64,000 bases of DNA, from positions 1 through 64,000 of the forward strand of contig JAJFFY010000044.1 in the NCBI GenBank assembly GCA_021776415.1. The letters run 5' to 3'. Position numbers and translations under genes: made by a program. A model generated the notes under the pieces. The model was not told the DNA's origin. It did not search any database and saw nothing but the letters and a program-made list of their open reading frames with translations. Source of the stretch: Hyphococcus sp. GTDB lineage: Bacteria; Pseudomonadota; Alphaproteobacteria; Caulobacterales; Parvularculaceae. Positions within the stretch are counted from its first letter, which is position 1; each line of letters begins with the position of its first letter. This document shows positions 1-64,000 of this stretch, one piece after another.

Positions 1-1
1 C

Positions 2-2668
2 GCCAATTACGTGCCCGGCTGGGACTGTCATGGCCTACCGATCGAATGGAAGGTTGAAGAAGAGTTCCGCGCCAAGGGGCGCGCCAAACGCGACGTGCCG
101 GCGGTGGAGTTTCGCGCCCGCTGCCGCGAATACGCCAGCGGCTGGCTCGACATCCAGCGCGACGAATTCCGCCGCCTCGGCGGCGAGGGCGACTGGGATC
201 ATCCGTATACGACGATGGCCTTTTCGTCCGAAGCGGTGATCGCGACCGAGCTGTTAAAGTTCGTGGAGAGCGATCTCCTCTATCGCGGCTCCAAACCGGT
301 GATGTGGAGCCCGGTGGAGCAAACCGCGCTCGCCGAAGCCGAGATCGAATATCACGACCACCAGTCCACGACGGTTTGGGTGAAATTTCCTGTAAGCCCT
401 AAGCAAGTATACGGTCGCAAGACGCCGCCGTATCTTAACAATGTCTCTGTGGTCATCTGGACGACAACGCCCTGGACCATTCCCGGCAACCGGGCGATCA
501 GCTTTAGTGAAAACATTGAATACCGAGTCTTCGAAGTGGAAGAACTTGAAGAGACTGACTTTGAACCATGGGCCCGGCCCGGCGAGAAGTTTTTGATAGC
601 CGAGTCACTAGCTGATGAAGTGAAATCAGCGGCTAAGATTAAGAGCTGGAAGAAGCTTTTACGTATACAGCCAAGAGACATAGTTTGTGATCATCCATTG
701 AAAGGGTTTCACGGAGGTTATGAATTTCCTGTGCCAATGCTTGACGGAGATCACGTCACAGACGAAGCGGGTACCGGCTTTGTTCATACAGCTCCGGGGC
801 ATGGGCAAGAAGACTACGTCGCTTGGATTCGTCATCTGAAGCCACAAAATGAAATTCCGCATACGGTTGATGAGTTCGGCGCCTTCACCGATGAAGCGCA
901 CGGCTTTGGCCCTTCAGATCAGGAAAAACCGCTACAAGTCATCGTCACTGACGGCAAGAAAAAAGGTAAAGAAGGCGGCGCCAATAAAGCCGTCATCGAT
1001 CAATTGATCGCTCATAATAAATTGCTCGCCCGTGGGCGGCTCACCCACTCCTATCCACATTCATGGCGCTCCAAAGCGCCGGTGATTTTCCGCAACACGC
1101 CGCAATGGTTCATCGCCCTCGACAAGAAGATGGCCGACGGCGAGACTTTGCGCGCCAAGGCGCTGAAAGCCATCGACGAGACTGGCTTCACGCCAGCGCA
1201 AGGGCGTAACCGCATCCGCACCATGGTTGAGGGCCGCCCGGACTGGCTGGTCTCGCGCCAGCGCGCCTGGGGCGTGCCAATCACGATCTACGTTCACAAA
1301 GAAACCGGCAAAATTTTGAACGATCCCGCCGTCAATGAGCGCATTATCACCGCCATAAAAGAGCGCGGCGCTTACGCTTGGTTCGATAAGAACTGGCACC
1401 CTCACCTACCTACGGAACATTACTTCCTTGGTACAGATCGCGATCCCGCAGACTACGAAAAAATCGAAGACATTCTCGATGTCTGGTTCGATTCCGGCTG
1501 CACCCACGCCTTCGTGCTGGAGAACCGCGACGATTTAGTCTGGCCGGCGGATGTTTATTGCGAGGGCTCGGACCAGCATCGCGGCTGGTTCCAGTCGTCG
1601 CTATTGGAGGCCTGTGGCACGCGCGGCCGTGCGCCCTACAAGCACGTCATCACCAACGGCTTTGTTGGCGACGCCGAGGGCCGCAAAATGTCGAAGTCGC
1701 TTGGCAATGTGACGGCGCCGGAAGAGGTGATCAAACAATATGGCGCGGAAATCATCCGCATCTGGGTCGCAAGTTCCGACTACACCGATGATACGCGGAT
1801 CTCGAAGGAGATCATCGGCTCGGCGGTCGACGCCTATCGCAAGCTACGCAACACGCTGCGCTATCTGCTCGGCGCGGTCGCCGGGTTCAACGATGATGAA
1901 CGGGTCGAGCCTAAAAAAATGCCTGAGCTTGAGCGCTATATTCTGCATCGGCTGGCAGTCCTCGACGCGGAAGTGCGCGAGGCTTATGAGCGCTATGACT
2001 TCAAAGCCGTGTGGCGCAAATGCCTTGATTTTGCCTCGCTCGATCTGTCGGCGTTCTATCTCGATATCCGCAAAGACAGCCTTTATTGCGACCAGCTTGA
2101 TGACATCCGTCGTCGCGCCGCGCGCACAGTGATGGATCTGGTGTTCGACCGGCTAATCGCCTGGCTGGCGCCAATTTGCGTCTTTACGTCTGAAGAGGCG
2201 TGGCTGGAGCGCTACCCGTCAGAGGACGGATCGATCCATCTGACGCAGTTTCCGCAAACGCCTGCGACATGGCGTGACGACGCGCTGGCTTCGAAATGGA
2301 AAAAAGTTCGCGAAGTTCGCCGGGTTGTCACTGGCGCCCTGGAAGTCGAGCGTCGCGACAAGCGCATTGGCGCCAGTCTTGAGGCCGCACCGACGGTATA
2401 TATCGGCGAGCCGGACTTGCTTCGCGCCTATGACGGGCTCGACCCGGCGGAATTGTTCATTACCTCGGGCGCAGTTCTGGTCGAAGGCGCGGGTTCGGCC
2501 GCCGCCTTCCGGCTTGAGGGTGAGACGAGCGATGTCGCTGTTGCGCCGGGCGCCGCTGAGGGTGAAAAATGCCGCCGCTGCTGGCGCATCCTGCCGGAGG
2601 TTGGCGGCAATGAAGTCGATTTGTGCGGGCGTTGTGGTGATGCGGTGGACGCCCATGACAAGGGCTGA
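2..2668 (+). CDS. ileS: Isoleucine--tRNA ligase, 5'-truncated by window start
   Basis: Class I aminoacyl-tRNA synthetase that charges tRNA-Ile in the cytoplasm. The frame is open from the first bases (reading ANYVPGWDCHGLPIEW), so the true start and the HIGH signature lie upstream, probably less than 100 residues away. The PGWDCHGLPIE block, the CP1 editing domain (TTTPWTIPGN ... DEAGTGFVHTAPGHG), the catalytic loop GRKMSKSLGN and a C-terminal zinc knuckle (CRRCWRI ... CGRC) are all present. The coding sequence of the editing domain, about 370-870, is visibly AT-richer than both flanks (see findings). It is followed after 3 bases by lspA, the usual neighbour. Confidence 0.97.
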   Translation, partial: ANYVPGWDCHGLPIEWKVEEEFRAKGRAKRDVPAVEFRARCREYASGWLDIQRDEFRRLGGEGDWDHPYTTMAFSSEAVIATELLKFVESDLLYRGSKPVMWSPVEQTALAEAEIEYHDHQSTTVWVKFPVSPKQVYGRKTPPYLNNVSVVIWTTTPWTIPGNRAISFSENIEYRVFEVEELEETDFEPWARPGEKFLIAESLADEVKSAAKIKSWKKLLRIQPRDIVCDHPLKGFHGGYEFPVPMLDGDHVTDEAGTGFVHTAPGHGQEDYVAWIRHLKPQNEIPHTVDEFGAFTDEAHGFGPSDQEKPLQVIVTDGKKKGKEGGANKAVIDQLIAHNKLLARGRLTHSYPHSWRSKAPVIFRNTPQWFIALDKKMADGETLRAKALKAIDETGFTPAQGRNRIRTMVEGRPDWLVSRQRAWGVPITIYVHKETGKILNDPAVNERIITAIKERGAYAWFDKNWHPHLPTEHYFLGTDRDPADYEKIEDILDVWFDSGCTHAFVLENRDDLVWPADVYCEGSDQHRGWFQSSLLEACGTRGRAPYKHVITNGFVGDAEGRKMSKSLGNVTAPEEVIKQYGAEIIRIWVASSDYTDDTRISKEIIGSAVDAYRKLRNTLRYLLGAVAGFNDDERVEPKKMPELERYILHRLAVLDAEVREAYERYDFKAVWRKCLDFASLDLSAFYLDIRKDSLYCDQLDDIRRRAARTVMDLVFDRLIAWLAPICVFTSEEAWLERYPSEDGSIHLTQFPQTPATWRDDALASKWKKVREVRRVVTGALEVERRDKRIGASLEAAPTVYIGEPDLLRAYDGLDPAELFITSGAVLVEGAGSAAAFRLEGETSDVAVAPGAAEGEKCRRCWRILPEVGGNEVDLCGRCGDAVDAHDKG

Positions 2669-2671
2669 GCG

Positions 2672-3220
2672 ATGAGCGCAGTGATGAAAACAAATGTGAT
2701 GGCGCGCGCGCGCGACTGGTGGGGCGAGGCGCGCGCCAACCCCTATTTTCGCTATGGCCTCGTCGCCGCTTTTGTTGTCGCGCTGCTCGATCAGCTTTCC
2801 AAATATTGGGTCGTCAACGTGCTTGGGCTACCTGAGCTTGGCAAAATCGAAATCTCGGGCATTTTCGATCTCAGCTATGTGCAAAATACGGGCGCGAGCT
2901 TCGGCCTGCTGTCCGGGGGGCTCGTCTCACGGGTCATTTTATCGTTGGTCTCAACCGGCGTCGCCATTGGCTTGATGGTCTGGCTCGGGAGGCTCAGGCG
3001 GCAGGCGGCAGTCGCCGGCGTCGTCGCAATTATTGGCGGCGCGCTCGGCAATCTTTATGACCGGGTGGCCTATGGTTATGTGGTCGATTTTCTTGATTTT
3101 TCGGGACTGATGTTTCCCTGGGTGTTCAATATCGCCGATATGGCGATCAACATTGGCATTGCGCTGCTTGTCCTCGATATCTGGCTAACCCGCGATGAGG
3201 GTGGGGGCGTTAAAAAATAG
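2672..3220 (+). CDS. lspA: Signal peptidase II (prolipoprotein)
   Basis: Inner-membrane aspartyl protease that removes signal peptides from lipidated prolipoproteins. The protein is 182 residues with four hydrophobic segments. The two conserved blocks carrying the catalytic aspartates are visible: NLYDRVAYGYVVDFLDF and FNIADMAINIG. An N-terminal stretch of about 25 residues precedes the first membrane helix. The start lies 3 bases after the ileS stop, so the two are probably cotranscribed; ileS-lspA is a common pair. A lipoprotein gene follows, which is functionally consistent. Confidence 0.96.
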   Translation: MSAVMKTNVMARARDWWGEARANPYFRYGLVAAFVVALLDQLSKYWVVNVLGLPELGKIEISGIFDLSYVQNTGASFGLLSGGLVSRVILSLVSTGVAIGLMVWLGRLRRQAAVAGVVAIIGGALGNLYDRVAYGYVVDFLDFSGLMFPWVFNIADMAINIGIALLVLDIWLTRDEGGGVKK

Positions 3221-3315
3221 CGCTTTATGGCTTTGCGCCCAGGCAAAGAGGCCGATATAGTGTCGGCAAAACCGGATTTGGGCGGGGCGCTCGAACGGTG
3301 TGGAGTGAAAGACCG

Positions 3316-3876
3316 ATGATTGAAAAGACTTCCCTGCGCGCGGCGCTTATCGTCGCCGGCATGGCGTTGATGACTGGCGGCTGCGGTATTGGTAAAGCCC
3401 TTGGCGGCGGCAAACAGGCGCCGGATGAATTTGCAGTGGCGACCAAGGCGCCGCTGGTGGTGCCGCCGGATTATGCTCTGCGCCCGCCGCGTCCGGGCGA
3501 GTCGCGTCCACAGGAGCTGTCACCATCCGAACGCGCGCAACAGGTGTTGCTCGGGGATCGGTCCGCCGCGCCGCCGACGCTTGGCGAGCAGGCCTTGCTG
3601 CACAAAGCCGGCGCCTTTACCGCTGACCCCAATATCCGCAATCTGTTGAATGCGGAAAATGGCGGGCGCGGCGACAAAGACCGCAGTATCGCCAATCAGC
3701 TTATTTTCTGGAAATTCCTCAATGGCGATGTCGATGACACGGACGCGCCGCTGCGGGTTGATAATGCCGAGGAATGGCTCGCGGAACGTGAAGAACGCAT
3801 TGTGAATGTGATCGGCGAGGACGGCGAAGTTGAAATCAAGAAATCCAAAACGCTGAACCTGCCGGGGGTTTTTTAA
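3316..3876 (+). CDS. DUF3035-type lipoprotein
   Basis: Predicted outer-envelope lipoprotein of unknown function. The ATG at 3316 follows a GGAG at 3302-3305 and gives a 186-residue protein with a short signal peptide ending in the lipobox MTGGC (lipidated Cys23). An in-frame GTG at 3298 lacks this spacing. The mature part has the PLVVPPDYALRPPRPGE motif characteristic of alphaproteobacterial DUF3035 proteins, then a low-complexity acidic C-terminus. It lies downstream of lspA, whose product would process it. The function is not known. Confidence 0.85.
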   Translation: MIEKTSLRAALIVAGMALMTGGCGIGKALGGGKQAPDEFAVATKAPLVVPPDYALRPPRPGESRPQELSPSERAQQVLLGDRSAAPPTLGEQALLHKAGAFTADPNIRNLLNAENGGRGDKDRSIANQLIFWKFLNGDVDDTDAPLRVDNAEEWLAEREERIVNVIGEDGEVEIKKSKTLNLPGVF

Positions 3877-3938
3877 AGCCCAGGTTTAATGTTCGTTTTT
3901 CGGGTTTCTTGCGACCGTTGTCGGCGGCATAATCAGTT

Positions 3939-5861
3939 ATGGCTCATCGCGCAGACCCATCTTCCTCAAATCCGGCCCCCTCAGGCCCGGCTTCGGACAA
4001 AGGCGCCGGCGTGAGTTTGATCCACCGCCTGCCGCCGGGCGCCGTCAACCGCATTGCCGCGGGCGAGGTGGTTGAGCGGCCCGCTTCCGCTGTCAAAGAG
4101 CTGGTTGAAAACGCGATTGATGCGGGCGCTTTGCGCATCGATGTTGAGATCGACCATGGCGGCAAGACGCGCCTCGTTGTTACCGACGATGGTTGCGGCA
4201 TGAGCGCGGAGGATTTGGCGTTAGCGGTCGAGCGCCATGCGACCTCGAAGCTGACGCCAGGCGCTGGCGGCGATTATGATCTTATGAACATCGCGACGAT
4301 GGGGTTTCGCGGCGAGGCGCTGCCGTCAATCGGCGCTGTGGCGCGGCTGTCGCTTACCTCGCGGGAGAAATCGGGCCCTGACGCCGCCGCCGATGCATGG
4401 GAGCTTCGTGTTGAGGGCGGCGATGTTTCCGGCCCGCGCCCGGCTGGGTTTGGCGGCCATGGCGCCCGGGTTGAGGTGCGCGATTTATTCTACGCAACGC
4501 CAGCGCGGCTTAAGTTTTTGAAATCGGATCAAGCTGAAGCAACGGCAATTGGCGATGTCTTGCGCCGCCTTGCCATGGCGCGCGAGGAGATTGCGTTCAC
4601 GCTCACGTCGGGCGGGCGGCGTTCGCTAAACCTCGCGGCGCAGACCAAAGGCGAGGCCGGACGGTTGCGCCGGCTTTCCGCGATCATGGGTAAGGATTTT
4701 TCCCAAAACGCACTTGCGATTGACGCGACGCGTGACGGCGTTCGCGTTACCGGGTTTGCCGGGCTGCCGACCTATAATCGCGGCCTGCCGGACAAACAAT
4801 ATTTGTTCGTAAACGGACGGCCGGTGCGCGACAAATTGATCATTGGCGCCGTGCGCGGCGCCTATGCGGACTTTCTGGCGCGCGGGCGCCACCCGGCAGT
4901 GGCGTTGTTCCTCGAAATTCCACTAGCGCTGGTCGATATCAATGTTCATCCGGCGAAAACTGAAGTGCGCTTTCGTGACGCCGGCAGCGTGCGCGGGCTG
5001 CTTATCGGGGCTCTGCGTCACGCGCTGGCGGAGGCCGGACACCGCGCCTCGACAACGACCAGCGCCTATGCGCTCGGCAAGGTCAGCCTCGGCGGGACAG
5101 GGCCCCTCCAGGGCGACTACCGGCCGCAAACGGCGAACCCTTACGCCCGTAATATCTATGCGTCAGACGGGTCCGCGCCGGAAGGCGGCCTTGCCGAGCG
5201 CCAATCAGGTTTTGATAATATCGGCGCGCCGAGCGCTCGAACCGAGCCACTGCAAGGCGATGCAGCGGTTGTTCCAAACGATCACCCTTTGGGTGCGGCG
5301 CGCGCGCAACTGCACGAGACCTATATCGTTTCGCAAACTGCGGACGGCCTGATCATCGTTGATCAGCATGCGGCGCATGAGCGCCTGGTCTATGAATGTA
5401 TGAAGGCCGCGCTGGCGGAAGGCGGCGTCGCCCGGCAGGGATTGCTGATCCCCGAAATTGTCGAAATGGAGGCGAGCGAGATTGACCGTCTGGCGCCGCG
5501 GTTTGAAGAGTTCGCCGCGCTCGGCCTGGTCATGGAGCGCTTCGGCGAGGATGCGGTGATGGTGCGCGAGACCCCGGCGATGCTGGGCGAGGTTGATATT
5601 AAAGGGCTGGTCCGCGCGCTCGGCGATGATCTCGCGGAGTTTGGCGCCGGCCTGGCCCTGAAGGAGCGCCTTGAAGAAGTGTGTTCGTCAATGGCGTGTC
5701 ATGGTTCGGTGCGTGCCGGCCGACGGCTCAATGGCGATGAGATGAATGCGCTGTTGCGCGAGATGGAAGCGACGCCACATTCTGGCCAGTGCAATCATGG
5801 CCGTCCAACCTATGTCGAGCTAAAACTCGCCGACATTGAGCGATTGTTCGGGCGACGATAA
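3939..5861 (+). CDS. mutL: DNA mismatch repair protein MutL
   Basis: GHKL ATPase that couples MutS mismatch recognition to downstream repair. The 640-residue protein has the N-terminal ATPase motifs ([27 protein letters not shown], written here only as landmark residues 34-59; [19 protein letters not shown]), a VNGRPVRD transducer motif, a linker, and a C-terminal dimerisation domain with DQHAAHER and [11 protein letters not shown]. The ATG at 3939 adds 24 residues before the conserved core; GTG at 4011 (VSLIHRLPP) is an equally possible start and neither has a strong ribosome site. The last 31 bases are duplicated at 6450-6480. Confidence 0.96.
5831..5861 (+). repeat. Direct repeat copy 1: 3' end of mutL
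   Basis: These 31 bases are the last codons of mutL (DIERLFGRR and TAA). They match 6450-6480 at 29 of 31 positions; the first 24 bases are identical and both differences are synonymous (CGA/CGG; TAA/TGA). The two copies flank the SMI1/KNR4 gene. Confidence 0.9.
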
Positions 5862-6416
5862 ATGCGCAACCTGGTTAAAGAGTTGTTGGAATTGAAACCT
5901 CACGGAGAATTAATCCCTGACACGGGTTTTTCCAAAGTGGTCTACCCGCCAATTAGCAATGATGAGCTTGTTAGCGCTGAAAAATTCTTGGGGTTTCCAT
6001 TAACACCATCGCTTCGGCAAATTTATCTTGAAGTTGCGAATGGTGGATTCGGCCCGGCTTATGGATTGCTTGGGTTGACTGGAGGAATGACTAATGAGGA
6101 CGGCAATGATGCCATTATGCAATATAAAGATTATCGTCAATGTGATCCAGCGGACCCGCATTGGCGGTGGCCTGAGGGGTTGTTGCCCGTAGGGCATTTG
6201 GGTTGTGCCATGTATTTATGTGTTGATTGCACAAAACGGGATGGTCCTGTTATTTGGTTTGAACCAGCAGCTCACGAAGACGGAAAGCCTTGGCAGGATT
6301 CATTTTTCCCTTTTGTGGAGTCTACAGAAGAATGGCTCTTTGCTTGGATTGATGGAAATGACTTGTTTAAAAAGGTTTCGGCAGAGGTATATCGCGTGTT
6401 GAAAAATGACGAGTGA
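5862..6416 (+). CDS. SMI1/KNR4 family protein (orphan immunity-like)
   Basis: The 184-residue protein carries the SMI1/KNR4 (SUKH-type) fold signature: ISNDELVSAEKFLGFPLTPS, then LRQIYLEVANGGFGP and YGLLGL, and a C-terminal WLFAWIDG block. Family members are often immunity proteins against contact-dependent or polymorphic toxins, and many occur as orphans. No toxin gene is adjacent. The ATG directly abuts the mutL TAA. Two sampled 60-base lines count 43% and 47% G+C, against 63% for a nearby mutL line. With the mutL-tail repeat on each side this looks like an acquired single-gene insert. The immunity role is inference. Confidence 0.85.
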   Translation: MRNLVKELLELKPHGELIPDTGFSKVVYPPISNDELVSAEKFLGFPLTPSLRQIYLEVANGGFGPAYGLLGLTGGMTNEDGNDAIMQYKDYRQCDPADPHWRWPEGLLPVGHLGCAMYLCVDCTKRDGPVIWFEPAAHEDGKPWQDSFFPFVESTEEWLFAWIDGNDLFKKVSAEVYRVLKNDE

Positions 6417-6449
6417 CGGATCAATGCGTGCGGATCGTGGCCTTACCGT

Positions 6450-6480
6450 CGACATTGAGCGATTGTTCGGGCGGCGATGA
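6450..6480 (+). repeat. Direct repeat copy 2: duplicated mutL tail
   Basis: Second copy of the mutL 3' end, still encoding DIERLFGRR and TGA but cut off from any mutL body. Its TGA overlaps the ATG of the next gene as ATGA, which is probably the ancestral mutL/downstream-gene junction before the SMI1/KNR4 gene was inserted. Confidence 0.9.
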
Positions 6481-6866
6481 TAGACAGTATTGCCCAATGG
6501 CTGACCTTGGCGTTCGGCGTCTGGTTGATTGCTGTAAGTTTTTTATGATTTTGAACCCGCAAAAGGCTCTTGGCTATCTTGGTAAAATGGCGAGCACGAA
6601 CCTTATCAACTATTCGGAAATCACCTTGCGCCTGATCGCCGGCGTAGCGCTCTGGCGCTATTCCGAATTCTCAAAGGCGCCGGAATTATTGCATGTGATC
6701 GGGCTTTTCCTCGCCTTCACGGCGATAGTCCTCTTCCTGGTTCCAAGGAAATGGCATGCCGCTTATGCTGTCTGGTGGTCGAGGAAACTTAGCCCGGCGA
6801 TGGTGCGGCTCTCCGCGCCGTTTTCGTTAGTGGCGGGCGGGGCTTCTGGTTTACGCCGTTATTTAG
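6477..6866 (+). pseudogene. Small membrane protein gene with two compensating frameshifts
   Basis: Reading starts at ATG 6477 (MIDSIAQWLTLAFGVWLIAVS). It breaks in a run of six T at 6539-6544, continues in the next frame (MILNPQKALGYLGKMAST ... VPRKWHAAYAVWWS ... SLVAGG), then returns to the original frame across four G at 6839-6842 to finish LLVYAVI and TAG at 6864-6866. Adding one T and removing one G would give a single ORF of about 130 residues with several hydrophobic segments. The two breaks are in homopolymers, so they may be sequencing errors or real inactivating mutations. No function is recognised. Its end overlaps the convergent DUF3291 gene by 8 bases. Confidence 0.7.
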
Positions 6867-7308
6867 GTGGATCGAAACGATCGGCGAATGTAAACGCATC
6901 CGGTATCGGGCCGTTCCGCTCCAGCAATTCAAGTTTCGTTTTCGCATTTTCAACTGTCGGCGTGTCGCCCGCCTTGATCCACCACAAGGCGGCATGCGGG
7001 CCGTCGAGCGGGGCAAAAAACTCCGCGCGCCGCTCAAAGATTTTCCGATGAACCGTGTCGAAGGCGAAGGCTTTGAGTGCTTCAATCGATTCCCACACGC
7101 TCATATTGATGATCAGCAACGGGTCGTTAAAGGCGTTTATGCGTGTAGCGTCGCCGATGTCGTCCTGAAGACGCCAAACAAAGCCGGCTGAACGATCGGC
7201 AATAGCGTTGATCCGGTTGAGATTATCGAAGAAAAATGCGTTGCCCGGATCGCCTTCGGGCGCTTTCAGGCGGGCGATGTTGATCTGCGCGAGGTGATGC
7301 TCTGTCAT
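6859..7308 (-). CDS. DUF3291 domain protein
   Basis: The 149-residue protein matches the DUF3291 pattern: an opening HHLAQINIARLKAP, then NRINAIADRSAGFVWRLQ, NDPLLIINMSVWESIEALKAF and ALWWIKAGDTPT. This family has a dimeric alpha/beta-barrel, monooxygenase-like fold, and no reaction is firmly established. It is convergent with the frameshifted membrane gene and divergent from the small membrane protein at 7378. The ATG at 7308 is the natural start because the conserved N-terminus begins a few residues later. Confidence 0.85.
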   Translation of the reverse strand: MTEHHLAQINIARLKAPEGDPGNAFFFDNLNRINAIADRSAGFVWRLQDDIGDATRINAFNDPLLIINMSVWESIEALKAFAFDTVHRKIFERRAEFFAPLDGPHAALWWIKAGDTPTVENAKTKLELLERNGPIPDAFTFADRFDPPK

Positions 7309-7377
7309 AACGAACCGGCCTTGTTGCGAGACTTTGCACTTAGCTTATACTTGCCGAGAATCAAGGGTTGGTGCGGG

Positions 7378-7575
7378 ATGAAAAGATTTCTATGGGCGGC
7401 CGGCCTTTTGTTGTTAAACTTGATCTTGTCCCTCGGGTCGGCTTTGGCTGGTTTCTATTTCATGATCCAATATTGGGATACCGACAAGGAATTTTATCTC
7501 GTGTTGGTTGGGTTCATGGGGGCGATATTTTTAGCTGCTAGAGGATACTTTTTTATGAGCGGGCGGAACAAGTAG
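7378..7575 (+). CDS. Small two-helix membrane protein
   Basis: This 65-residue protein has a positively charged N-terminus (MKRF), one hydrophobic segment at residues 5-28 and a second at about 41-58, ending SGRNK. It is predicted to be an inner-membrane hairpin protein. I do not recognise a family. The ATG at 7378 is chosen because an upstream in-frame start would run through the leader of the divergent DUF3291 gene. It sits in the AT-richer patch between mutL and the nitroreductase gene. Confidence 0.55.
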   Translation: MKRFLWAAGLLLLNLILSLGSALAGFYFMIQYWDTDKEFYLVLVGFMGAIFLAARGYFFMSGRNK

Positions 7576-7615
7576 GCGCTTTGCGCCGTAGCAACTGTTT
7601 CGCTTAACCTGTCTG

Positions 7616-7876
7616 TTGTCCTTACCGAAAATTAGATTCTGGCATATTCATGGTGCAATTTTTGACGGCGATTTGAGCGGTGAGGTGTTCCGCATAATGT
7701 CGTCTCATGTGGACAAGGACGGCAACGCATCTGAGAGTGAAAGTTTTTTATATCGCGAGGTTGACGAGGCAATGCGTTCATCCGGTAACATCTTGCTCTT
7801 TGATGAGGCAGATGCACTATTTAGCAAGCGCACCGATGTCAAAGACGCTCATGATCACTACGAGGCTAACGATTAA
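7616..7876 (+). pseudogene. AAA+ ATPase remnant (Walker B region only)
   Basis: The last third of this 86-residue frame reads YREVDEAMRSSGNILLFDEADALF followed by SKRTDVKDAHDHY. That is the Walker B box and following loop of AAA+ ATPases of the kind that read DEADALFGKR..VKD.HDRY. There is no Walker A loop upstream, and the frame stops at TAA before sensor 1 or the arginine finger, so it cannot be a working ATPase. The only in-frame upstream start is TTG at 7616, with a weak leader. The stop overlaps the ATG of the nitroreductase gene (TAATG). It is most likely a gene relic. Confidence 0.6.
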
Positions 7877-8559
7877 TGACTACTAAAAAATTCACGCTGC
7901 TTTCCGACCTCGGCGATTATACCGACCGCGACGGCGATGATATGGCGCGGCGCGCGGCGGCGTTTTTTGATGAGATCAAACGTCGCCATACGGTGCGGGA
8001 GTTTGCCGCCGACCCGGTCCCGCGTGAGATTATCGAGCATTGCATCTCCGCCGCCGGCCGCGCGCCCTCCGGCGCCAATCATCAGCCGTGGCATTTTTGT
8101 CTGGTCGGCGACGCGGCGATGAAATCGAAAATCCGCACTGCCGCTGAGGAAGAAGAGCGCGCATTTTATGAAGGCCGCGCCGGCGAGGAATGGCTCGATG
8201 CGCTGGACCCTTTGGGCACCGACGCCGACAAGCCGTTTTTGGAAATCGCGCCATGGTTGATTGCGGTGTTCGCCCAGCGCCGTGGCGGCGAGGAAGCCGG
8301 CATGGACAAGAAGAATTATTACATCAATGAAAGCGCCGGCATCGCCTGTGGGTTTTTGCTGGCGGCGCTTCATCATGCTGGGCTGGCGACGCTAACCCAC
8401 ACGCCCAAGCCCATGAACTTCCTTAATGACGCGCTCAGCCGTCCGGCTACGGAAAAACCCTATTTGCTGATCGTCACCGGCAAGCCCGCCGCCGACGCCA
8501 TGATTTCACATCATGCGCTGATCAAAAAACCGCTGAAAGATATCCTCACGGTATATTAA
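7876..8559 (+). CDS. Nitroreductase family flavoprotein
   Basis: FMN-dependent oxidoreductase of 227 residues. The FMN-binding start of the fold is clear: [19 protein letters not shown], then [17 protein letters not shown] later [21 protein letters not shown] block and a [10 protein letters not shown] strand complete it. The N-terminal part resembles the iodotyrosine-deiodinase/BluB-like branch more than the NfsB branch, but the substrate cannot be told. The ATG overlaps the stop of the AAA+ remnant. A dispersed hairpin repeat follows immediately. Confidence 0.9.
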
Positions 8560-8560
8560 G

Positions 8561-8657
8561 CGCATTCGCAAAAGTGGAAACCGGTTTTGCGAAATAATGC
8601 ACGTAAACACAAAACTAGACCACGTTCTCTGATTTCATGAGTTGTGAACGTGGTCTA
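8561..8657. repeat. Dispersed palindromic repeat, two hairpins
   Basis: The first hairpin has arms TCGCAAAA (8566-8573) and TTTTGCGA (8585-8592) around an 11-base loop. The second has perfect 12-base arms at 8616-8627 (TAGACCACGTTC) and 8646-8657 (GAACGTGGTCTA). The first hairpin is the same element type, inverted, as the one at 18809-18835. Such intergenic mosaic repeats are widespread in alphaproteobacteria. The region lies between the nitroreductase gene and mscL; nothing coding is seen in 8560-8810. Confidence 0.75.
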
Positions 8658-8810
8658 AGCGCCGCCGCTTTCCGCCATTCCTACCCCTCCATCTTGGGGC
8701 TTTTCCCTGTTTGCCGCCCCGGCAAATCAGACTAGCGTCCCGCCGGAATGTGATTCGCAAATCCGCTAGTGAGCGTTGGGGGCGGCGCATTCCAGAGAAG
8801 GGACAAATTT

Positions 8811-9215
8811 ATGGGCATGCTCAAAGAGTTTCAGGATTTTGCCGTCAAGGGCAATGTTGTCGATATGGCGGTCGGCATCATCATCGGCGGCGCCTTTGGC
8901 ACCATCGTTAAATCACTGGTCAGCGACATCATCATGCCGCCGATTGGCGTCCTTATGGGCGGGCTCGATTTTTCCAGTATTGTCATCACGCTGAAAGCGG
9001 CGACAGCTGACGCTGAAGCTGTGACGATGAATATCGGGGCCTTCATCAACAACGTCATTTCCTTCGTGATTGTCGCCTGGGCGGTGTTCATGCTGGTGAA
9101 GGGGATGAATACGCTCAAGAGAAAAGAAGAAGCAGCGCCAGCCGAGCCGTCGGCGCCGCCGCGCTCTGAAGTGCTGCTCGAAGAAATCCGCGACGCGTTA
9201 AAATCGCGCGCGTAA
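8811..9215 (+). CDS. mscL: Large-conductance mechanosensitive channel MscL
   Basis: Homopentameric inner-membrane channel that opens under strong membrane tension to release osmolytes. The 134-residue protein has the conserved N-terminus [24 protein letters not shown] (residues 1-24), the first membrane helix continuing to IIMPPIG, a periplasmic loop, a second helix ([18 protein letters not shown]) and a charged cytoplasmic helix ([11 protein letters not shown]). ATG 8811 has GAGAAGGGA about 8 bases upstream. A hairpin terminator follows. Confidence 0.97.
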
Positions 9216-9240
9216 ACTAACTACCCCACCCAGTGAGTAT

Positions 9241-9276
9241 GGGCCCGGCCTTGGTTCGCCAAGCCGGGCCTTTTCT
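9241..9276 (+). terminator. Rho-independent terminator after mscL
   Basis: GGCCCGGCCTTGG and CCAAGCCGGGCC pair around a TTCG loop with one bulged base, followed by TTTTCTT. It begins about 26 bases after the mscL stop. Confidence 0.8.
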
Positions 9277-9355
9277 TGTGGCGGCGGCCTCATGTGGTTG
9301 TGGTCGGCGCGCGTGGCGGCTATATGCCTCGCTCTTGTAGCCAGATTGTCCTTTC

Positions 9356-11155
9356 ATGACGCCGCTTAAAAATATCCGCAATTTCTCGATTGTCGCCCAT
9401 ATCGACCACGGCAAGTCGACGCTCGCCGACCGGCTTATCCAGGTCACCGGTGGGCTGACCAGCCGTGAGATGAAAGACCAGGTCCTCGATTCGATGGATC
9501 TGGAGCGCGAGCGCGGCATCACCATCAAGGCCCAGACTGTACGTCTCGAATATAAGGCCAAGGACGGCGAGACCTATTGCCTCAACCTGATCGACACGCC
9601 AGGCCATGTGGACTTCACCTATGAAGTCTCGCGCTCGCTGTCGGCCTGCGAAGGCGCGCTGCTTGTGGTGGATGCGAGCCAGGGCGTTGAGGCGCAGACG
9701 CTTGCCAATGTTTATCAGGCGATCGATCTCGATCTTGAGATCGTCCCGGTGCTCAACAAGATCGATCTGCCGGCGGCGGAGCCGGAGCGCATTAAGGCGC
9801 AAATTGAAGATGTGATCGGCATTGACGCATCGGACGCGGTGGAAATCTCCGCCAAGACCGGTATTGGCGTGCCCGATGTGCTTGAGGCTATTGTGAAGCG
9901 CCTGCCGGCGCCGAAGGGGGATGTCGATGCGCCGCTGAAAGCGCTTCTCGTTGACAGCTGGTATGATGCTTACCTAGGCGTTGTTGTCCTGGTACGGATT
10001 ATTGACGGCGTTCTCAAAAAAGGCATCCGCATCCGCATGATGGGCGCGGACGCCGTCTATGGTGTTGATCAGGTCGGCGTTTCAACACCGAAGAAAACCC
10101 CCGTCGATGCGCTGGGCCCGGGCGAGATCGGCTATCTCACCGCCTCGATCAAAGAAGTCGCTGACACCCGCGTCGGCGACACCATCACTGATGACCGTCG
10201 CCCCACCGACGCGGCGCTGACCGGTTTTAAGCCCTCCGTTCCGGTTGTGTTTTGCGGTATGTTCCCGGTCGACGCCAACGACTTTGAAACGTTGCGCGAG
10301 GCGATGGGCCGGTTGCGCCTTAACGATGCGAGTTTTGAATTCGAGATGGAGACGTCTGCCGCGCTCGGCTTTGGGTTTCGCTGCGGGTTTTTGGGGCTTT
10401 TGCATCTGGAGATTATCCGCGAGCGGCTGGAGCGTGAGTTTAATCTCGACCTGATTACGACGGCGCCAAGCGTGGTCTATGATATTCACCATAATGATGG
10501 TTCGATCACCCAGTTGCACAATCCGGCAGATATGCCGGACCCGGTTTATATCGATCATATTGAAGAGCCATGGATTAAGGCGACGATTATGGCGCCGGAC
10601 GAATATCTCGGCAGTATCTTGAAATTGTGCGAGGAGCGTCGCGGTATCCAGAAAGACCTGACCTATGCCGGCTCGCGCGCAATGGTGGTTTATGAATTGC
10701 CGCTCAATGAGGTGGTATTCGACTTCTATGACCGGCTGAAATCAGTCTCGAAAGGTTATGCGAGTTTCGACTATCAGTTGACGGATCATCGCGTTGGCGA
10801 GCTGGTGAAGATGCAGATCCTCGTCAATGAGGAGCCGGTAGACGCGCTTTCAATCATTGTTCACCGCGATAAGGCGCAGAACCGTGGGCGGGCGATGTGT
10901 GAAAAGCTAAAAGATTTGATCCCGCGTCATATGTTCAAAATCCCGATCCAGGCGGCGCTTGGCGGCCGCGTGATTGCGCGCGAGACCATCTCGGCAATGC
11001 GCAAGGACGTCACAGCAAAATGCTATGGCGGCGACGCCTCGCGCAAGCGCAAGCTGCTCGACAAACAAAAAGCCGGCAAGAAAAAGATGCGCCAGTTCGG
11101 TCGGGTCGAGATCCCGCAAGAGGCGTTTATCAAGGCGCTGAAAATAGACGGTTAG
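9356..11155 (+). CDS. lepA: Elongation factor 4 (LepA)
   Basis: Ribosome-associated translational GTPase that back-translocates or remodels stalled ribosomes. The 599-residue length is standard. G motifs are AHIDHGKST (G1), the RERGITI region (G2), DTPGH (G3), NKIDLP (G4) and SAKTG (G5). The EF4-specific C-terminal domain is present with [21 protein letters not shown] and ends in FIKALKIDG. The ATG at 9356 is directly followed by the conserved [17 protein letters not shown]. It stands alone, with a possible weak terminator hairpin downstream. Confidence 0.98.
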
Positions 11156-11197
11156 GCCAGTATTTGCCTGTGTGAACATAAAACTACTGGCTTGTCT
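11156..11197 (+). terminator. Possible weak terminator after lepA
   Basis: Seven-base arms GCCAGTA (11156-11162) and TACTGGC (11185-11191) with a 22-base loop, followed by TTGTCTT. The loop is long and the T run is broken, so this is tentative. Confidence 0.3.
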
Positions 11198-11264
11198 TGA
11201 CGCTCGATCACCTTAGTATTCTGCCTGTTAAAGTCAGGGCTAGAAATAAAGGGGTGAGGAGTTC

Positions 11265-11942
11265 TTGGCTCAGAAAATTGTTTTTACTAGGAAGCTTGCA
11301 ACGAGCTCAATCGCGGCACTCATTATTCTTCTGTTTGCCGCGTGTTCGGCGCCGGAAACCGGAGGTGCGAATAGCCCACAAGAACTTATGAATATAGCCG
11401 TGAAGTCAGTAGTGGAGGATGATTATGCCAGCTTCCTGAAACTTATTCCGCCGGCTGATCGCCAAGACTTTGTTACTCAAGGGGTTTCTCTTGCGATGAT
11501 GCCTTTGATGATGATGTCCAGAACATTTCCAAGTGAGGGTCTCACAAAAACACTGGATGAGTTTGCACGTGACCTAAATCTCGATGAAGATGACCAGCAC
11601 ACGCCGGGGGAGATTACGCTTCCTCGGGGGGTGGATCTCGAGCATGCACTTGTTGCCGCAATGCGCCTTCAGCAAGATACCCGGGTCGTTGAAAAAAAAG
11701 AGGGACGTACTGTCACTCGCAAATGGGTCAAGTTAAAGGAGACCAGTTTTTATTACCTCGCCGCCGCCACGAATATAGAGATCAAAAAAATAGACGGGAA
11801 TACATCTGTGGCTGATGTGACGTTCCCACTTGTACGCCAGGGAACGGAGAAGACTCTGAGTGTCTATATGGTACAGAAGAAAGGTGTCTGGTATCTAAAA
11901 ATGTCGCCTCCTCTGTGGCCCTGGACCAATCCTTACCAATAA
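11265..11942 (+). CDS. Hypothetical lipoprotein
   Basis: The 225-residue protein has a signal peptide (residues 4-26) ending in the lipobox LFAAC (Cys27), so it is predicted to be a periplasm-facing lipoprotein. The TTG start at 11265 is supported by GGGGTGAGGAG directly upstream. The mature region begins with a helical stretch (QELMNIAVKSVVEDDYASFLKLIPP), suggesting a DUF4878- or NTF2-like domain, and ends with beta-rich sequence (VYMVQKKGVWYLKMSPPLWPW). The fold assignment is a guess. The base composition is somewhat lower in G+C than lepA. Confidence 0.7.
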   Translation: MAQKIVFTRKLATSSIAALIILLFAACSAPETGGANSPQELMNIAVKSVVEDDYASFLKLIPPADRQDFVTQGVSLAMMPLMMMSRTFPSEGLTKTLDEFARDLNLDEDDQHTPGEITLPRGVDLEHALVAAMRLQQDTRVVEKKEGRTVTRKWVKLKETSFYYLAAATNIEIKKIDGNTSVADVTFPLVRQGTEKTLSVYMVQKKGVWYLKMSPPLWPWTNPYQ

Positions 11943-12002
11943 CCCAGAATTTTAAGTCAGCGAAGTTCGTTGAGCCTTGGGCGACGACGAAGGTTTGTAC
12001 AA

Positions 12003-12407
12003 ATGAACGCCGAAACCAAACGCCCAAGACCCTCACGGCCTCTGTCGCCGCATATGCGTCTTGTACTCAATCTTATTGGCGCTGCCCTGGTTGTGGTTGG
12101 TATTGCCGGGGTTATTTTGCCGATCTTGCCGGGTGTTCCGTTGCTGATCGTTGCTGCGGCGTGTTTTGCGCGGTCCTCGCCGCGATTTGAGCGTATGTTG
12201 GTCAACCACCCGGTTCTCGGTCCCGGCATTGTCGCCTGGCGAGAACGCCGCGCCATTTCCCGAAAAGCGAAAATGACGGCCATCGGGATGATGATGATTT
12301 CTGCTGTGGTTATTATTGTGTCTGGCGCGCCGGCATTATTCAAAGTGCTGGCTTTGGCCTCTATGTCGGGCATTGCGTCATTCATAGCTACGCGGCCTGA
12401 TCATTGA
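12003..12407 (+). CDS. DUF454 (YbaN-like) inner-membrane protein
   Basis: The 134-residue protein matches YbaN/DUF454: LIGAALVVVGIAGVILPILPG, then VPLLIVAAACFARSSPRFERML, NHPVLGPGI and the RRAISRKAKMTAIGMM segment before a C-terminal hydrophobic region. Function is unknown in this family; it is an integral membrane protein with about three helices. ATG 12003 (MNAETK) is preferred over an upstream in-frame start that only adds an arginine-rich tail. The next gene is a Crp/Fnr regulator, about 170 bases away. Confidence 0.85.
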   Translation: MNAETKRPRPSRPLSPHMRLVLNLIGAALVVVGIAGVILPILPGVPLLIVAAACFARSSPRFERMLVNHPVLGPGIVAWRERRAISRKAKMTAIGMMMISAVVIIVSGAPALFKVLALASMSGIASFIATRPDH

Positions 12408-12514
12408 CCATTGCCGCATATGTTAGCGCCGTCGCCAATTCATCTGTGAGAAGACTATAGTCTATAGCGCTTCCGGATCGCCGCCGGACAAATTGTCCAC
12501 CATCAATCCACGAC

Positions 12515-12528
12515 TTGACAAATATCAA
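12515..12528. promoter_or_regulatory. FNR/DNR-type box
   Basis: TTGACAAATATCAA matches the FNR/ANR consensus TTGAT-N4-ATCAA with one mismatch. It lies 47 bases before the ATG of the Crp/Fnr-family gene at 12576, so autoregulation or control by another FNR-type protein is plausible. Confidence 0.55.
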
Positions 12529-12575
12529 GCGATTCGCCGATATGGCGTGTATTAGCGACTCGATAACAGGACCGC

Positions 12576-13265
12576 ATGCGCGATTCGGAAAAACAGATTG
12601 TTCGAGCCTTGCCGCTGTTTTCCGGCATGGTTGAGACAAATTTTGAGGCCATGCTGGCGGGCAGTTTTTTGCAACGTTTTCCGGCGTCTGTGGTGTTGTT
12701 TTCTGAAGCCGATCTCACCGATTTTCTGCATATTCTGGTCGATGGCCAGGTCGAGCTTTTCGCCAGCGCCAATAACCGTGAAGGCACGATGACGCTGATT
12801 AAGCCGGTTGCGACCTTTGTTCTTGCCTCCGCGCTGGTCGACGGCGCCTATCAGATGTCGGCGCGCACGCTGGCGTCGTCCCAGATATTGATGATCCCGG
12901 CGGAAAATGTTCGTGTCGCAATGCTTGAGGATAGTGATTTTGCGCACAAAGCGGTGCTTGAGCTGGCGTCATGTTACCACGGCGTCGTGCGCGCCTATAA
13001 AAATATCAAGCTGCGCACCGGCGTTGAGCGATTGGCGAATTATCTTCTTGTCCAGCATCGCCGGCAGGGCGGGGAGACCCTCACATTGCCGGTTGAAAAA
13101 AGAACCCTGGCGTCGATGCTCGGCATAACGCCTGAAAACCTTTCGCGTGCTTTTTCAACGCTCAAGCCCTATGGCGTCAGAGTGAACGGCCCGAACATCG
13201 ATCTTCAAAATATCAAAGACCTGGAGTCTCTGGCCAAGCCGTCAGAACTTATAGACCCGCAATAG
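12576..13265 (+). CDS. Crp/Fnr family transcriptional regulator (DNR/NnrR-like)
   Basis: The 229-residue protein has an N-terminal cyclic-nucleotide-binding-type beta roll (residues about 10-125), a long dimerisation helix, and a C-terminal winged helix. The recognition helix reads TPENLSRAF and has the E-x-x-S-R pattern of FNR-class proteins that bind TTGAT half-sites. The cysteine cluster needed for an FNR iron-sulphur centre is missing; only one Cys is present. It is therefore probably a haem- or NO-responsive DNR/NnrR-type or cysteine-less member. A matching box sits at 12515-12528. Confidence 0.85.
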   Translation: MRDSEKQIVRALPLFSGMVETNFEAMLAGSFLQRFPASVVLFSEADLTDFLHILVDGQVELFASANNREGTMTLIKPVATFVLASALVDGAYQMSARTLASSQILMIPAENVRVAMLEDSDFAHKAVLELASCYHGVVRAYKNIKLRTGVERLANYLLVQHRRQGGETLTLPVEKRTLASMLGITPENLSRAFSTLKPYGVRVNGPNIDLQNIKDLESLAKPSELIDPQ

Positions 13266-13274
13266 AGCGGCTGC

Positions 13275-13838
13275 TTACTCCGCGCGTTTTACATATTCCA
13301 GCGTCGTCGTATTGACGACGATTTTCTCGCCGACGCTGATATAAGGCGGGACCAACACACGCAGACCGTTCTCAATAATCGCGGGCTTGAAAGAAGACGA
13401 TGCGGTCTGGCCTTTGACCGTTGGCTCAGTCTCGGTGATCGCAAGGGTTGCGTGTTCCGGCATCTGAACGCCGATCGCGCGACCCTCATGACTTTCAACG
13501 ATGACCTTCATGCCATCTTGCAAAAACGCAACCCGCTCGCCGATCAAGTCCTTGGCGATATGGATCTGCTCATAGGTCTCGCCATCCATAAACACCAGAA
13601 GGTCGCCTTCGGCGTATAGATAGGTGTGGTCTTTTTGTTCAAGGCGCACCCGTTCAACGGTTTCCGAAGAGCGAAATCGTTCGTTCAGCTTTGATCCATT
13701 GATGAGGTTTTTCAACTCAACCTGGTTATAGGCCGGGCCCTTGCCAGGCTTGACCGCATTGGTTTTGACCGCAATCCACAAGCTGTCTTGATGCTGAACA
13801 ATATTGCCGGGCCGGATCTCATTACCGTTGATTTTCAT
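13275..13838 (-). CDS. efp: Translation elongation factor P
   Basis: EF-P relieves ribosome stalling at polyproline stretches. The 187-residue protein has the three-domain layout: the KOW-like domain with [21 protein letters not shown], the modification loop [10 protein letters not shown] (lysine 33, the type modified by EpmA-like lysylation), the OB domain [15 protein letters not shown], and a C-terminal domain ending [17 protein letters not shown]. The stop lies 10 bases from the end of the convergent Crp/Fnr gene. No modification-enzyme gene is visible nearby. Confidence 0.97.
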
Positions 13839-13946
13839 TATACGCCTTTGTGCTGTTGGTTCGGCGCTTTAGCAGGGCGGGCGCAAGCTGACAAGACGGG
13901 CGATGTAAGCAGGGAGGGCCTGACGCCGAAAGGCGGGTTGAGCAGA

Positions 13947-16175
13947 TTACATCCGAAACGTATGCCCAAGGCGCAGCGCCAGACTTGAGCCGAGAGAAGT
14001 AAAGTCCCTCGGAAAATTATCCCGGCTGATCAGCGCCGTATGGCCGAAGGAGAGGAATATCTCGCGTTCGGGTATAGGCTCCCATGTGAAGCGGCTGAAG
14101 TATGTAAAGCTCTGGGAAATATTATCATATTGAACTTCGGTTTTAATGGTCATGTCGGGCGTGAAGGCGATGGTTGAGTTGATTGAGGCGATGTGAATGG
14201 CAATGTCGCCAGTTGGGAGATCGAATTTCAACAGGTCATATCCGGTTGAAAGCTCGAAGTACTTGGTTGGTCTGAAATCGATATCCGCGCCGATCTCCAA
14301 AAGCTCGCCGTCATAAACTCCGCTCCATACGACTTCGAAGCCAACACCAAGGCGCCGCGCGCGCGATGTGTTGAGCTCAATAGTATAGCGATCCCATCGA
14401 TAGTCGCCGGGGTTCACTGGAACCTCGCCGGCAATGTTGAACGACTGGTTGATGCGCTCGGTTCTGTGCTGGTATTGTGAGAAAATCGTGTCGCCTGGAT
14501 CATTTTGCAGAAACACCCATCCGCCCAAGACTTCGTCCTGGCGTTCTCCGGATTGATCTGTAATCAGATTGCCGAAAACGCCAGTCTCCGCATATCGCAG
14601 CAACTTCGTATTTGGTCGGTAGGCGCGCCACATATTACCGTTAAGCCGCTTGATGCCGGGGCGGTTAATAAAGCCAAGCTTCGGCGCGTAGTCATCGCCG
14701 ATATCTCGCAAGCGCAGATTGCCATTCCAGGTTTGGCTTCTATAGGCGATATGGCTGGCCGTCATTGCATCGTTCACGCCTTCGTCATAGCTGCGGATAT
14801 GGGCGAAATCTGCGGTCAGCGTTCCCTCACCGAAAACGTTTGATTTCTTATACTGAAAATCGATGCCGGCGACGGTGTTATTATTTTGACCGGTCGGGTC
14901 GCCATTAGTGAGAACGATGCCGAGTTTGGATTCGGATAAGACGGGAATGGAAACGCGTGCGGAAGAAAGATATTGACCGTCAATGCTCAAACTATCGGCA
15001 GCGCCGGTGCGTGTTGAAATCACCCCGACATTGGCAGGGCCGATTTTGCCGCTGAGTTTGGCGCCGGCGATAATATCGACCGGCTGGCCGCGAACAACGC
15101 CGATATTGCGGGAGAAAAATGGCAGGCCGTTCGATGGGCCGCTGTTGAAGATGCGTCCGCCAAACTCGAATACAGCCGCGTCCTGCAAGAAAAAGTCACG
15201 GGTTTCCGGAAAGAACAGCGAAAAGCGACCAGTATTGACCTGGCGGCTATCCAGCGCCGTGTCGGAGAAATCGGTGTTAAAAGTTAGGGAGCCGGTGAGC
15301 GAGGGGGTGATTTTATAAAAAGCATTTCCACTTGGGTTAAAATCAAAATCAGTTTCGTCAAGTTCCCAGTCATGTGTCACGGCGCCGGTCGCGAACGCCT
15401 GCACCTCAAGTCCGATACCGTTATCGATGTCGCTGATGCCGGCCAATCTGCCGGGGTTGGTCATGTCGATCCGGTTTCTTGACAAGTCGATATTGGACCA
15501 CCGTATTTCTTCGTTATCGCGCCGGATGGTGCGGATGATTTGCAGATTCCATTCATCCAACGCCGGATCAAAGGAAATCGATTGAAACGGAATAGCGAAT
15601 TCGGCGATCCAGCCGTCTTCAACAACCGTGGCTTTGGCGCGCCAGATTGTATTCCATTGATCATTGAACGCACCGTTATTTTCGGTGAGTGCATCGCTCC
15701 TTGCACCATTTGGGTTGACGCCAAAAAAGTAGGAATCGCGAAAACTGCCATAGCTATCGATCAACACTCTGATGCCGTCATCATCTTGCAAGCTGGGGTC
15801 GCGCTGCAATTGGGAGCGGCGTATCCGATCGGGTTCAGTGTCATAGGCGTAAACGCCGATGTAAAGATTTTTGCTGTCATACATGATGTATGCGCGTGTT
15901 GGCTGGCTGGGCGCAGCGCCCTCGACCGGATCAACCTGATAGAACTCTTCAATGATCGCCGCTTCGCGCCAGATGGGGTCGGATAAATCGCCATCGATCA
16001 CCGGCGCGTCCTGCTGCGATATGCGTGCGGCGGAAATTCGCGGTGTGTAAGTGTCGAAATCGCGTGGAGAGGATGTTGTCGCGGGGGTGTCGGCGACAGC
16101 AGCAGGGCTTAGCTGCGCTGACGCAATCGCCGGCGTCAGTAAAGCCGTGAGACACGCCAACCACGAAACTCGCAT
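13947..16175 (-). CDS. DUF5916 outer-membrane-type protein with CBM9-like domain
   Basis: The 742-residue protein has a signal peptide cleaved after AIASAQ. An N-terminal family 9 carbohydrate-binding-like domain follows (IDGDLSDPIWREAAIIEEF, YIGVYAYD, FGVNPNGARSDALTENN, WIAEFAIPFQSI). The rest is a DUF5916 region of alternating beta-strand sequence (PETRDFFLQDAAVFEFGGR, FSLFFPETR) that ends in RLGHTFRM. It probably forms an outer-membrane beta-barrel that binds a polysaccharide or polymer. The substrate is unknown. It is divergent from the hybrid kinase gene across about 317 bases. Confidence 0.85.
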   Translation of the reverse strand: MRVSWLACLTALLTPAIASAQLSPAAVADTPATTSSPRDFDTYTPRISAARISQQDAPVIDGDLSDPIWREAAIIEEFYQVDPVEGAAPSQPTRAYIMYDSKNLYIGVYAYDTEPDRIRRSQLQRDPSLQDDDGIRVLIDSYGSFRDSYFFGVNPNGARSDALTENNGAFNDQWNTIWRAKATVVEDGWIAEFAIPFQSISFDPALDEWNLQIIRTIRRDNEEIRWSNIDLSRNRIDMTNPGRLAGISDIDNGIGLEVQAFATGAVTHDWELDETDFDFNPSGNAFYKITPSLTGSLTFNTDFSDTALDSRQVNTGRFSLFFPETRDFFLQDAAVFEFGGRIFNSGPSNGLPFFSRNIGVVRGQPVDIIAGAKLSGKIGPANVGVISTRTGAADSLSIDGQYLSSARVSIPVLSESKLGIVLTNGDPTGQNNNTVAGIDFQYKKSNVFGEGTLTADFAHIRSYDEGVNDAMTASHIAYRSQTWNGNLRLRDIGDDYAPKLGFINRPGIKRLNGNMWRAYRPNTKLLRYAETGVFGNLITDQSGERQDEVLGGWVFLQNDPGDTIFSQYQHRTERINQSFNIAGEVPVNPGDYRWDRYTIELNTSRARRLGVGFEVVWSGVYDGELLEIGADIDFRPTKYFELSTGYDLLKFDLPTGDIAIHIASINSTIAFTPDMTIKTEVQYDNISQSFTYFSRFTWEPIPEREIFLSFGHTALISRDNFPRDFTSLGSSLALRLGHTFRM

Positions 16176-16492
16176 CTGTTCCTACTTACTAATACGCGGC
16201 TGACTATATTGGTCGCGGCTTTAGATAGTGTTGCTGCTACTTAATACACAGCCTTCAGAATCTGGTGAGGTTTTGCCCCAGATTTGCGGTGAACGGTTGG
16301 TTATTTCAGCTGAGCTGAGCGGCCAGCAAACCGAAATGCGCGTAAGGTATTGTAAATACTATGAAATATCTAAATAAACAGATTTGCAGGACCTTCAGGG
16401 TTTCGACTGCGCGCAAGCCATAATCAACAATGATTTAATATCGAGCCGCTATCGTTCCCGCGACGGGGACATCCTTCCCGAGGGGAGCGGTC
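16176..16492. other. Intergenic region between divergent DUF5916 and kinase genes
   Basis: About 317 bases without a convincing gene. It must hold two divergent promoters, but no strong repeat, operator or RNA structure is recognised. The ribosome site of the kinase gene (AGGGGAG, 16481-16487) is at its right end. Confidence 0.6.
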
Positions 16493-18754
16493 GTGAACGA
16501 GATTGCTGGCAATAAAGACCGTGGGGGCGCCTATCAGGAAGATGATGGGATCGCTGCGTCGTTGAAGATTATCCTGACCACGCAAACTTCGCGCTATCTT
16601 CACATTTCATCATGGGCGTTGATGTTGTTAACGATTGTCGACTTTACGACAGTCACGATCTGGTATGTGTTGACTATGGCCGCCGGCATGGCCCGGTCGC
16701 GTATCGAACAGACTATGCGCGACGGACAATCACAGACGGCCGATCCCCGACATCGCCATTATGCGCTGGTGGCTATGGGCTCTTGCTCATTTTGGGCGGC
16801 GGCGCCGGTTATTGCGGCTCTTTCCGGGCATCCCTTTGGTATAGCCGCAGCGATTTTCCTGATCGTCAACGGCATCATGCTTGCGATCTCGCAATTTCGC
16901 TCAACGCCGACAAACGCCCTTATCGTCACGGCGCCTTACGTGGTCGCCTATATTGCATGCGCGGCGATCTTTTCCGGAACATCAATGTTCATGCCGATGA
17001 TTGCGGCCGCACCGCTGCTGGCTGCGAGCATGTATTATGTCTTGATGTTTGGGTTCATGTCTCAGCGACAGCTCAATCGCGCTGACCGCGAACGCTCTGC
17101 GCTGATTGAGGAGCTTGAAAGCGCGCGCGTTGCCGCGGAAAAAGCTTCAGAAGCCAAATCCATGTTCCTCGCCAATATGAGCCATGAAATCCGTACACCA
17201 ATGAATGGAGTATTAGGGATGGCTGAACTTCTGGCCTCCACCAATCTCGATAACCGCCAGCAGGTTTTTGCCGATACGATCCATAAATCCGGCGCCGCCC
17301 TTTTAACGATCATCAACGATATTCTTGATTTTTCAAAAATCGAAGCCGGAAAGCTTGAGCTTGAAACCGCGTCGTTTGATTTGCGCGCTTCAGTCGAAGA
17401 TGTGGCCGCGCTTGTGGCCGCGCGCGCACAGGAAAAACAGATCGAACTTATCGTTCGCTGCCAGCCTGATCTGCCGGTCAATCTTCTGGGTGACGGCGGG
17501 CGCCTTCGCCAGATCATCACTAATCTTGTTGGCAACGCGCTTAAGTTTACCGAGCAGGGCTATGTGTTGATCAACATTTCCGGTGATTATACACATGAAC
17601 AAGCGGCGATCCGCATTGAAGTTACCGACACCGGCATCGGTATTGACGCCGTTGTCGCGGCCCAGATATTTAATCCGTTCCAGCAGGCGGATTCATCGAC
17701 GACTAGAAAATTCGGCGGCACCGGTCTTGGTCTATCGATTTCAAAGCGCCTGGTTGAGGCGATGGGCGGCAAGATCGGCGTAACCTCAAAAGTCGGCGAG
17801 GGATCAACCTTCTGGATCGAGTTAGCCCTCCCGACGCGGGATGATGAGGAGATTATCTGGCAGGCTGCCTTTGAGGCTGAAGGCCAGCGGGTGCTTGTGG
17901 TCGATGACATCGACGTTAACCGTCAGATCGTAACCGAGCAGCTCGAAGCCTGGGGGTTTTCGCCGGATTCCGCCTCGAGCGGCGAAGAAGCGTTGATCAT
18001 GATGCGCACGGCGGCAGTTAAGAATAAGCCTTATGCGATTGCCATTCTCGATTTCTTTATGCCGGAAATGGATGGTGAAGAACTGGTCCGACGGATTAAA
18101 GCTGACGATGCGGTCAACGAAACGGCCCTGATTGTGTTGACCTCGGTTGATCATAAGGGTGACGCTCGCCGCTTCCGGGAGCTTGGCGTTGACGGCTATC
18201 TCGTAAAGCCGGCGCGGGCGTCGATGATTTTTGAAACCATCGCAGGCATTATCAGGAACAACAGCATCGATATCTGTTTCGAAGAAGAAAACGATGATGT
18301 CAGTGTTGCGCCGGGCGATGCGGGCATGCGTCCTGATGCTGCTGATAAAGTCAGAATTCTTCTGGCAGAAGACAATGAGGTCAACCAGCTTGTCGTCAAG
18401 CATATGCTTGATGCATCACTTTATGATCTGGTGATTGCCGATAACGGCCTTGAAGCCTTACGGCTCTATGAAGCCGATCCGGACAGGTTTGATCTGATAT
18501 TAATGGATGTCTCAATGCCGGAGATGGACGGGCATGAGGCGGCGCGTGCGATCCGCGCGCTAGAAAATGGCGCCCAGCGCGCGCCGGTGCCGATCGTCTG
18601 CCTCACCGCTCACGTGATGGCCGCTGATGTTGAGCGTAGTCGCGAGGCCGGCATGGATGATTATCTTTCCAAGCCTATCAGTAAGGAAAAGCTCGACCAG
18701 GCCATCGAGCACTGGACGGGTAAGGCTGAGGAACAAGCACGCGTGCGCGCCTAG
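16493..18754 (+). CDS. Hybrid sensor histidine kinase with two receiver domains
   Basis: The 753-residue protein begins with about five hydrophobic segments (residues 40-190). A coiled linker, a HisKA domain with phospho-acceptor His231 in MSHEIRTPMNG, and a HATPase domain (NLVGNALKFTEQG, FGGTGLGLSISKRLVEAMGG) follow. Two receivers come next: VLVVDDIDVNRQIV with AILDFFMPEMDG, and ILLAEDNEVNQLVV with LILMDVSMPEMDG. There is no HPt domain and no PAS domain. GTG 16493 follows AGGGGAG. The membrane part probably senses the signal directly. There is no cognate regulator gene beside it. Confidence 0.95.
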   Translation: MNEIAGNKDRGGAYQEDDGIAASLKIILTTQTSRYLHISSWALMLLTIVDFTTVTIWYVLTMAAGMARSRIEQTMRDGQSQTADPRHRHYALVAMGSCSFWAAAPVIAALSGHPFGIAAAIFLIVNGIMLAISQFRSTPTNALIVTAPYVVAYIACAAIFSGTSMFMPMIAAAPLLAASMYYVLMFGFMSQRQLNRADRERSALIEELESARVAAEKASEAKSMFLANMSHEIRTPMNGVLGMAELLASTNLDNRQQVFADTIHKSGAALLTIINDILDFSKIEAGKLELETASFDLRASVEDVAALVAARAQEKQIELIVRCQPDLPVNLLGDGGRLRQIITNLVGNALKFTEQGYVLINISGDYTHEQAAIRIEVTDTGIGIDAVVAAQIFNPFQQADSSTTRKFGGTGLGLSISKRLVEAMGGKIGVTSKVGEGSTFWIELALPTRDDEEIIWQAAFEAEGQRVLVVDDIDVNRQIVTEQLEAWGFSPDSASSGEEALIMMRTAAVKNKPYAIAILDFFMPEMDGEELVRRIKADDAVNETALIVLTSVDHKGDARRFRELGVDGYLVKPARASMIFETIAGIIRNNSIDICFEEENDDVSVAPGDAGMRPDAADKVRILLAEDNEVNQLVVKHMLDASLYDLVIADNGLEALRLYEADPDRFDLILMDVSMPEMDGHEAARAIRALENGAQRAPVPIVCLTAHVMAADVERSREAGMDDYLSKPISKEKLDQAIEHWTGKAEEQARVRA

Positions 18755-18795
18755 GCTGCGTTCACTTTTTGTGGACACGCTCTAGATTCTTTGTT

Positions 18796-18846
18796 TGCCG
18801 CATTTCTATCGGATAACCGCATCACACTTATCCGGAAATGCTCTAG
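18796..18846. repeat. Dispersed palindromic repeat (second copy)
   Basis: The hairpin has arms CGGATAA (18810-18816) and TTATCCG (18828-18834) around the 11-base loop CCGCATCACAC, and is flanked by CTCTAG at both sides. It is the inverted counterpart of the first hairpin at 8566-8592: same loop length and similar loop bases, with compensatory stem changes. It fills the gap between the kinase and yebC ends. Confidence 0.7.
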
Positions 18847-19589
18847 CCGGCGAGGCGTTCCATTTCTTCGTCAGAAATTTCAAAATTCGCATAGACGTTT
18901 TGAACGTCGTCGCAATCGTCAAGCGTGGTGATGAGTTTGATCAGCGTAGCGGCTTTGTCGCCTTCGACGGCAATCGTGTTTTGCGGCTTCCATACAGGTT
19001 TGGCTGATTGCGGCTCGCCGAAATGTTTTTCCAGCGCTGCGGCGACCTCGGCAAGCTGGTCAAATGCGCAATAGATTTCGTGCATGTCGTTCGATGAGAC
19101 AACATCATCGGCGCCGGCGTCGATCGCCGCTTCAAGCATGTCATCCTCTGAGGCTGCATCTGCGGCAAATTCAATATAGCCGACAAGGTCAAACATGAAC
19201 GAGACCGAGCCGGTCTCGCCGAGATTGCCGCCGTTTTTGGAAAAGGTTGAGCGCACTTCGCTGGCCGCGCGGTTGCGGTTGTCGGTCAACGCCTCGACGA
19301 TTACGCCGACGCCTCCGGGGCCAAAACCCTCATAGCGGATTTCTTCAAAACTGGCCTCGTCCGCCATCGCCGATTTTTTGATCGCCCGCTCGATATTGTC
19401 CTTGGGCATTGACTGGCCTTTGGCGGCCTGGATCGCCAGGCGCAGGCGTGGATTAAATTCTGGGTCCGGCGCGCCCATTTTAGCGGCGATGGTGATCTCT
19501 TTCGATAGCTTGGAGAACATTTTCGAGCGCTTGGCGTCCTGGCGGCCTTTGCGGTGTTGTATATTCGCCCATTTACTATGTCCGGCCAT
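18843..19589 (-). CDS. yebC: YebC/PmpR family protein
   Basis: The 248-residue protein starts with the family hallmark [18 protein letters not shown], followed by [12 protein letters not shown], then [27 protein letters not shown] and [16 protein letters not shown]. Members act as transcriptional regulators and, in more recent work, as translation factors that relieve stalling; which applies here cannot be told. Translation could start at either of two adjacent ATG codons (19592 or 19589). The gene is convergent with the histidine kinase gene. Confidence 0.95.
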
Positions 19590-19811
19590 CATCGCCCCTA
19601 ATTCTACCGGTCAGACAAAACCTGATTTCGCCGCTCGGTATCGTCGCTTCATTGTTTGCAAGGGCGCGTTTAGCGCGGACGAGCCGCGTGAGGCAAGAGC
19701 CTTGGATTTGATAAATTCCTCGCGCCGCCGACAAATCTGCCAAGCCGGCTGGCGTCGGCTGCGCTATTGGGGCATTTTCGTGTTCAGATCGCATTCGGGG
19801 AGAGGGTGGTT

Positions 19812-21404
19812 ATGGCCAAACCCATTAGCAATATTACCATTGTCGGCGGCGGCACATCAGGATGGCTTGCTGCGACGTATCTGGCGCGGCTGTTTGAGCG
19901 ACGCATAAAGACCGGCGATCTTTCGATCACCGTGATTGAAAGCCCCGATGTCGGCATTATCGGCGTTGGCGAATCCACCGCCCGGCCGATGACCGATCTG
20001 TTGCGTCTTATCGGCATCAATGAATCGGAATTCATCAAGCGTTGCAATGCGACGTTCAAGTTGAGCGGGTGGTTCGCCAATTGGGATATCGATGACGCCG
20101 GAAAGCCGGTTTCATGGGTTAATCCGTTTTTCTCGCAATCGGAAATTCACGGCCTCAATCCGGCCTCGCTTTTCGCCACCTACGGCATGCATCGCGGCGG
20201 CGGCGCGATTGATGAAGGCTATACCGAGGCGATGTCGGTGTGCCCGGATCTTATCCGCGCTCATAAAGGCCCGCGCGCTCTTAGCGACGGCGATTACAAG
20301 TCTGAAGTTCCGTATTCGTACCATATGGATGCGATCGAGCTTGCCAAAATGCTGATGGAGCGCGGTAAACAACTCGGCGTTAAGCAAATTATCGATCATG
20401 TGAATGAAGTCCACCTTGATGATCGCGGCTTTGTTTCAGAACTTATCTTGAGAAAGAACGGCGCCCACCCGATTGAGTTTGTTATTGATGCAACCGGCTT
20501 TGCGAGCATCATCATCGGTAAGGCCATGGGAGAGCCGTTTGAGCCCTATGATAAATATCTGTTGAATGATCGTGCGGCTGTTGCGCAAATACCGCATGAA
20601 GATCCGACCTGTATTGAGCCCACCTCGCGCGCTACCGGCATGAATGCGGGCTGGTCTTTTCGGGTGCCGCTCTATAACAGGGTTGGATCTGGCTATATCT
20701 ATTCCAGCAAATTTATTTCCGACGACGAGGCGGTTGCTGAGTTCAAGACCCATGTCGGCGATATCGGCCAGGAAGTTGAGCCGCGCATTATCCGTATGCG
20801 TATCGGAAAGGTCCGCCGGTCATGGGTCAAGAATTGCCTGGCGCTTGGGCTTTCCAGTGGGTTTGTTGAACCGCTGGAAGCGACGGCGATTTATTCGGTT
20901 CAGGTCCAGCTTCAATGGCTGTTCGGATATTTTCCCGACAGTGATTTCAATCCGGCAGTCACCAAGCGTTATAATCATTTGGTCAATGGTTTTTACGACG
21001 AAATTGTTGACTTCATTGCGCTGTTGTTTTGCATCAGTAATCGTGAGGATACGCCCTATTGGCGTGCTGTGCGCAACGACATGGAAATTCCGCCGCGACT
21101 TGCGGAAAATCTGGAACTGTGGCGCGCGAGCATGCCGGATGATCTCGATCTGCCGACAATGACTTTTTTCTCTCCGTCCTCTTATCGCTCGGCGTTGATG
21201 GGCAAACAATATTATAAGGGCCGCGAACATACCGCAGCGGCTGTGTTTTCGGAGCCAAACTGGCGCCAATATCTCGACTTACGCAGGCAAAAAACCAAAG
21301 AGTTGATGGCGAAACTACCGGACCATTACACGCTATTGCGGCGCATTCGCGGCGAAGATGGACAAAAGCCTGCGTCTGTTACGCCGATTTTTATAAACAG
21401 TTGA
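19812..21404 (+). CDS. Tryptophan-halogenase-like flavoprotein
   Basis: FAD-dependent protein of 530 residues in the tryptophan halogenase family. It has the GGGTSGW dinucleotide motif (residues 12-18), GVGEST, a lysine at 83 (NATFKLSGW) at the position of the catalytic lysine of PrnA/RebH, and FVEPLEATAIY at the position of the catalytic glutamate block. The WxWxIP motif that suppresses monooxygenase activity reads GWSFRVP (about 280-286), so its second Trp is Phe. The substrate is unknown. ATG 19812 follows GGGGAGAGGG. The SDR gene 13 bases downstream is probably cotranscribed. Confidence 0.88.
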   Translation: MAKPISNITIVGGGTSGWLAATYLARLFERRIKTGDLSITVIESPDVGIIGVGESTARPMTDLLRLIGINESEFIKRCNATFKLSGWFANWDIDDAGKPVSWVNPFFSQSEIHGLNPASLFATYGMHRGGGAIDEGYTEAMSVCPDLIRAHKGPRALSDGDYKSEVPYSYHMDAIELAKMLMERGKQLGVKQIIDHVNEVHLDDRGFVSELILRKNGAHPIEFVIDATGFASIIIGKAMGEPFEPYDKYLLNDRAAVAQIPHEDPTCIEPTSRATGMNAGWSFRVPLYNRVGSGYIYSSKFISDDEAVAEFKTHVGDIGQEVEPRIIRMRIGKVRRSWVKNCLALGLSSGFVEPLEATAIYSVQVQLQWLFGYFPDSDFNPAVTKRYNHLVNGFYDEIVDFIALLFCISNREDTPYWRAVRNDMEIPPRLAENLELWRASMPDDLDLPTMTFFSPSSYRSALMGKQYYKGREHTAAAVFSEPNWRQYLDLRRQKTKELMAKLPDHYTLLRRIRGEDGQKPASVTPIFINS

Positions 21405-21417
21405 GGATAATCGAAAA

Positions 21418-22170
21418 GTGCCCCTGAAGAATAAAACAATATTGATCACTGGCGCCGCGCGCGGAATTGGTGCGGCGACAGCACGGCTTTGTCATGAGGC
21501 GGGCGCTAAGGTTTTACTTCATGCCAGCCGAAAATCTCTGTCCTCCGAGCAGGCGGCCAAAGTGGTTGCTCAGTCAGCAGATGATTTTTTGTATCAAGAT
21601 CTTTCCCGGCCTGGCGCGGGCTTTGCACTTTTTGAAGCGGCCTTGAAGCGAGCAGGCCGCATCGACGGCGTTGTCAATAATGCGGGCATGTTCACAGCCT
21701 CGCCGTTGGCTGGCGAGCTGGAGGTTTGGGATAACGGCTGGGCGAAAACGCTGGCCGTTAATGTCCAGGCGCCGGCTGATATTTGCCGCGCCGCGATAGC
21801 ACATTTTCGCGACCGCAGAGAGAGCGGGATCATCGTCAACCTCGCCAGCCGCGCCGGCCATCGCGGCGACGGGGTTGAAAACGCTGCTTATGCAGCCTCG
21901 AAAGGCGCTGTCCTGGCGATGACCAAAACCTGGGCGCGCGGCCTCGCAGGTGAGAACATCCTGCTTTATGCGATTGCACCCGGATGGGTTGAGACCCGCA
22001 TGGCGCCGCAAGATATTGCCGACCGCAAAGTGGCGGAGGCGGAAATCCCCCTCGGCCGTGTCGCCCAGCCGGAAGAAGTCGGCGCGATGATTGCATTTCT
22101 TCTCACCGGCGCCAGCCCATCGGCGACCGGCGCCACCTTCGACATCAACGGCGCATCTTACGTGCGGTAG
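21418..22170 (+). CDS. SDR family oxidoreductase
   Basis: Short-chain dehydrogenase/reductase of 250 residues. It has the TGAARGIG cofactor motif, NNAG, the catalytic Ser in NLASRAG, YAASK with catalytic Tyr and Lys, and the PGWVETRM segment. The C-terminal SPSATGATFDINGASYVR resembles FabG-like members. A GTG start at 21418 lies 13 bases after the halogenase-like gene stop, so the two probably form one operon and may act on the same substrate (inference). Confidence 0.92.
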   Translation: MPLKNKTILITGAARGIGAATARLCHEAGAKVLLHASRKSLSSEQAAKVVAQSADDFLYQDLSRPGAGFALFEAALKRAGRIDGVVNNAGMFTASPLAGELEVWDNGWAKTLAVNVQAPADICRAAIAHFRDRRESGIIVNLASRAGHRGDGVENAAYAASKGAVLAMTKTWARGLAGENILLYAIAPGWVETRMAPQDIADRKVAEAEIPLGRVAQPEEVGAMIAFLLTGASPSATGATFDINGASYVR

Positions 22171-22341
22171 TTCAACGAAGCTGTGACCTTTATGCTCTAG
22201 GCGGCGTATCGACATTCGGTTAGTAACGCCGCCGAAGAGAGATTTATGTCTGAGATTGTCATTCGCTAAACCGATTTAGCAGGCGCGCTTGCCTGATGGC
22301 TTTGGCGCGTCCGGTTTTACGAATGTATACGGACATTTCCA

Positions 22342-22602
22342 ATGAACATTTCGAAGGCGGAGCAACGCACGCTCCACGTCCTCGCGCGCGGCGGAGGGAT
22401 CGTCGTGAAAAAAGACGAAAAGGGTAAGATTGTCGAGGTCAGTTGCGTCAGCCGGGAAGGCTGGACGCTAGTGGATTGCAGTCTTGGCGTTTTTAAAAAA
22501 TTAAAACACCGACGCCTGGTCGCGTCGTCAAACAGCGGGCCTTATCGCGCAACCCTGAAGGGGCGGCGTTCGGTTCGCGCGCAGCTTGATAATCGGGCGT
22601 AA
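22342..22602 (+). CDS. yjhX: YjhX family protein (UPF0386)
   Basis: The 86-residue protein matches YjhX along its length: an opening MNISKAEQRTLHVLARGG, then VSREGWTLVDCSLGVFKKLK, SNSGPYRATLKG and the ending VRAQLDNR. E. coli YjhX was described as a toxin paired with the acetyltransferase-like YjhQ. No such partner is adjacent here, so toxicity is not implied. The gene ends one base from the convergent ymdB stop. Confidence 0.88.
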   Translation: MNISKAEQRTLHVLARGGGIVVKKDEKGKIVEVSCVSREGWTLVDCSLGVFKKLKHRRLVASSNSGPYRATLKGRRSVRAQLDNRA

Positions 22603-23421
22603 TTAAGTGTCAGCGGGCGTCTGTTCACGCAGGCGCCCGCCGACGCGCAATGGGTGGATCGAGGCCGCGAGCCCGGTTGCCGGATCGGTCTCTACAACAA
22701 CGCCGCAAATCGTCGCCGGGCCGGCCGCCGGATTGAACCGGCCTTCAGATAGTTTGGTCACGAAACGTCGCAGCGGCTCTGATTTTTCCATACCAATAAC
22801 GCTGTCATAATCGCCGCACATGCCAAGGTCGGTGATATATCCGGTTCCGCCCGACAGGATTTGGTCATCCGCAGTCGGAATATGAGTATGGGTGCCGACA
22901 ACCAGGCTGACGCGGCCATCGAGGTGATGGCCCATGGCATTTTTCTCCGACGTCGCCTCGGCGTGAAAATCGACGATCACCGCGTCGGCCTCACGCCCCA
23001 GTTGAACGCCATCAAGTTGGCGGTCAATCTCGGCGAACGGATCGTCAATCGCCGCCATGCCGTGCTGACCCTGGATATTTATGATCAGAACATTGCGACC
23101 CTCGCGGTCCTGATACATGCCGCTGCCCCGCCCTGGATTGGATGTCGGAAAATTCGCCGGCCGCAACAGCCGGGGCTCAGTGTTGAAAATATCAATGTCG
23201 GAACGCTGGTCGAAGGCGTGATTGCCGGTGGTTAAAACATCGGCCCCGGCGTCAAACAGTTGCTCGCAAATGCGCGGCGTAACGCCGAAGCCGCCGGCGG
23301 CGTTTTCCACATTGACGATCACAAAATCGAGGGCGAAGCGGCGGCGCAGCCCGGCAAGGCGTTCAATAAACGCCATACGGCCACTGCGACCAACAATGTC
23401 GCCGAATACTCCAATACGCAA
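22603..23421 (-). CDS. ymdB: YmdB family metallophosphoesterase
   Basis: The 272-residue protein belongs to the TIGR00282/YmdB group of metal-dependent phosphodiesterases, of which some hydrolyse cyclic nucleotides. Metal-binding motifs are visible: GDIVGRSGR, VENAAGG, TTGNHAFD, DFHAEATSEK and GTHTHIPTAD, followed by YITDLGMCG. It lies 14 bases after the 5-FCL gene on the same strand, a pairing often seen in alphaproteobacteria. Confidence 0.95.
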   Translation of the reverse strand: MRIGVFGDIVGRSGRMAFIERLAGLRRRFALDFVIVNVENAAGGFGVTPRICEQLFDAGADVLTTGNHAFDQRSDIDIFNTEPRLLRPANFPTSNPGRGSGMYQDREGRNVLIINIQGQHGMAAIDDPFAEIDRQLDGVQLGREADAVIVDFHAEATSEKNAMGHHLDGRVSLVVGTHTHIPTADDQILSGGTGYITDLGMCGDYDSVIGMEKSEPLRRFVTKLSEGRFNPAAGPATICGVVVETDPATGLAASIHPLRVGGRLREQTPADT

Positions 23422-23435
23422 AACCGGCCCGCTTT

Positions 23436-24038
23436 CTAACTTTTATGGCGACAACGGATCGCCGCTCGTTCGGTGGCGATCCAGTCCAGCGGCTGGTCTA
23501 AAGGTCCGAACGGCAGTGCGTCAACTTCCTGCACGCCATAGGCAAATCCGACCGCGAGGATATCGCCGTGAGATTTGGCATTGGCGCGCAAAGCCTCAAG
23601 CGTTCGGTCATAATAGCCGCCGCCATAACCAAGCCGCCCGCCGGCGCGGGAGAAGGCCAGGAGCGGTGCAACAATGATGGTCGGGCGGACTTCTTCGGCC
23701 TCATCGGTTGGAACCTGCTCGCCATAGGCGCCGTCGATCAGTGCATCGCCCGGCTGATAGGTGCGGAAGATCAGCGGTTGGTTTTTCGCGCCGACAACCG
23801 GCAGCGCAATCGCCGCGCCGCGCTCGGTCAGTGCGGCAGCCAGCGGTTCGGTGTCGAGCTCGTCCTTGATCGGATAATATAGCGAGACAATAGCACTATC
23901 TGGAACCTCGATGGCGCTGAAGAAATTGCGCGCTGCATGGCGGGCGGCGTTCTCCGCCGCATCGGGCCGTGCGCGTGCGGCAATACGGCGTTCGCCCTTC
24001 ATGCGCGCGCGCAGGATCTGTTTCGGACTGGGAGTCAT
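23436..24038 (-). CDS. 5-formyltetrahydrofolate cyclo-ligase
   Basis: ATP-dependent enzyme (YgfA/Fau) that converts 5-formyl-THF to 5,10-methenyl-THF in folate recycling. The protein is about 200 residues, with KQILRARMKGERRIA at the N-terminus, FYPIKDELDT-type sequence (YYPIKDELDTEPL) and the signature GGRLGYGGGYYDR near the C-terminus. The start could be ATG 24038 (MTPSPK) or ATG 24056 (MLPPIA). The 6S RNA gene lies immediately upstream on the same strand, the classical ssrS-ygfA arrangement. Confidence 0.94.
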   Translation of the reverse strand: MTPSPKQILRARMKGERRIAARARPDAAENAARHAARNFFSAIEVPDSAIVSLYYPIKDELDTEPLAAALTERGAAIALPVVGAKNQPLIFRTYQPGDALIDGAYGEQVPTDEAEEVRPTIIVAPLLAFSRAGGRLGYGGGYYDRTLEALRANAKSHGDILAVGFAYGVQEVDALPFGPLDQPLDWIATERAAIRCRHKS

Positions 24039-24071
24039 TGCAATTGGCGGCAGCATGGGAGTGCTCGTTTT

Positions 24072-24226
24072 AAAAAAAACGCCGCCCCGGCCGTCGGACT
24101 TTTCTTCGCCCTGGACCCTAAGGTACAGGTGGGCGCCGCATAACTAGGACCACGGTCCAGACCAGAGGCAGCTCCCGATAGAAAAGATAAGGCCCTGGGG
24201 AATGTCGTCCTAACGGGCCGGGCAGC
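24072..24226 (-). ncRNA. ssrS: 6S RNA
   Basis: Read on the minus strand, the 5' GCTGCCCGGCC segment pairs with the 3' GGCCGGGGCGGC segment to give the closing stem. It contains ATTCCCCAGGGCCTTAT, which parallels the conserved CAGTCCCCTGAGCCGATAT of E. coli 6S RNA, and a 3' arm GCGGCGCCCACCT. It ends in a run of T. It sits directly upstream of the 5-formyl-THF cyclo-ligase gene, the conserved location. 6S RNA binds sigma-70 RNA polymerase. The ends are approximate. Confidence 0.8.
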
Positions 24227-24299
24227 AAGAGATATTTAGGAACTGGCGGCGCTGAGGTAAAGGGCGCCCGCAACAATATTGGGACCTTGAAGCGGCGCC

Positions 24300-24581
24300 T
24301 CAGTTTTCGGAGGGTTGAGTGGGTGCGGCGTCGACCGGCGAGCTCATATTGCGCCAGCTCGGATAGAGCAGGCAGCCGAGGAAGGAAAACGATGCCGCAA
24401 TGAGGAGCGCCATCGCATAGATGCCGCCGCCGGTCTCGCCCAACCAGTTCGCCACCAGACAGGTGGTTGCGATAATCAGATAGGGATAGACGGGCGGGTT
24501 TTGCCGGACATAGCGATGCACGAAAAGTGACATCGAAACCAGTAAAAGCGCCAGTGCATATATATCAAATACAGTGATCAT
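24300..24581 (-). CDS. Small membrane protein (possibly XrtV-accessory-like)
   Basis: The 93-residue protein starts MITVFDIYALALLLVSMSLFV and has three hydrophobic segments, with a conserved-looking middle NPPVYPYLIIATTCLVANWLG. That NP...YL...C.VAN.LG pattern recalls the small accessory proteins assigned to XrtV sorting systems, but no exosortase or sorting-signal protein is visible nearby, so the label is tentative. ATG 24581 has GAGGGGAG upstream. Confidence 0.6.
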   Translation of the reverse strand: MITVFDIYALALLLVSMSLFVHRYVRQNPPVYPYLIIATTCLVANWLGETGGGIYAMALLIAASFSFLGCLLYPSWRNMSSPVDAAPTQPSEN

Positions 24582-24779
24582 TGAGTACTCCCCTCGGCGC
24601 AAAGTAGAGCAGTTTTTGATAAATACTTCTTAAAATCGAAGCCGTGCAATCGAATTACCGACCTCGAAGCCGCAGCGCCAAAGCCTTGGCCATGGTCATG
24701 TGCGCCCTGATTTCGCGCTGAATGACGCAACGATTATGGTTAGCCAAAAGTAAACAACCATCGCCGGGGCCGTCGGGCT

Positions 24780-25343
24780 TTACGGGGTGAACAGATAAAT
24801 CCCGATCTGCGCTGCGCCATAGGTCCGGCGGTCAACCTCGCGATAGCAGTCCGCCGCCGCCGGGGCTTCGTCTTTTGCCTGCTCGACAATCACCAATGCA
24901 TCCGGGGCGAGCCAGCCGCCGGCCGCTAGCTCGTTTAGCGCCGGTGTGCAAAGGTCCTTGCGATAGGGCGGATCGAGAAAGGCGAGGCTGAACGGCGTGC
25001 CGGCGCTTGCGGGCCGCAGGCCAAGCGAGATCGCCGAGCGGCGGTGAATGCGGGTGCAGCCGAACAGATCGAGCGCCTCAACCGTATCGCGGATAGCGCC
25101 GCGCGCCGCCGCATCGGTCTCCACAAACAAGCACCAAGCGGCGCCGCGCGACAACGCCTCAAAACCGAGGGCGCCAGAGCCGGCGAACAAGTCAATTATG
25201 CGCGCGCCCTCAAACATAAAATCATCGCGGGCGCTCAAAATATTGAACAAAGCCTCGCGCGTGCGGTCCGCCGTGGGCCGCGAGATTAGCCCTTTAGGGG
25301 CGTTAATCCGCCTGCCGCTGAATTTTCCGCCGATGATACGCAT
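24780..25343 (-). CDS. rsmD: 16S rRNA (guanine(966)-N(2))-methyltransferase
   Basis: SAM-dependent methyltransferase that modifies G966 of 16S rRNA. The 187-residue protein shows the family start MRIIGGKFSGRRI, TRPTADRTREALFNIL-type sequence (SRPTADRTREALFNIL), the SAM motif DLFAGSGALGFEALSRG and the catalytic DPPY (LAFLDPPYRKD). It overlaps the DUF4169 gene stop by one base (TGATG) and belongs to the rluB-DUF4169-rsmD operon. Confidence 0.96.
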   Translation of the reverse strand: MRIIGGKFSGRRINAPKGLISRPTADRTREALFNILSARDDFMFEGARIIDLFAGSGALGFEALSRGAAWCLFVETDAAARGAIRDTVEALDLFGCTRIHRRSAISLGLRPASAGTPFSLAFLDPPYRKDLCTPALNELAAGGWLAPDALVIVEQAKDEAPAAADCYREVDRRTYGAAQIGIYLFTP

Positions 25344-25528
25344 CAGCTCTCGTCATCACCAAGCTTGTGGCCATCGAGATGGCGCAAAGTTTCTTCCGCC
25401 TCGCTAGCTTCTTTTTTCTTCTCTGCTTTCGTAAGGCCAAATTTCGTCCGATTCTCCTCGGCGGATTGCTCGGCTTCGCCGCGTTTTTTCGCTTTACGAA
25501 AGCGGTTGAGATTGACGATGTTGCTCAC
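25343..25528 (-). CDS. DUF4169 small protein
   Basis: The 61-residue, strongly charged protein reads VNLNRFRKAKKR, then AEENRTKFGLTKAEKKK and RHLDGHKLGDD, the DUF4169 pattern confined to alphaproteobacteria. It is predicted to be cytoplasmic and mostly helical. The function is unknown. The GTG start overlaps the rluB stop as GTGA, and its stop overlaps the rsmD start, so it is translationally coupled on both sides. Confidence 0.88.
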   Translation of the reverse strand: MSNIVNLNRFRKAKKRGEAEQSAEENRTKFGLTKAEKKKEASEAEETLRHLDGHKLGDDES

Positions 25529-26289
25529 AGCCCGATCTCTTCACAAATCTTTTTCCCTAGCTGTTCGCGCATCTGTTTGCCGGAGATTTCTTCAATGTCA
25601 TTTTTACGCAGCTTGCCGAGTTGAAACGGCCCGTAAGCGGTGCGAATGAGCCGGTTCACCTGCAGGTCGAGATGGCGCATCAGGGTGCGCACTTCGCGGT
25701 TTTTGCCTTCGTTGATCGACAGCGTGACCCAGACATTACCGCCCTGTTGCTGGTCGAGCTGCGCGCGCACCGGCCCATAGTGGACGCCGTCGATCGTCAC
25801 CCCGTCTTTTAATTTGTCGAGCTGGTTTTGTCGGACCCGGCCAAAGGCGCGCACGCGATAGCGCCGGGCCCAGCCCGAGGATGGCAATTCGAGGCGCCGG
25901 GAAAGCTCGCCGGAATTGGTCAATAACAACAGCCCCTCCGTGGTCAGGTCGAGGCGGCCGACGGAAATCACCCGCGGCAGACGGCCCTCCAGCGCTTCAA
26001 ACACGGTTTTGCGCCCTTGCGGGTCTTTGTGGGTGGTCACCAGCCCGTCCGGCTTGTGATAGCGCCACAGCCTTGGCGGCCCGGGCTTGCCGATGCGGGC
26101 CCCGTCCACCCGGATATCCATATCCGGCGTCACCTTGAAGGCCGGCGTCGTCAGGACCTCGCCGTTAACCGTAACAATCCCTTGTTCTATGAGCTTTTCC
26201 GCCTCCCGGCGCGAGGCGACGCCGGCTCTGGCGAGGAATTTTGCGATCCGCTCGCCGCCATTTTCGCTGTTCGCGGATTTTTCGGTCAT
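25525..26289 (-). CDS. rluB: 23S rRNA pseudouridine synthase, RluB/RsuA type
   Basis: RsuA/RluB/E/F-type pseudouridine synthase of 254 residues with an N-terminal S4 RNA-binding domain (RIAKFLARAGVASRREAEKLIEQG region). The catalytic block GRLDLTTEGLLLLTN carries the nucleophilic Asp, and EGKNREVRTLMRHL and VNRLIRTAYGPFQLG follow. RluB forms pseudouridine at 23S position 2605; the exact target here is inferred from similarity. First gene of the rluB-DUF4169-rsmD operon and divergent from the methyltransferase gene. Confidence 0.94.
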   Translation of the reverse strand: MTEKSANSENGGERIAKFLARAGVASRREAEKLIEQGIVTVNGEVLTTPAFKVTPDMDIRVDGARIGKPGPPRLWRYHKPDGLVTTHKDPQGRKTVFEALEGRLPRVISVGRLDLTTEGLLLLTNSGELSRRLELPSSGWARRYRVRAFGRVRQNQLDKLKDGVTIDGVHYGPVRAQLDQQQGGNVWVTLSINEGKNREVRTLMRHLDLQVNRLIRTAYGPFQLGKLRKNDIEEISGKQMREQLGKKICEEIGL

Positions 26290-26351
26290 GGGTTAGAATT
26301 CCTTAAAGGGATCGACGGTTAAATAGTCCCGAAGGCAGGCGCAGCGGGCTC

Positions 26352-27101
26352 ATGGACCTCAGGGAAGAAAATACGATCAGCGGCGATCCGTCCGCCCATT
26401 GGTATTACATATCTAAGGGCCGTGCGATCAAGGCGCTTTTGGGCCGCCAGCCCATAGAAAAACTCCTCGATGTCGGCGCTGGCTCGGGCGTGTTCTCGAA
26501 AATGCTGGTGAACCAGGGCTGCGCTGCTGCGGCGACCTGCCTCGATCCGAATTACGCCGATGACTTTATCGGCAAGCGCCACACCGATAAAGTCGCGTTT
26601 GTGCGCAGCGTTGATGAGGTTGATGCCAATACGGTGCTTATGATCGACGTGATTGAGCATGTGGACGATGATGTCGGTCTGGTGCGTGACTATGTGCGCC
26701 GCGCCGCGCCGGGCACGCGGTTTTTAATCTCTGTTCCGGCGTTTCAGTTTTTGTGGTCGCCGCATGATGAGTTTTTAGAGCATCGCCGGCGCTATCGTTT
26801 GAGCGACTTGCGCGAGACAGTGAAGGCGGCTGGGCTCGCCCCATTGCGGATGCGGTATTTCTTCGGGCTGTTGTTTCCGGCGGTGGCGGTGATGCGGCTG
26901 GCCGATCGTGTGATGCAAAAGCAAGGCGACCCGGCAACGAGCCAGCTCAAATCCGCGCCGGGCTGGCTCAACAAATCACTTATCGCCATTCATAAGCTTG
27001 AATGCGCGGCGTTGTTTCCGCTCAACCAGCTCGCCGGAGTGACCGCATTTTGCCTCGCCGAAAAGCCAGCGGCTCTGGCGCAAGACAAAAAGGCAGCCTA
27101 A
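26352..27101 (+). CDS. Class I SAM-dependent methyltransferase
   Basis: The 249-residue protein has the SAM-binding motif LLDVGAGSGVFS, an acidic second strand (CLDPNY), VLMIDVIEHVDDD as motif II/III and FLISVPAFQFLWSPHDEFLEHRRRY, typical of UbiG/UbiE-like methyltransferases acting on lipid-like or sugar substrates. The C-terminus has a hydrophobic stretch (MRYFFGLLFPAVAVM) that may touch the membrane. The substrate is not identifiable. It ends 9 bases before tadA. Confidence 0.88.
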   Translation: MDLREENTISGDPSAHWYYISKGRAIKALLGRQPIEKLLDVGAGSGVFSKMLVNQGCAAAATCLDPNYADDFIGKRHTDKVAFVRSVDEVDANTVLMIDVIEHVDDDVGLVRDYVRRAAPGTRFLISVPAFQFLWSPHDEFLEHRRRYRLSDLRETVKAAGLAPLRMRYFFGLLFPAVAVMRLADRVMQKQGDPATSQLKSAPGWLNKSLIAIHKLECAALFPLNQLAGVTAFCLAEKPAALAQDKKAA

Positions 27102-27110
27102 AAGCGCTGC

Positions 27111-27572
27111 GTGACGACAGAAAACCCAGATGAACAATTCATGCGCGCAGCGCTGGCTGAGGCCCGGGCGGCGGCTGATGCTGGCGAGGCGCCGATTGGC
27201 GCGGTGCTGGTGGGCGCCGACGGGAATGTGCTTGCCGCTGCCGGTAATGCGCCGATTATCGGTCACGACCCGACCGCGCATGCGGAAATCCGGGCCTTGC
27301 GTGCGGCGGCGGCTCAGCTTGGCAATTACCGCCTCCCTGGGACCACGCTTTATGTGACGCTTGAGCCCTGCGCAATGTGCGCCGGCGCGATCAGCCACGC
27401 ACGGGTTTCGCGGTTGGTGATCGCGGCGAGCGATCCAAAAGGCGGCGCGGTCTGGCATGGGCCGAAGTTTTTTGACCAGCCTACCTGCCACTGGCGCCCG
27501 GAAGTGGAGCAAGGGGCCTTCGCCGACGAGGCGGGCCAGATTTTGAAAGATTTCTTCAAGGCGCGACGTTAG
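27111..27572 (+). CDS. tadA: tRNA adenosine(34) deaminase / nucleoside deaminase
   Basis: Zinc-dependent deaminase of 153 residues. It carries the HAEIRAL motif (zinc His and catalytic Glu) and PCAMCAGA (two zinc Cys), plus an N-terminal [16 protein letters not shown] and a [10 protein letters not shown] segment. TadA converts A34 to inosine in tRNA-Arg(ACG). Its usual alphaproteobacterial neighbourhood next to rluB and rsmD is preserved, although separated by the methyltransferase gene. Starts at GTG 27111. Confidence 0.93.
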
Positions 27573-27639
27573 CGACTGTACTTCAGGCTTTCACTGGCGC
27601 CAGCGCCCGCTATCATACCCTGAACACAGGAGCGCTCTC

Positions 27640-28863
27640 ATGGATTTCGCCTATTCCGATCGATGCAAGGATTATCTCAGCCGTGTCAGCAATTTCATGG
27701 ACAAATATGTCTATGAAGGCAATGAAACTTACGAACGTCAGCATGCTGAGTTTGGTCCCGGCGAAGGGCGCTGGAAAGTGCCGCCGATAATTGACGAATT
27801 GAAAGACAAGGCCAAAGCTGAAGGTTTGTGGAACATGTTCCACCCCAACAAAAAATGGGGACCGGGGCTTTCCAATGCCGATTATGCGCCGATTGCGGAA
27901 CTCACCGGGCGTTGTCTTATCGCGCCGGAGGTTTTCAATTGTGCCGCTCCAGATACCGGCAATATGGAAGTGTTGATGCAATATGGCTCGCCGGCTCAAC
28001 AAGAACAATGGCTGGAGCCGTTGCTTGAGGGGAAAATTCGTTCGGCTTTTTTGATGACCGAGCCGGCGGTGGCCTCGTCTGACGCCACCAATATAGAAAC
28101 CGAGATTGTGCGCGATGGTGATCACTATGTCGTCAACGGTCGCAAATGGTGGTCGTCGGGCGCTGGCGATCCGCGCTGTAAAATCTTTATCGTCATGGGC
28201 AAGACCGACAAGACCGCCCAGCGCCATGTACAGCAAAGCCAGATTCTGATCCCGGCTGATGCGCCGGGGGTTAAAATTCTCCGTCACCTGCCGGTATTCG
28301 GTTATGACGATGCGCCGCACGGGCATATGGAAGTCGAGCTTAAAGATGTCCGTGTGCCGAAGGAAAATATCATCCTCGGTGAGGGGCGCGGTTTTGAAAT
28401 CGCCCAGGGCCGGCTTGGCCCGGGACGCATTCACCACTGCATGCGCACCATTGGCGCCGCAGAGGTCGCGCTTGAAAAAATGGTCAAGAGGCTTTTGACC
28501 CGCGAGGCTTTCGGCAAGCCGATCTATAAGCATTCGATCTGGGAGCAACGCGTCGCCGAGGCGCGCATCGACATTGAATTGACGCGGCTTTTAACGTTGA
28601 AAGCCGCCTGGATGATGGACACGGTCGGCAACAAGGTTGCCCAAGGTGAGATCGCGATGATCAAGGTTGCTGCGCCGCGTATCGCGCTGAAAATCATTGA
28701 TGACGCGATCCAGGCCCATGGCGGCGCCGGCGTCAGCACGGAGTTTGGGCTCGCGCGCTCCTACTCAATGTTGCGCACCCTGCGCCTCGCTGACGGCCCG
28801 GACGAAGTTCACTGTCGGTCGATCGCTCGGATGGAATTTAAGAAATATTCGAACGCGGTCTAA
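27640..28863 (+). CDS. Acyl-CoA dehydrogenase (ACAD10/11-like)
   Basis: FAD-dependent acyl-CoA dehydrogenase of 407 residues. Motifs include [29 protein letters not shown] for FAD/substrate contact, [13 protein letters not shown], and [12 protein letters not shown] followed by [13 protein letters not shown] at the C-terminus, which is the ACAD10/11-type ending rather than the short-chain type. It would oxidise an acyl-CoA in fatty-acid or branched-chain catabolism; chain length cannot be told. The start ATG lies just after a GGAG. Confidence 0.94.
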
Positions 28864-28878
28864 GCTGATGAAAAAGAA

Positions 28879-29298
28879 ATGCTTATAATGACAATGATGA
28901 ATCCGGTTCTCGCACTTATCACCTGGACGTTGATCGTCTGGGTGTGGATGTATGCAACTCGCATCCCGGCAATGCATAAGGCGAAGATTGATCCGCAAAG
29001 CGCTATTCATCCAGGATCGCTAACGTCCTTGCCGGCAAATACCCGCGTAATCGCTGACAACTATAATCACCTGCATGAACAGCCGACAGTCTTTTATGCG
29101 CTCGCGGTTTATTCCCATCTCGCCGGTGTTGCCGATCCTTTAAATGTGTGGCTCGCCTGGGGTTATGTGGTTTTGCGCATTGCGCACAGCCTCGCGCAGA
29201 TCGTTCTGAGGAGGGTGAAGGTGCGATTTATGATTTTTGCAACGTCGTCGCTGGTGCTGATCGTTATCGCCGTCCGGAATCTGCTAACGCTATTCTGA
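28879..29298 (+). CDS. MAPEG family membrane protein
   Basis: Four-helix membrane protein of 139 residues. It shows ITWTLIVWVWMYATRIPAM, NLHEQPTVFYAL-like sequence (NHLHEQPTVFYALAVY), WGYVVLRIAHSLAQI and a C-terminal helix, consistent with MAPEG proteins, a group that includes microsomal glutathione transferases. Several in-frame ATG codons (28879, 28888, 28894) make the start uncertain. It is 16 bases after the acyl-CoA dehydrogenase gene and possibly cotranscribed. Confidence 0.85.
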   Translation: MLIMTMMNPVLALITWTLIVWVWMYATRIPAMHKAKIDPQSAIHPGSLTSLPANTRVIADNYNHLHEQPTVFYALAVYSHLAGVADPLNVWLAWGYVVLRIAHSLAQIVLRRVKVRFMIFATSSLVLIVIAVRNLLTLF

Positions 29299-29338
29299 TT
29301 GCTGACTTAGGAATTGCCTGTCTCACAGGGAGATTATT

Positions 29339-29737
29339 ATGAAATCTGGGCTCTTGGTGATTGCTGCGCTCATTGGCGTCGGTTTTGGATTCTTTTTGGC
29401 GCAAATAAACGGCGATCACGGCGAAAGCTGGCGTCTCATTTATTCTCATGACGAAAATGGCGCCGCCTTGGAAGGGTCTAAGGATGTGTTGGCCGATGCC
29501 GTACGCGCCGGAAAGCCGGTTCGGGTCTACTGGTCAGGTCGCTATGTAGAGCACGCCACGGATAGCTTTTTTCTTACGATTATTGGCGGCGAGGTTTTTG
29601 CCCAAGTTGAGTCAATTCGCGCTCAACGCCCGACCGAAGAGCCGCCATCGATTGAGTTGATGGATGAGGATCAGCGCTGGGCAGCCATCTTTTCAACGAA
29701 TGGCGATCGCGCCCTTAAATGGTTTGTGCAGGATTAA
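29339..29737 (+). CDS. Hypothetical exported or anchored protein
   Basis: The 132-residue protein has one N-terminal hydrophobic segment (MKSGLLVIAALIGVGFGFFLA), acting as a signal peptide or anchor, then a mixed alpha/beta domain (SWRLIYSHDENGAALEGS, VRVYWSGRYVEHATDSFFLTIIGGEVFAQ) that ends at ALKWFVQD. I recognise no family. It follows the MAPEG gene by 40 bases with a GGGAG-type ribosome site and may be part of that operon. Confidence 0.65.
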   Translation: MKSGLLVIAALIGVGFGFFLAQINGDHGESWRLIYSHDENGAALEGSKDVLADAVRAGKPVRVYWSGRYVEHATDSFFLTIIGGEVFAQVESIRAQRPTEEPPSIELMDEDQRWAAIFSTNGDRALKWFVQD

Positions 29738-29781
29738 AGATGCCAGCCTATATGGCCGCTTGGGTTCGCATTGCGCTGCGC

Positions 29782-30156
29782 CTAGGTGCTATCATCACGT
29801 CGCATAAAGCTTTCCGGTGCGACCCATGTATGCGGATAGTGTTTGTTCCCCCAAAGACAAATCTCCTGCAACGGCGGCTGCAGGTCTTTGCCTTTGTCCG
29901 TTAGTTCGTACTCAAACCGTTTTGGCTTGAGCTGATACGGTTTTCGCACTGCCAGACCGGCCGCCTCAATCAGCGCCAAGCGGTCGGTTAGAACATTGGT
30001 GGCGATCTCTTCGGGGCTATCGAGAAATTCCGAAAACCGTTTTTTGCCGTTGACCATGTCGCGCAAGATTACCAGGGTCCAGCGATCACCAACAATATCG
30101 AGCGTGGTCGCAATCGGGCAGCCGGACCGGGGCTCTCTTAATGCTGTTCTCGCCAT
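29782..30156 (-). CDS. HxlR family transcriptional regulator
   Basis: Winged-helix regulator of 124 residues with the HxlR signature: CPIATTLDIVGDRWTLVILRDM, then RFSEFLDSPEEIATNVLTDRL, LIEAAGLAVRKPY and YELTDKGKDLQPPL. HxlR proteins often respond to thiols, aldehydes or quinones. It is divergent from a GFA gene whose family includes glutathione-dependent formaldehyde activation, so control of that gene is a reasonable guess. An inverted repeat lies between them. Confidence 0.92.
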   Translation of the reverse strand: MARTALREPRSGCPIATTLDIVGDRWTLVILRDMVNGKKRFSEFLDSPEEIATNVLTDRLALIEAAGLAVRKPYQLKPKRFEYELTDKGKDLQPPLQEICLWGNKHYPHTWVAPESFMRRDDST

Positions 30157-30223
30157 GGCTCGGTTTCCTTACTGCCGCAAAATACCACTCCGCCACCCGA
30201 TAAACTGCTTCGGCAAAATAGTC

Positions 30224-30247
30224 ACTTGTAAATTGCAATAAACAAGT
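30224..30247. promoter_or_regulatory. Inverted repeat, candidate HxlR operator
   Basis: ACTTGT (30224-30229) and ACAAGT (30242-30247) are separated by 12 bases in the AT-rich region between the divergent HxlR and GFA genes. The arrangement fits a dimeric winged-helix regulator site; no direct evidence. Confidence 0.4.
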
Positions 30248-30349
30248 TATTATGAAATATACTCAATGCACAAGGGGCGGGACGTACAAAGCTCCCGGAG
30301 CTGACATGTAGGGCAGAGGGCCCTGAGCAATAGGCGAGGAAATTATTTG

Positions 30350-30793
30350 ATGGTTCAAACATTAAAAGGCGGCTGCCTGTGCGGCGCTGTTTCTTATGAG
30401 ACTGAAGCCGATCCAGTTATCGTCGCGCACTGTCATTGTGTCGATTGTCGAAAATCCAGCGGTACTGGTCACGGCACCCATGTCGGGTTGTCAGAGGAGG
30501 CGGTGAAATTCTCTGGCGAGATTAAATTCTACGACAGCCCCGCCGATAGCGGCAACATTGTCAGCCGGGGCTTTTGCGGTGATTGCGGCTCGGCGATCCT
30601 CTCGCGCAATTCATCTATGCCGGGCATGGCGTTCATTCGCGCCTCGAGCCTTGATGATCCAGGCGCCGTGACGCCTTCAATGATCGTTTACGCAAGCCGC
30701 GCGCCCAAATGGGACATAATGGACCCATCCTTGCCATCATTTGCTGAAATGCCAGAGGGCGGCCCAGAAAAAGTCATCGCTGACGCGCAGTGA
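30350..30793 (+). CDS. GFA family protein
   Basis: The 147-residue protein is of the glutathione-dependent formaldehyde-activating (Gfa/CENP-V) zinc-binding type. Zinc-binding cysteine motifs are GGCLCGAVSYE, HCHCVDCRKSSG and FCGDCGS, so the fold is complete. Most family members have no proven enzymatic activity. ATG 30350 follows GCGAGGA at the usual spacing, better than the TTG three bases earlier. Its stop overlaps the GTG start of the MmcQ-like gene. Confidence 0.9.
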   Translation: MVQTLKGGCLCGAVSYETEADPVIVAHCHCVDCRKSSGTGHGTHVGLSEEAVKFSGEIKFYDSPADSGNIVSRGFCGDCGSAILSRNSSMPGMAFIRASSLDDPGAVTPSMIVYASRAPKWDIMDPSLPSFAEMPEGGPEKVIADAQ

Positions 30794-31164
30794 AGCTCGA
30801 GGGCTTTAAAATCTATTGTCTGTCAATGGCCGGTGTGGCGGAAAACTATCCGATGAAGGGCGAGGTTGTGTGGATGAAGGTAAGCGGCAAGCTGTTCGCT
30901 ATGACCAATGTCAAAACATTGAAAATGGATGGCGAGATGGTCTCACCATTTCACTTTATCAATCTGAAATGCGATCCGGCGCGCGCGGTCGTCTTGCGGA
31001 AACAACATTTCGGGATCAAGCCGGCCTGGCATCAAAACAAAACCCACTGGAACACGCTGCTGATGGGAGCATCCATGCCCGACGCCTTGGTCAAAGAGCT
31101 CACCGAGCACTCTTATGATTTGGTCGTGGCGTCACTGACAAAAAAACAAAGACAAGGGCTATGA
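30790..31164 (+). CDS. MmcQ/YjbR family protein
   Basis: The 124-residue protein matches the MmcQ/YjbR family: YCLSMAGVAENYPMKGEVVWMKVSGKLFAM (residues 9-38, landmark), INLKCDPARAVVLRKQHFGIKPAWHQNKTHWNTL in the middle (start and end residues given as landmarks), and LVKELTEHSYDLVVASLTKK. The family has a DNA-binding-like fold and unknown function. The GTG start overlaps the previous stop as GTGA, so translation is probably coupled to the GFA gene. Confidence 0.9.
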   Translation: MKLEGFKIYCLSMAGVAENYPMKGEVVWMKVSGKLFAMTNVKTLKMDGEMVSPFHFINLKCDPARAVVLRKQHFGIKPAWHQNKTHWNTLLMGASMPDALVKELTEHSYDLVVASLTKKQRQGL

Positions 31165-31236
31165 CGTACATCCTTCTTGTGTGGGTGCGTGATTGCGGCC
31201 ACATAAAACCGGAAATGGCAGCAAGGAAGGCATGTG

Positions 31237-31536
31237 ATGGAAAATCTTGAACCCTACAAATTCTGGCTGCTAATGGCGGCGGTGGCTTATGCAGCGTTTC
31301 TTATTGGGCGGGCAACCAAAGGCGCCAGCCCTGAAGAACGCCAGCGACGACAACTGGTGGAAATGCAGGAGATTGAAACGGCGATGGCCGGGCTTGACGC
31401 GTCGAAATTGGAACAGGTCGATCGTCTGATAGTAGATGGTAAGAAAATTGAGGCGATTAATGTCTTGCGTGAAGCGACGGGTCTTGGGTTGATGCTTTCG
31501 AGAATGGCGGTTGAACAGCGCATGCCCGGACAATAG
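31237..31536 (+). CDS. Membrane-anchored protein with L7/L12-like C-terminal domain
   Basis: The 99-residue protein has an N-terminal membrane helix (FWLLMAAVAYAAFLIG), a charged coiled stretch (EERQRRQLVEMQEIE) and a C-terminal VDRLIVDGKKIEAINVLREATG plus LGLMLSRMAVEQ. That last part resembles the factor-binding alpha/beta domain of ribosomal L7/L12 (G.KIEAIK..RE.TG.GL..AK..VE), but it is not the ribosomal protein. ATG 31237 is preceded by AAGGAAGG. Its role is unknown. Confidence 0.75.
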   Translation: MENLEPYKFWLLMAAVAYAAFLIGRATKGASPEERQRRQLVEMQEIETAMAGLDASKLEQVDRLIVDGKKIEAINVLREATGLGLMLSRMAVEQRMPGQ

Positions 31537-31565
31537 TTTGCGCGCTATCAAAAAAAGGAAAACCA

Positions 31566-32258
31566 ATGCCGTCTTTCACGGGTCTGCCAAAAGACTATTT
31601 TGATTTCTTCCATGAGCTGAAAGCCAATAACAACCGCGAATGGTTCAACGACAACAAACCACGGTTTCGCGCCAGCGTGCAGGAACCCCTGGCGTCATTT
31701 GTTGAGGCGATGGCGCCGCGCCTGAAGAAAGTCTCCAAGCATTTTGTCGCCGATCCGCGGCTCAATGGCGGCTCGGTCTTTCGCATCTACAAAGATGTGC
31801 GTTTTTCTAAGGATAAAACCCCATACAAAACTCATGGCGGGGTGCAGTTCCGCCATGCGCTCGGCAAGAGCGCCCATGCGCCGGGGTTTTATGTGCATAT
31901 TGATCCGGGCGAGATTTTCTATGGCGGCGGCATCTGGACGCCGCCGGCGCCGCAGCTGTTAAAAATTCGCGAGGCGATTGCCGGTAAAGGCACGGCATGG
32001 AAAAAAGCCGTGAACGGCGCCGCCTTTAAAAAACGCTTCGGCGATTTGCGTGGGCAAGCCCTGAAGCGCCCGCCGCGCGGCTTTGATACGGAGCATGCGC
32101 TCATCGAAGACATAAAACGCAAAAGCTTCTTCGCCATGGCGCAAAGCAAGCCCGCACAGACGAAGAAAGTCGCATTCTGCGATGACGTCGAAGCGGCAAT
32201 GAAAGATGCTAAACCGCTGATGAAGTTTTTATGTGATGCGGTGGGGGCGCCATTTTAG
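31566..32258 (+). CDS. DUF2461 family protein
   Basis: The 230-residue protein matches DUF2461/TIGR02453: FHELKANNNREWFNDNKPRF, then FRIYKDVRFSKDKTPYKTH, GFYVHIDPGEIFYGGGIW and a C-terminal region with RKSFFAM-like sequence (KRKSFFAMAQSK). The function is unknown and it is soluble. It starts 29 bases after the L7/L12-like gene with AAGGAAAACC as a possible ribosome site, so both may be in one unit. Confidence 0.92.
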   Translation: MPSFTGLPKDYFDFFHELKANNNREWFNDNKPRFRASVQEPLASFVEAMAPRLKKVSKHFVADPRLNGGSVFRIYKDVRFSKDKTPYKTHGGVQFRHALGKSAHAPGFYVHIDPGEIFYGGGIWTPPAPQLLKIREAIAGKGTAWKKAVNGAAFKKRFGDLRGQALKRPPRGFDTEHALIEDIKRKSFFAMAQSKPAQTKKVAFCDDVEAAMKDAKPLMKFLCDAVGAPF

Positions 32259-32313
32259 CATTTTGTTTCGGCCGTAGCTATGATCTCTGCCACTCAGGCT
32301 TCATCCTCGCTTG

Positions 32314-33714
32314 TTATCGTCGAGGGCGCGTAATCATCCACAGCCTCCCGCCGAGCATTGTTGCTGCGGCGGCGAGGCTGACGAGTAGCCCGTACCAGAT
32401 GCCGACCGCACCGAGCGACGTGGACAGGCCGAGCCAGGCGGCGACCGGAAAGCCGATCGCCCAATAGCTGATCCCGGTGATTATCATTGGTATACGTACG
32501 TCTTTCAGGCCGCGCAGCGCTTGTGCGGCGGAAACCTGTATCGCGTCAAACAGCGCGAATGCCGCGGCAACCGGCAGGAACGAGGCGGCAAGCGCCAGGA
32601 CCACTGCATTGGCCGGGTTGTCGGCGTTAAGATAGAGGCCGGCGATGAAGCCCGGCGCCAGCATCACCGGGACGGCGAACAGCATAATCATGCCGACGCT
32701 GCTGAGGATGGAGATTACCGCCGCGCGCCGCACTCCGGCGGTGTTCCGCGCGCCGGCCATCAGCCCGACGCGCACGCCGCCGGCCATGGAGAGCCCGAGC
32801 GGCATCATAAACGCCAGCGCCACAACATTCAGCGCTACCTGATAGGCGGCGACCTCATTAACGCCAATTCGGCCCATCAAAAAAGTGCAAGCGTTAAACA
32901 GCATGGCTTCAAAACCAATCGTCACGCCGATAGGCCAGCCGAGACGCACCACCTCTTTCAGCCGCTCCCAGTCCGGGGTGAAGAAGCGGTGGAACAATTC
33001 AAACTGGCGGCTGCGGTTTTCAGTATTGATGTAAAGCACAAGCGCTAGAAAACCTGCCGCATGGGAAATCGAAGAGGCGATCCCGGCGCCAACCAGGCCG
33101 AGCTGGGGAAAGCCCCAATGGCCGTAGATCAGAAGGTAGTTGAGAAATGCATTCAGAAAAGTTGTCAGAATAATCAAGACCAGCGGCGCGCGCGTGCGCC
33201 CGATTGCCGCCAGAAAATTGCGCAACACGATAACGCCGAGTGCGAAAGGCAGCCCCGGCGCCAGCGCCAGGACATAGGGCTCGGCAAGGCGCGCGATCAC
33301 CGCCGGCTGGCCGAGGGCGAGCGCAAGATCTTCCGTAAACAAAAACAACAGCGAGATCGCCGTCGCGCCGATGCCGACCGCCCAGAGCCCCATCCGCACC
33401 GAGCGGCGGCTGTCGCGGGTGTCGTTCTCATCGGCGCCGATCGCGTGTGAAACCATCGGCGCGACCGCCATCGCCGGGCCGAGGCCGGTGAGGAACAGCA
33501 CATAATACATAACCAGACCGAGCGCCGCGCCGGCAAGCGGCTCCGGTCCGAGCCGGCCGATCATCAAAATATCGATAGTGTTGATCGAAAACTGGATCAG
33601 CTGGGTTAGCGCCATAGGCAAGCCAATCGCCATCAGCGCGAAAAATTCGCGCTTCCAGGCGGCTTTGCCGCCAGCTGCAATGCGGTTCTGGTTTGCAGGG
33701 TTTGTGGTCGTCAT
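32314..33714 (-). CDS. MATE family efflux transporter
   Basis: Inner-membrane multidrug/toxin extrusion protein of 466 residues and about 12 membrane helices. It exports cationic compounds or metabolites with Na+ or H+. Visible blocks: GLPMALTQLIQFSINTIDILMIGRLG, TGLGPAMAVAPMVSHAIGA, NYLLIYGHWGFPQLGLVGAGIAS (DinF/NorM-like), and the second half LGWPIGVTIGFEAMLFNACTFLMGRIG and RGLKDVRIPMIITGISYWAIG. ATG 33714 (MTTTNPANQ) has a GGAAG ribosome site; an upstream in-frame extension is not credible. Confidence 0.93.
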   Translation of the reverse strand: MTTTNPANQNRIAAGGKAAWKREFFALMAIGLPMALTQLIQFSINTIDILMIGRLGPEPLAGAALGLVMYYVLFLTGLGPAMAVAPMVSHAIGADENDTRDSRRSVRMGLWAVGIGATAISLLFLFTEDLALALGQPAVIARLAEPYVLALAPGLPFALGVIVLRNFLAAIGRTRAPLVLIILTTFLNAFLNYLLIYGHWGFPQLGLVGAGIASSISHAAGFLALVLYINTENRSRQFELFHRFFTPDWERLKEVVRLGWPIGVTIGFEAMLFNACTFLMGRIGVNEVAAYQVALNVVALAFMMPLGLSMAGGVRVGLMAGARNTAGVRRAAVISILSSVGMIMLFAVPVMLAPGFIAGLYLNADNPANAVVLALAASFLPVAAAFALFDAIQVSAAQALRGLKDVRIPMIITGISYWAIGFPVAAWLGLSTSLGAVGIWYGLLVSLAAAATMLGGRLWMITRPRR

Positions 33715-33793
33715 CAATGTTCTTCCGGCGCGAAGGCGCTGGCGCCGGTGTAGCAGATTTAGCCGGGAGGAAAACCGGAGAAACGTGTACTCG

Positions 33794-34612
33794 CTAATCT
33801 TGCAGGAACTGAGCGACGATCTTTGCGCCATCACCATTGGCGGTCAGCGCCCCAAACCCGCCGTCTTTTAACATCGCGGCGGCATTGGCCAGGGTTCCAT
33901 AGGCCGACCAGGCAAGGCCGCCGCCGATGGAAAGCCGTGCTGCGCCGGCTTTCGCAAATTCCGCGACACTGTGGTGTTTGAGATCGCCGAGGATTAAAAT
34001 ATTGACCGGCTTTGAAACTCCGCCGCAGACAGCCGCGACCGCATCCATATCCGGCAGGCCCGGCGCAAACAAAACATCCGCGCCCGCATCGGCGAACCCG
34101 TTCAGGCGTGTAATGATTTCATCGACGTCGCCTCGGCCATATAAGAACGCTTCCGCACGAGCGGTCAGGACAAATCCGCCTGGCGCCGCGCGCGCCGCCT
34201 CCGCCGCCGCGGCGACACGCTCGACGGCTAGCGCCTGGCTAAACACCGGATCGTCCGCATCACCGCTCGCATCTTCAATCGACCCGCCGCAAAGCGGTGT
34301 TTGTGCGGCAAGGCGAATGGTTTCGGCGGCGTCTTCCGGCCTTGCGCCAAAGCCGTTTTCGAGATCGGCCGTCACCGCAATATCCACCGCGCCGGCAATG
34401 TCGCGGCAGTGGTCGATGACTTCGTCACGAGTGACGCCATAATCGCGCCGGCCTTTTGTGAGCGCAAAGCCGGAACTGGTTGTCGCCAGCGCAGAAAAGC
34501 CGAGCCCTTCCAATATCCGCGCCGAGCCATTGTCCCACGGGTTTGGCAGGATGAACGGTGCGCCGGGCCTATGCAGAGCGAGGAAGCGAGAAGTTTTTTC
34601 ATCGTGCGACAT
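33794..34612 (-). CDS. Isocitrate lyase/PEP mutase family protein
   Basis: TIM-barrel enzyme of 272 residues. It shows FILPNPWDNGSARILEGLGFSALATTSSG, VTADLENGFG (where the metal-binding residues sit), GGSIEDASGD and FVLTARAEAFLYG. It lacks the KKCGH catalytic motif of true isocitrate lyase, so it belongs to the oxaloacetate decarboxylase/carboxyphosphonoenolpyruvate-mutase-like branch. The reaction is not known. It lies between the MATE and NIPSNAP genes on the same strand. Confidence 0.9.
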   Translation of the reverse strand: MSHDEKTSRFLALHRPGAPFILPNPWDNGSARILEGLGFSALATTSSGFALTKGRRDYGVTRDEVIDHCRDIAGAVDIAVTADLENGFGARPEDAAETIRLAAQTPLCGGSIEDASGDADDPVFSQALAVERVAAAAEAARAAPGGFVLTARAEAFLYGRGDVDEIITRLNGFADAGADVLFAPGLPDMDAVAAVCGGVSKPVNILILGDLKHHSVAEFAKAGAARLSIGGGLAWSAYGTLANAAAMLKDGGFGALTANGDGAKIVAQFLQD

Positions 34613-34644
34613 GGTCTATTCCGTTTGCTGACAGCGCTAGGCTG

Positions 34645-34974
34645 TTAGAATTTTGTCAGCACGCTATGAGGTGCGGAAGCTTGTTTCAAAAAAATCCTGT
34701 CCTCACGCATAATAAACCGTTCCCGCTTGGCAAACTCGTAATTTTCCTTCCCCATGGGGTCGGCGGCAAGGCGTATTTTGTATTGTTCATAGTCAGCAAG
34801 CGAAGGCAATGAATAGACGCCGTAAGCGGTGGTTGTTGAACCTTCATGAGGTGCGAAATAGCCGATTAGATCAGCCCCGCAACGTGGGATCGCCTGACCC
34901 CAATTACGCGCATAGGATTCGAAAGCGTCTTTCTTGAACGGGTCGATTTCGTATTTAATGAAGCAAGTGATCAT
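34645..34974 (-). CDS. NIPSNAP family protein
   Basis: The 109-residue ferredoxin-like-fold protein opens MITCFIKYEIDPFKKDAFESYARNW and continues CGADLIGYFAPHEGSTTTAYGVYSL, YEQYKIRLAADP and ERFIMREDRIFLK. This is the NIPSNAP pattern. ATG 34974 is chosen because the family begins here and an upstream in-frame ATG only adds unrelated residues. The function is unknown. It lies 32 bases upstream of the ICL/PEPM-like gene on the same strand. Confidence 0.88.
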   Translation of the reverse strand: MITCFIKYEIDPFKKDAFESYARNWGQAIPRCGADLIGYFAPHEGSTTTAYGVYSLPSLADYEQYKIRLAADPMGKENYEFAKRERFIMREDRIFLKQASAPHSVLTKF

Positions 34975-35055
34975 GAGCGCATCCTTTTTGGGGCACGCTA
35001 GTGCAGGCAATCGCCCTGTCCACCCGATTATTGCGATCCCAACGGCTGCATAATG

Positions 35056-36681
35056 TCAGTCGCTGCCATCATCATTACTATCTGGCCCCAGCCACGCATC
35101 ACGAAACGCCTTTTGCGCATCCGTCAGCTCAGCGTCGTCATCGCCTTCCTCAATAGCGACGATTTCCAGGGTTTCGTCTTCGGTGAAGGTAATCAAGGAT
35201 TTTTTCTCAGATCCGCGCTGGTGATAGGTGATGGTGGCCGTATCGCCGGGCTTGTGGCGTTTGAGCGCGCGCTTCCAATCGCCCTTGTCATCTATTTTGA
35301 AGCGGCCAATGCGAATGATCTCGTCGCCGCGATCGAGCCCCGCCTCATAGAGCGGACTACCGATGCGCGTATTGGCGCTGATCGTCAGCTCGCGCCCGTC
35401 TTCGATGAGTGCTATTTTTCCCAGCCATGCATCGCCTTCGTTTTTACGCTGCGCTTTCAGGCCCGCCTGTGCGAGCAGCGGCGCAAAGTCCGGCAACTCT
35501 GCGCCCTCAATGAAGCGCGCGAAAAACTCATTCGCAAAAGCGTCATCGCCAGTGATGTCGCCAAGCGCCTTGCGAAGGTCGGCATGGGCATAGGGCGTTT
35601 CTGTTTTGCCGTGGGTTTGCCAAAGGCGACGCATGTAATGATCGAGCGACAAATCCTCAAACCGTTGCCGGATCGTCAGATCTAGCGCCAGCGCGATAAC
35701 GGCGCCGTATGAGTAATAGGAAACAAATGTGTTGGAAAAGTTTGTTGGATCGACGGCGGTTGCGGCGTCGGCAAAGGGCGCGCGCAAACTCATGCGTTGT
35801 GGCGAGTCAAACTGACGGCCGGGCCCGTTGAGCACAGTGTCAAATCGCCGGTTCAAGGCGGTCAGAAACTCTTCCACCGATCCTTCCCCGGCGCGCCGGA
35901 TCATCAGCGAGCCGTAATAGGACGTAAACCCTTCTGCGAACCAAAGGCTCGGCGTCGGGTTGGCGGCGCTGAAATCAAACGGCTCAAGCTCGGTCGGTCG
36001 CAAACGTTCCACATTCCAGGCGTGAAAAAACTCATGCGATAAAGTGCCGAGCTGCGAGAAATCTTTTTCGAAAAGCGAAGAATTCTGTGTAAGAATGGTT
36101 GAATTGCGGTGCTCCATTCCATCACCTTCCATGTAAGGAAGGTAATCGGCGATGAATGTGTAAACGCCATCGTCGAAATCGGGCGCCTCGCCAAATAGCT
36201 TGATATGTTCCGCGACAACGTTTTTGGCTTTTGCTGCAAAAATGTCCAAGTCTTCTTTGTTGCCATCATGGTGCAAGGCGAGGCGAATGGTCTGGCGATC
36301 GGCGCCGTCGCCGATGCGCCATTCGCGAAGATCAGCATAGAGCGTATAGGTCAGCGTTACCGAGCCGTCATGGCCTTCGACACGCCAAGAATAAGGGTTG
36401 GTGCGCGTAATACCAAGTGTTTCGCCGGCGCCGTTGACAGCAGCGACGGCGTACACATTTTTAGCAAACTCATGGATGGCGTATCGGCCGGGCGATGAGC
36501 GCGACATGCGCAGTTCAAGCGGCGCTTCGCCAATATCACGAAAGGAAATCGTGATTTTCGCTTCGTGATGGGCCGCATTTTCAAATGATACTTGATAAGC
36601 TACGGACGATGCTTCTTGCGCGCCTGCTGGCGCAACAACAAACAAGCAGGCGGCGCAAATGGCGAATAAAACTCGGGTCAT
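35056..36681 (-). CDS. M61 family peptidase with apparent internal deletion
   Basis: Secreted zinc metallopeptidase of 541 residues, signal peptide ending in PAGAQ. The catalytic part is intact: HEFFHAWNVERLRP (HExxH) and WFAEGFTSYY supplying the third zinc ligand, then a C-terminal PDZ domain (GSPLYEAGLDRGDEIIRIG). The N-terminal domain breaks abruptly at YTLYAD-LREWRI (residues 117/118, near 36331). Relatives have about 80-100 residues here, including a THAHLNMPATFMWA-type segment, and are about 620-640 long. The reading frame is kept. Activity and folding are therefore uncertain. Confidence 0.9.
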   Translation of the reverse strand: MTRVLFAICAACLFVVAPAGAQEASSVAYQVSFENAAHHEAKITISFRDIGEAPLELRMSRSSPGRYAIHEFAKNVYAVAAVNGAGETLGITRTNPYSWRVEGHDGSVTLTYTLYADLREWRIGDGADRQTIRLALHHDGNKEDLDIFAAKAKNVVAEHIKLFGEAPDFDDGVYTFIADYLPYMEGDGMEHRNSTILTQNSSLFEKDFSQLGTLSHEFFHAWNVERLRPTELEPFDFSAANPTPSLWFAEGFTSYYGSLMIRRAGEGSVEEFLTALNRRFDTVLNGPGRQFDSPQRMSLRAPFADAATAVDPTNFSNTFVSYYSYGAVIALALDLTIRQRFEDLSLDHYMRRLWQTHGKTETPYAHADLRKALGDITGDDAFANEFFARFIEGAELPDFAPLLAQAGLKAQRKNEGDAWLGKIALIEDGRELTISANTRIGSPLYEAGLDRGDEIIRIGRFKIDDKGDWKRALKRHKPGDTATITYHQRGSEKKSLITFTEDETLEIVAIEEGDDDAELTDAQKAFRDAWLGPDSNDDGSD

Positions 36682-36724
36682 TCTCTCTTCTCACTAAGCC
36701 GTTGAATGTTGGTGGTGCGCGGGC

Positions 36725-37738
36725 CTAATCCGTCACCGCATCATGCCAGCTTTTATAGGCGCCATTGCCGAGAATACTGGCCTGGATTTGCGCCATCGCG
36801 TTGTTTGCGGCGTCTGTCGCGGCAGTGCTTGGGTGCACCGGCCGACGCAATGGGCGCTTGCCGGCGGGCATGGCGATAATCTCGGCAATGGCGTTTGGCA
36901 CATCCATGGGGTTGGTGGAGCCGCCGCCGCTCAACAGGCCTTGGGCCATTTGAATGTGGCCGCCATAGGCGCCCTTTCGCTCATCATTGGCGCGTTCCAT
37001 CAACTCGCTGACATAACGCCGCCCATTGTCCCAGATTTTCGTTGGATAGCCGCCGGGTTGAATGATGGTGATCTCAACGCCAAAGGGCGCGAGCTCATAG
37101 GCCATGGTTTCAAACATCGCCTCAACGCCAAATTTTGTGGCGCAATACATGCCGATATTCGGCAATAAGAGGCGGCCCAGCTGTGAGGAAATGTTGAAGA
37201 TCTGGCCTTCGTTTTTCTCGCGCATCGCCGGCAACACGGTGCGCGCCATCCGCAGATACCCAAACAAGTTGGTCTCGAACATCAGATGGGTTGCGTCCAT
37301 GTCGTTAATCTCAACCGGTCCCGCCATGCCGATGCCGGCATTGTTGACGAGCACATCAATGGCGCCGCCAGCGATCTCTTGCGCTGCGGCGACGCCAGAA
37401 GCGACTTGACGGTCGTCCATCACGTCAATTTCAACCACATGAAGGTCTAGTTTTTCATGCCCAGCGATCTGCATCAGCTCTTTGGCTTCTGCTCGCTCGC
37501 CATTGTCGTAGTTTCGCATGGAGGCAATGACATTCGCTCCAAGCCGTGCCAGAAGCAGTGCAGTCAATCGTCCGAAGCCGGAGCTTGTGCCGGTGATGAG
37601 AACCGATTTGCCTGAAAAATCAGGGACGCCAGCCGCATCCTGCGCTACTGCACTGGGCGCCGCTGCGGCGGCTGCGGCGAGGGCGGAAGCGCCGGCGAGC
37701 AACGCTCGGCGATTGGGGTTGTAAGGCGTATCGGTCAT
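36725..37738 (-). CDS. Tat-exported SDR family oxidoreductase
   Basis: The 337-residue protein begins with a twin-arginine signal (NPNRRALLAGASALAAAAAAA) before a full short-chain dehydrogenase domain. Motifs: TGTSSGFGRL for cofactor, NNAGIGMAGPVE, the catalytic Ser in NISSQLGR, and YCATK with Tyr and Lys, then PGGYPTKI. The export signal suggests it folds with its cofactor in the cytoplasm and works in the periplasm. GGAGCGCCAAA precedes the ATG. It is divergent from a TetR gene. Confidence 0.9.
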   Translation of the reverse strand: MTDTPYNPNRRALLAGASALAAAAAAAPSAVAQDAAGVPDFSGKSVLITGTSSGFGRLTALLLARLGANVIASMRNYDNGERAEAKELMQIAGHEKLDLHVVEIDVMDDRQVASGVAAAQEIAGGAIDVLVNNAGIGMAGPVEINDMDATHLMFETNLFGYLRMARTVLPAMREKNEGQIFNISSQLGRLLLPNIGMYCATKFGVEAMFETMAYELAPFGVEITIIQPGGYPTKIWDNGRRYVSELMERANDERKGAYGGHIQMAQGLLSGGGSTNPMDVPNAIAEIIAMPAGKRPLRRPVHPSTAATDAANNAMAQIQASILGNGAYKSWHDAVTD

Positions 37739-37852
37739 TTTGGCGCTCCATGAAATATCGCTGGGGGGTCAGCCTAACCGATCATAGCGATCAGGCAAAA
37801 TGAAGGGGCTTGGTCCGGTTGCTAATGGGCGGACGACAAGGCAAAAAACCAT

Positions 37853-38452
37853 ATGAGTAAAGCGCGCGCCTATCATCACGGAGATCTTCGCTCGACGCTT
37901 GTTGCTTTGGCGGATAAGCAAATAGCAAGCGCCGGCGTTGAGACGATTAGCGTCCGGGCGTTAGCGCGGGCGGCGGGTGTGGCGCACCGCGCCGCTTACC
38001 AGCATTTTTCCGACAAAGATGTGCTTGTCGCCGCCGCGCTCGCGCAAGGCTATCAACGCCTCGAAGCACGGCTGAGCGCTGTCATCCGGAAGACGGCCTC
38101 GCCGGAAGACAAACTTATTGCGATTGCGAAGGCTTATGCTGATTTTGCCCATGATGAGCCGAATATGTTTCTCGCGATGACCGGGCCGCGCATCAATCAG
38201 GCGGGCGGTTTCGTCGAGCTTGAAGGCGCGCTCGTCCGCAACTGGCGGCTTATCGTCGAGCCAATTAATGAAGGCGTTGAGAGCAGCGTCTTTAGCATCG
38301 ATGACAAGCATGCCGCCGCCGCCATCTTCTGGGGCGGGCTGCAGGGCGTGATTACGCAAGCGGTGTTGAACCGCATCAAACTGAAACCGGGAGAGCGCCG
38401 CGGTTTTTTCGACTTAACCGCACGTCGTCTGACGGCTGCGTTAAAAGCCTGA
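37853..38452 (+). CDS. TetR/AcrR family transcriptional regulator
   Basis: The 199-residue protein has an N-terminal HTH: YHHGDLRSTLVALADKQI, then ETISVRALARAAGVAHRAAYQHFSDKDVLVAAAL. Its C-terminal ligand domain resembles the WHG type (AIFWGGLQGVITQAVLNR). It probably represses neighbouring genes. The 18-base-armed palindrome at 38486-38524, directly after its stop and ahead of the alpha/beta hydrolase gene, is the natural candidate operator. It is divergent from the Tat-exported SDR. Confidence 0.92.
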   Translation: MSKARAYHHGDLRSTLVALADKQIASAGVETISVRALARAAGVAHRAAYQHFSDKDVLVAAALAQGYQRLEARLSAVIRKTASPEDKLIAIAKAYADFAHDEPNMFLAMTGPRINQAGGFVELEGALVRNWRLIVEPINEGVESSVFSIDDKHAAAAIFWGGLQGVITQAVLNRIKLKPGERRGFFDLTARRLTAALKA

Positions 38453-38485
38453 ACGCTGTGTGTCTGCGACAGGGTATTGACTTTA

Positions 38486-38524
38486 TCCGTATCGTATGTA
38501 TCCAGTGGATACATACGATACGGA
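38486..38524. promoter_or_regulatory. Long perfect palindrome, candidate TetR operator
   Basis: Arms TCCGTATCGTATGTATCC (38486-38503) and GGATACATACGATACGGA (38507-38524) are perfect inverted repeats with a 3-base AGT spacer. A TTGACT at 38477-38482 could be a -35 element. The right arm runs into the GGAG ribosome site of the hydrolase gene at 38535. This position fits repression of that gene by the adjacent TetR protein. Confidence 0.75.
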
Positions 38525-38534
38525 GCATATTATT

Positions 38535-39440
38535 GTGTCAAAACTAGCATCATTTGCAACGCGCCTTGATACGCGTGGCGCCAATAGGCGCATGGTTGAT
38601 TTTCGGACGGGATGGCCGTCAAAGACCCGCGACGACATTCAGTTTTTTGATACCGACAAGGTTCAGTACCGTTATCGCGAGCGCGGCGCCGGGCCGGCAA
38701 TCGTTTTCACCGCCGACCCGCCGGTCACGTTGGAGCTCTATGACGAATTTCTGGATGTGTTTGCCGCGCGCTTCCGGGTGATTGTGGTAGAATTGCCGGG
38801 GATGGGTTTTTCCGCCGCGCGCGCGTCTTACACTTTCGGATTCAGGGAATCGAATGATGATCTTGCAGAATTTTGTGAGGCGGTGGCGGGGCCTAGAGCG
38901 ATATTAGCGTTTTCCTGCGTTATCGGCCTTGCTGCAATTGATATTGCCGCGCGCCGTCCGGAGTTGGTTTCAAAGCTCGCACTGATGCAGACAACGGATC
39001 GGGAGGGTTTCCTCGATTGGAAAGATGCGCGCGATCCCAAGCATATTCTCGCCAAACCTTTTCTCGGACAGATCGCGATGCGCCGGCTTGCTAAGACGCG
39101 TGCGCCAATGTGGTTCGACTTGTCGGTCGCCAATCGCGATACGGTTGAACAATTTTCGTGTTGTGCAGAGGAAACATTGGGCCATGGCGCCGGCTGGGCG
39201 CTGGCGAGCGCTTATCAGCGCTATCTCACAAAGGGCGCCTCTCCCCTCGGCAAAGTTGAGCAGCCGGCATTGGTTGTCTGGGGCAAGGCGGACCGCTCTC
39301 ACGGAGCGGGCTCGCCGATACGCGCGAAAAACATCAGCGCAAATCTTCAACTTGTTGAGCTAGATAATGTCGGGCACTTCCCCGAGCTTGAAGACACGCG
39401 CAATGTCTATGATATCATAACCGGGTTTGTAGAGCGCTAG
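38535..39440 (+). CDS. Alpha/beta hydrolase
   Basis: The 301-residue protein has an alpha/beta-hydrolase fold: QYRYRERGAGPAIVFTADPP for the oxyanion region, VIVVELPGMGFSAA, and a nucleophile elbow at AFSCVIG, where a cysteine stands at the usual serine/nucleophile position (F-S-C-V-I-G). The C-terminal LVVWGKADRSH and DNVGHFPELE supply acid and His. GTG 38535 follows GGAG at 38522-38525; an upstream in-frame ATG lies inside the palindrome. The substrate is unknown. Probably TetR-regulated. Confidence 0.82.
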   Translation: MSKLASFATRLDTRGANRRMVDFRTGWPSKTRDDIQFFDTDKVQYRYRERGAGPAIVFTADPPVTLELYDEFLDVFAARFRVIVVELPGMGFSAARASYTFGFRESNDDLAEFCEAVAGPRAILAFSCVIGLAAIDIAARRPELVSKLALMQTTDREGFLDWKDARDPKHILAKPFLGQIAMRRLAKTRAPMWFDLSVANRDTVEQFSCCAEETLGHGAGWALASAYQRYLTKGASPLGKVEQPALVVWGKADRSHGAGSPIRAKNISANLQLVELDNVGHFPELEDTRNVYDIITGFVER

Positions 39441-39450
39441 GCGCAAGGGC

Positions 39451-40371
39451 TTACGCCTCGACCCCTTCCAGATCTTGCGGTTGGCGCGCTTCGCGGTCCA
39501 TGCGTTTCATGGCTTTTTGAAGTTTTTCAAAAGCGCGCACTTCAATCTGACGGATGCGTTCGCGTGAGACCTTGTAGACTTGGCTCAGCTCTTCCAGCGT
39601 AGACGGATTATCTTTCAGCCGCCGCTCAGTGAGGATTTTTTGCTCGCGCTCATTGAGCGTTGCTAGCGCTCGCTCGAGCAGGCCCATGCGCATGTCATGT
39701 TCGTCGTCATGGGCGAGTTTTGCTTCCGGATTGACGGCGTTCTCATCGACCAGCCAGTCCTGCCATTCGCCGCCGCCGTCGGAATCCTTCGACATCGGCG
39801 CATTGAGCGAGGCCTCGCCGCCGGACATCCGCCGGTTCATGGAGATCACCTCGTCATGGGTGACGCCGAGCTTGGTGGCGATATGCTCAACCTGTTCGTG
39901 GCGCATATCTCCTTCATCGACAGCGTCGATCTGGCCTTTGATTTTGCGCAGGTTGAAGAACAGTTTTTTCTGTGCGGCGGTGGTGCCGATTTTCACCAGC
40001 GACCAAGAGCGCAGGATATATTCCTGGATCGAGGCGCGGATCCACCACATCGCGTCAGTGGCAAGGCGAAAACCTTTTTCAGGATCGAAGCGTTTGACCG
40101 CCTGCATCAGACCGACATTGCCTTCGGAAATCACCTCGCCAATCGGCAGGCCGTAGCCGCGATAGCCCATGGCAATTTTCGCCACCAGGCGCAAATGGCT
40201 GGTGATCATCTGCTGCGCCGCATCGGCATCTTCATGCTCGGCAAAGCGCTTGGCGAGCATATATTCCTGTTGCTTTTCCAGCATCGGAAATTTGCGAATC
40301 TCGGCGAGATAACGCGAAAGACTGGCTTCCGGCGTTAAGGCGCTGGCGGTGGTGGTCAATGCGTTCGACAT
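39451..40371 (-). CDS. rpoH: RNA polymerase sigma-32 factor
   Basis: Heat-shock sigma factor of 306 residues with regions 1.2, 2 and 4. It has the RpoH-specific box AAQKKLFFNLRK after IQEYILRSWSLVK, and a region 4 HTH (TLEELSQVYKVSRERIRQIEVRAFEKL). At residue 106 the sequence reads RLATDAMWWIRA, where relatives have Tyr (or another aromatic in E. coli); codon GAC at 40054-40056. This lies in the DNA-melting part of region 2, so the change is odd. The rluD gene, a common alphaproteobacterial neighbour, is 2.7 kb upstream. Confidence 0.95.
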   Translation of the reverse strand: MSNALTTTASALTPEASLSRYLAEIRKFPMLEKQQEYMLAKRFAEHEDADAAQQMITSHLRLVAKIAMGYRGYGLPIGEVISEGNVGLMQAVKRFDPEKGFRLATDAMWWIRASIQEYILRSWSLVKIGTTAAQKKLFFNLRKIKGQIDAVDEGDMRHEQVEHIATKLGVTHDEVISMNRRMSGGEASLNAPMSKDSDGGGEWQDWLVDENAVNPEAKLAHDDEHDMRMGLLERALATLNEREQKILTERRLKDNPSTLEELSQVYKVSRERIRQIEVRAFEKLQKAMKRMDREARQPQDLEGVEA

Positions 40372-40796
40372 CGGCGCGTTTCTCCTTCACGGCGAAGCAA
40401 TAATCTTATGGTCGGTTGGGAAGGCCCCTAATAGATACGCTCTTTGCGGCGCATGTGATCTATATATAGGAAGCCAACCGGGCAGGCCCAAGACCTTGGC
40501 CTAAAGATTGTTTTCTTCAAGGTCTATTTATCACCGAAATTAGGGCGAAAATACAATCAAATGGCGCTCGCGGGAAGGCAAATATACGTGAGGAGGGGGA
40601 GCCGAACCGACAATACATACGCCAAAATAGCCGGGATTCTGGTCCGGCCGCGGATCGCGGTGATGCAAAAATGCGCGACACTGCCGCCGGTTGATTTCCC
40701 CCGCTATTGGGAGTCCGATATCGGCAGGCTCAGGTCCAGACGGGGCTGAGGGAGGGGGCGCTTTTTCTTTCTCGGTCTCCAGCAAAGGAGGCTTTG
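40372..40796. other. Intergenic region upstream of rpoH and a secreted protein
   Basis: About 425 bases between divergent rpoH and the gene at 40797. No gene is convincing. AT-rich sequence near 40461-40470 (TATATATAGG) may belong to the rpoH promoter, and short arms AGACCTTG (40491-40498) and CAAGGTCT (40518-40525) could form a weak hairpin. The right end carries AAAGGAGG for the next gene. Confidence 0.5.
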
Positions 40797-41366
40797 ATGC
40801 GATTACTCAAATGCGCCGCCATTTTATCAGCGTTCCTATCGCTCTTCACGACGCAGGCGTTGGCGCAGAAAAAACTCAAACCCGTCGCGCCCGTAGGCCC
40901 CGTGCTTGTGCAGCCGTCTGATCCGGATGCAAGGCGCATTTTAAGCGATCCAAAACTGATCGTTGAAGGGATCGCCCCTCCGCGCCGGATTGCAAAGCGA
41001 GATATCTGCATTGCCGGAGCGTATATCCCGACCACGAGTGAGCCGAAATTTGCGGCATTCATGTTGAGGGATACTGATGGCGTGCTTGCCGGCCATTTTA
41101 TTCTGTATGAAGAAGGGCTGGCGTTTGCACCGACTGGGTATGGGCTGGACGAGGAGAATTTTTCGATTGTCACAAGCTATGACGTGCTGCCGCCGATCAC
41201 CTCCATTCTTGTGCAATATTATGTGACAAGGACGCCGATTAGTTTTTCCGGCCGGTTGGTCGAAGAAACGCCGAACCCAGAGCGGATCTATATGGTGAGA
41301 AATATTGACGCCAGCTGGCCGGCTGAACGCTGTTCTGATGAACACCAGCCTGGGGCGGCGCAATAA
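40797..41366 (+). CDS. Hypothetical secreted protein
   Basis: The 189-residue protein has a clear signal peptide (MRLLKCAAILSAFLSLFTTQALAQ) and a soluble region that opens KKLKPVAPVGPVLVQPSDPDARRILSD (landmark residues 25-51) and continues with beta-type sequence (GVLAGHFILYEEGLAFAP, YDVLPPITSILVQYYVTRTP). A strong AAAGGAGG is placed 4 bases before ATG 40797. No family is recognised. It is convergent with the next secreted-protein gene. Confidence 0.7.
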   Translation: MRLLKCAAILSAFLSLFTTQALAQKKLKPVAPVGPVLVQPSDPDARRILSDPKLIVEGIAPPRRIAKRDICIAGAYIPTTSEPKFAAFMLRDTDGVLAGHFILYEEGLAFAPTGYGLDEENFSIVTSYDVLPPITSILVQYYVTRTPISFSGRLVEETPNPERIYMVRNIDASWPAERCSDEHQPGAAQ

Positions 41367-41432
41367 TTTAACGCCTGGCGACGCCGTTTCTATTTTGCGC
41401 CCTATCGCCACATCGTTTTTCGGCGAGCCGTC

Positions 41433-42221
41433 TTACGGCCTGTCTGCAGGCGGTTGATCAATGATGTATTCCAGAAGCTCCCAGCGATCAGTGCCGTCAT
41501 CGGCAATTGGAATATCAAGGCGGTATACATAAGGCGGTTCCGGCGCTGTCCAGAATTTCCAACCCGAGGAACTCTCGAGGAGTAATGTCTCGACCCGGCC
41601 GTATTTCAGGGTTTCGATTTCTTCGCGCCCTACGGCTTCAATCGTTATCCACTTCACTTTGTCGTTGTAGCGTTGGTGATAGGGGTAGCGTATTTTAGCG
41701 CCGGGTTGTAATTTTAACAGATTGGCGAAGACCACACCGTGGCCCGGCTCAAAGACACGATTTTCGAGATCGTGTGATTCCGAAAATGTTTCGTCGAACG
41801 GTTCGCGGCGAAATACCTGGCTGACCCGGTTTTTGTCGTAGATAAAATACGCCCAGCCGCCCTTATTGTTATAATTTTCGAGTTCCGCGGAAACGGTTTC
41901 CATCGTTTCCTGATCCCAATAAATGATATCTCGCCTCGGTCGGCCGGTGGTCCAGACGACGTCGGTCTGAAACTTATGCAGTCTGCGACCGTCGATCTCG
42001 ACGATTTCGTGCCTGTCGAGCCATGCGCCGCGCTGTTCCGGCGCTTTACCGGGCATGATGCGCGTCATCGCCCAACGTGAAGTATGGGGTTTTGTAATAT
42101 CTTCCGAGATTCGCGGGTCGCCAGGCTCGATGGTAATGATCCGGTCTTTTGCCGATGTAGCATTCGCAAACACCGTCCACCCAAGAAATAAAACAAGCCA
42201 GAGACTTTTAAAAATCCGCAT
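41433..42221 (-). CDS. Hypothetical secreted protein (possibly DUF3108-like)
   Basis: The protein is about 262 residues with a signal peptide (MRIFKSLWLVLFLGWTVFANATSA) from ATG 42221. The mature part is beta-rich: DRIITIEPGDPRISEDI, AWLDRHEIVEIDGRRLHKFQT and KYGRVETLLLESSSGWKFWTAPEPPYVYRLD. The tail layout is like secreted DUF3108-type proteins of the envelope, but the match is weak. An upstream in-frame ATG (42278) would give a long unlikely leader. Function unknown. Confidence 0.65.
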   Translation of the reverse strand: MRIFKSLWLVLFLGWTVFANATSAKDRIITIEPGDPRISEDITKPHTSRWAMTRIMPGKAPEQRGAWLDRHEIVEIDGRRLHKFQTDVVWTTGRPRRDIIYWDQETMETVSAELENYNNKGGWAYFIYDKNRVSQVFRREPFDETFSESHDLENRVFEPGHGVVFANLLKLQPGAKIRYPYHQRYNDKVKWITIEAVGREEIETLKYGRVETLLLESSSGWKFWTAPEPPYVYRLDIPIADDGTDRWELLEYIIDQPPADRP

Positions 42222-42338
42222 CTTCGGGAGTTGCAAACAAGCGGTTCGGGCATTCGCGTAACGATTAGGGGTTAACATTGATTGCCATCCTTTGCGTACG
42301 ATTTAATTTGCACCGCGAATACCAGCTTTAGGAAAGCC

Positions 42339-42848
42339 CTACCCTGACATATTTCTCCGGACGCATAACAGGTCTTCGTATTCAGGGTATTCATTACAAA
42401 GACGAGCAAGAAGCGGCTTGGCGTGAAGTGCTCGTTCAAGTTTTAACACGGCTTCGCTGAGGTCTATGTCGAGTTCGCACCATAATTCTTTGTACACACC
42501 TTCAAAGTCAGTCATTATTTCTACGGTGCGCGCAACGTCGTTGCGGCGCCGTCGAGATAAGGAAAAAGTGCGCTTGCGTGCGTCGTTTGCACAGATTATG
42601 GAGGTCACATAACCGTCTTTTTCCAAAGACTTCAGCCGCGCCTCAACCAATTGTCGCGATAGTCCTGTCACCGCCGCCAATTCCGACGACGTCTGCCCGC
42701 GCCGTTCAAACAACGCAATGACTATGGATGACAGCCTGGCGTCGAGCTCTATACCTGTGCGCCAAAATGCTTCACGCGCCTGATTGGCAATCAGGTCTTT
42801 GAGCCTTCTGATCTGCAGCCCAAAAATATTATCCGTAAGTGGTGTCAT
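42339..42848 (-). CDS. MarR family transcriptional regulator
   Basis: Winged-helix regulator of 169 residues. The DNA-binding core reads SSIVIALFERRGQTSSELAAVTGLSRQLVEARLKSLEKDGYV, quoted here only as landmark residues 40-81, with the MarR wing DARKRTFSLSRRRRNDVA. A C-terminal helical part (LERALHAKPLLARLCNEYPEYE) completes the dimer interface. It lies upstream of the secreted-protein gene on the same strand. Overlapping palindromes about 16-34 bases upstream of its start are candidate self-operators. Confidence 0.88.
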   Translation of the reverse strand: MTPLTDNIFGLQIRRLKDLIANQAREAFWRTGIELDARLSSIVIALFERRGQTSSELAAVTGLSRQLVEARLKSLEKDGYVTSIICANDARKRTFSLSRRRRNDVARTVEIMTDFEGVYKELWCELDIDLSEAVLKLERALHAKPLLARLCNEYPEYEDLLCVRRNMSG

Positions 42849-42863
42849 AAATTACATGAAAAA

Positions 42864-42881
42864 ATTTGCGCAAATATTTGC
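42864..42881. promoter_or_regulatory. Overlapping palindromes, candidate MarR operator
   Basis: ATTTGCGCAAAT (42864-42875) and GCAAATATTTGC (42870-42881) are perfect 12-base palindromes sharing six bases, 16 bases upstream of the MarR-type start. A further ACATGCATGT at about 42890-42899 is palindromic too. Confidence 0.5.
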
Positions 42882-43053
42882 ATAAAATAACATGCATGTC
42901 AATGCGCCATAAAATTTTGAAAAACGAAAACTACTCCATATGCCGCGCCATATGATCGCCCTGTAGCTGAGCAGAGATATGTGGATATCTAAAAATGCGC
43001 CCTCGGCGATCAAAAAAGCTGCCTTGAACCGTAAGGTTCAAATGAAACCGGTA

Positions 43054-44133
43054 TCAAAGCGCCTTTAGTGCGCCGCGCAGTTCTTGAAAATCCTCCGGCG
43101 CCTCGCACTCAAAGTGCAGGGCTTCGCCGGTGATTGGGTGGGTAAAGCCGAGTACTTTTGCGTGTAGCGCCTGGCGGCGGAATTTGGCGAGGATTGCAAT
43201 TGCGTGATCGGCGGCGTCGTCGATGGGCCGTAACCCGGCAAGGCCGGGGCGGCGGCCATAGAGCGGATCGCCGATTAACGGATGGCCCAGATGCGCCAGA
43301 TGTACGCGGATCTGGTGGGTGCGCCCGGTCTCAAGCTGGCATTCAATCAGCGAGGCGAGGGCGTCGCCTTTGAGTTTGGCGCGCCCGCGGCCGTAGCTTT
43401 CGATAAGTTTGTAATGGGTGACGGCATGGCGCGGATTAAAATGGGTGCGCTCATCGACCACCGCCATCTTTTTGCGATCATGCAGGGAGCGTGCGAGCGC
43501 GGCGTTGATGGCGCCGACGCCGGGGCGCGGCGCGCCAAACGCGATCGCCTGATAGAGACGGGTTATTTCGTGTGCGGAAAAAGCCGCCGTCAGGCCCTGA
43601 TGCGCAGCGTCATTTTTGGCGACGACCAAAAGCCCGGACGTGTCTTTGTCGATGCGGTGGACAATCCCCGGCCGCGCCACCCCGCCAATGCCGGAGAGGC
43701 TGTCTCCGCAATGATAGATCAGCGCATTGACCAGCGTCCCGGTCCAGTTGCCAGCGGCGGGGTGCACCACCAGTCCGGCCGGTTTGTTAATGACGATGAG
43801 GTCGGCGTCTTCAAAAATGACGTTGAGGGGGATATCCTCGCCCTCAGGTTCCGGGGCGGTGGTTGCTGGCACGGTGAGTTGATAGCGCTCGCCTTCGCGC
43901 AATTTTGACGACGGATCAGTGATGACAGCGCCGTCGCGGGTCAGCGCCCCGGCCTCAATCAGCGCCTTGATGCGCGTGCGGGCGAGCGGTTCAATGCGTT
44001 CTGACAACCATTTATCAAGCCTTGCACCGGCATGATCGGCCTCAACAAGACAAGAATAGACCTCTTCACCGGTATTTGGATCGGTGGCGGGGTTGTCGTT
44101 TTCGGGGTTGAGGGCTGCTTCATCGCTTGTCAT
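43054..44133 (-). CDS. rluD: Ribosomal large subunit pseudouridine synthase, RluD family
   Basis: The 359-residue protein has an N-terminal S4 domain (ARLDKWLSERIEPLARTRIKALIEAG, residues 37-62), and the RluA-class catalytic core with INKPAGLVVHPAAGN, HRIDKDTSGLLVVAKND with the nucleophilic Asp, and CQLETGRTHQIRVHLAHLGHPLIGD. Target uridines cannot be fixed from sequence but the RluD branch modifies 23S positions 1911/1915/1917. It is divergent from a DUF6476 gene, a common alphaproteobacterial arrangement. Confidence 0.95.
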   Translation of the reverse strand: MTSDEAALNPENDNPATDPNTGEEVYSCLVEADHAGARLDKWLSERIEPLARTRIKALIEAGALTRDGAVITDPSSKLREGERYQLTVPATTAPEPEGEDIPLNVIFEDADLIVINKPAGLVVHPAAGNWTGTLVNALIYHCGDSLSGIGGVARPGIVHRIDKDTSGLLVVAKNDAAHQGLTAAFSAHEITRLYQAIAFGAPRPGVGAINAALARSLHDRKKMAVVDERTHFNPRHAVTHYKLIESYGRGRAKLKGDALASLIECQLETGRTHQIRVHLAHLGHPLIGDPLYGRRPGLAGLRPIDDAADHAIAILAKFRRQALHAKVLGFTHPITGEALHFECEAPEDFQELRGALKAL

Positions 44134-44184
44134 AAGCAGGCTGTAGCCGCGCCAACGGCAAATGTCGATTAGGGAGTTCGTGAC

Positions 44185-44679
44185 GTGAAACTGGGAATGG
44201 CCGATAAAGCCGATCGTGAGAAAGACGCCCTCGATTTTACCGAGGCGGCGCCGAGCGCGGGTTCTGTGGCGGGAATGATTGGCACAAAGAACCTTCTGAT
44301 CGCGATCGTCACCATGCCGTTCGTGTTTTTGGTGGTGGTGATGACGATTATCAGCATCTTCGGCAGCCCGGATAAGGCCCAGACCGCTGCAAATCCAGCC
44401 GCAAAAATAGCCTCAGGCTCCGCGACGTTGGAACAGCCGGCGCTTGCGGGCGCGCAAGCCGTCGCGCCGATATCCGCCTCAGTGCAGGAGCCCTCTTCGG
44501 CGCTAGCGTCGGCGGAGATAAAAATTCCCGAAGGCGCGAGCGCCGGCGCCATCTCCCTCGACGGCGACCGCCTGGCCGTGCGCATCGACGGCGGGGACGG
44601 GTCGATGATCGTGATCTATGATCTCGCCAAGGGCGAGCCGGTACAGATCATTCCGCTCACAACCGATGCAACAAACTAG
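44185..44679 (+). CDS. DUF6476-like membrane protein
   Basis: The 164-residue protein has a cytoplasmic N-terminus, a single helix (LLIAIVTMPFVFLVVVMTIISIF), an Ala-rich linker, and a C-terminal ISLDGDRLAVRIDGGDGSMIVIYDLAKGEPVQII, quoted as landmark blocks DGDRLAVRI and VIYDLAKGE. This ending is the DUF6476 pattern found divergent from rluD in alphaproteobacteria. GTG 44185 follows AGGGAG. Function unknown. Confidence 0.8.
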   Translation: MKLGMADKADREKDALDFTEAAPSAGSVAGMIGTKNLLIAIVTMPFVFLVVVMTIISIFGSPDKAQTAANPAAKIASGSATLEQPALAGAQAVAPISASVQEPSSALASAEIKIPEGASAGAISLDGDRLAVRIDGGDGSMIVIYDLAKGEPVQIIPLTTDATN

Positions 44680-44832
44680 CGCCAAATAAAGCGCGTCAGC
44701 CGTTTTCCGACCTTCACAGATATCGCGCCCGCCTGTGCGTCCGGTCACAGCTTGATCGCTCACACGCGCTTACGGTTTCTCCAACAAACAGCCAAGGCCC
44801 GTCCCATAGGGCCAGTTCATTGGAGAGATATG

Positions 44833-45711
44833 ATGACCCGTCGCACGGCAAAAGTTTCGATCGCCCTCACTCTAGCCCTTGCAGCCGTTAATGGCGCGCC
44901 GGCGAGCGCCCATCCTGATGGCCCTCATTCAGGCGATGCCCAGGCTGGTGATGCACTGCAAGATGCGCGTCAAAGCATGCCGAAATATGGCGGGCGCAGC
45001 GGCAGCTCATACGGTCCCCACGACTTTCGGCTTGGGCTTCGTTTTGATTATGGTTTTGATGGAACGCAGGCGTCGGATGCGGCGGAAGGCGCGATGAAGA
45101 ATGCAGCCGCCCACCAGCATACCGTTGATTGCCGGCATCTCGGACATGGCGTGGGCCCCGGCGTTTCAGCCAGTGGCGGCGCGCTCGGAGATGGACAACC
45201 ACCCAAGAAAAAATACCCCCAAGCCAAGCCTGGCGCGACACGAACCGCGGCGAACAACAGCGACGAGAAAAAGCCGCCAGCAAATAAAACACCTCCTTCA
45301 AAACACCCTGTGCAGTCCGGCGAGAAAACAACGGAAGTCCCGCAACCCCCAGCTATTTTGACGGGCAAGAACGCTCGCCGCGATCGCTTTGATGTCTTTC
45401 CAGAACCGAAAGGCGTCGATTACGAAACGGCGGGAGCAAAAGGCGGGTTTTCTGAAGTCGGCGGGCTGGAGTTAGAAGTCGAGCCAATCGAATATCGTGA
45501 TGGAAGCTCCAGCGACTATCACAAAAGTAAGCAACCAGGCATTCCGAAATATACGAATATTTACGGCCCGAGACCGCCGGTTGATGGTGAGTTTGCAAAA
45601 GAACTCTTGCGTGAAGTCAGGTTCCGGATTGAGCTTGAAGACCTCAAAGCTGAGCATTTTCCCGAACGTAAAGGGAAGTCGGCGCAACCCCGTTCGAGCC
45701 AAAAGCGCTGA
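44833..45711 (+). CDS. Hypothetical secreted protein
   Basis: The 292-residue protein has a signal peptide (MTRRTAKVSIALTLALAAVNGAPASA), followed by low-complexity Pro/Lys/Ser/Thr-rich sequence (QPPKKKYPQAKPG, NKTPPSKHPVQSGE) and a C-terminal acidic/basic region. Histidine-containing HPDGPHSGD and AAAHQHTVDCRHLGHG could bind metal, but this is speculation. The GGAG at 44822-44825 favours ATG 44833. No family is recognised. Confidence 0.6.
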   Translation: MTRRTAKVSIALTLALAAVNGAPASAHPDGPHSGDAQAGDALQDARQSMPKYGGRSGSSYGPHDFRLGLRFDYGFDGTQASDAAEGAMKNAAAHQHTVDCRHLGHGVGPGVSASGGALGDGQPPKKKYPQAKPGATRTAANNSDEKKPPANKTPPSKHPVQSGEKTTEVPQPPAILTGKNARRDRFDVFPEPKGVDYETAGAKGGFSEVGGLELEVEPIEYRDGSSSDYHKSKQPGIPKYTNIYGPRPPVDGEFAKELLREVRFRIELEDLKAEHFPERKGKSAQPRSSQKR

Positions 45712-45714
45712 CAA

Positions 45715-46626
45715 TTATAATTCTTCGAAGGCCTGGATCATCCGCTTTCGGAACGCGCTGTCAGGTATTGGGCCTGACAGTGCGCCCATATTTTCACGCA
45801 TATGATCAACGCGCCGGGTCGCGGGAATGGCGACCGTTAGTGCTGGATGCGAGATAATAAATTTCAATAAAAACTGCGCCCAGTTCGCAGCATCGATGTC
45901 TGCGGCCATAGCGGGCAAGGGATGACGCTTGACGGCGTTAATCAAGGCGCCTTCACGAAATGGCCGATTGGCGATGACGGCGACGCCTTTTTCCTGCGCC
46001 AGCGGCAACAGCCGGCGCTCGGCTTCCCGATCCGCAAGGTTGTAGGTGATCTGAATAAAATCGATTGGCTGGGTCTCAACGATGCCCGCAATATCGTCAT
46101 AGCGCAGGCCGGCATAGCTGGTGACGCCCACATATCGCAGGCGCCTTTGCTGCTTCATCTCGAGCAATGTTTCCAGATGCGTGCGCCAACGCACCAGATT
46201 GTGGACTTGCAGGAGGTCAAACTGGTCGACGCCCCAGCGCGCTTTTGTGCGTGCAATCTGGTCCGGCCCGCCGGCGGCGTTGTCAGTCCAGACCTTGTCT
46301 GCCGCGAACAGGGCGCTTGGGCGGCCCAGACGGGCAAGCAAGTCGCCGACAACTGATTGCGATGAGCGATACATGGGCGAGGAGTCTATGACGGCGCCGC
46401 CCATGTCGAAGAAGGTCTGCAAAACTTCTCTGCGTTGCTGGCGAAGGGCCTCGTCAACGCCGACGTCAAAGGTGAGCCAGGTGCCCATCCCGATGGCGGG
46501 GACAGCCTCGCCCGTGGAGGGAATGGATTTCAAAACTCTTCCCGATTGCGCGCGCGCTAGGTGCGTTGCGAATGCCGCGGCGCCGGCGAGAGCTGCAAAT
46601 CTTCGTCTGTTGATTGAGTGCGTCAT
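45715..46626 (-). CDS. Tat-exported aldo/keto reductase
   Basis: The 303-residue protein carries a twin-arginine signal (INRRRFAALAGAAAFA) before an aldo/keto reductase domain. The catalytic tetrad is visible: Asp and Tyr in VIDSSPMY, Lys in FAADKVW and His in LLQVHNLV, with a C-terminal AIPATRRVDHM for NADP. Export before folding-independent cofactor loading is possible through the Tat system. Its gene ends three bases from the preceding convergent gene. Confidence 0.9.
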   Translation of the reverse strand: MTHSINRRRFAALAGAAAFATHLARAQSGRVLKSIPSTGEAVPAIGMGTWLTFDVGVDEALRQQRREVLQTFFDMGGAVIDSSPMYRSSQSVVGDLLARLGRPSALFAADKVWTDNAAGGPDQIARTKARWGVDQFDLLQVHNLVRWRTHLETLLEMKQQRRLRYVGVTSYAGLRYDDIAGIVETQPIDFIQITYNLADREAERRLLPLAQEKGVAVIANRPFREGALINAVKRHPLPAMAADIDAANWAQFLLKFIISHPALTVAIPATRRVDHMRENMGALSGPIPDSAFRKRMIQAFEEL

Positions 46627-46811
46627 CTCAGGCGGGAGCAAAACAAGCGGGGAAGAAACATGCTGACTCCTGAGCGCTAAGAGAAAGGGCAGTGTTGTAG
46701 CTACGGCAATGGATGGTCTGACAAAGCCGTCTAACGTTTTAATGCGATAGAACGACAGAAATCCGCGATGAAGCGCGCCTACTCCGCCTGCACCTTGAAA
46801 ATCAATAAAAG

Positions 46812-46830
46812 CACTTTATATTTCAAAGTG
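46812..46830. promoter_or_regulatory. Inverted repeat upstream of membrane protein/HTH pair
   Basis: CACTTT (46812-46817) and AAAGTG (46825-46830) are separated by ATATTTC, 20 bases before the ATG of the membrane protein. A site like this would suit the HTH protein encoded downstream. Confidence 0.45.
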
Positions 46831-46849
46831 AACATACAGGAGATGATCA

Positions 46850-47524
46850 ATGACCAAGGCAACGGGCGATACTGAAGCTGGCGGCGCATCAGCAAAAGGC
46901 GACGACCTCGCAAGCGAGCTTGCTTATGTGCGCTCGCTTGCGGAAGAGGGCCGTAATGCGCCGCTGGTTGGCGGACGGTTCTTTCTGATTTGGGGCGCTG
47001 TGATCGGTTTTACGGCATTGCTCATTTATGTGAACTACGCCGCCGCCCTCAATCTTGGCTTCGTGAACGGTTTTACTCCGTGGATCACCGCCTTCGTTAC
47101 GGGATGGATCCTGTCTTTCACATTGGGCAGGCGCACGGGCGCCAAACCGGGTGCGCTCACCATCGGAAATCAGACGGCAAATTCGGTATGGTTCTCGGTG
47201 GGCATATTCATAAGTTTGTTCTGGATCACGCTGATGGTGGTTCACGATAATTATATCGATGGCGGCATGGCGCCTTATTTCTTATTCTCCTTGGTGTTTC
47301 CGGTTGCGTTTGGGCTATACGGGGTTGCATTTTTTGCAACCGCGACCGCGGCCCGTCTTGGCTGGTTGCGTTACTTTGCTTACCTGTCCTGGGGCTTTGC
47401 TATTGTGTCGCTTTTCCTTCTCGGCAGCCCTCACCAATTGCTGGTTGGCGCCGTCGGCTCATTGTCTTGCGCGGCTCTGCCAGGGTTGATTTTGGTACGC
47501 CAAGAACCGAGTGAAATAGTATAG
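46850..47524 (+). CDS. Multi-pass inner-membrane protein
   Basis: The 224-residue protein begins with a soluble acidic stretch of about 40 residues (ASELAYVRSLAEEGRNAPL), then about six hydrophobic segments (FFLIWGAVIGFTALLIYV, WITAFVTGWILSFTLG, VWFSVGIFISLFWITLMVV, YFLFSLVFPVAFGLYGVAFFA, YLSWGFAIVSLFLLG). I do not recognise a transporter or enzyme. It lies 3 bases before an HTH gene, a frequent membrane-protein/HTH pair. The AGGAG ribosome site is clear. Confidence 0.8.
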   Translation: MTKATGDTEAGGASAKGDDLASELAYVRSLAEEGRNAPLVGGRFFLIWGAVIGFTALLIYVNYAAALNLGFVNGFTPWITAFVTGWILSFTLGRRTGAKPGALTIGNQTANSVWFSVGIFISLFWITLMVVHDNYIDGGMAPYFLFSLVFPVAFGLYGVAFFATATAARLGWLRYFAYLSWGFAIVSLFLLGSPHQLLVGAVGSLSCAALPGLILVRQEPSEIV

Positions 47525-47527
47525 ACC

Positions 47528-47845
47528 ATGCCGTCTCAACCTGACTTTGATTACCGTGAAATCGACGATGTCATACACGGTCGCGCGCGCCTGGCGATCA
47601 TGGCGTTTTTATCGGGCGCTGGCGCTGCGGACTTTAATGAGTTGAAGGCGCGCATCGGCGGCACGGATGGCAATATGTCGGTGCATATCCGCAAGCTGGA
47701 AGAGGCCGGTTATATCCGTGTTGAGAAGAAATTTTCCGGGCGCCGGCCGTTGACGATTTGCCATCTGACGAAACCCGGGCGCGAAGCCTGGATCGCTTAT
47801 ATTGCGAGAATGGAAGCTTTGATGCGTCCGAGCGCGGCGGAGTAA
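47528..47845 (+). CDS. Winged-helix regulator (HTH_34/MarR-like)
   Basis: The 105-residue protein is a stand-alone winged helix: RARLAIMAFLSGAGAADFNELKARIG, then GNMSVHIRKLEEAGYIRVEKKFSGRRPLT, with CHLTKPGREAWIAYI at its end. It is like the HTH_34 regulators encoded after small membrane proteins. It probably represses its own operon through the repeat at 46812-46830. Translation is probably coupled to the gene before it. Confidence 0.88.
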   Translation: MPSQPDFDYREIDDVIHGRARLAIMAFLSGAGAADFNELKARIGGTDGNMSVHIRKLEEAGYIRVEKKFSGRRPLTICHLTKPGREAWIAYIARMEALMRPSAAE

Positions 47846-48130
47846 TTATTTCCGTGACGATAATAGTCTGGAGATAAGCCAGATCGGTATGACAATCGCC
47901 GCACCGATAAGAAGATATGTGCCGAGCGTCATGGCTATTTCGGCAGCGCTTTCACCGAGGCTGTGAATCAGCCTTCTTGCCGTCGTGAAGATGCCGCGCC
48001 AGAATTCTTCAGGTCTGACGCCGACGAAGGAAAAAATCGCCCCGACAATAATGCTGGCGATGACAAGCCGCAGGATAGTTCGACCCGTGCTTTTGCCGAC
48101 AATGCGCGATTTGAGGTCGTTGTCAGCCAT
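47846..48130 (-). CDS. DUF6460-like small membrane protein
   Basis: The 94-residue protein has two hydrophobic segments (ILRLVIASIIVGAIFSFVGV and LGTYLLIGAAIVIPIWLISRLL) joined by a helix with RPEEFWRGI and RRLIHSLGES. The layout matches DUF6460 proteins of alphaproteobacteria, of unknown function. It ends next to the stop of the convergent HTH gene. The start ATG is at 48130. Confidence 0.7.
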   Translation of the reverse strand: MADNDLKSRIVGKSTGRTILRLVIASIIVGAIFSFVGVRPEEFWRGIFTTARRLIHSLGESAAEIAMTLGTYLLIGAAIVIPIWLISRLLSSRK

Positions 48131-48192
48131 GATCAGTCCTCTCTTTGCGCGGGGAGGTTAGCCCCGCGCGGAGAGCTGATCAACCAGCCCGC

Positions 48193-48269
48193 GCACGAAG
48201 GCGCGCTGATTAATATTAGACCGCATTCGCGGTCGGGCACGAAGGCGCGCTGATTATAATTAGACCGCC
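48193..48269. repeat. Two tandem copies of a palindromic repeat
   Basis: Copy 1 (48193-48236) and copy 2 (48237-48269) both begin GCACGAAGGCGCGCTGATTA and contain ATTAGACCGC. Copy 1 has a perfect hairpin GACCGC-ATTC-GCGGTC at 48219-48234; copy 2 stops after its left arm. A closely related inverted copy is at 53197-53240, upstream of the GIY-YIG gene. Confidence 0.8.
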
Positions 48270-48796
48270 TATGCCCTCATTGCATCGGTAAGTTCAACCA
48301 ATGCAGCTTTGATTTCTTCCATTTCCTCGCGGATAACGCTGATCAGCAGTGTTGTTTCAGCGAATTCCGCCTCGCCAACGCTTTCGCGTGTGTCGGCAAG
48401 TTCTCGTTCAACGCGGTCAAGCTCTCGGGCCACTTTTTTGAACACGCGGTTAGCTGTCGTTGTCACAACGGTGCTCGCGGTCTTGAGTGCGACCTTCATG
48501 ATGACTGCGCCGCCGGGCGCTGACTTCACCTCTTCGCGGGCTTCCTCGATCTCGGCGACGGCGTCCCTTATTTCCGCCCGTGCCTCGGCCATTTCTTCGC
48601 GCAGTTCGGCAATATCATCGGCATCAAGTTCGATAAGCTGTTCAAGCAGATCCTCGTCATCGTTTAAGGAAAATCCGTCAAAGGAGATGTTTGCATCATA
48701 GGCGGCGGCTGTTGTCGGCGCGGCTATGGCGAAGGCGAAGGCGGCCGCGCCGGCGATGGCGAAGCTATGTAGAGGGTTTGTGATTGTCGTCGACAT
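48269..48796 (-). CDS. Secreted coiled-coil protein
   Basis: The 175-residue protein has a signal peptide (FAIAGAAAFAFAIAAPTTAAA, ending near residue 30) and a nearly all-helical mature part with heptad patterns (IAELREEMAEARAEIRDAVAEIEEAREEV region, and RELDRVERELADTRE). It probably forms a periplasmic coiled coil. ATG 48796 has AAAGGACC before it; an upstream in-frame ATG gives a longer, implausible leader. No family is recognised. Confidence 0.7.
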   Translation of the reverse strand: MSTTITNPLHSFAIAGAAAFAFAIAAPTTAAAYDANISFDGFSLNDDEDLLEQLIELDADDIAELREEMAEARAEIRDAVAEIEEAREEVKSAPGGAVIMKVALKTASTVVTTTANRVFKKVARELDRVERELADTRESVGEAEFAETTLLISVIREEMEEIKAALVELTDAMRA

Positions 48797-48978
48797 ATTT
48801 TTGGTCCTTTTCTTTATCAGGCGCATTTTTTCGTTTATCGGGCCTTTTGCGGCCACAGTTTTTATGATTGACGCTACGCTACAAATATCTGGCGATCCTG
48901 GATGCCGTTGCCAGCCTCAGCAATGGATTTGCGATAAAGCGTTGCGGCAAAGCGCTGAAAGCACCCTTCACAGGCGTT

Positions 48979-49830
48979 TTAAGAGGCGTTTTCCATATAA
49001 ATTGATCGGGTAGGATAAGGGATCGATACGCCAGCGGCATCGAAGCGCTCTTTGATCGTCTTGGTCAGCGCCCATTTCACAGGAAAATAATCGCCGCCAT
49101 CAACCCAGACGCGGCAGACAATATCGACCGAGCTATCGCCAAGGTTGTCGACTGCGATTACCGGCTCGGGCGCTTTCTTAACCCGGGCGTCGCCCTCAAC
49201 TTCCGCGCGGATTATGTCCATCGCCTTGTCGAGATTGTCATTATAGGAAACCCCAAACACGAAATCGACGCGGCGGGTTTTATAACCGGCATAGTTGGTG
49301 ATGACATCGTCAAAAATTTTGCCATTGGGAATGATGACCATCTTGTTGTCGGGGGTTGCAAGCTCTGTGGTGAACAGGCCGATGGATTTTACGGTTCCGG
49401 CAACGCCCGCCGCCTCAACAAAGTCACCGACATCAAATGGGCGAAAGCCAAGCATCATCACGCCCGAGGCGACATGGCCCAGCGTTCCCTGTAGCGCCAG
49501 ACCAATTGCCAGGCCCGCGGCGCCGATGAGCGCGGCAAAGCTGGTGGTCGGCACGCCGAATATGCCGAGCGTGGTAATCAGGACGAGTGCGATCAGCCCG
49601 TAATGGATCAGGCTTGAAAGAAACCCGGCAAGCGTTGTGTCGACCTTGCCGGTTTTGCTCATGGCTCGGACGGCGATTTTCTTGATCCATCCGGCGACCC
49701 ACAGCCCGACAATGAGAACAATGAGAGCGCCGGCAGCACTTGGCAGAAATCCCGACGCTTTTTCGATCATGCCCTGGGCAAGCTGCACGGCAAAATCGAT
49801 ATCGTCGGATTGGGGGGCGCTGGCTTGCAT
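48979..49830 (-). CDS. mscS: Small-conductance mechanosensitive channel (MscS family)
   Basis: MscS-type channel of 283 residues with three membrane helices. The pore helix is clear: FAALIGAAGLAIGLALQGTLGHVASGVMML (quoted as landmark blocks AALIGAAGLAIGLALQG and LGHVASGVMML). The soluble part follows with FRPFDVGDFVEAAGVAGTV, VIIPNGKIFDDVITNYAG and the C-terminal ending FDAAGVSIPYPTR. It releases solutes on osmotic downshock. Only the minimal MscS core is present, without large N-terminal additions. Confidence 0.95.
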   Translation of the reverse strand: MQASAPQSDDIDFAVQLAQGMIEKASGFLPSAAGALIVLIVGLWVAGWIKKIAVRAMSKTGKVDTTLAGFLSSLIHYGLIALVLITTLGIFGVPTTSFAALIGAAGLAIGLALQGTLGHVASGVMMLGFRPFDVGDFVEAAGVAGTVKSIGLFTTELATPDNKMVIIPNGKIFDDVITNYAGYKTRRVDFVFGVSYNDNLDKAMDIIRAEVEGDARVKKAPEPVIAVDNLGDSSVDIVCRVWVDGGDYFPVKWALTKTIKERFDAAGVSIPYPTRSIYMENAS

Positions 49831-50147
49831 AAATCTACCTCGTTTGGGCCATTGGAGGGACTGCCAAAGGCTGATGACAAGCGGCGGCTATAAAATGATC
49901 CGGCCGGGTTTGAAAAGAGCGCAAAAAAATCTGCTAATGACGGTTTTGGCCCATTTCGGATGTAACGCCGCACGCAACATTTTTCCTCGTCCGGTTGAAT
50001 AAGCCTTGCCGGTTTCGGGTTTTACGTGTGCCACATAAGGCCTGTAGCCGGCCGGTTGGCGATATTCGGCCATCGCGGCTAAATCTCATCCTTACGCGCC
50101 GCCCACGCCGCATCTTGCTGGCTTCCCGGATTTTTTTGGAGGCCCAG
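49831..50147. other. Intergenic region between mscS and the DUF2793 gene
   Basis: About 317 bases between divergent genes. No conserved gene, hairpin or repeat is recognised. The right end holds a TTGGAGG ribosome site (50137-50143) for the DUF2793 gene. Confidence 0.5.
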
Positions 50148-51578
50148 ATGGACCAATCCCCCCGCCTATCGCTTTCCTATCTCATGCCCGCGCAAGCGCA
50201 AAAGCATGTCACCGTCAACGAGACCTTTCGGCGGCTTGATCAGCTGGTGCAACAGACCGTTCTGTCACGCACGCTTGCCGTCGAGCCCGCCGCGCCAAAC
50301 GATGGCGACGCCTATATTCTGCCCGCCAGCCCGACCGGAACGCTATGGGCGACGTTCGTGCAGAACAATATCGCCGCCTATCAGGACGGCGCCTGGACGC
50401 AAATTTCCGCCGCGGAGGGGTTTAGCGCCTGGGTCGCGGACGCTGATGAATTCATCATCTATGATGGCGCGGCGTGGAACACTGTGTCCGGCGGCGGCAG
50501 CGAGACCGCAGCAAAGTTCGGCGTCAACACAACAGCCGATGCAACGAACAAGTTCGCCGTCAAATCAAACGCTATTTTGTTCGATGCACTCGATGTCGCA
50601 GAGAGCGGAACCGGCGACAGCCAGGTCAAAGTCAATAAACAAGCCGTCGGCGATACGGCGTCGCATTTGTTCCAGACCGGATTTTCCAGCCGCGCCGAGT
50701 TTGGCCTTACCGGCGATGATGACTTTCACATCAAAGTGAGCCCTGACAATTTTACGACAACATATGAAGCGATAACCATTGATAAGGATAACGGTTTTAT
50801 CGGGATCGGAACCAATTCACCGACAGTCCCTTTTCATGTAAACGCCAGCTTAAATAACGTTGCCTTCAAACTCGAAGGAACTGATCCAACAGTTGTATTC
50901 CAGATGCTTGACGACACAACGACAGCGACAGGCAATGGTCCAATCCTGTTTTTGAGAACGGGCGATAAAACGCAGTTTTATACTGCGGGCTCAGCACGCA
51001 TGAGCATCGATTCGTCCGGCGATGTCGGTATTGGAATATCCAGCCCAACCTCGCGCCTACATGTGTTTGGCGGCGGCGTTCAGGTTGGCGCCCCCACTGG
51101 CGGGGATAAAGGCGCCGGAACCATTAACGCCAATGCAGTCTATGACGACAACACATTGCTCACCTGCTATGTTTTTGATCAAGAGCTTGACGGCGCCATT
51201 GATGAAGCGAAGTGGGATGAAAAGGTTCCTGATAGAATAGTCCCTGCAGAATTTGAGCTCGAGCCAGGCACGTTTAAAGAGCGCGCTCTAAAACCAGAAC
51301 AAAATATAGCGCGCAAGCATGAACCGATGCGTAAATTCTCGACGCGTATCGGGACTGTCGAAGACCCGCTGACGTTGGACGGCTATGCAAAACACTGGCG
51401 TGAGAAACGCCACCTCACCTCAATGCCCAATGAGGCGACATTCGACCCCGTGAATGGGCAAATGACCACAGGCGAGTGGGTGCAGCGCCTGGTCGAGACT
51501 GTAGAGATACAGGCGGTGCTGATTGAAAAGTTGAACCAACTTGTGAAAACGCTGGAAATAACAAAGTCGCCGCGATGA
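50148..51578 (+). CDS. DUF2793 phage/GTA tail-fibre-like protein
   Basis: The 476-residue protein opens with the DUF2793 signature: RLSLSYLMPAQAQKHVTVNE, FRRLDQLVQQTVLSRTL, and APNDGDAYILPASPTGTLWA, a domain of tail-fibre proteins in prophages and gene transfer agents. Middle repeats of the IGIGTNSPTVPFHV and VGIGISSPTSRLHVFGGG type are typical of fibre shafts. The C-terminal 120 residues are charged and helical (TGEWVQRLVETVEIQAVLIEKLNQ). No other phage or GTA structural gene is adjacent, so it is a lone gene. Start ATG 50148. Confidence 0.85.
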   Translation: MDQSPRLSLSYLMPAQAQKHVTVNETFRRLDQLVQQTVLSRTLAVEPAAPNDGDAYILPASPTGTLWATFVQNNIAAYQDGAWTQISAAEGFSAWVADADEFIIYDGAAWNTVSGGGSETAAKFGVNTTADATNKFAVKSNAILFDALDVAESGTGDSQVKVNKQAVGDTASHLFQTGFSSRAEFGLTGDDDFHIKVSPDNFTTTYEAITIDKDNGFIGIGTNSPTVPFHVNASLNNVAFKLEGTDPTVVFQMLDDTTTATGNGPILFLRTGDKTQFYTAGSARMSIDSSGDVGIGISSPTSRLHVFGGGVQVGAPTGGDKGAGTINANAVYDDNTLLTCYVFDQELDGAIDEAKWDEKVPDRIVPAEFELEPGTFKERALKPEQNIARKHEPMRKFSTRIGTVEDPLTLDGYAKHWREKRHLTSMPNEATFDPVNGQMTTGEWVQRLVETVEIQAVLIEKLNQLVKTLEITKSPR

Positions 51579-51595
51579 TGAAGTTACGCGCCTGC

Positions 51596-52111
51596 CTAAG
51601 CCGGCTTGAATGTCAGCGCGACGCCGTTGTTGCAATAGCGCAGCCCGGTTTGCGCCGGGCCGTCCTTGAAAAGATGGCCCTGATGGCCGCCGCAACGCGC
51701 GCAATGATATTCGGTGCGCGGAATGATCAGCTTGAAATCGTTCTTGGTCTCAAGCGCGCCGGGAATATAGTCAAAAAAGCTCGGCCAGCCGGTGCCGCTG
51801 TCAAATTTTTGCTCGGCCTTAAAAAGATCAAAGCCGCAGCCGGCGCAGGCGAAAATCCCGTCGCGTTTTTCATCGTCGAGGGGACTGGAGCCAGGGCGTT
51901 CGGTCGCCTCCCGTCGCAACACCGCATAAGCCTCCGGCGACAGGCGGGTCTTCCATTCTTTTTGCGAAAGCTGCCATTTATCGTAGTCGGGAATGTCGCT
52001 TGCGTTGCTTTTGCCTTTTGTCATCGATCGTTCCTTCGCTTGGCCGCCGCTCACAGCGGCGACGCCGCCGAGAAGTCCAAGGCTGAGTGCCCGCCGCGTT
52101 ATTCTGGTCAT
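51596..52111 (-). CDS. msrB: Peptide-methionine (R)-S-oxide reductase, Tat-exported
   Basis: MsrB repairs methionine-R-sulphoxide. The 171-residue protein has a twin-arginine signal (ITRRALSLGLLGGVAAVSGG), then zinc-binding pairs CAGC and CARC, the GTGWPSFFDY active-site block, and GGHQGHLFKDG with the catalytic Cys in RYCNNGVAL. The Asn-Asn-Gly after the Cys is a small variation on the usual INS/NGA. Export signals suggest it acts in the periplasm. It is convergent with the tail-fibre gene and upstream of ubiA's end. Confidence 0.94.
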   Translation of the reverse strand: MTRITRRALSLGLLGGVAAVSGGQAKERSMTKGKSNASDIPDYDKWQLSQKEWKTRLSPEAYAVLRREATERPGSSPLDDEKRDGIFACAGCGFDLFKAEQKFDSGTGWPSFFDYIPGALETKNDFKLIIPRTEYHCARCGGHQGHLFKDGPAQTGLRYCNNGVALTFKPA

Positions 52112-52170
52112 CGTTTCGTCCCGGTTTTACTACGAGCCCACCTTGGAGGCGACTGTAGGCAATGATGTGG

Positions 52171-53100
52171 TTAGTTCAAACCCGCCAGCGCTTCACAAAT
52201 TGGCGCCAGCAACAGCAAAAGCCCGGCGTTGCGGTTGGATTTAAAAAGCATCAAGCAATTGTGAGCATCGTTAATATCGAGCTTGCGGATCTGCCAGACA
52301 AAATGCGCGGCGGCGGGCGCCAGCGCCACAAAGAACACAAACGATGCGCCAATGGAAATGCCGGCGGCGGCGAACAGCGCCAGCGTGATAGTGACGAAAC
52401 CCATCAGCCAGCGCGGGGTCGCCGCGCCAAGGCGCAGCGCCGTCGACTTCACGCCGATCAGCGCGTCGTCCTCCTTGTCCTGATGGGCGTAGATGGTGTC
52501 ATAGCCAAGGGTCCAGAAAAACCCGGCGGCGTAGATCGCAAAGGCGCCGGGCGAGAGCACGCCTGCCGCCGCTGCGTAGCCGACCAGCGCACCCCAATTG
52601 AAGGTAAGGCCAAGCCAGGCCTGGGGCCAATAGGTGATGCGCTTCATAAACGGGTAGATCGCCACCAGAGCCAGCGAGGCGAGCCCGACAAAGATAGCGA
52701 AGGCATTGAATTGGACCAGAACAACAAGGCCGATGAGACAAAGCGCGATCAGAAACGCCCAGGCCTGGCGCAGGGAGATCTGTCCCGACGGAATCGGGCG
52801 CAGCGCGGTACGCTCGACCTGGCCGTCAAAATCCCGGTCGACGATGTCGTTATAAGCGCAGCCGGCGCCGCGCATGACATAGGCGCCGATAGCGAACAGG
52901 CTCGCATACCACAGCAGCTCGAGGCCGCCATGCCCCGCACTTGCGGCCAGCGCGAGCCCCCAAAAGCACGGGATCAACAGCAGCCAAACGCCAATCGGCC
53001 GGTCAGCGCGCATCAGGCGCAGATAGGGCCGCGCGCGCATTGGCGCGCGATCGACCCAATTGCCGGGCACGGCGTCGGCAGGTGCGACGGGATTGGTCAT
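52171..53100 (-). CDS. ubiA: 4-hydroxybenzoate polyprenyltransferase
   Basis: Membrane prenyltransferase that adds a polyprenyl chain to 4-hydroxybenzoate in ubiquinone synthesis. The 309-residue protein has about eight membrane helices and the two Asp-rich motifs: NDIVDRDFD and, later, YDTIYAHQDKEDD, which bind Mg-diphosphate. PIGVWLLLIPCFWGLAL and the SKN-like end SNRNAGLLLL match UbiA. It is divergent from rsmE, in the usual ubiA/rsmE neighbourhood, but a GIY-YIG gene and repeats separate the pair. Confidence 0.96.
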   Translation of the reverse strand: MTNPVAPADAVPGNWVDRAPMRARPYLRLMRADRPIGVWLLLIPCFWGLALAASAGHGGLELLWYASLFAIGAYVMRGAGCAYNDIVDRDFDGQVERTALRPIPSGQISLRQAWAFLIALCLIGLVVLVQFNAFAIFVGLASLALVAIYPFMKRITYWPQAWLGLTFNWGALVGYAAAAGVLSPGAFAIYAAGFFWTLGYDTIYAHQDKEDDALIGVKSTALRLGAATPRWLMGFVTITLALFAAAGISIGASFVFFVALAPAAAHFVWQIRKLDINDAHNCLMLFKSNRNAGLLLLLAPICEALAGLN

Positions 53101-53184
53101 GGGCGTTTTCTAGCCGTTCCGGCTGAGATGAGCAAAAAGCGTTTTGTCGTCCACGCAGAAAAACCTATAGGCTTTGCCATGTAT

Positions 53185-53259
53185 CTGGGTCCCCTGCCGA
53201 CCGCGAAGCGGTCAAATTATAATCAGCGCGCCTTCGCGCGCGGGCGCGGGGATGAGCGG
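53185..53259. repeat. Left REP-like repeat of the GIY-YIG unit
   Basis: It begins CTGGGTCCCC (53185-53194) and ends GCGGGGATGAGCGG (53246-53259). The ends match, in reverse orientation, the right repeat at 53567-53596. The interior (53197-53240) holds a GACCGC-GAA-GCGGTC hairpin and an inverted copy of the 48.2-kb repeat. Confidence 0.8.
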
Positions 53260-53273
53260 AGGGAGGTGCTAGA

Positions 53274-53561
53274 GTGGCTTTCTACGTTTACATGCTTACG
53301 AGCCGAAGAGATGGAACGCTTTATATTGGTATGACAGATGATATTGAAAATCGCATCTGGGAACACAAGGAAAAAACCTTCAAAGGCTTCACATCCAAAT
53401 ATGGAGTCGACCGGCTGGTCTGGTATGAGGATTACGAGACTCGTGAAGCCGCATTTGACCGTGAGCGCGCCATGAAAAAATGGAACCGGGCATGGAAGAT
53501 TGAACTGATTGAGAAAGAAAATCCGACCTGGAAAGATCTATACCTCGTCTTAAACCATTAA
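53274..53561 (+). CDS. GIY-YIG nuclease family protein
   Basis: The 95-residue single-domain protein has the GIY-YIG core MAFYVYMLTSRRDGTLYIGMTDD (quoted as landmarks YVYMLTS and GTLYIGMTDD), an R in ENRIWEHKEK, and an E in REAAFDRERAMKKW. It is the short YhbQ/UPF0213 type. The GTG or ATG start near 53274 follows GGGAGG. It is bracketed by inverted REP-like palindromes, suggesting it could be the agent that moves or maintains them (inference; see findings). Confidence 0.9.
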   Translation: MAFYVYMLTSRRDGTLYIGMTDDIENRIWEHKEKTFKGFTSKYGVDRLVWYEDYETREAAFDRERAMKKWNRAWKIELIEKENPTWKDLYLVLNH

Positions 53562-53566
53562 CTCAC

Positions 53567-53596
53567 CCGCTCATCCCCGCTTTCGCGGGGATCCAG
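53567..53596. repeat. Right REP-like repeat of the GIY-YIG unit
   Basis: CCGCTCATCCCCGC (53567-53580) is the exact reverse complement of the left-repeat end. It continues into a perfect hairpin ATCCCCGC-TTTC-GCGGGGAT (53573-53592) and CCAG. It begins 5 bases after the GIY-YIG stop. Confidence 0.85.
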
Positions 53597-53626
53597 ACAA
53601 GTGTAGCAAATTTGATTATTGGATAA

Positions 53627-54397
53627 ATGACCCCACGCCTCTACATATCCGCCGCGCTTAAAGCCGGCGCCGCTGCGCCGCTTAGCCAGGCACAGGCGCA
53701 TTACCTCAAAAATGTGTTGCGCCGGAGCGAGGGCGATGCGCTGCTCTTGTTCAACGGTCGCGATGGCGAGTTTGCGTGCGATATTGTCGAGCTAAAAAAG
53801 AAAGCCGGGCTCGTCGCCGTTAAAGTGCAAACCCGGAAGCACGAAACCGGCCCCGACCTGACACTATGCTTTGCGCCGGTCAAACGCGGTCCTCTGGAAA
53901 TGATTATCCAGAAAGCTGCGGAAATCGGCGTTACGAAGTTTCTGCCGGTGATCACCGAGAGAACCACGGCGCCGAAAATAAATTGTGAGCGGCTGGAGGC
54001 TATCGCCATAGAGGCCACTGAGCAATGCGGACGCCTGGATGTTCCCACGGTGGCGGCGCCGGTGAAGATTGCGCGAATGCTGGATGATTGGCCTACGGAG
54101 CGACGGTTGGCGTTTTGCGATGAGGCGGGCGATGACGAGGGCGCCGAATGGGGCGGGCGCGAAGGCCGCGCCGCGCCTGCATTAGAGACGCTAAAGACCG
54201 CCGATAGCAAAGCTGATAAATGGGCGGTGCTCACCGGGCCGGAGGGCGGGTTTTCTCCTTCGGAGCGGAAGTGCATTCGCGCCAAGGCGTTTGTGACGCC
54301 CATAACCCTCGGCCCCCGCATTTTGCGGGCCGACACCGCCGCGATTGCCGCATTGGTTCTATGGCAAGCCGCATTAGGCGACTGGCGGCGCTCATGA
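53627..54397 (+). CDS. rsmE: 16S rRNA (uracil(1498)-N(3))-methyltransferase
   Basis: SPOUT-class methyltransferase of 256 residues that modifies U1498 of 16S rRNA. The N-terminal PUA-like domain reads HYLKNVLRRSEGDALLLFNGRDGEF (quoted by landmarks HYLKNVLRRSEGD and LFNGRDGEF). The knot motifs are TERTTAPK, TGPEGGFSPSE and LGPRILRADTAAIAAL. The gene continues the ubiA/rsmE/gshA neighbourhood. A 31-base gap separates its ATG from the right repeat. Confidence 0.96.
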   Translation: MTPRLYISAALKAGAAAPLSQAQAHYLKNVLRRSEGDALLLFNGRDGEFACDIVELKKKAGLVAVKVQTRKHETGPDLTLCFAPVKRGPLEMIIQKAAEIGVTKFLPVITERTTAPKINCERLEAIAIEATEQCGRLDVPTVAAPVKIARMLDDWPTERRLAFCDEAGDDEGAEWGGREGRAAPALETLKTADSKADKWAVLTGPEGGFSPSERKCIRAKAFVTPITLGPRILRADTAAIAALVLWQAALGDWRRS

Positions 54398-54523
54398 ATT
54401 CACTTGATGGTGATGTTGAAACCTCTTGGCGGTGCGCATCTTGCGCTATAGAGCGGACCGAAATGCCGCGACGGCATCGGAGAGAGCATTGACCCCGACA
54501 ATAAAACCATCCGGGCGGCGCCC

Positions 54524-55876
54524 ATGACGCAGCTGCCGGTTATAGAATCAAAAGATCAGCTGACGGCCTATCTTAGTTCCGGCTGTAAGCCAAAAGACCA
54601 ATGGCGCATCGGCACCGAGCACGAAAAATTTGTGTTCTGCGAGAGCGAATTGGGCCCTGTCCCATATGATGGGGAGCGCGGCATTCGCGCCATATTAGAG
54701 GCCTTGTCTCGCGAGACCGGCTGGTCGTTGATCATGGAGGGCGATCACCCGATCGGCCTTAAGGGCCAGCGCGCCAGCGTATCGCTGGAGCCGGGCGGAC
54801 AGTTTGAGCTTTCCGGCGCACCGCTGGAAAATGTGCACGAGACCTGTGACGAAGTTCACCGTCATCTTGATGCGGTTAAAAAAGTCTGCGAGCCCATGGG
54901 GGTTGCATTTTTGGGCATGGGCTTTGCGCCGAGCTGGAAGCTTGTCGACATGCCGCAAATGCCCAAGTCGCGCTACGATATTATGCGCCGCTACATGCCA
55001 ACCAAAGGCGGGCTTGGCCTCGACATGATGCACCGCACCTGCACCGTGCAGGTCAATCTCGATTTTGCATCCGAGGCGGATATGGCGGCGAAGTTTCGCA
55101 CCTCGCTGGCGTTGCAGCCGATTGCGACCGCGCTATTTGCCAATTCCGGGCTGGTTGAGGGCAAGGCGTCCGGCTATGCTTCCTATCGTTCACATATCTG
55201 GACCGATACCGACGCGGACCGCACCGGGCTTTTGAATTTCGTCTTTGAAAACGGGTTCGGATTTGAGCGCTATACGGATTATTTACTGGATGTGCCGATG
55301 TATTTTGTGCGTCGCGGTGGGCGTTATGTTGATGCGGCGGGATTGTCCTTCCGCGATTTTATGAATGGCGAGCTATCAGCGCTCCCCGGCGAAAAGCCGA
55401 CCATGGAAGACTGGGAAGATCATCTGTCTACAGCGTTTCCGGAAGTTCGATTAAAGACATTTTTGGAAATGCGCGGCGCTGATGGCGGTCCGTGGTCGTT
55501 GATTTGTGCGCTACCGGCCTTTTGGGTCGGGCTCTTATATGACGATGAGGCGCTGGGCGCGGCGTGGGATGTGGCCAAGGGCTGGAGCCGCGAGGAGCGC
55601 GAGGCCTTGCGTGACGATGCGGCGAGATATGGCTTTAAGGCGAGTGTTGGCGGGCGAACGGTTCACGAGATCGCGCTTGAGGTGCTCGACATCTCCAGAG
55701 CCGGGCTGCGCCGCCGCGCACGGATGGGGAACATGAAAGAAGACGAGACCACCTATCTTGATCCGTTGGTAAAAATTGCAAAAACCGGCGTCACCCTCGG
55801 CGAGCAAACCGTAGAGCGCTTCCTTGGCGAGATGGACGGGGATGTGAAGCGGTTGTTTGGCGAGTGTAAGTATTAG
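54524..55876 (+). CDS. gshA: Glutamate--cysteine ligase, plant/proteobacterial type
   Basis: First enzyme of glutathione synthesis, joining glutamate and cysteine. The 450-residue protein is of the plant-like class common in alphaproteobacteria: WRIGTEHEKFVF, GQRASVSLEPGGQFELSG, KGGLGLDMMHRTCTVQVNLDF (quoted in pieces: GGLGLDMM, CTVQVNLDF), and TFLEMRGADGGPW. The C-terminal TYLDPLVKIAKTG is typical. ATG 54524 is in the conserved rsmE-gshA order and starts 127 bases after rsmE. Confidence 0.96.
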   Translation: MTQLPVIESKDQLTAYLSSGCKPKDQWRIGTEHEKFVFCESELGPVPYDGERGIRAILEALSRETGWSLIMEGDHPIGLKGQRASVSLEPGGQFELSGAPLENVHETCDEVHRHLDAVKKVCEPMGVAFLGMGFAPSWKLVDMPQMPKSRYDIMRRYMPTKGGLGLDMMHRTCTVQVNLDFASEADMAAKFRTSLALQPIATALFANSGLVEGKASGYASYRSHIWTDTDADRTGLLNFVFENGFGFERYTDYLLDVPMYFVRRGGRYVDAAGLSFRDFMNGELSALPGEKPTMEDWEDHLSTAFPEVRLKTFLEMRGADGGPWSLICALPAFWVGLLYDDEALGAAWDVAKGWSREEREALRDDAARYGFKASVGGRTVHEIALEVLDISRAGLRRRARMGNMKEDETTYLDPLVKIAKTGVTLGEQTVERFLGEMDGDVKRLFGECKY

Positions 55877-55879
55877 GCC

Positions 55880-56521
55880 GTGTCAGATCCGCAACTCGAT
55901 GTGTTCGGCGACATATCTGCAGCATGTGACGCGCTGGCTAACAAAGACAAAGCGCTGGCGCGGGCTTTAGAAGCGATTGAGCGGCCGCATATCCGCCGCC
56001 GGCGCAGCGGGTTTGAGGCGCTGTTTCGCATCATCGTCGAGCAACAAGTGTCGGTCGCCAGCGCCCAGGCGATCTGGGCGCGCTGTCGCGAGAACGTCAA
56101 ACCGATGCGCCCGCACAGCGCCATTGCTCTTGGTACGGATGGTCTGCGCGGCTGCGGGTTAACCGGCGCCAAGGCGGGTTACGTATTCGGGCTTGCTGAA
56201 ATGATTGATGAGGGCGCGCTCGATTTGAAACGCCTGCCGGCGCTCGATGATGTTGCAGCGGCAGATGCGCTACGCTCGGTCAAAGGGATTGGGCCATGGA
56301 CGGCGGCGATTTATCTTCTGTTCTGCGAGGGCCGGGTCGATATCTGGCCGCCCGGAGACGTTGCATTGCTCGGCGCATACAAGACCGCGCGCCTGCGCGG
56401 GCCCAAGCCGACCATGGCCATGCTCGATAAAAATACCAAAAAATGGGCGCCCTATCGCGGCGTCGCAGCGCATATTTTATGGACCTATTACGCCCATATT
56501 CGCGGCCGCACGCCAATATAA
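55880..56521 (+). CDS. DNA-3-methyladenine glycosylase (AlkA-like)
   Basis: Base-excision-repair glycosylase of 213 residues with a helix-hairpin-helix GPD domain. LFRIIVEQQVSVASAQAIWAR opens the core. The HhH is LRSVKGIGPWTAAIYLL and the catalytic Asp follows in IWPPGDVAL. It probably removes alkylated bases. The N-terminal domain of E. coli AlkA is absent, so it is of the short type. GTG 55880 lies 4 bases after the gshA stop, so the two are cotranscribed. Confidence 0.92.
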   Translation: MSDPQLDVFGDISAACDALANKDKALARALEAIERPHIRRRRSGFEALFRIIVEQQVSVASAQAIWARCRENVKPMRPHSAIALGTDGLRGCGLTGAKAGYVFGLAEMIDEGALDLKRLPALDDVAAADALRSVKGIGPWTAAIYLLFCEGRVDIWPPGDVALLGAYKTARLRGPKPTMAMLDKNTKKWAPYRGVAAHILWTYYAHIRGRTPI

Positions 56522-56694
56522 CTACGCTGTGTGGCGAAAATGCCGCCGGTTTTGTCAAACTTTCGACATCCATAATATGCTATAGGATTACTGTTCAACC
56601 CGGTTAAGATGAAGGGCAAATAAGGAGCGCGCGTTTTCTGGTTTGGTATTGGAAAAATTGACTTCGGCGGTTCTGCAACTTGGGAGAGTTTGCA

Positions 56695-57261
56695 GTGACC
56701 CTTGCCATGCGCCCGCCTGACGCCTGTCCCGCGCTCGTTCTGAATGCGGACTTTCGTCCTTTAAGCTATTTCCCACTATCCTTATGGTCCTGGCAGGATG
56801 CGCTGAAGGCGGTGTTTCTCGACCGCGTCGAAGTGGTTGCGCAATATGAAACCAAAGTGCACAGCCCGAGTTTTGTGATGCGGCTGCCGTCGGTGGTGTC
56901 GCTGCGAACCTATGTCAGCCATTCCCGCGCGCCGGCGTTCACGCGGTTTAATGTTTTTCTTCGCGACAGTTTCACCTGCCAATATTGCGGCTCGCCGGAG
57001 CGCGACAAGCTGACCTTCGATCATGTTGTGCCGCGCTCTCATGGCGGGCGCACGACCTGGGAAAATATCATCGCCGCGTGCAGCTTCTGCAACATCAAAA
57101 AGGGTGGGCGCACGCCCAAACAAGCGCGGATGATGCCGGCGCGAAAACCGCAGCGCCCGACGATGTACGAACTCAATGAGCGCGGCCGCGCGTTTCCGCC
57201 GCACTATCTTCACGATAGCTGGCAGGATTTTCTATATTGGGATTCCGAACTCGAGCCATAG
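56695..57261 (+). CDS. HNH endonuclease
   Basis: HNH-family protein of 188 residues. The N-terminal part has ALVLNADFRPLSYFPLSLWSWQDA, and the nuclease core is CQYCGSPERDKLTFDHVVPRSHGG, then TTWENIIAACSFCNIKKGGR; the two CxxC pairs and the His-Asn pattern are intact. This is the widespread alphaproteobacterial type with a DxRPL N-terminus, whose role is not settled. GTG 56695 has GGGAGAG upstream; ATG 56707 is the alternative. Confidence 0.92.
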   Translation: MTLAMRPPDACPALVLNADFRPLSYFPLSLWSWQDALKAVFLDRVEVVAQYETKVHSPSFVMRLPSVVSLRTYVSHSRAPAFTRFNVFLRDSFTCQYCGSPERDKLTFDHVVPRSHGGRTTWENIIAACSFCNIKKGGRTPKQARMMPARKPQRPTMYELNERGRAFPPHYLHDSWQDFLYWDSELEP

Positions 57262-57356
57262 GTTTGGGTCGTTTCATGTGATTGTTTTCATTGCGGGTTT
57301 GTGCTCCCGCCTTACGTCGACTATGATGGCGTGGGGCGAATGGGATGGGATCGCAA

Positions 57357-58148
57357 ATGACCGAAAAATATAAAGTTCTGGACAAAAAAATCACGCTGTC
57401 GCGGCGCGAGTTTGCAAGGCTTGCAGCGGCCGGCGGGATTGTCGTGTTGGCGCCAGGCTGCGAGACGGTGAGCCAAGCGTTTACGCCGTCGAGTGCGCAG
57501 ATGGCGCAATTGGCGGGCACTGCCTGGACCGACCTTAAACAAAAACAGCCAACCACCAATGATCCAAAATATACCTCACGCGTCAATCGCGTTGCGCCGC
57601 GCATCATCCGCGCCGCCGGCGGCAATCCCGCCGAGTGGGAAGTTGTGGTGTTTGATTCCGATCAGTTAAACGCCTTTGCACTGCCGGGGGGCAAGATCGG
57701 TTTCTACACCGGCATCCTCGACATCATGGAAAATGACGACCAGATCGCCGCGGTCATGGGGCATGAAGTCGCGCATGTGTTTTTCAATCACTCGGGCCAA
57801 CGCTATGGGCGCACGGCGGCGACGCAAGCTGGTCTCGGCGTGGCTCAAGTCGTTCTCGGCGGCGGCGGGCAAACATCGCAAGCAGCGCTCCAGGCGCTGG
57901 GGCTCGGCGCGCAATATGGCGTTATCCTGCCGTTCTCACGCCAGCACGAGCTAGAGGCTGACAAATACGGCCTCAGATATATGAAAAAGGCCGGCTACGA
58001 TCTCAATGAAGCCGTTCGCTTCTGGGAGGGCCTGTCCTCGAAAAAATCCGGCGAACCTCCTGAGTTTCTGTCAACGCATCCGAGCGACGCAACGCGCATC
58101 GCTCAGCTCAAGGCGGAAATCGCAATTTTGCAGAGCGGCGGGGCCTGA
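57357..58148 (+). CDS. M48 family metalloprotease, Tat lipoprotein
   Basis: Zinc metalloprotease of 263 residues of the BepA/Oma1-like type. The N-terminus has a twin-arginine motif SRREFARLAAAGG and a lipobox LAPGC (Cys35), so a Tat-exported lipoprotein is predicted. The catalytic zinc motif HEVAH is clear, with NAFALPGGKIGFYTG before it and HELEADKYGLRYM, supplying the third ligand, after it. It probably helps outer-membrane protein quality control. ATG 57357 follows GGGA; ATG 57345 is also possible. Confidence 0.93.
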   Translation: MTEKYKVLDKKITLSRREFARLAAAGGIVVLAPGCETVSQAFTPSSAQMAQLAGTAWTDLKQKQPTTNDPKYTSRVNRVAPRIIRAAGGNPAEWEVVVFDSDQLNAFALPGGKIGFYTGILDIMENDDQIAAVMGHEVAHVFFNHSGQRYGRTAATQAGLGVAQVVLGGGGQTSQAALQALGLGAQYGVILPFSRQHELEADKYGLRYMKKAGYDLNEAVRFWEGLSSKKSGEPPEFLSTHPSDATRIAQLKAEIAILQSGGA

Positions 58149-58218
58149 CCGACAGCGCGACATGATGCCGGACAACAAGGCTGCAAAGCGCATGCAAATG
58201 CGCTTATAAGCGGCGTTG

Positions 58219-58896
58219 ATGAATCAGCAAACGACCACCGAATCAACGCGCCCAAGTATAGAGCAGGCCGAGCGGGTTATTTTTTCCGCCAGCGGCCTTG
58301 CCGTATCGCGTGGCGGGCGGCCGGTTTTGACCAATATCTCGGTTCGCGCCGAGCCCGGCGATGCGGTTGTCCTGCGCGGGCCTAACGGGGTCGGCAAGAC
58401 GACATTGCTGCGCGCTTTTGCGGGGCTGTTGCGCCCCGACCACGGCGAGGTTTTGTTTACCGATGCGGCGGATGCCGGCCGCATCCGCGACCGTTCTGAA
58501 GCAAGCGTCTTTTGCGGCGTCCTGAACGCCCATAAGGCGGCGCTCACGCTGCGCGAAAATCTCAACTTCTGGGCAGCGCTATATAATGCCCCGCAAACCC
58601 GCATCGAGGCGGCAAGCGCCCAGTTGAAGCTTGATCCTTATTCGGACTATCCGGCGGGCGCCTTGTCCACGGGCCTTGCCCGGCGGCTAGGTCTTGCCCG
58701 GTTGATGATCGCGCAGCGGCCGGTGTGGTTTATTGATGAGCCGACGGCGTCTCTCGACAGCGCCTCAAGCGAGAATTTTGTTGCGCAGGTTGAGGTGCAC
58801 CGCCGGCGCGGCGGTCTCGTGGTGATCGCAACCCATGACCCCCTGCCGCTAAGCGGCGCGCGCATTTTCGAGCTGACCACCAAGGTCGCCGCATGA
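58219..58896 (+). CDS. ccmA: Haem exporter ATP-binding protein CcmA
   Basis: ATPase of the CcmABCD complex that releases holo-CcmE in cytochrome c maturation. The 225-residue protein has Walker A GPNGVGKTT and Walker B VWFIDEPTASLD. The signature loop reads LSTGLARRLGLARL rather than LSGGQ, which is normal for CcmA. The switch His is in IATHDP. It overlaps ccmB as ATGA and opens the ccmABCE run. Confidence 0.95.
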   Translation: MNQQTTTESTRPSIEQAERVIFSASGLAVSRGGRPVLTNISVRAEPGDAVVLRGPNGVGKTTLLRAFAGLLRPDHGEVLFTDAADAGRIRDRSEASVFCGVLNAHKAALTLRENLNFWAALYNAPQTRIEAASAQLKLDPYSDYPAGALSTGLARRLGLARLMIAQRPVWFIDEPTASLDSASSENFVAQVEVHRRRGGLVVIATHDPLPLSGARIFELTTKVAA

Positions 58897-59558
58897 GCGC
58901 GCTTGGCGCCATTATCGCGCGCGATATCCGCCTTGCGTTCCGCGCCGGCGGCGGCGCGGCGCAAGGGGTGACTTTCTTTGCCCTGACTGGCGTCATGTTC
59001 GCGCTCGCGGTCGGGCCTGATATTGCGTTGATCTCAAAAATCGCAGGCCCGGTATTGTGGACCGGGGCTTTATTGGCGACGCAGATTTCCCTCGATCAGA
59101 TCTGGCGCGCGGACCGCGAGGACGGATCGCTCGATGTGTTGGTGGAGACCAGCGATATGTTGGCGCTAACGGCGCTGGCCAAGGCGTTTGCCCATTGGGC
59201 AGCGACGGCGCTGCCGCTGATCATTGCAACGCCGATCCTTGGCGTGATGTTAAACCTGCCGGCGGAGGCCTATGCGCCGCTGGCAATTTCTCTGGCGATC
59301 GGCACACCGGGTCTGTCACTGATCGGTTGCATCGCCGGCGCGCTGGTGGTGTCGCTGCCTCGCGCGCATCTCCTGATCGCGATTATTGTCAGCCCGCTTT
59401 ATGTGCCGATTCTGATTTTCGGATCTGGCGCGGCGATGTCTGATGTCGGGGCTCCGCAATATGGCGCAAATTTAATGCTGCTCGGCGCCACGGTTCTCTT
59501 TGCTGCGATACTTTCACCACTTGCCAGCGCGGCGGCGTTGCGCTCCAATCTGGATTAA
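58893..59558 (+). CDS. ccmB: Haem exporter permease CcmB
   Basis: Six-helix membrane subunit of the CcmAB ABC complex, 221 residues. Blocks include LGAIIARDIRLAFRAGGG, TGVMFALAVGPDIALISKIAGPVLWTGALLATQISLDQIWRAD (landmarks TGVMFALAVGP and GALLATQISLDQIWRAD), REDGSLDVL and LSLIGCIAGALVVSLPRAHLL, as in CcmB. It overlaps ccmA by 4 bases and is followed immediately by ccmC. Confidence 0.95.
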   Translation: MSALGAIIARDIRLAFRAGGGAAQGVTFFALTGVMFALAVGPDIALISKIAGPVLWTGALLATQISLDQIWRADREDGSLDVLVETSDMLALTALAKAFAHWAATALPLIIATPILGVMLNLPAEAYAPLAISLAIGTPGLSLIGCIAGALVVSLPRAHLLIAIIVSPLYVPILIFGSGAAMSDVGAPQYGANLMLLGATVLFAAILSPLASAAALRSNLD

Positions 59559-59559
59559 G

Positions 59560-60309
59560 ATGAACCTCCTTAATGACCTCGCTAATCCTGTGCGCTTTGA
59601 GCGTTACGCCCGGATGATTTTTCCGGCGGTGCTTGGCTTTGCACTGCTAACCGGCGCGGCCGGGCTCTACTTCGCGCTGTTTAATTCCCCTGCCGACTAT
59701 CAGCAGGGCGAGGCGGTGCGGATCATGTATGTGCATGTGCCGGCGGCGTGGATGTCGATGTTTTGTTACTCGGTGATGGCGGGCGCCTCGGCGGTGGGTT
59801 TCATCTGGAAACATCCGCTTGCCGATGTGGCGGCAAAGGAGACCGCGCCGCTCGGCGCCGGCTTTACCATTTTAGCACTGTTCACCGGCTCGCTCTGGGG
59901 CAAGCCCATGTGGGGCGCGTGGTGGGTGTGGGATGCGCGGCTGACATCAGTGCTGGTGCTGTTGTTTTTGTATCTCGGCTATATGGCGCTGTGGCGGGCG
60001 ATCCCAGATAAGGCGCGCGCCGCGCGGCTGGCTGCAATCCTTGCTATTGTCGGTTTCGTCAATGTGCCGGTGATCAAGTTTTCGGTGGAGTGGTGGAACA
60101 GCCTGCACCAGCCGGCGAGCATCATACGCGCTGACGGACCGACGATTGATGGCGCAATGTTGACGCCATTGTTGTTAATGATCGCGGCCTATATGAGCGC
60201 TTATGTGGCGATGTTATTGCCATCGATAAGAAATGAATTAACGGCGCGGCGGCTTGCGCGATTGCAATTTGTCGACGAGACCCGCGCGGCGGAGCTAGTA
60301 GAACAATGA
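59560..60309 (+). CDS. ccmC: Haem handling protein CcmC
   Basis: Membrane protein that carries haem on to CcmE. The 249-residue protein has six helices and the tryptophan-rich WWD box: WGAWWVWDARLTSVLVL, with the periplasmic histidine positions MYVHVPAAWMSM and WWNSLHQPAS. The ATG is chosen at 59560. The stop overlaps the ccmE ATG (ATGA), leaving no room for a separate ccmD gene. Confidence 0.95.
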   Translation: MNLLNDLANPVRFERYARMIFPAVLGFALLTGAAGLYFALFNSPADYQQGEAVRIMYVHVPAAWMSMFCYSVMAGASAVGFIWKHPLADVAAKETAPLGAGFTILALFTGSLWGKPMWGAWWVWDARLTSVLVLLFLYLGYMALWRAIPDKARAARLAAILAIVGFVNVPVIKFSVEWWNSLHQPASIIRADGPTIDGAMLTPLLLMIAAYMSAYVAMLLPSIRNELTARRLARLQFVDETRAAELVEQ

Positions 60310-60776
60310 CCCGGAAACAAAAGCGTACATTTTTGCTGTTTGCCGTCTTCATCGCGGCGGGGCTGGCGCTCGGGCTGACGCTGACGGCGTTGCGCACGTC
60401 GATTACGTATTTTTACACCCCAAGTGAGCTGCTTGTATTGGACGCGCCGCCCGCTAACACGATCCGTCTTGGTGGGCTGGTGGAAGATGGCAGCCTTGTT
60501 CATGGCGAGATGTCAGGGGTCGATGTGAAAAATGCAGTGGTGTCGTTTACGGTGACCGATGGCGGCGCGACGACAGCGGTGCGCTATGCGGGCCTTCTCC
60601 CCGACCTGTTCCGCGAGGGCCAGGGCGTCATTGTCCAGGGCCGGCTCGATGAGCGAGGAACGCTCATCGCCGACACTGTGCTCGCCAAGCATGATGAAAA
60701 CTACATGCCCAAGGAAGTCATGGACGCGCTGAAAGAACAGGGCCTGTGGCAGGACGGTGAAGAGGTCGGCTCTTAA
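60306..60776 (+). CDS. ccmE: Cytochrome c-type biogenesis haem chaperone CcmE
   Basis: Periplasmic haem chaperone anchored by one helix (LLFAVFIAAGLALGLTLTAL). The 156-residue protein has the OB-fold core and the haem-binding motif VLAKHDENYMPKE with the covalent-haem His129 and Tyr133. It follows ccmC with an ATGA overlap. Its stop overlaps the convergent ccmI stop by 4 bases. Confidence 0.96.
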   Translation: MTRKQKRTFLLFAVFIAAGLALGLTLTALRTSITYFYTPSELLVLDAPPANTIRLGGLVEDGSLVHGEMSGVDVKNAVVSFTVTDGGATTAVRYAGLLPDLFREGQGVIVQGRLDERGTLIADTVLAKHDENYMPKEVMDALKEQGLWQDGEEVGS

Positions 60777-61669
60777 GGATTGTCTTGCGCATCTGCAATC
60801 AAGCCATCAAGTTTTGACGATAGCGGCGCGTCTGGCGGCAGCAATGCGCGCAGTTTCGTCCAATGTGCGATAGCGGCGTCGCCATCGCCATTTTGCGCGG
60901 CGGCATGTCCCAAAAAATATAGCGCAAGCGGATCATTTTCATCGCCGGCGAGAAGCTGGTTGAGGACGCCTTCTAATTCAGTGTTGACCTGGTTGTCGCC
61001 TGCGTCGCGGCCGCTCAAGAGCGCGGCGGCCAGTCCGCGTAAATCTTCTGCGGTCCCGGAACGCTGCGCCGCTTCGCGCCAGGCAACCGCACTTTGCGCG
61101 ACATCACCAAGCGCCGCATAAGAGCGCGCCAGCATGCGCCAACCCTCAAGATCGTCCGGTTCGCGCGCAAGTCGGTCGGCCAGGCCAGCGACCATGCCTT
61201 CAATGATTGCAGCGCGTTCGTCCGGCGCCATTGCCGCAATCGCTGCTGCGTTCTGTGCGGTTTGATCTTCTTGGCTTGCCGGCGCTGCGGCGGCTTGTCT
61301 GCCGGCTTCGCTCAGCGCATAGGGCGCGCCGAGATCAAGATATAAAAATGCCGCGCCCACTGGCATCGCGCCAATGATAAACGCAGCAAACAGTCTTGCG
61401 CCATGCCCGGCTTTACCCGCCTGCGTGTTGTCTGGCGCCGGCTTAGTTTGCGCTGCGGAGGCAGTGGCCTCGCTGATCGCATTGTCCGCAGATTGTTGAT
61501 CGATCAGCCCGAATTCGCGGTCTCGCTCAATTTCCGCAAGCCGCGCCTCCAGCTCGGCGCCATCGTCGACACCCGCTCCGTGAGCGGGTTTGCCTGCAAC
61601 CAACGGCCAGGCAATCGCCGCTGCGGAGGCAATCGTCAGGACCAGCGCGATGATGACGAAAATCGTCAT
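60773..61669 (-). CDS. ccmI: Cytochrome c maturation protein CcmI
   Basis: Membrane-anchored TPR protein that delivers apocytochrome to the ligation complex. The 298-residue protein has two N-terminal helices (ALVLTIASAAAIAWPLV and FAAFIIGAMPVGAAFLYL) separated by a loop with a leucine-zipper-like helix (LEARLAEIERDREFGLI), and a C-terminal TPR-like region (DLEGWRMLARSYAALGD, DPLALYFLGHAAAQNGD). It is convergent with ccmE and overlaps ccmH at its start. Confidence 0.92.
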   Translation of the reverse strand: MTIFVIIALVLTIASAAAIAWPLVAGKPAHGAGVDDGAELEARLAEIERDREFGLIDQQSADNAISEATASAAQTKPAPDNTQAGKAGHGARLFAAFIIGAMPVGAAFLYLDLGAPYALSEAGRQAAAAPASQEDQTAQNAAAIAAMAPDERAAIIEGMVAGLADRLAREPDDLEGWRMLARSYAALGDVAQSAVAWREAAQRSGTAEDLRGLAAALLSGRDAGDNQVNTELEGVLNQLLAGDENDPLALYFLGHAAAQNGDGDAAIAHWTKLRALLPPDAPLSSKLDGLIADAQDNP

Positions 61670-62103
61670 CGGCGCTCATCCGCCGCGGCATTATCAGCGC
61701 GACGCATGCGCGACAGATAAAGGCCCGCCATTCCGGCGGCGAAAGTGAATATCAGCGCCGGCGCCGCCCACAGGAAGGCTGTGTTGGTTTGTACCGGCGG
61801 TTTCAGCAACACATAGTCTCCATACCGAGCAACCAGATAGGCGATGATGGCTTCATCGCTGTCGCCGGCCACAAGTCGCTCGCGAACCAGGAGGCGCATG
61901 TCTTTTGCAAGCGGCGCATTGGAATCGTCGATGTTCTGACTTTGGCAGACCACACAGCGCAATTGCCGCGAGATTTCCCGCGCGCGCGCCTCCAGCACCG
62001 GGTTGTCAAGCATTTCGTCTGGCTCAACCGCCAAAGTCGGCTCAACAGAAGCGACGGCGAATATCAGCGCCAGCGCTGCGGAGATAATGCTACGGAGCAT
62101 CAT
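61666..62103 (-). CDS. ccmH: Cytochrome c maturation protein CcmH
   Basis: Thiol-redox protein of 145 residues (CcmL/CycL-type) that keeps apocytochrome cysteines reduced. It has a signal peptide, the redox motif LRCVVCQSQ and a C-terminal helix (FLWAAPALIFTFAAGMAGLYL), with KDMRLLVRERL as the expected core. It overlaps ccmG by 14 bases and ccmI by 4. Its start is either of two adjacent ATG codons (62103, 62100). Confidence 0.95.
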   Translation of the reverse strand: MMLRSIISAALALIFAVASVEPTLAVEPDEMLDNPVLEARAREISRQLRCVVCQSQNIDDSNAPLAKDMRLLVRERLVAGDSDEAIIAYLVARYGDYVLLKPPVQTNTAFLWAAPALIFTFAAGMAGLYLSRMRRADNAAADERR

Positions 62104-62638
62104 CGCCCTCCTTGCGCAGTTTCTCCACCAGGGGTTTTAAGTCCCGCTGCCAAATTTGCGGCGTAATCGGGCCGGCATAGCGATAACGAACGCGGCCTTT
62201 GTGATCGATGATAAAAGTTTCCGGCGCGCCGGTAATGCCAAAATCGATGGCGGTGCGGCCCGAAGGATCATCGCCAATAAACACGTAGGGATTGCCGCGC
62301 TGATCGAGCCAGCTTTTGCCGGCGCCCGGTTTGTCCTTCCAGTCGATGCCGGCAATGACAACGCCTTCGCGCGCGGCGATGTCCATCAATACCGGGTGCT
62401 CGATAATGCAGCTGATGCACCAGGAGCCAAAGAAATTGATCAGCGCAACCTCGCCGTCAAGGTCGCTGGTCGCAAAGCCGCGGGTCTCGCCTTCAATCGC
62501 CGCCAGGTCAAATTCTGGCAGCGGCTTGTCTATAAGCGCTGAAGGCATATGCGATGGATCGCGCGTCAGACCGACGGCGAAATAAATCCCGAGAACAACA
62601 AACAGCGCCAGCGGTACAAGAAACAAGATACGCTTCAT
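62090..62638 (-). CDS. ccmG: Thiol:disulfide interchange protein CcmG/DsbE
   Basis: Membrane-tethered thioredoxin-like protein of 182 residues that reduces apocytochrome c thiols. Motifs: LINFFGSWCISCIIEHPVLM, where the active site is WCISC in place of the more usual WCVPC, then IDWKDKPGAG and GITGAPETFIIDHKG with the cis-Pro loop. It overlaps the ccmF stop by 4 bases and the ccmH start by 14. Confidence 0.95.
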   Translation of the reverse strand: MKRILFLVPLALFVVLGIYFAVGLTRDPSHMPSALIDKPLPEFDLAAIEGETRGFATSDLDGEVALINFFGSWCISCIIEHPVLMDIAAREGVVIAGIDWKDKPGAGKSWLDQRGNPYVFIGDDPSGRTAIDFGITGAPETFIIDHKGRVRYRYAGPITPQIWQRDLKPLVEKLRKEGDDAP

Positions 62639-64000
62639 GTGCTGGCTCCTTGCGGTGCAGCGATGGCGGCGCCGGGGTCAATGGTTGGCGCCCGGCGCAT
62701 GAGCCGTCGTGGCGCGTCGGTAGCGGCGACGCCGCCGCCCAGCGCCATCAGGCCGGCGCCAATCCACATCCATACCGCAAATGGATTGAAGAAGGCGCGC
62801 ACCGCCCAGCCGGCGGCTTCTGATTTCTCGCCAAGCGTTAGATACAAATCTCCCCGCGCCATGGTCCAGATCCCCGCTTCCGTGGTTTGCATGCCGCGCA
62901 CCGGATAAAACCGGCGCTCGGTGGTCAGATCGCGTAACGCGGCGCCTTCTCGTTCAACAGAAAAGACTGCGCGCTCAGCGGTATAATTCGGTCCGGCCTC
63001 GACTATCACCCTTTCAAGGCGTGCATCAAACCCGCCGATCGAGATCACGTCGCCTTCAGCCATGAAGCGCACAATTTCCGTGCGCCAGACGCCGGCGCCC
63101 ATGACGCCGATTATCACCACCGCCAGCCCGAGATGAGCGATGGTCATGCCGAGATAGGCGCGCGGCAGATTGGCGGCGCGGATAAATGCGGCGCCTGGCG
63201 GAGAGGAGAAGGCTTTTATCCGTATAAGGAGATCGACGATCGCGCCGCCGCCCGCCCAGATGGCGAGCCCGGCGCCGAGTGCGGCGGCGATCGGTCCAGG
63301 CCATGACAGCCAGGCCGCGATCACGCCAATTGCGCCCGCCGCCGCCAGCGCCGGCCATAGCCGTCCTATCGTAGCTTTGAGGCGGCCTTTCTTCCAGGCG
63401 AGCGCCGCGCCCGGCGCAAGGAAGACCAGCATCAACGCCATGAACGGCAGGAAGGAGGCGTTAAAATAAGGCGCGCCGACGGAAATCCGCGTCCCGGTGA
63501 GGACGTCGATAAACAACGGATAGAACGTGCCGATAAACACCGTCGCGCAGGCGGTGACCAAAAAGACGTTGTTGAGGAGGATGGCGCCTTCACGACTGAC
63601 CGGTTGAAAGGTTGCATGGCTTTGCAATAACGGCGCGCGCAACGCAAACAGCAATAACGAGCCGCCAGTGACGGCGGCAAGGATGGCAAGGATGAAAACC
63701 CCGCGCGTCGGGTCAACCGCAAAGGCGTGTACGGATGTTAAAACGCCCGAGCGGACTAAAAATGTGCCGACAAGACTGAGCGAGAAGGCTAAGATTGCGA
63801 GCAGCACCGTCCAGACCTTCAAGGCTTCACGCTTTTCGACCACGCGGAGAGAGTGGATGAGGGCGGTCCCCGCAAGCCACGGCATGAACGATGCGTTCTC
63901 CACCGGGTCCCAGGCCCAAAAGCCGCCCCAGCCTAGCTCGTAATATGCCCACCACGAGCCGAGCGCGATGCCGATGGTCAAGAACACCCAGGCGGCAAGC
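62635..64000 (-). CDS. ccmF: Cytochrome c haem lyase subunit CcmF, cut by window end
   Basis: Membrane protein that ligates haem to apocytochrome c with CcmH/CcmI. Only the C-terminal two-thirds, about 455 residues, are present; the reading frame remains open to the window end and so the start lies beyond 64000. The WWD haem-handling region WGGFWAWDPVENASFMPWL is clear, as are the later FPLFIDVLTGTRISVG and the periplasmic domain (RRFYPVRGMQTTEAGIW). It heads the reverse ccmFGHI run. Confidence 0.96.
   Translation of the reverse strand, partial: LAAWVFLTIGIALGSWWAYYELGWGGFWAWDPVENASFMPWLAGTALIHSLRVVEKREALKVWTVLLAILAFSLSLVGTFLVRSGVLTSVHAFAVDPTRGVFILAILAAVTGGSLLLFALRAPLLQSHATFQPVSREGAILLNNVFLVTACATVFIGTFYPLFIDVLTGTRISVGAPYFNASFLPFMALMLVFLAPGAALAWKKGRLKATIGRLWPALAAAGAIGVIAAWLSWPGPIAAALGAGLAIWAGGGAIVDLLIRIKAFSSPPGAAFIRAANLPRAYLGMTIAHLGLAVVIIGVMGAGVWRTEIVRFMAEGDVISIGGFDARLERVIVEAGPNYTAERAVFSVEREGAALRDLTTERRFYPVRGMQTTEAGIWTMARGDLYLTLGEKSEAAGWAVRAFFNPFAVWMWIGAGLMALGGGVAATDAPRRLMRRAPTIDPGAAIAAPQGAST

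Follow-up and report, generated by a model that had tools for sequence, protein, structure and literature searches.

How small defence and immunity genes enter new genomes without a mobility gene is, to our knowledge, poorly understood. Integrative elements are able to restore the 3′ end of a tRNA gene or a protein gene, and minimal mobile elements are variable genes that lack a recombinase and have a conserved gene on either side; duplication of a gene tail is not known to be part of their definition. For the T6SS orphan immunity arrays of Vibrio cholerae, homology-facilitated illegitimate recombination has been proposed, in which the 3′ end of an old effector gene is shifted back (PMC5361080). 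In Bacteroidales, according to a preprint (PMC12247911) that also treats the recombinase-associated acquired interbacterial defence (rAID), divergent members of the SUKH family are able to act protectively as orphan immunity proteins.

Here we describe a single SUKH gene placed cleanly behind a housekeeping gene, where the traces left by its entry can still be read and sister species provide empty sites for comparison. In the window (the whole stretch of 64,000 nucleotides of DNA that was analysed), mutL (3939–5861, plus strand; MutL_C, 2.1e-46; DNA_mis_repair, 2.8e-36) is intact, ends in TAA and encodes a product 91–92% identical to those of G007, G011 and G016. Its stop codon is abutted, with no gap, by the ATG of a SUKH-1 (SMI1/KNR4) gene (5862–6416, plus strand) of 184 aa, whose protein scores 56 bits against PF09346 (E = 7.9e-15; curated cut-off, 25.4 bits) and thereby falls within SUKH-1; at E ≤ 0.01, it matched no NCBIfam family and no solved structure. 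As a sequence-only reading of this DNA had reported with correct coordinates, the gene has a copy of the final 31 bases of mutL on each side, namely the left one (5831–5861, plus strand), which is the copy now used by mutL, and the right one (6450–6480, plus strand). They are spaced 619 bp apart, agree at 29 of 31 bases and make up the sole same-strand ungapped repeat in the window with a score of at least 18 and a spacing of 300–3000 bp. The insert amounts to 585 bp, comprising the SUKH gene and 30 further bases between its stop codon and the right tail (6417–6446, no strand), which have no recognisable origin and no attC motif. The SUKH gene is the only ORF of at least 100 aa wholly within the insert, the ATG-started stretches in other frames reaching at most 65 residues, and neither the ORFs nor these stretches encode a recombinase or integrase. 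No transposase and, at 5700–6700, no inverted repeat of at least 16 bases was found, so that the locus does not qualify as a transposon or insertion sequence. An exact-consensus search for attC (RYYYAAC … GTTRRRY) was likewise negative for 5700–6700 of the window and for 2100–3300 of the corresponding stretch of G024 (L041). The differing composition of the insert noted in the sequence-only reading is real, with 45.4% G+C in the SUKH gene vs 63.2% in mutL and 56.5% in the whole window, and so is the preservation of the mutL reading frame after the insertion. The SUKH gene is most likely an orphan immunity gene, which would be expressed and would function in immunity.

Compared with integrative elements at gene 3′ ends, the locus has the direct repeat of the gene end, the restored frame and the cargo of low G+C content; however, the 585-bp insert carries no integrase, which an integrase-driven element would be expected to bring along. 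Like the Vibrio arrays, it has an immunity-type gene added behind a conserved stretch, with the 3′ end of the older gene displaced and no dedicated recombinase needed. There, however, anchoring is by the upstream portion of an effector–immunity module, whereas here the housekeeping gene mutL takes this place, the duplication is confined to its last 31 bases, and no toxin gene is present in the insert. One-sided recombination in the window would parallel the scheme put forward for the Vibrio arrays, which is itself a proposal. With rAID, the window shares a short orphan immunity gene, SUKH being among those of rAID, and a recombination-linked place. According to the preprint, rAID is further marked by arrays of genes, by motifs conserved between the genes and by a predicted tyrosine recombinase, whereas in the window one gene fills the space from mutL to the right tail and none of these is present; the combination of a tyrosine recombinase with an immunity gene array is therefore absent.

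The site without the gene is found in sister species. Among the 28 genomes of the genus searched, 27 gave a MutL match, and the mutL stop codon was visible at 25 loci including the window. In G007 and G016 (MutL 92 and 91% identical), the TGA that closes mutL shares bases with the start codon (ATG) of the same next gene, and BLAST of the window against both gave the blocks 5400–5859 and 6447–6872, which overlap by 32 bp at 3360–3391 on the G007 and G016 sequences. The same junction, less alike, occurs in G009 (81%; blocks 5400–5857 and 6451–6839), and G011, the other near sister, has different DNA behind mutL. Compared with the sister species, the SUKH gene has been inserted and its target duplicated. 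The right tail, in which the TGA and the start codon of the next gene overlap as ATGA and at which homology to G016 and G007 restarts (at 6447), holds the ancestral position and represents the original junction of mutL with the next gene. This had been proposed from the sequence alone, together with the expectation of relatives in which a single mutL tail is followed by the same next gene; G007, G016 and, less alike, G009 bear out both, and the contrary case, that all relatives carry the SUKH gene and both tails, does not hold. The two differences between the tails had further been described as synonymous. The agreement at 29 of 31 positions stands, but the homology to the empty sites ends at 5859 (CGAT), inside the stop codon; because the AA of TAA lies outside the matched block, these two bases may come from the insert, and the stop codon may have been made at the junction rather than being a synonymous copy.

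A second tail was sought as the best ungapped downstream match to each gene's own last 33 bases of mutL. The window scores 30/33, vs 17–21/33 at the 24 other genus loci and, in a second comparison, 16–22/33 at the 48 loci showing a mutL tail (of 56 in that comparison; the eight excluded were seven SUKH loci without mutL and L177, in which the tail was not found). In total, no second mutL tail was present in 53 of the 61 other family genomes, some of the stretches being as short as 365 bases; the eight genomes not covered either gave no match at 1e-50 (G015, G023, G037 and G061) or were cut or had no tail (G021, G034, G046 and G058). Other cargo flanked by mutL tails at this site, which the sequence-only reading had suggested looking for, did not turn up in those 53 genomes either.

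The SUKH protein of the window has matches in 3/62 genomes of the family (E ≤ 0.001) and in 9/398 genomes of the order, and a two-row profile matched 2/385 genomes of the class (the other match at 9.8e-4), its own genome being counted each time. Apart from the window's genome, G024 alone in the family has a close homologue (63% identity); there, the gene starts with GTG directly after the TAG of mutL and no second mutL tail follows within 6688 bases downstream; the third family match (G006) is weak (34%) and has an internal stop. A scan of the GTDB species genomes with two peptide patterns derived from the window and G024 proteins found 122 relatives, 80 of which were kept, and a scan with a single-protein pattern found none; both scans are pattern-based, and closer relatives may exist. 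The best of the 80 kept relatives were L057, which by length and position is the same contig as that of G024, then one from Phycisphaerae (L058, 58%) and one from Pseudoxanthomonas (L059, 54% by tblastn), none of the other 77 exceeding 46%. Viral carriers were not found by the pattern scan, and 22 plasmid records (21 of Streptomyces and one of Kitasatospora) contained relatives, all below 60% identity. No description of a SUKH gene downstream of mutL came up in our literature searches. In four genomes from a different family of the order (L043 3551–5044, L044, L045 and L046), a distant SUKH gene is situated between ybaB and recR, an arrangement verified by Pfam in one locus (L043), and no copy of the ybaB tail was found behind it (16–19/33).

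In the SUKH tree, the window and G024 are sisters (support 98/94; 60.7% identical in that alignment), and in the MutL tree, which is midpoint-rooted and has a weak deep split between the two groups (74/90), their species belong to different supported groups (100/98 and 98/96). At fourfold sites, the SUKH pair is alike at 6/43, below the 9.9 expected at saturation, and mutL of the same pair is alike at 133/276 vs 98.1 expected. Because these sites are saturated in the SUKH pair, the sequences speak against a recent exchange of the gene between the window and G024 lineages. Possible histories include two separate gains, one gain spread by mutL-anchored recombination via unsampled donors, or an old arrangement with many losses.

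The nearest relatives found outside the genus occupy other types of places. In the Pseudoxanthomonas locus (L059), five attC-like half-repeat pairs at 3304–5512 surround the SUKH gene, a sixth, weak member lies inside it, and one complete RYYYAAC–GTTRRRY motif lies directly before it. The integron integrase at 1295–1636 (minus strand) is apparently truncated, because its match (77 bits) spans only residues 9–84 of 315 and falls below the cut-off. This relative could thus be compared with an integron cassette in an attC array near a truncated integrase, whereas the window and G024 have no attC behind the SUKH gene. In the Phycisphaerae locus (L058), two copies of a stretch of ~240 bp, 80% alike, enclose the SUKH gene. 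The contig contains a third copy, which reaches into the 3′ end of a tRNA-Sec gene; Rfam confirmed this tRNA (RF01852, 66.6 bits; gathering threshold, 47). About the last 20 bases of the tRNA-Sec gene are within the shared ~240-bp part, so that the L058 SUKH gene has duplicated tRNA 3′ ends on both sides; in the L058 stretch, which stops short of the intact tRNA-Sec gene, no tRNA was detected by ARAGORN. A Phycisphaerae contig (L195 1–7782) shows three copies of the tRNA-Sec 3′ region in the same direction; of the two intervals that they delimit, one contains a SUKH gene and the other measures ~4.5 kb.

Flanking repeats as a general feature of SUKH genes were rejected: at a score of at least 14, they occur at 3/81 SUKH loci (window included) vs 19/850 control ORFs, which were mechanically chosen, in a test blind to diverged repeats such as attC. 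At a score of at least 24, they occur at 2/81 loci (the window and L058) vs 3/850 controls, or at 1/80 without the window. Within the group of close relatives, the window, L058 and L059 have flanking repeats and G024 has none; the grouping of all four has a support of 86/68. Because the G024 gene abuts mutL and the relatives are found in an integron and at tRNA-Sec 3′ ends, this SUKH lineage seems to be mobile in the form of single genes, for which mutL would be the recurrent site in the genus. The presence of one lineage at three types of place (mutL end, tRNA-Sec end and integron) makes its movement directly testable.

The empty site, the target duplication, the foreign composition and the second lineage member flush behind mutL in G024 together argue for a horizontal insertion. 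We regard it as real and clean, and as the acquisition of a probable orphan immunity gene at the end of mutL. Our preferred reading, held tentatively and at slightly less than even confidence, is that a foreign single-gene SUKH insert was horizontally acquired through one-sided homologous recombination anchored in mutL. Donor DNA with the end of mutL followed by the SUKH gene would have paired with the mutL tail of the recipient, in which 24 identical bases remain, and the other end of the donor would have been attached, in a step that needs no homology, immediately before the old tail, which the insert would thereby have displaced downstream. With the last two bases of the new stop codon and the fused ATG perhaps supplied by the insert, the MutL protein would be left unchanged; the SUKH gene could be translated by coupling to mutL, and the next gene would retain its ATGA signal. 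We infer a recombination pathway of this type; homology is present at one end (the mutL tail on the left) and absent at the other, where nothing was recognisable at 6417–6449 among the loci compared. A longer decayed mutL remnant in this gap was considered and rejected as weak, 15/2000 shuffles and 66/1511 control stretches having scored as high.

The last three 150-base segments of mutL are 84–92% identical to those of G007, G011 and G016, like most of the gene apart from a dip in the linker. No foreign or donor-like tract is visible in mutL at 150-base resolution, as would also be the case after recombination with a close donor; beyond the tail, the homologous step of the model therefore leaves no trace. 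Among the six relatives compared, the left and right tails show equal numbers of differences from G007 (4/4), G016 (2/2), G011 (4/4) and G024 (7/7), and the right tail is slightly closer to G014 (left 8, right 6) and G009 (left 5, right 4). On the basis of the tails, donor and recipient cannot be told apart. From the sequence alone, it had been proposed that the incoming segment brought its own mutL tail. The insertion is upheld, and a mutL-associated unit gains support because the sister SUKH gene in G024 also abuts the mutL stop codon; the ownership of the tail goes beyond what equidistant copies and a mutL gene without a foreign tract can carry. Because of these same two observations, it would fit as well that the recipient's own mutL tail was duplicated, with a foreign SUKH fragment inserted at a staggered break, or through a template switch during repair, and no mutL coming along. 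Both copies look native to the clade, and the single clean 32-bp overlap on the empty site also agrees with such a duplication, but it gives no account of why the sole close homologue in the family is likewise flush behind mutL, and we consider it somewhat unlikely.

Site-specific integration of a small circle, consisting of the SUKH gene and a mutL-like core, at the mutL 3′ end, either by a recombinase acting in trans or by a single crossover, is rather improbable. On the one hand, the restored gene end and the 31-bp direct repeat resemble what such elements generally show, one relative has copies of a tRNA-Sec 3′ end on both sides, and two members of the lineage occur at the same gene, mutL. 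On the other hand, the insert contains no recombinase, the window and G024 have no attC motif, G024 lacks a second tail, and an integron integrase over the cut-off was found in 0/28 genus genomes in a search that had no positive control, the matches being in pieces and the truncated Pseudoxanthomonas one also remaining under the cut-off. Insertion at a secondary integron site, suggested by the Pseudoxanthomonas cassette array and by the G024 junction GTTAGGT, was ruled against by the GTTAGGC at the mutL end of G008, which has no insert, and by the absence of attC. More speculatively still, the mutL 3′ end might be a docking site in the genus for a one-gene SUKH unit that is moved in trans, its own first bases restoring mutL, and that elsewhere uses tRNA-Sec ends and integrons.

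We think it very unlikely that mutL–SUKH is an old arrangement of the genus, vertically inherited and lost in most species. The sister relationship of the window and G024 SUKH genes, with their saturated synonymous sites, would agree with such an age, and a precise loss could happen between the repeats; however, it would take many losses, as estimated by visual inspection of the MutL tree, the right tail is in the same place as the tail of the empty species, and the G+C content of the SUKH gene is low. An assembly artefact is scarcely credible: the genome is a fragmented draft in 100 contigs and 85% complete, but this contig has 164,562 bases, the mutL–SUKH adjacency recurs in a different species, G024, and the duplication of the tail by the assembler, raised as an objection in the sequence-only reading, is made improbable by the two mismatches between the copies and by the shortness of the repeat.

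Behind the right tail, the next gene (6477–6872, plus strand, 6872 being the end of the matched block and not a stop codon) encodes a small membrane-like protein, as judged by eye. It is open in G007, G016 and G009, and in the window it runs out of frame after a T run at ~6539–6544, a break representing either a real loss or a sequencing error. Its homologue in G016 has a weak DUF2065 match (E = 0.0094, below the cut-off). A DUF3291 gene (6859–7308, minus strand) lies between the broken next gene and a nitroreductase gene, and the mutL-bearing stretch of G014 contains DNA similar to this region (77% over 213 bases). The stretch at 7707–7875 (plus strand) resembles the 3′ end of the gene preceding the nitroreductase gene in G011, the window being 76.7% identical to G011 over 7707–7900 with short matches to G005 and G010, and is possibly the remnant of a displaced gene. 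The nitroreductase gene itself (7876–8559, plus strand; PF00881, 5.1e-21) is the usual right border of a variable interval, and its 11-residue motif was found downstream of mutL, within the stretch examined, at 20 of the 24 other genus loci. As in minimal mobile elements, the interval between mutL and the nitroreductase gene (5862–7875 in the window) differs among members of the genus; by eye, it contains nothing, a small membrane-like gene, a secreted-protein gene or reversed genes.
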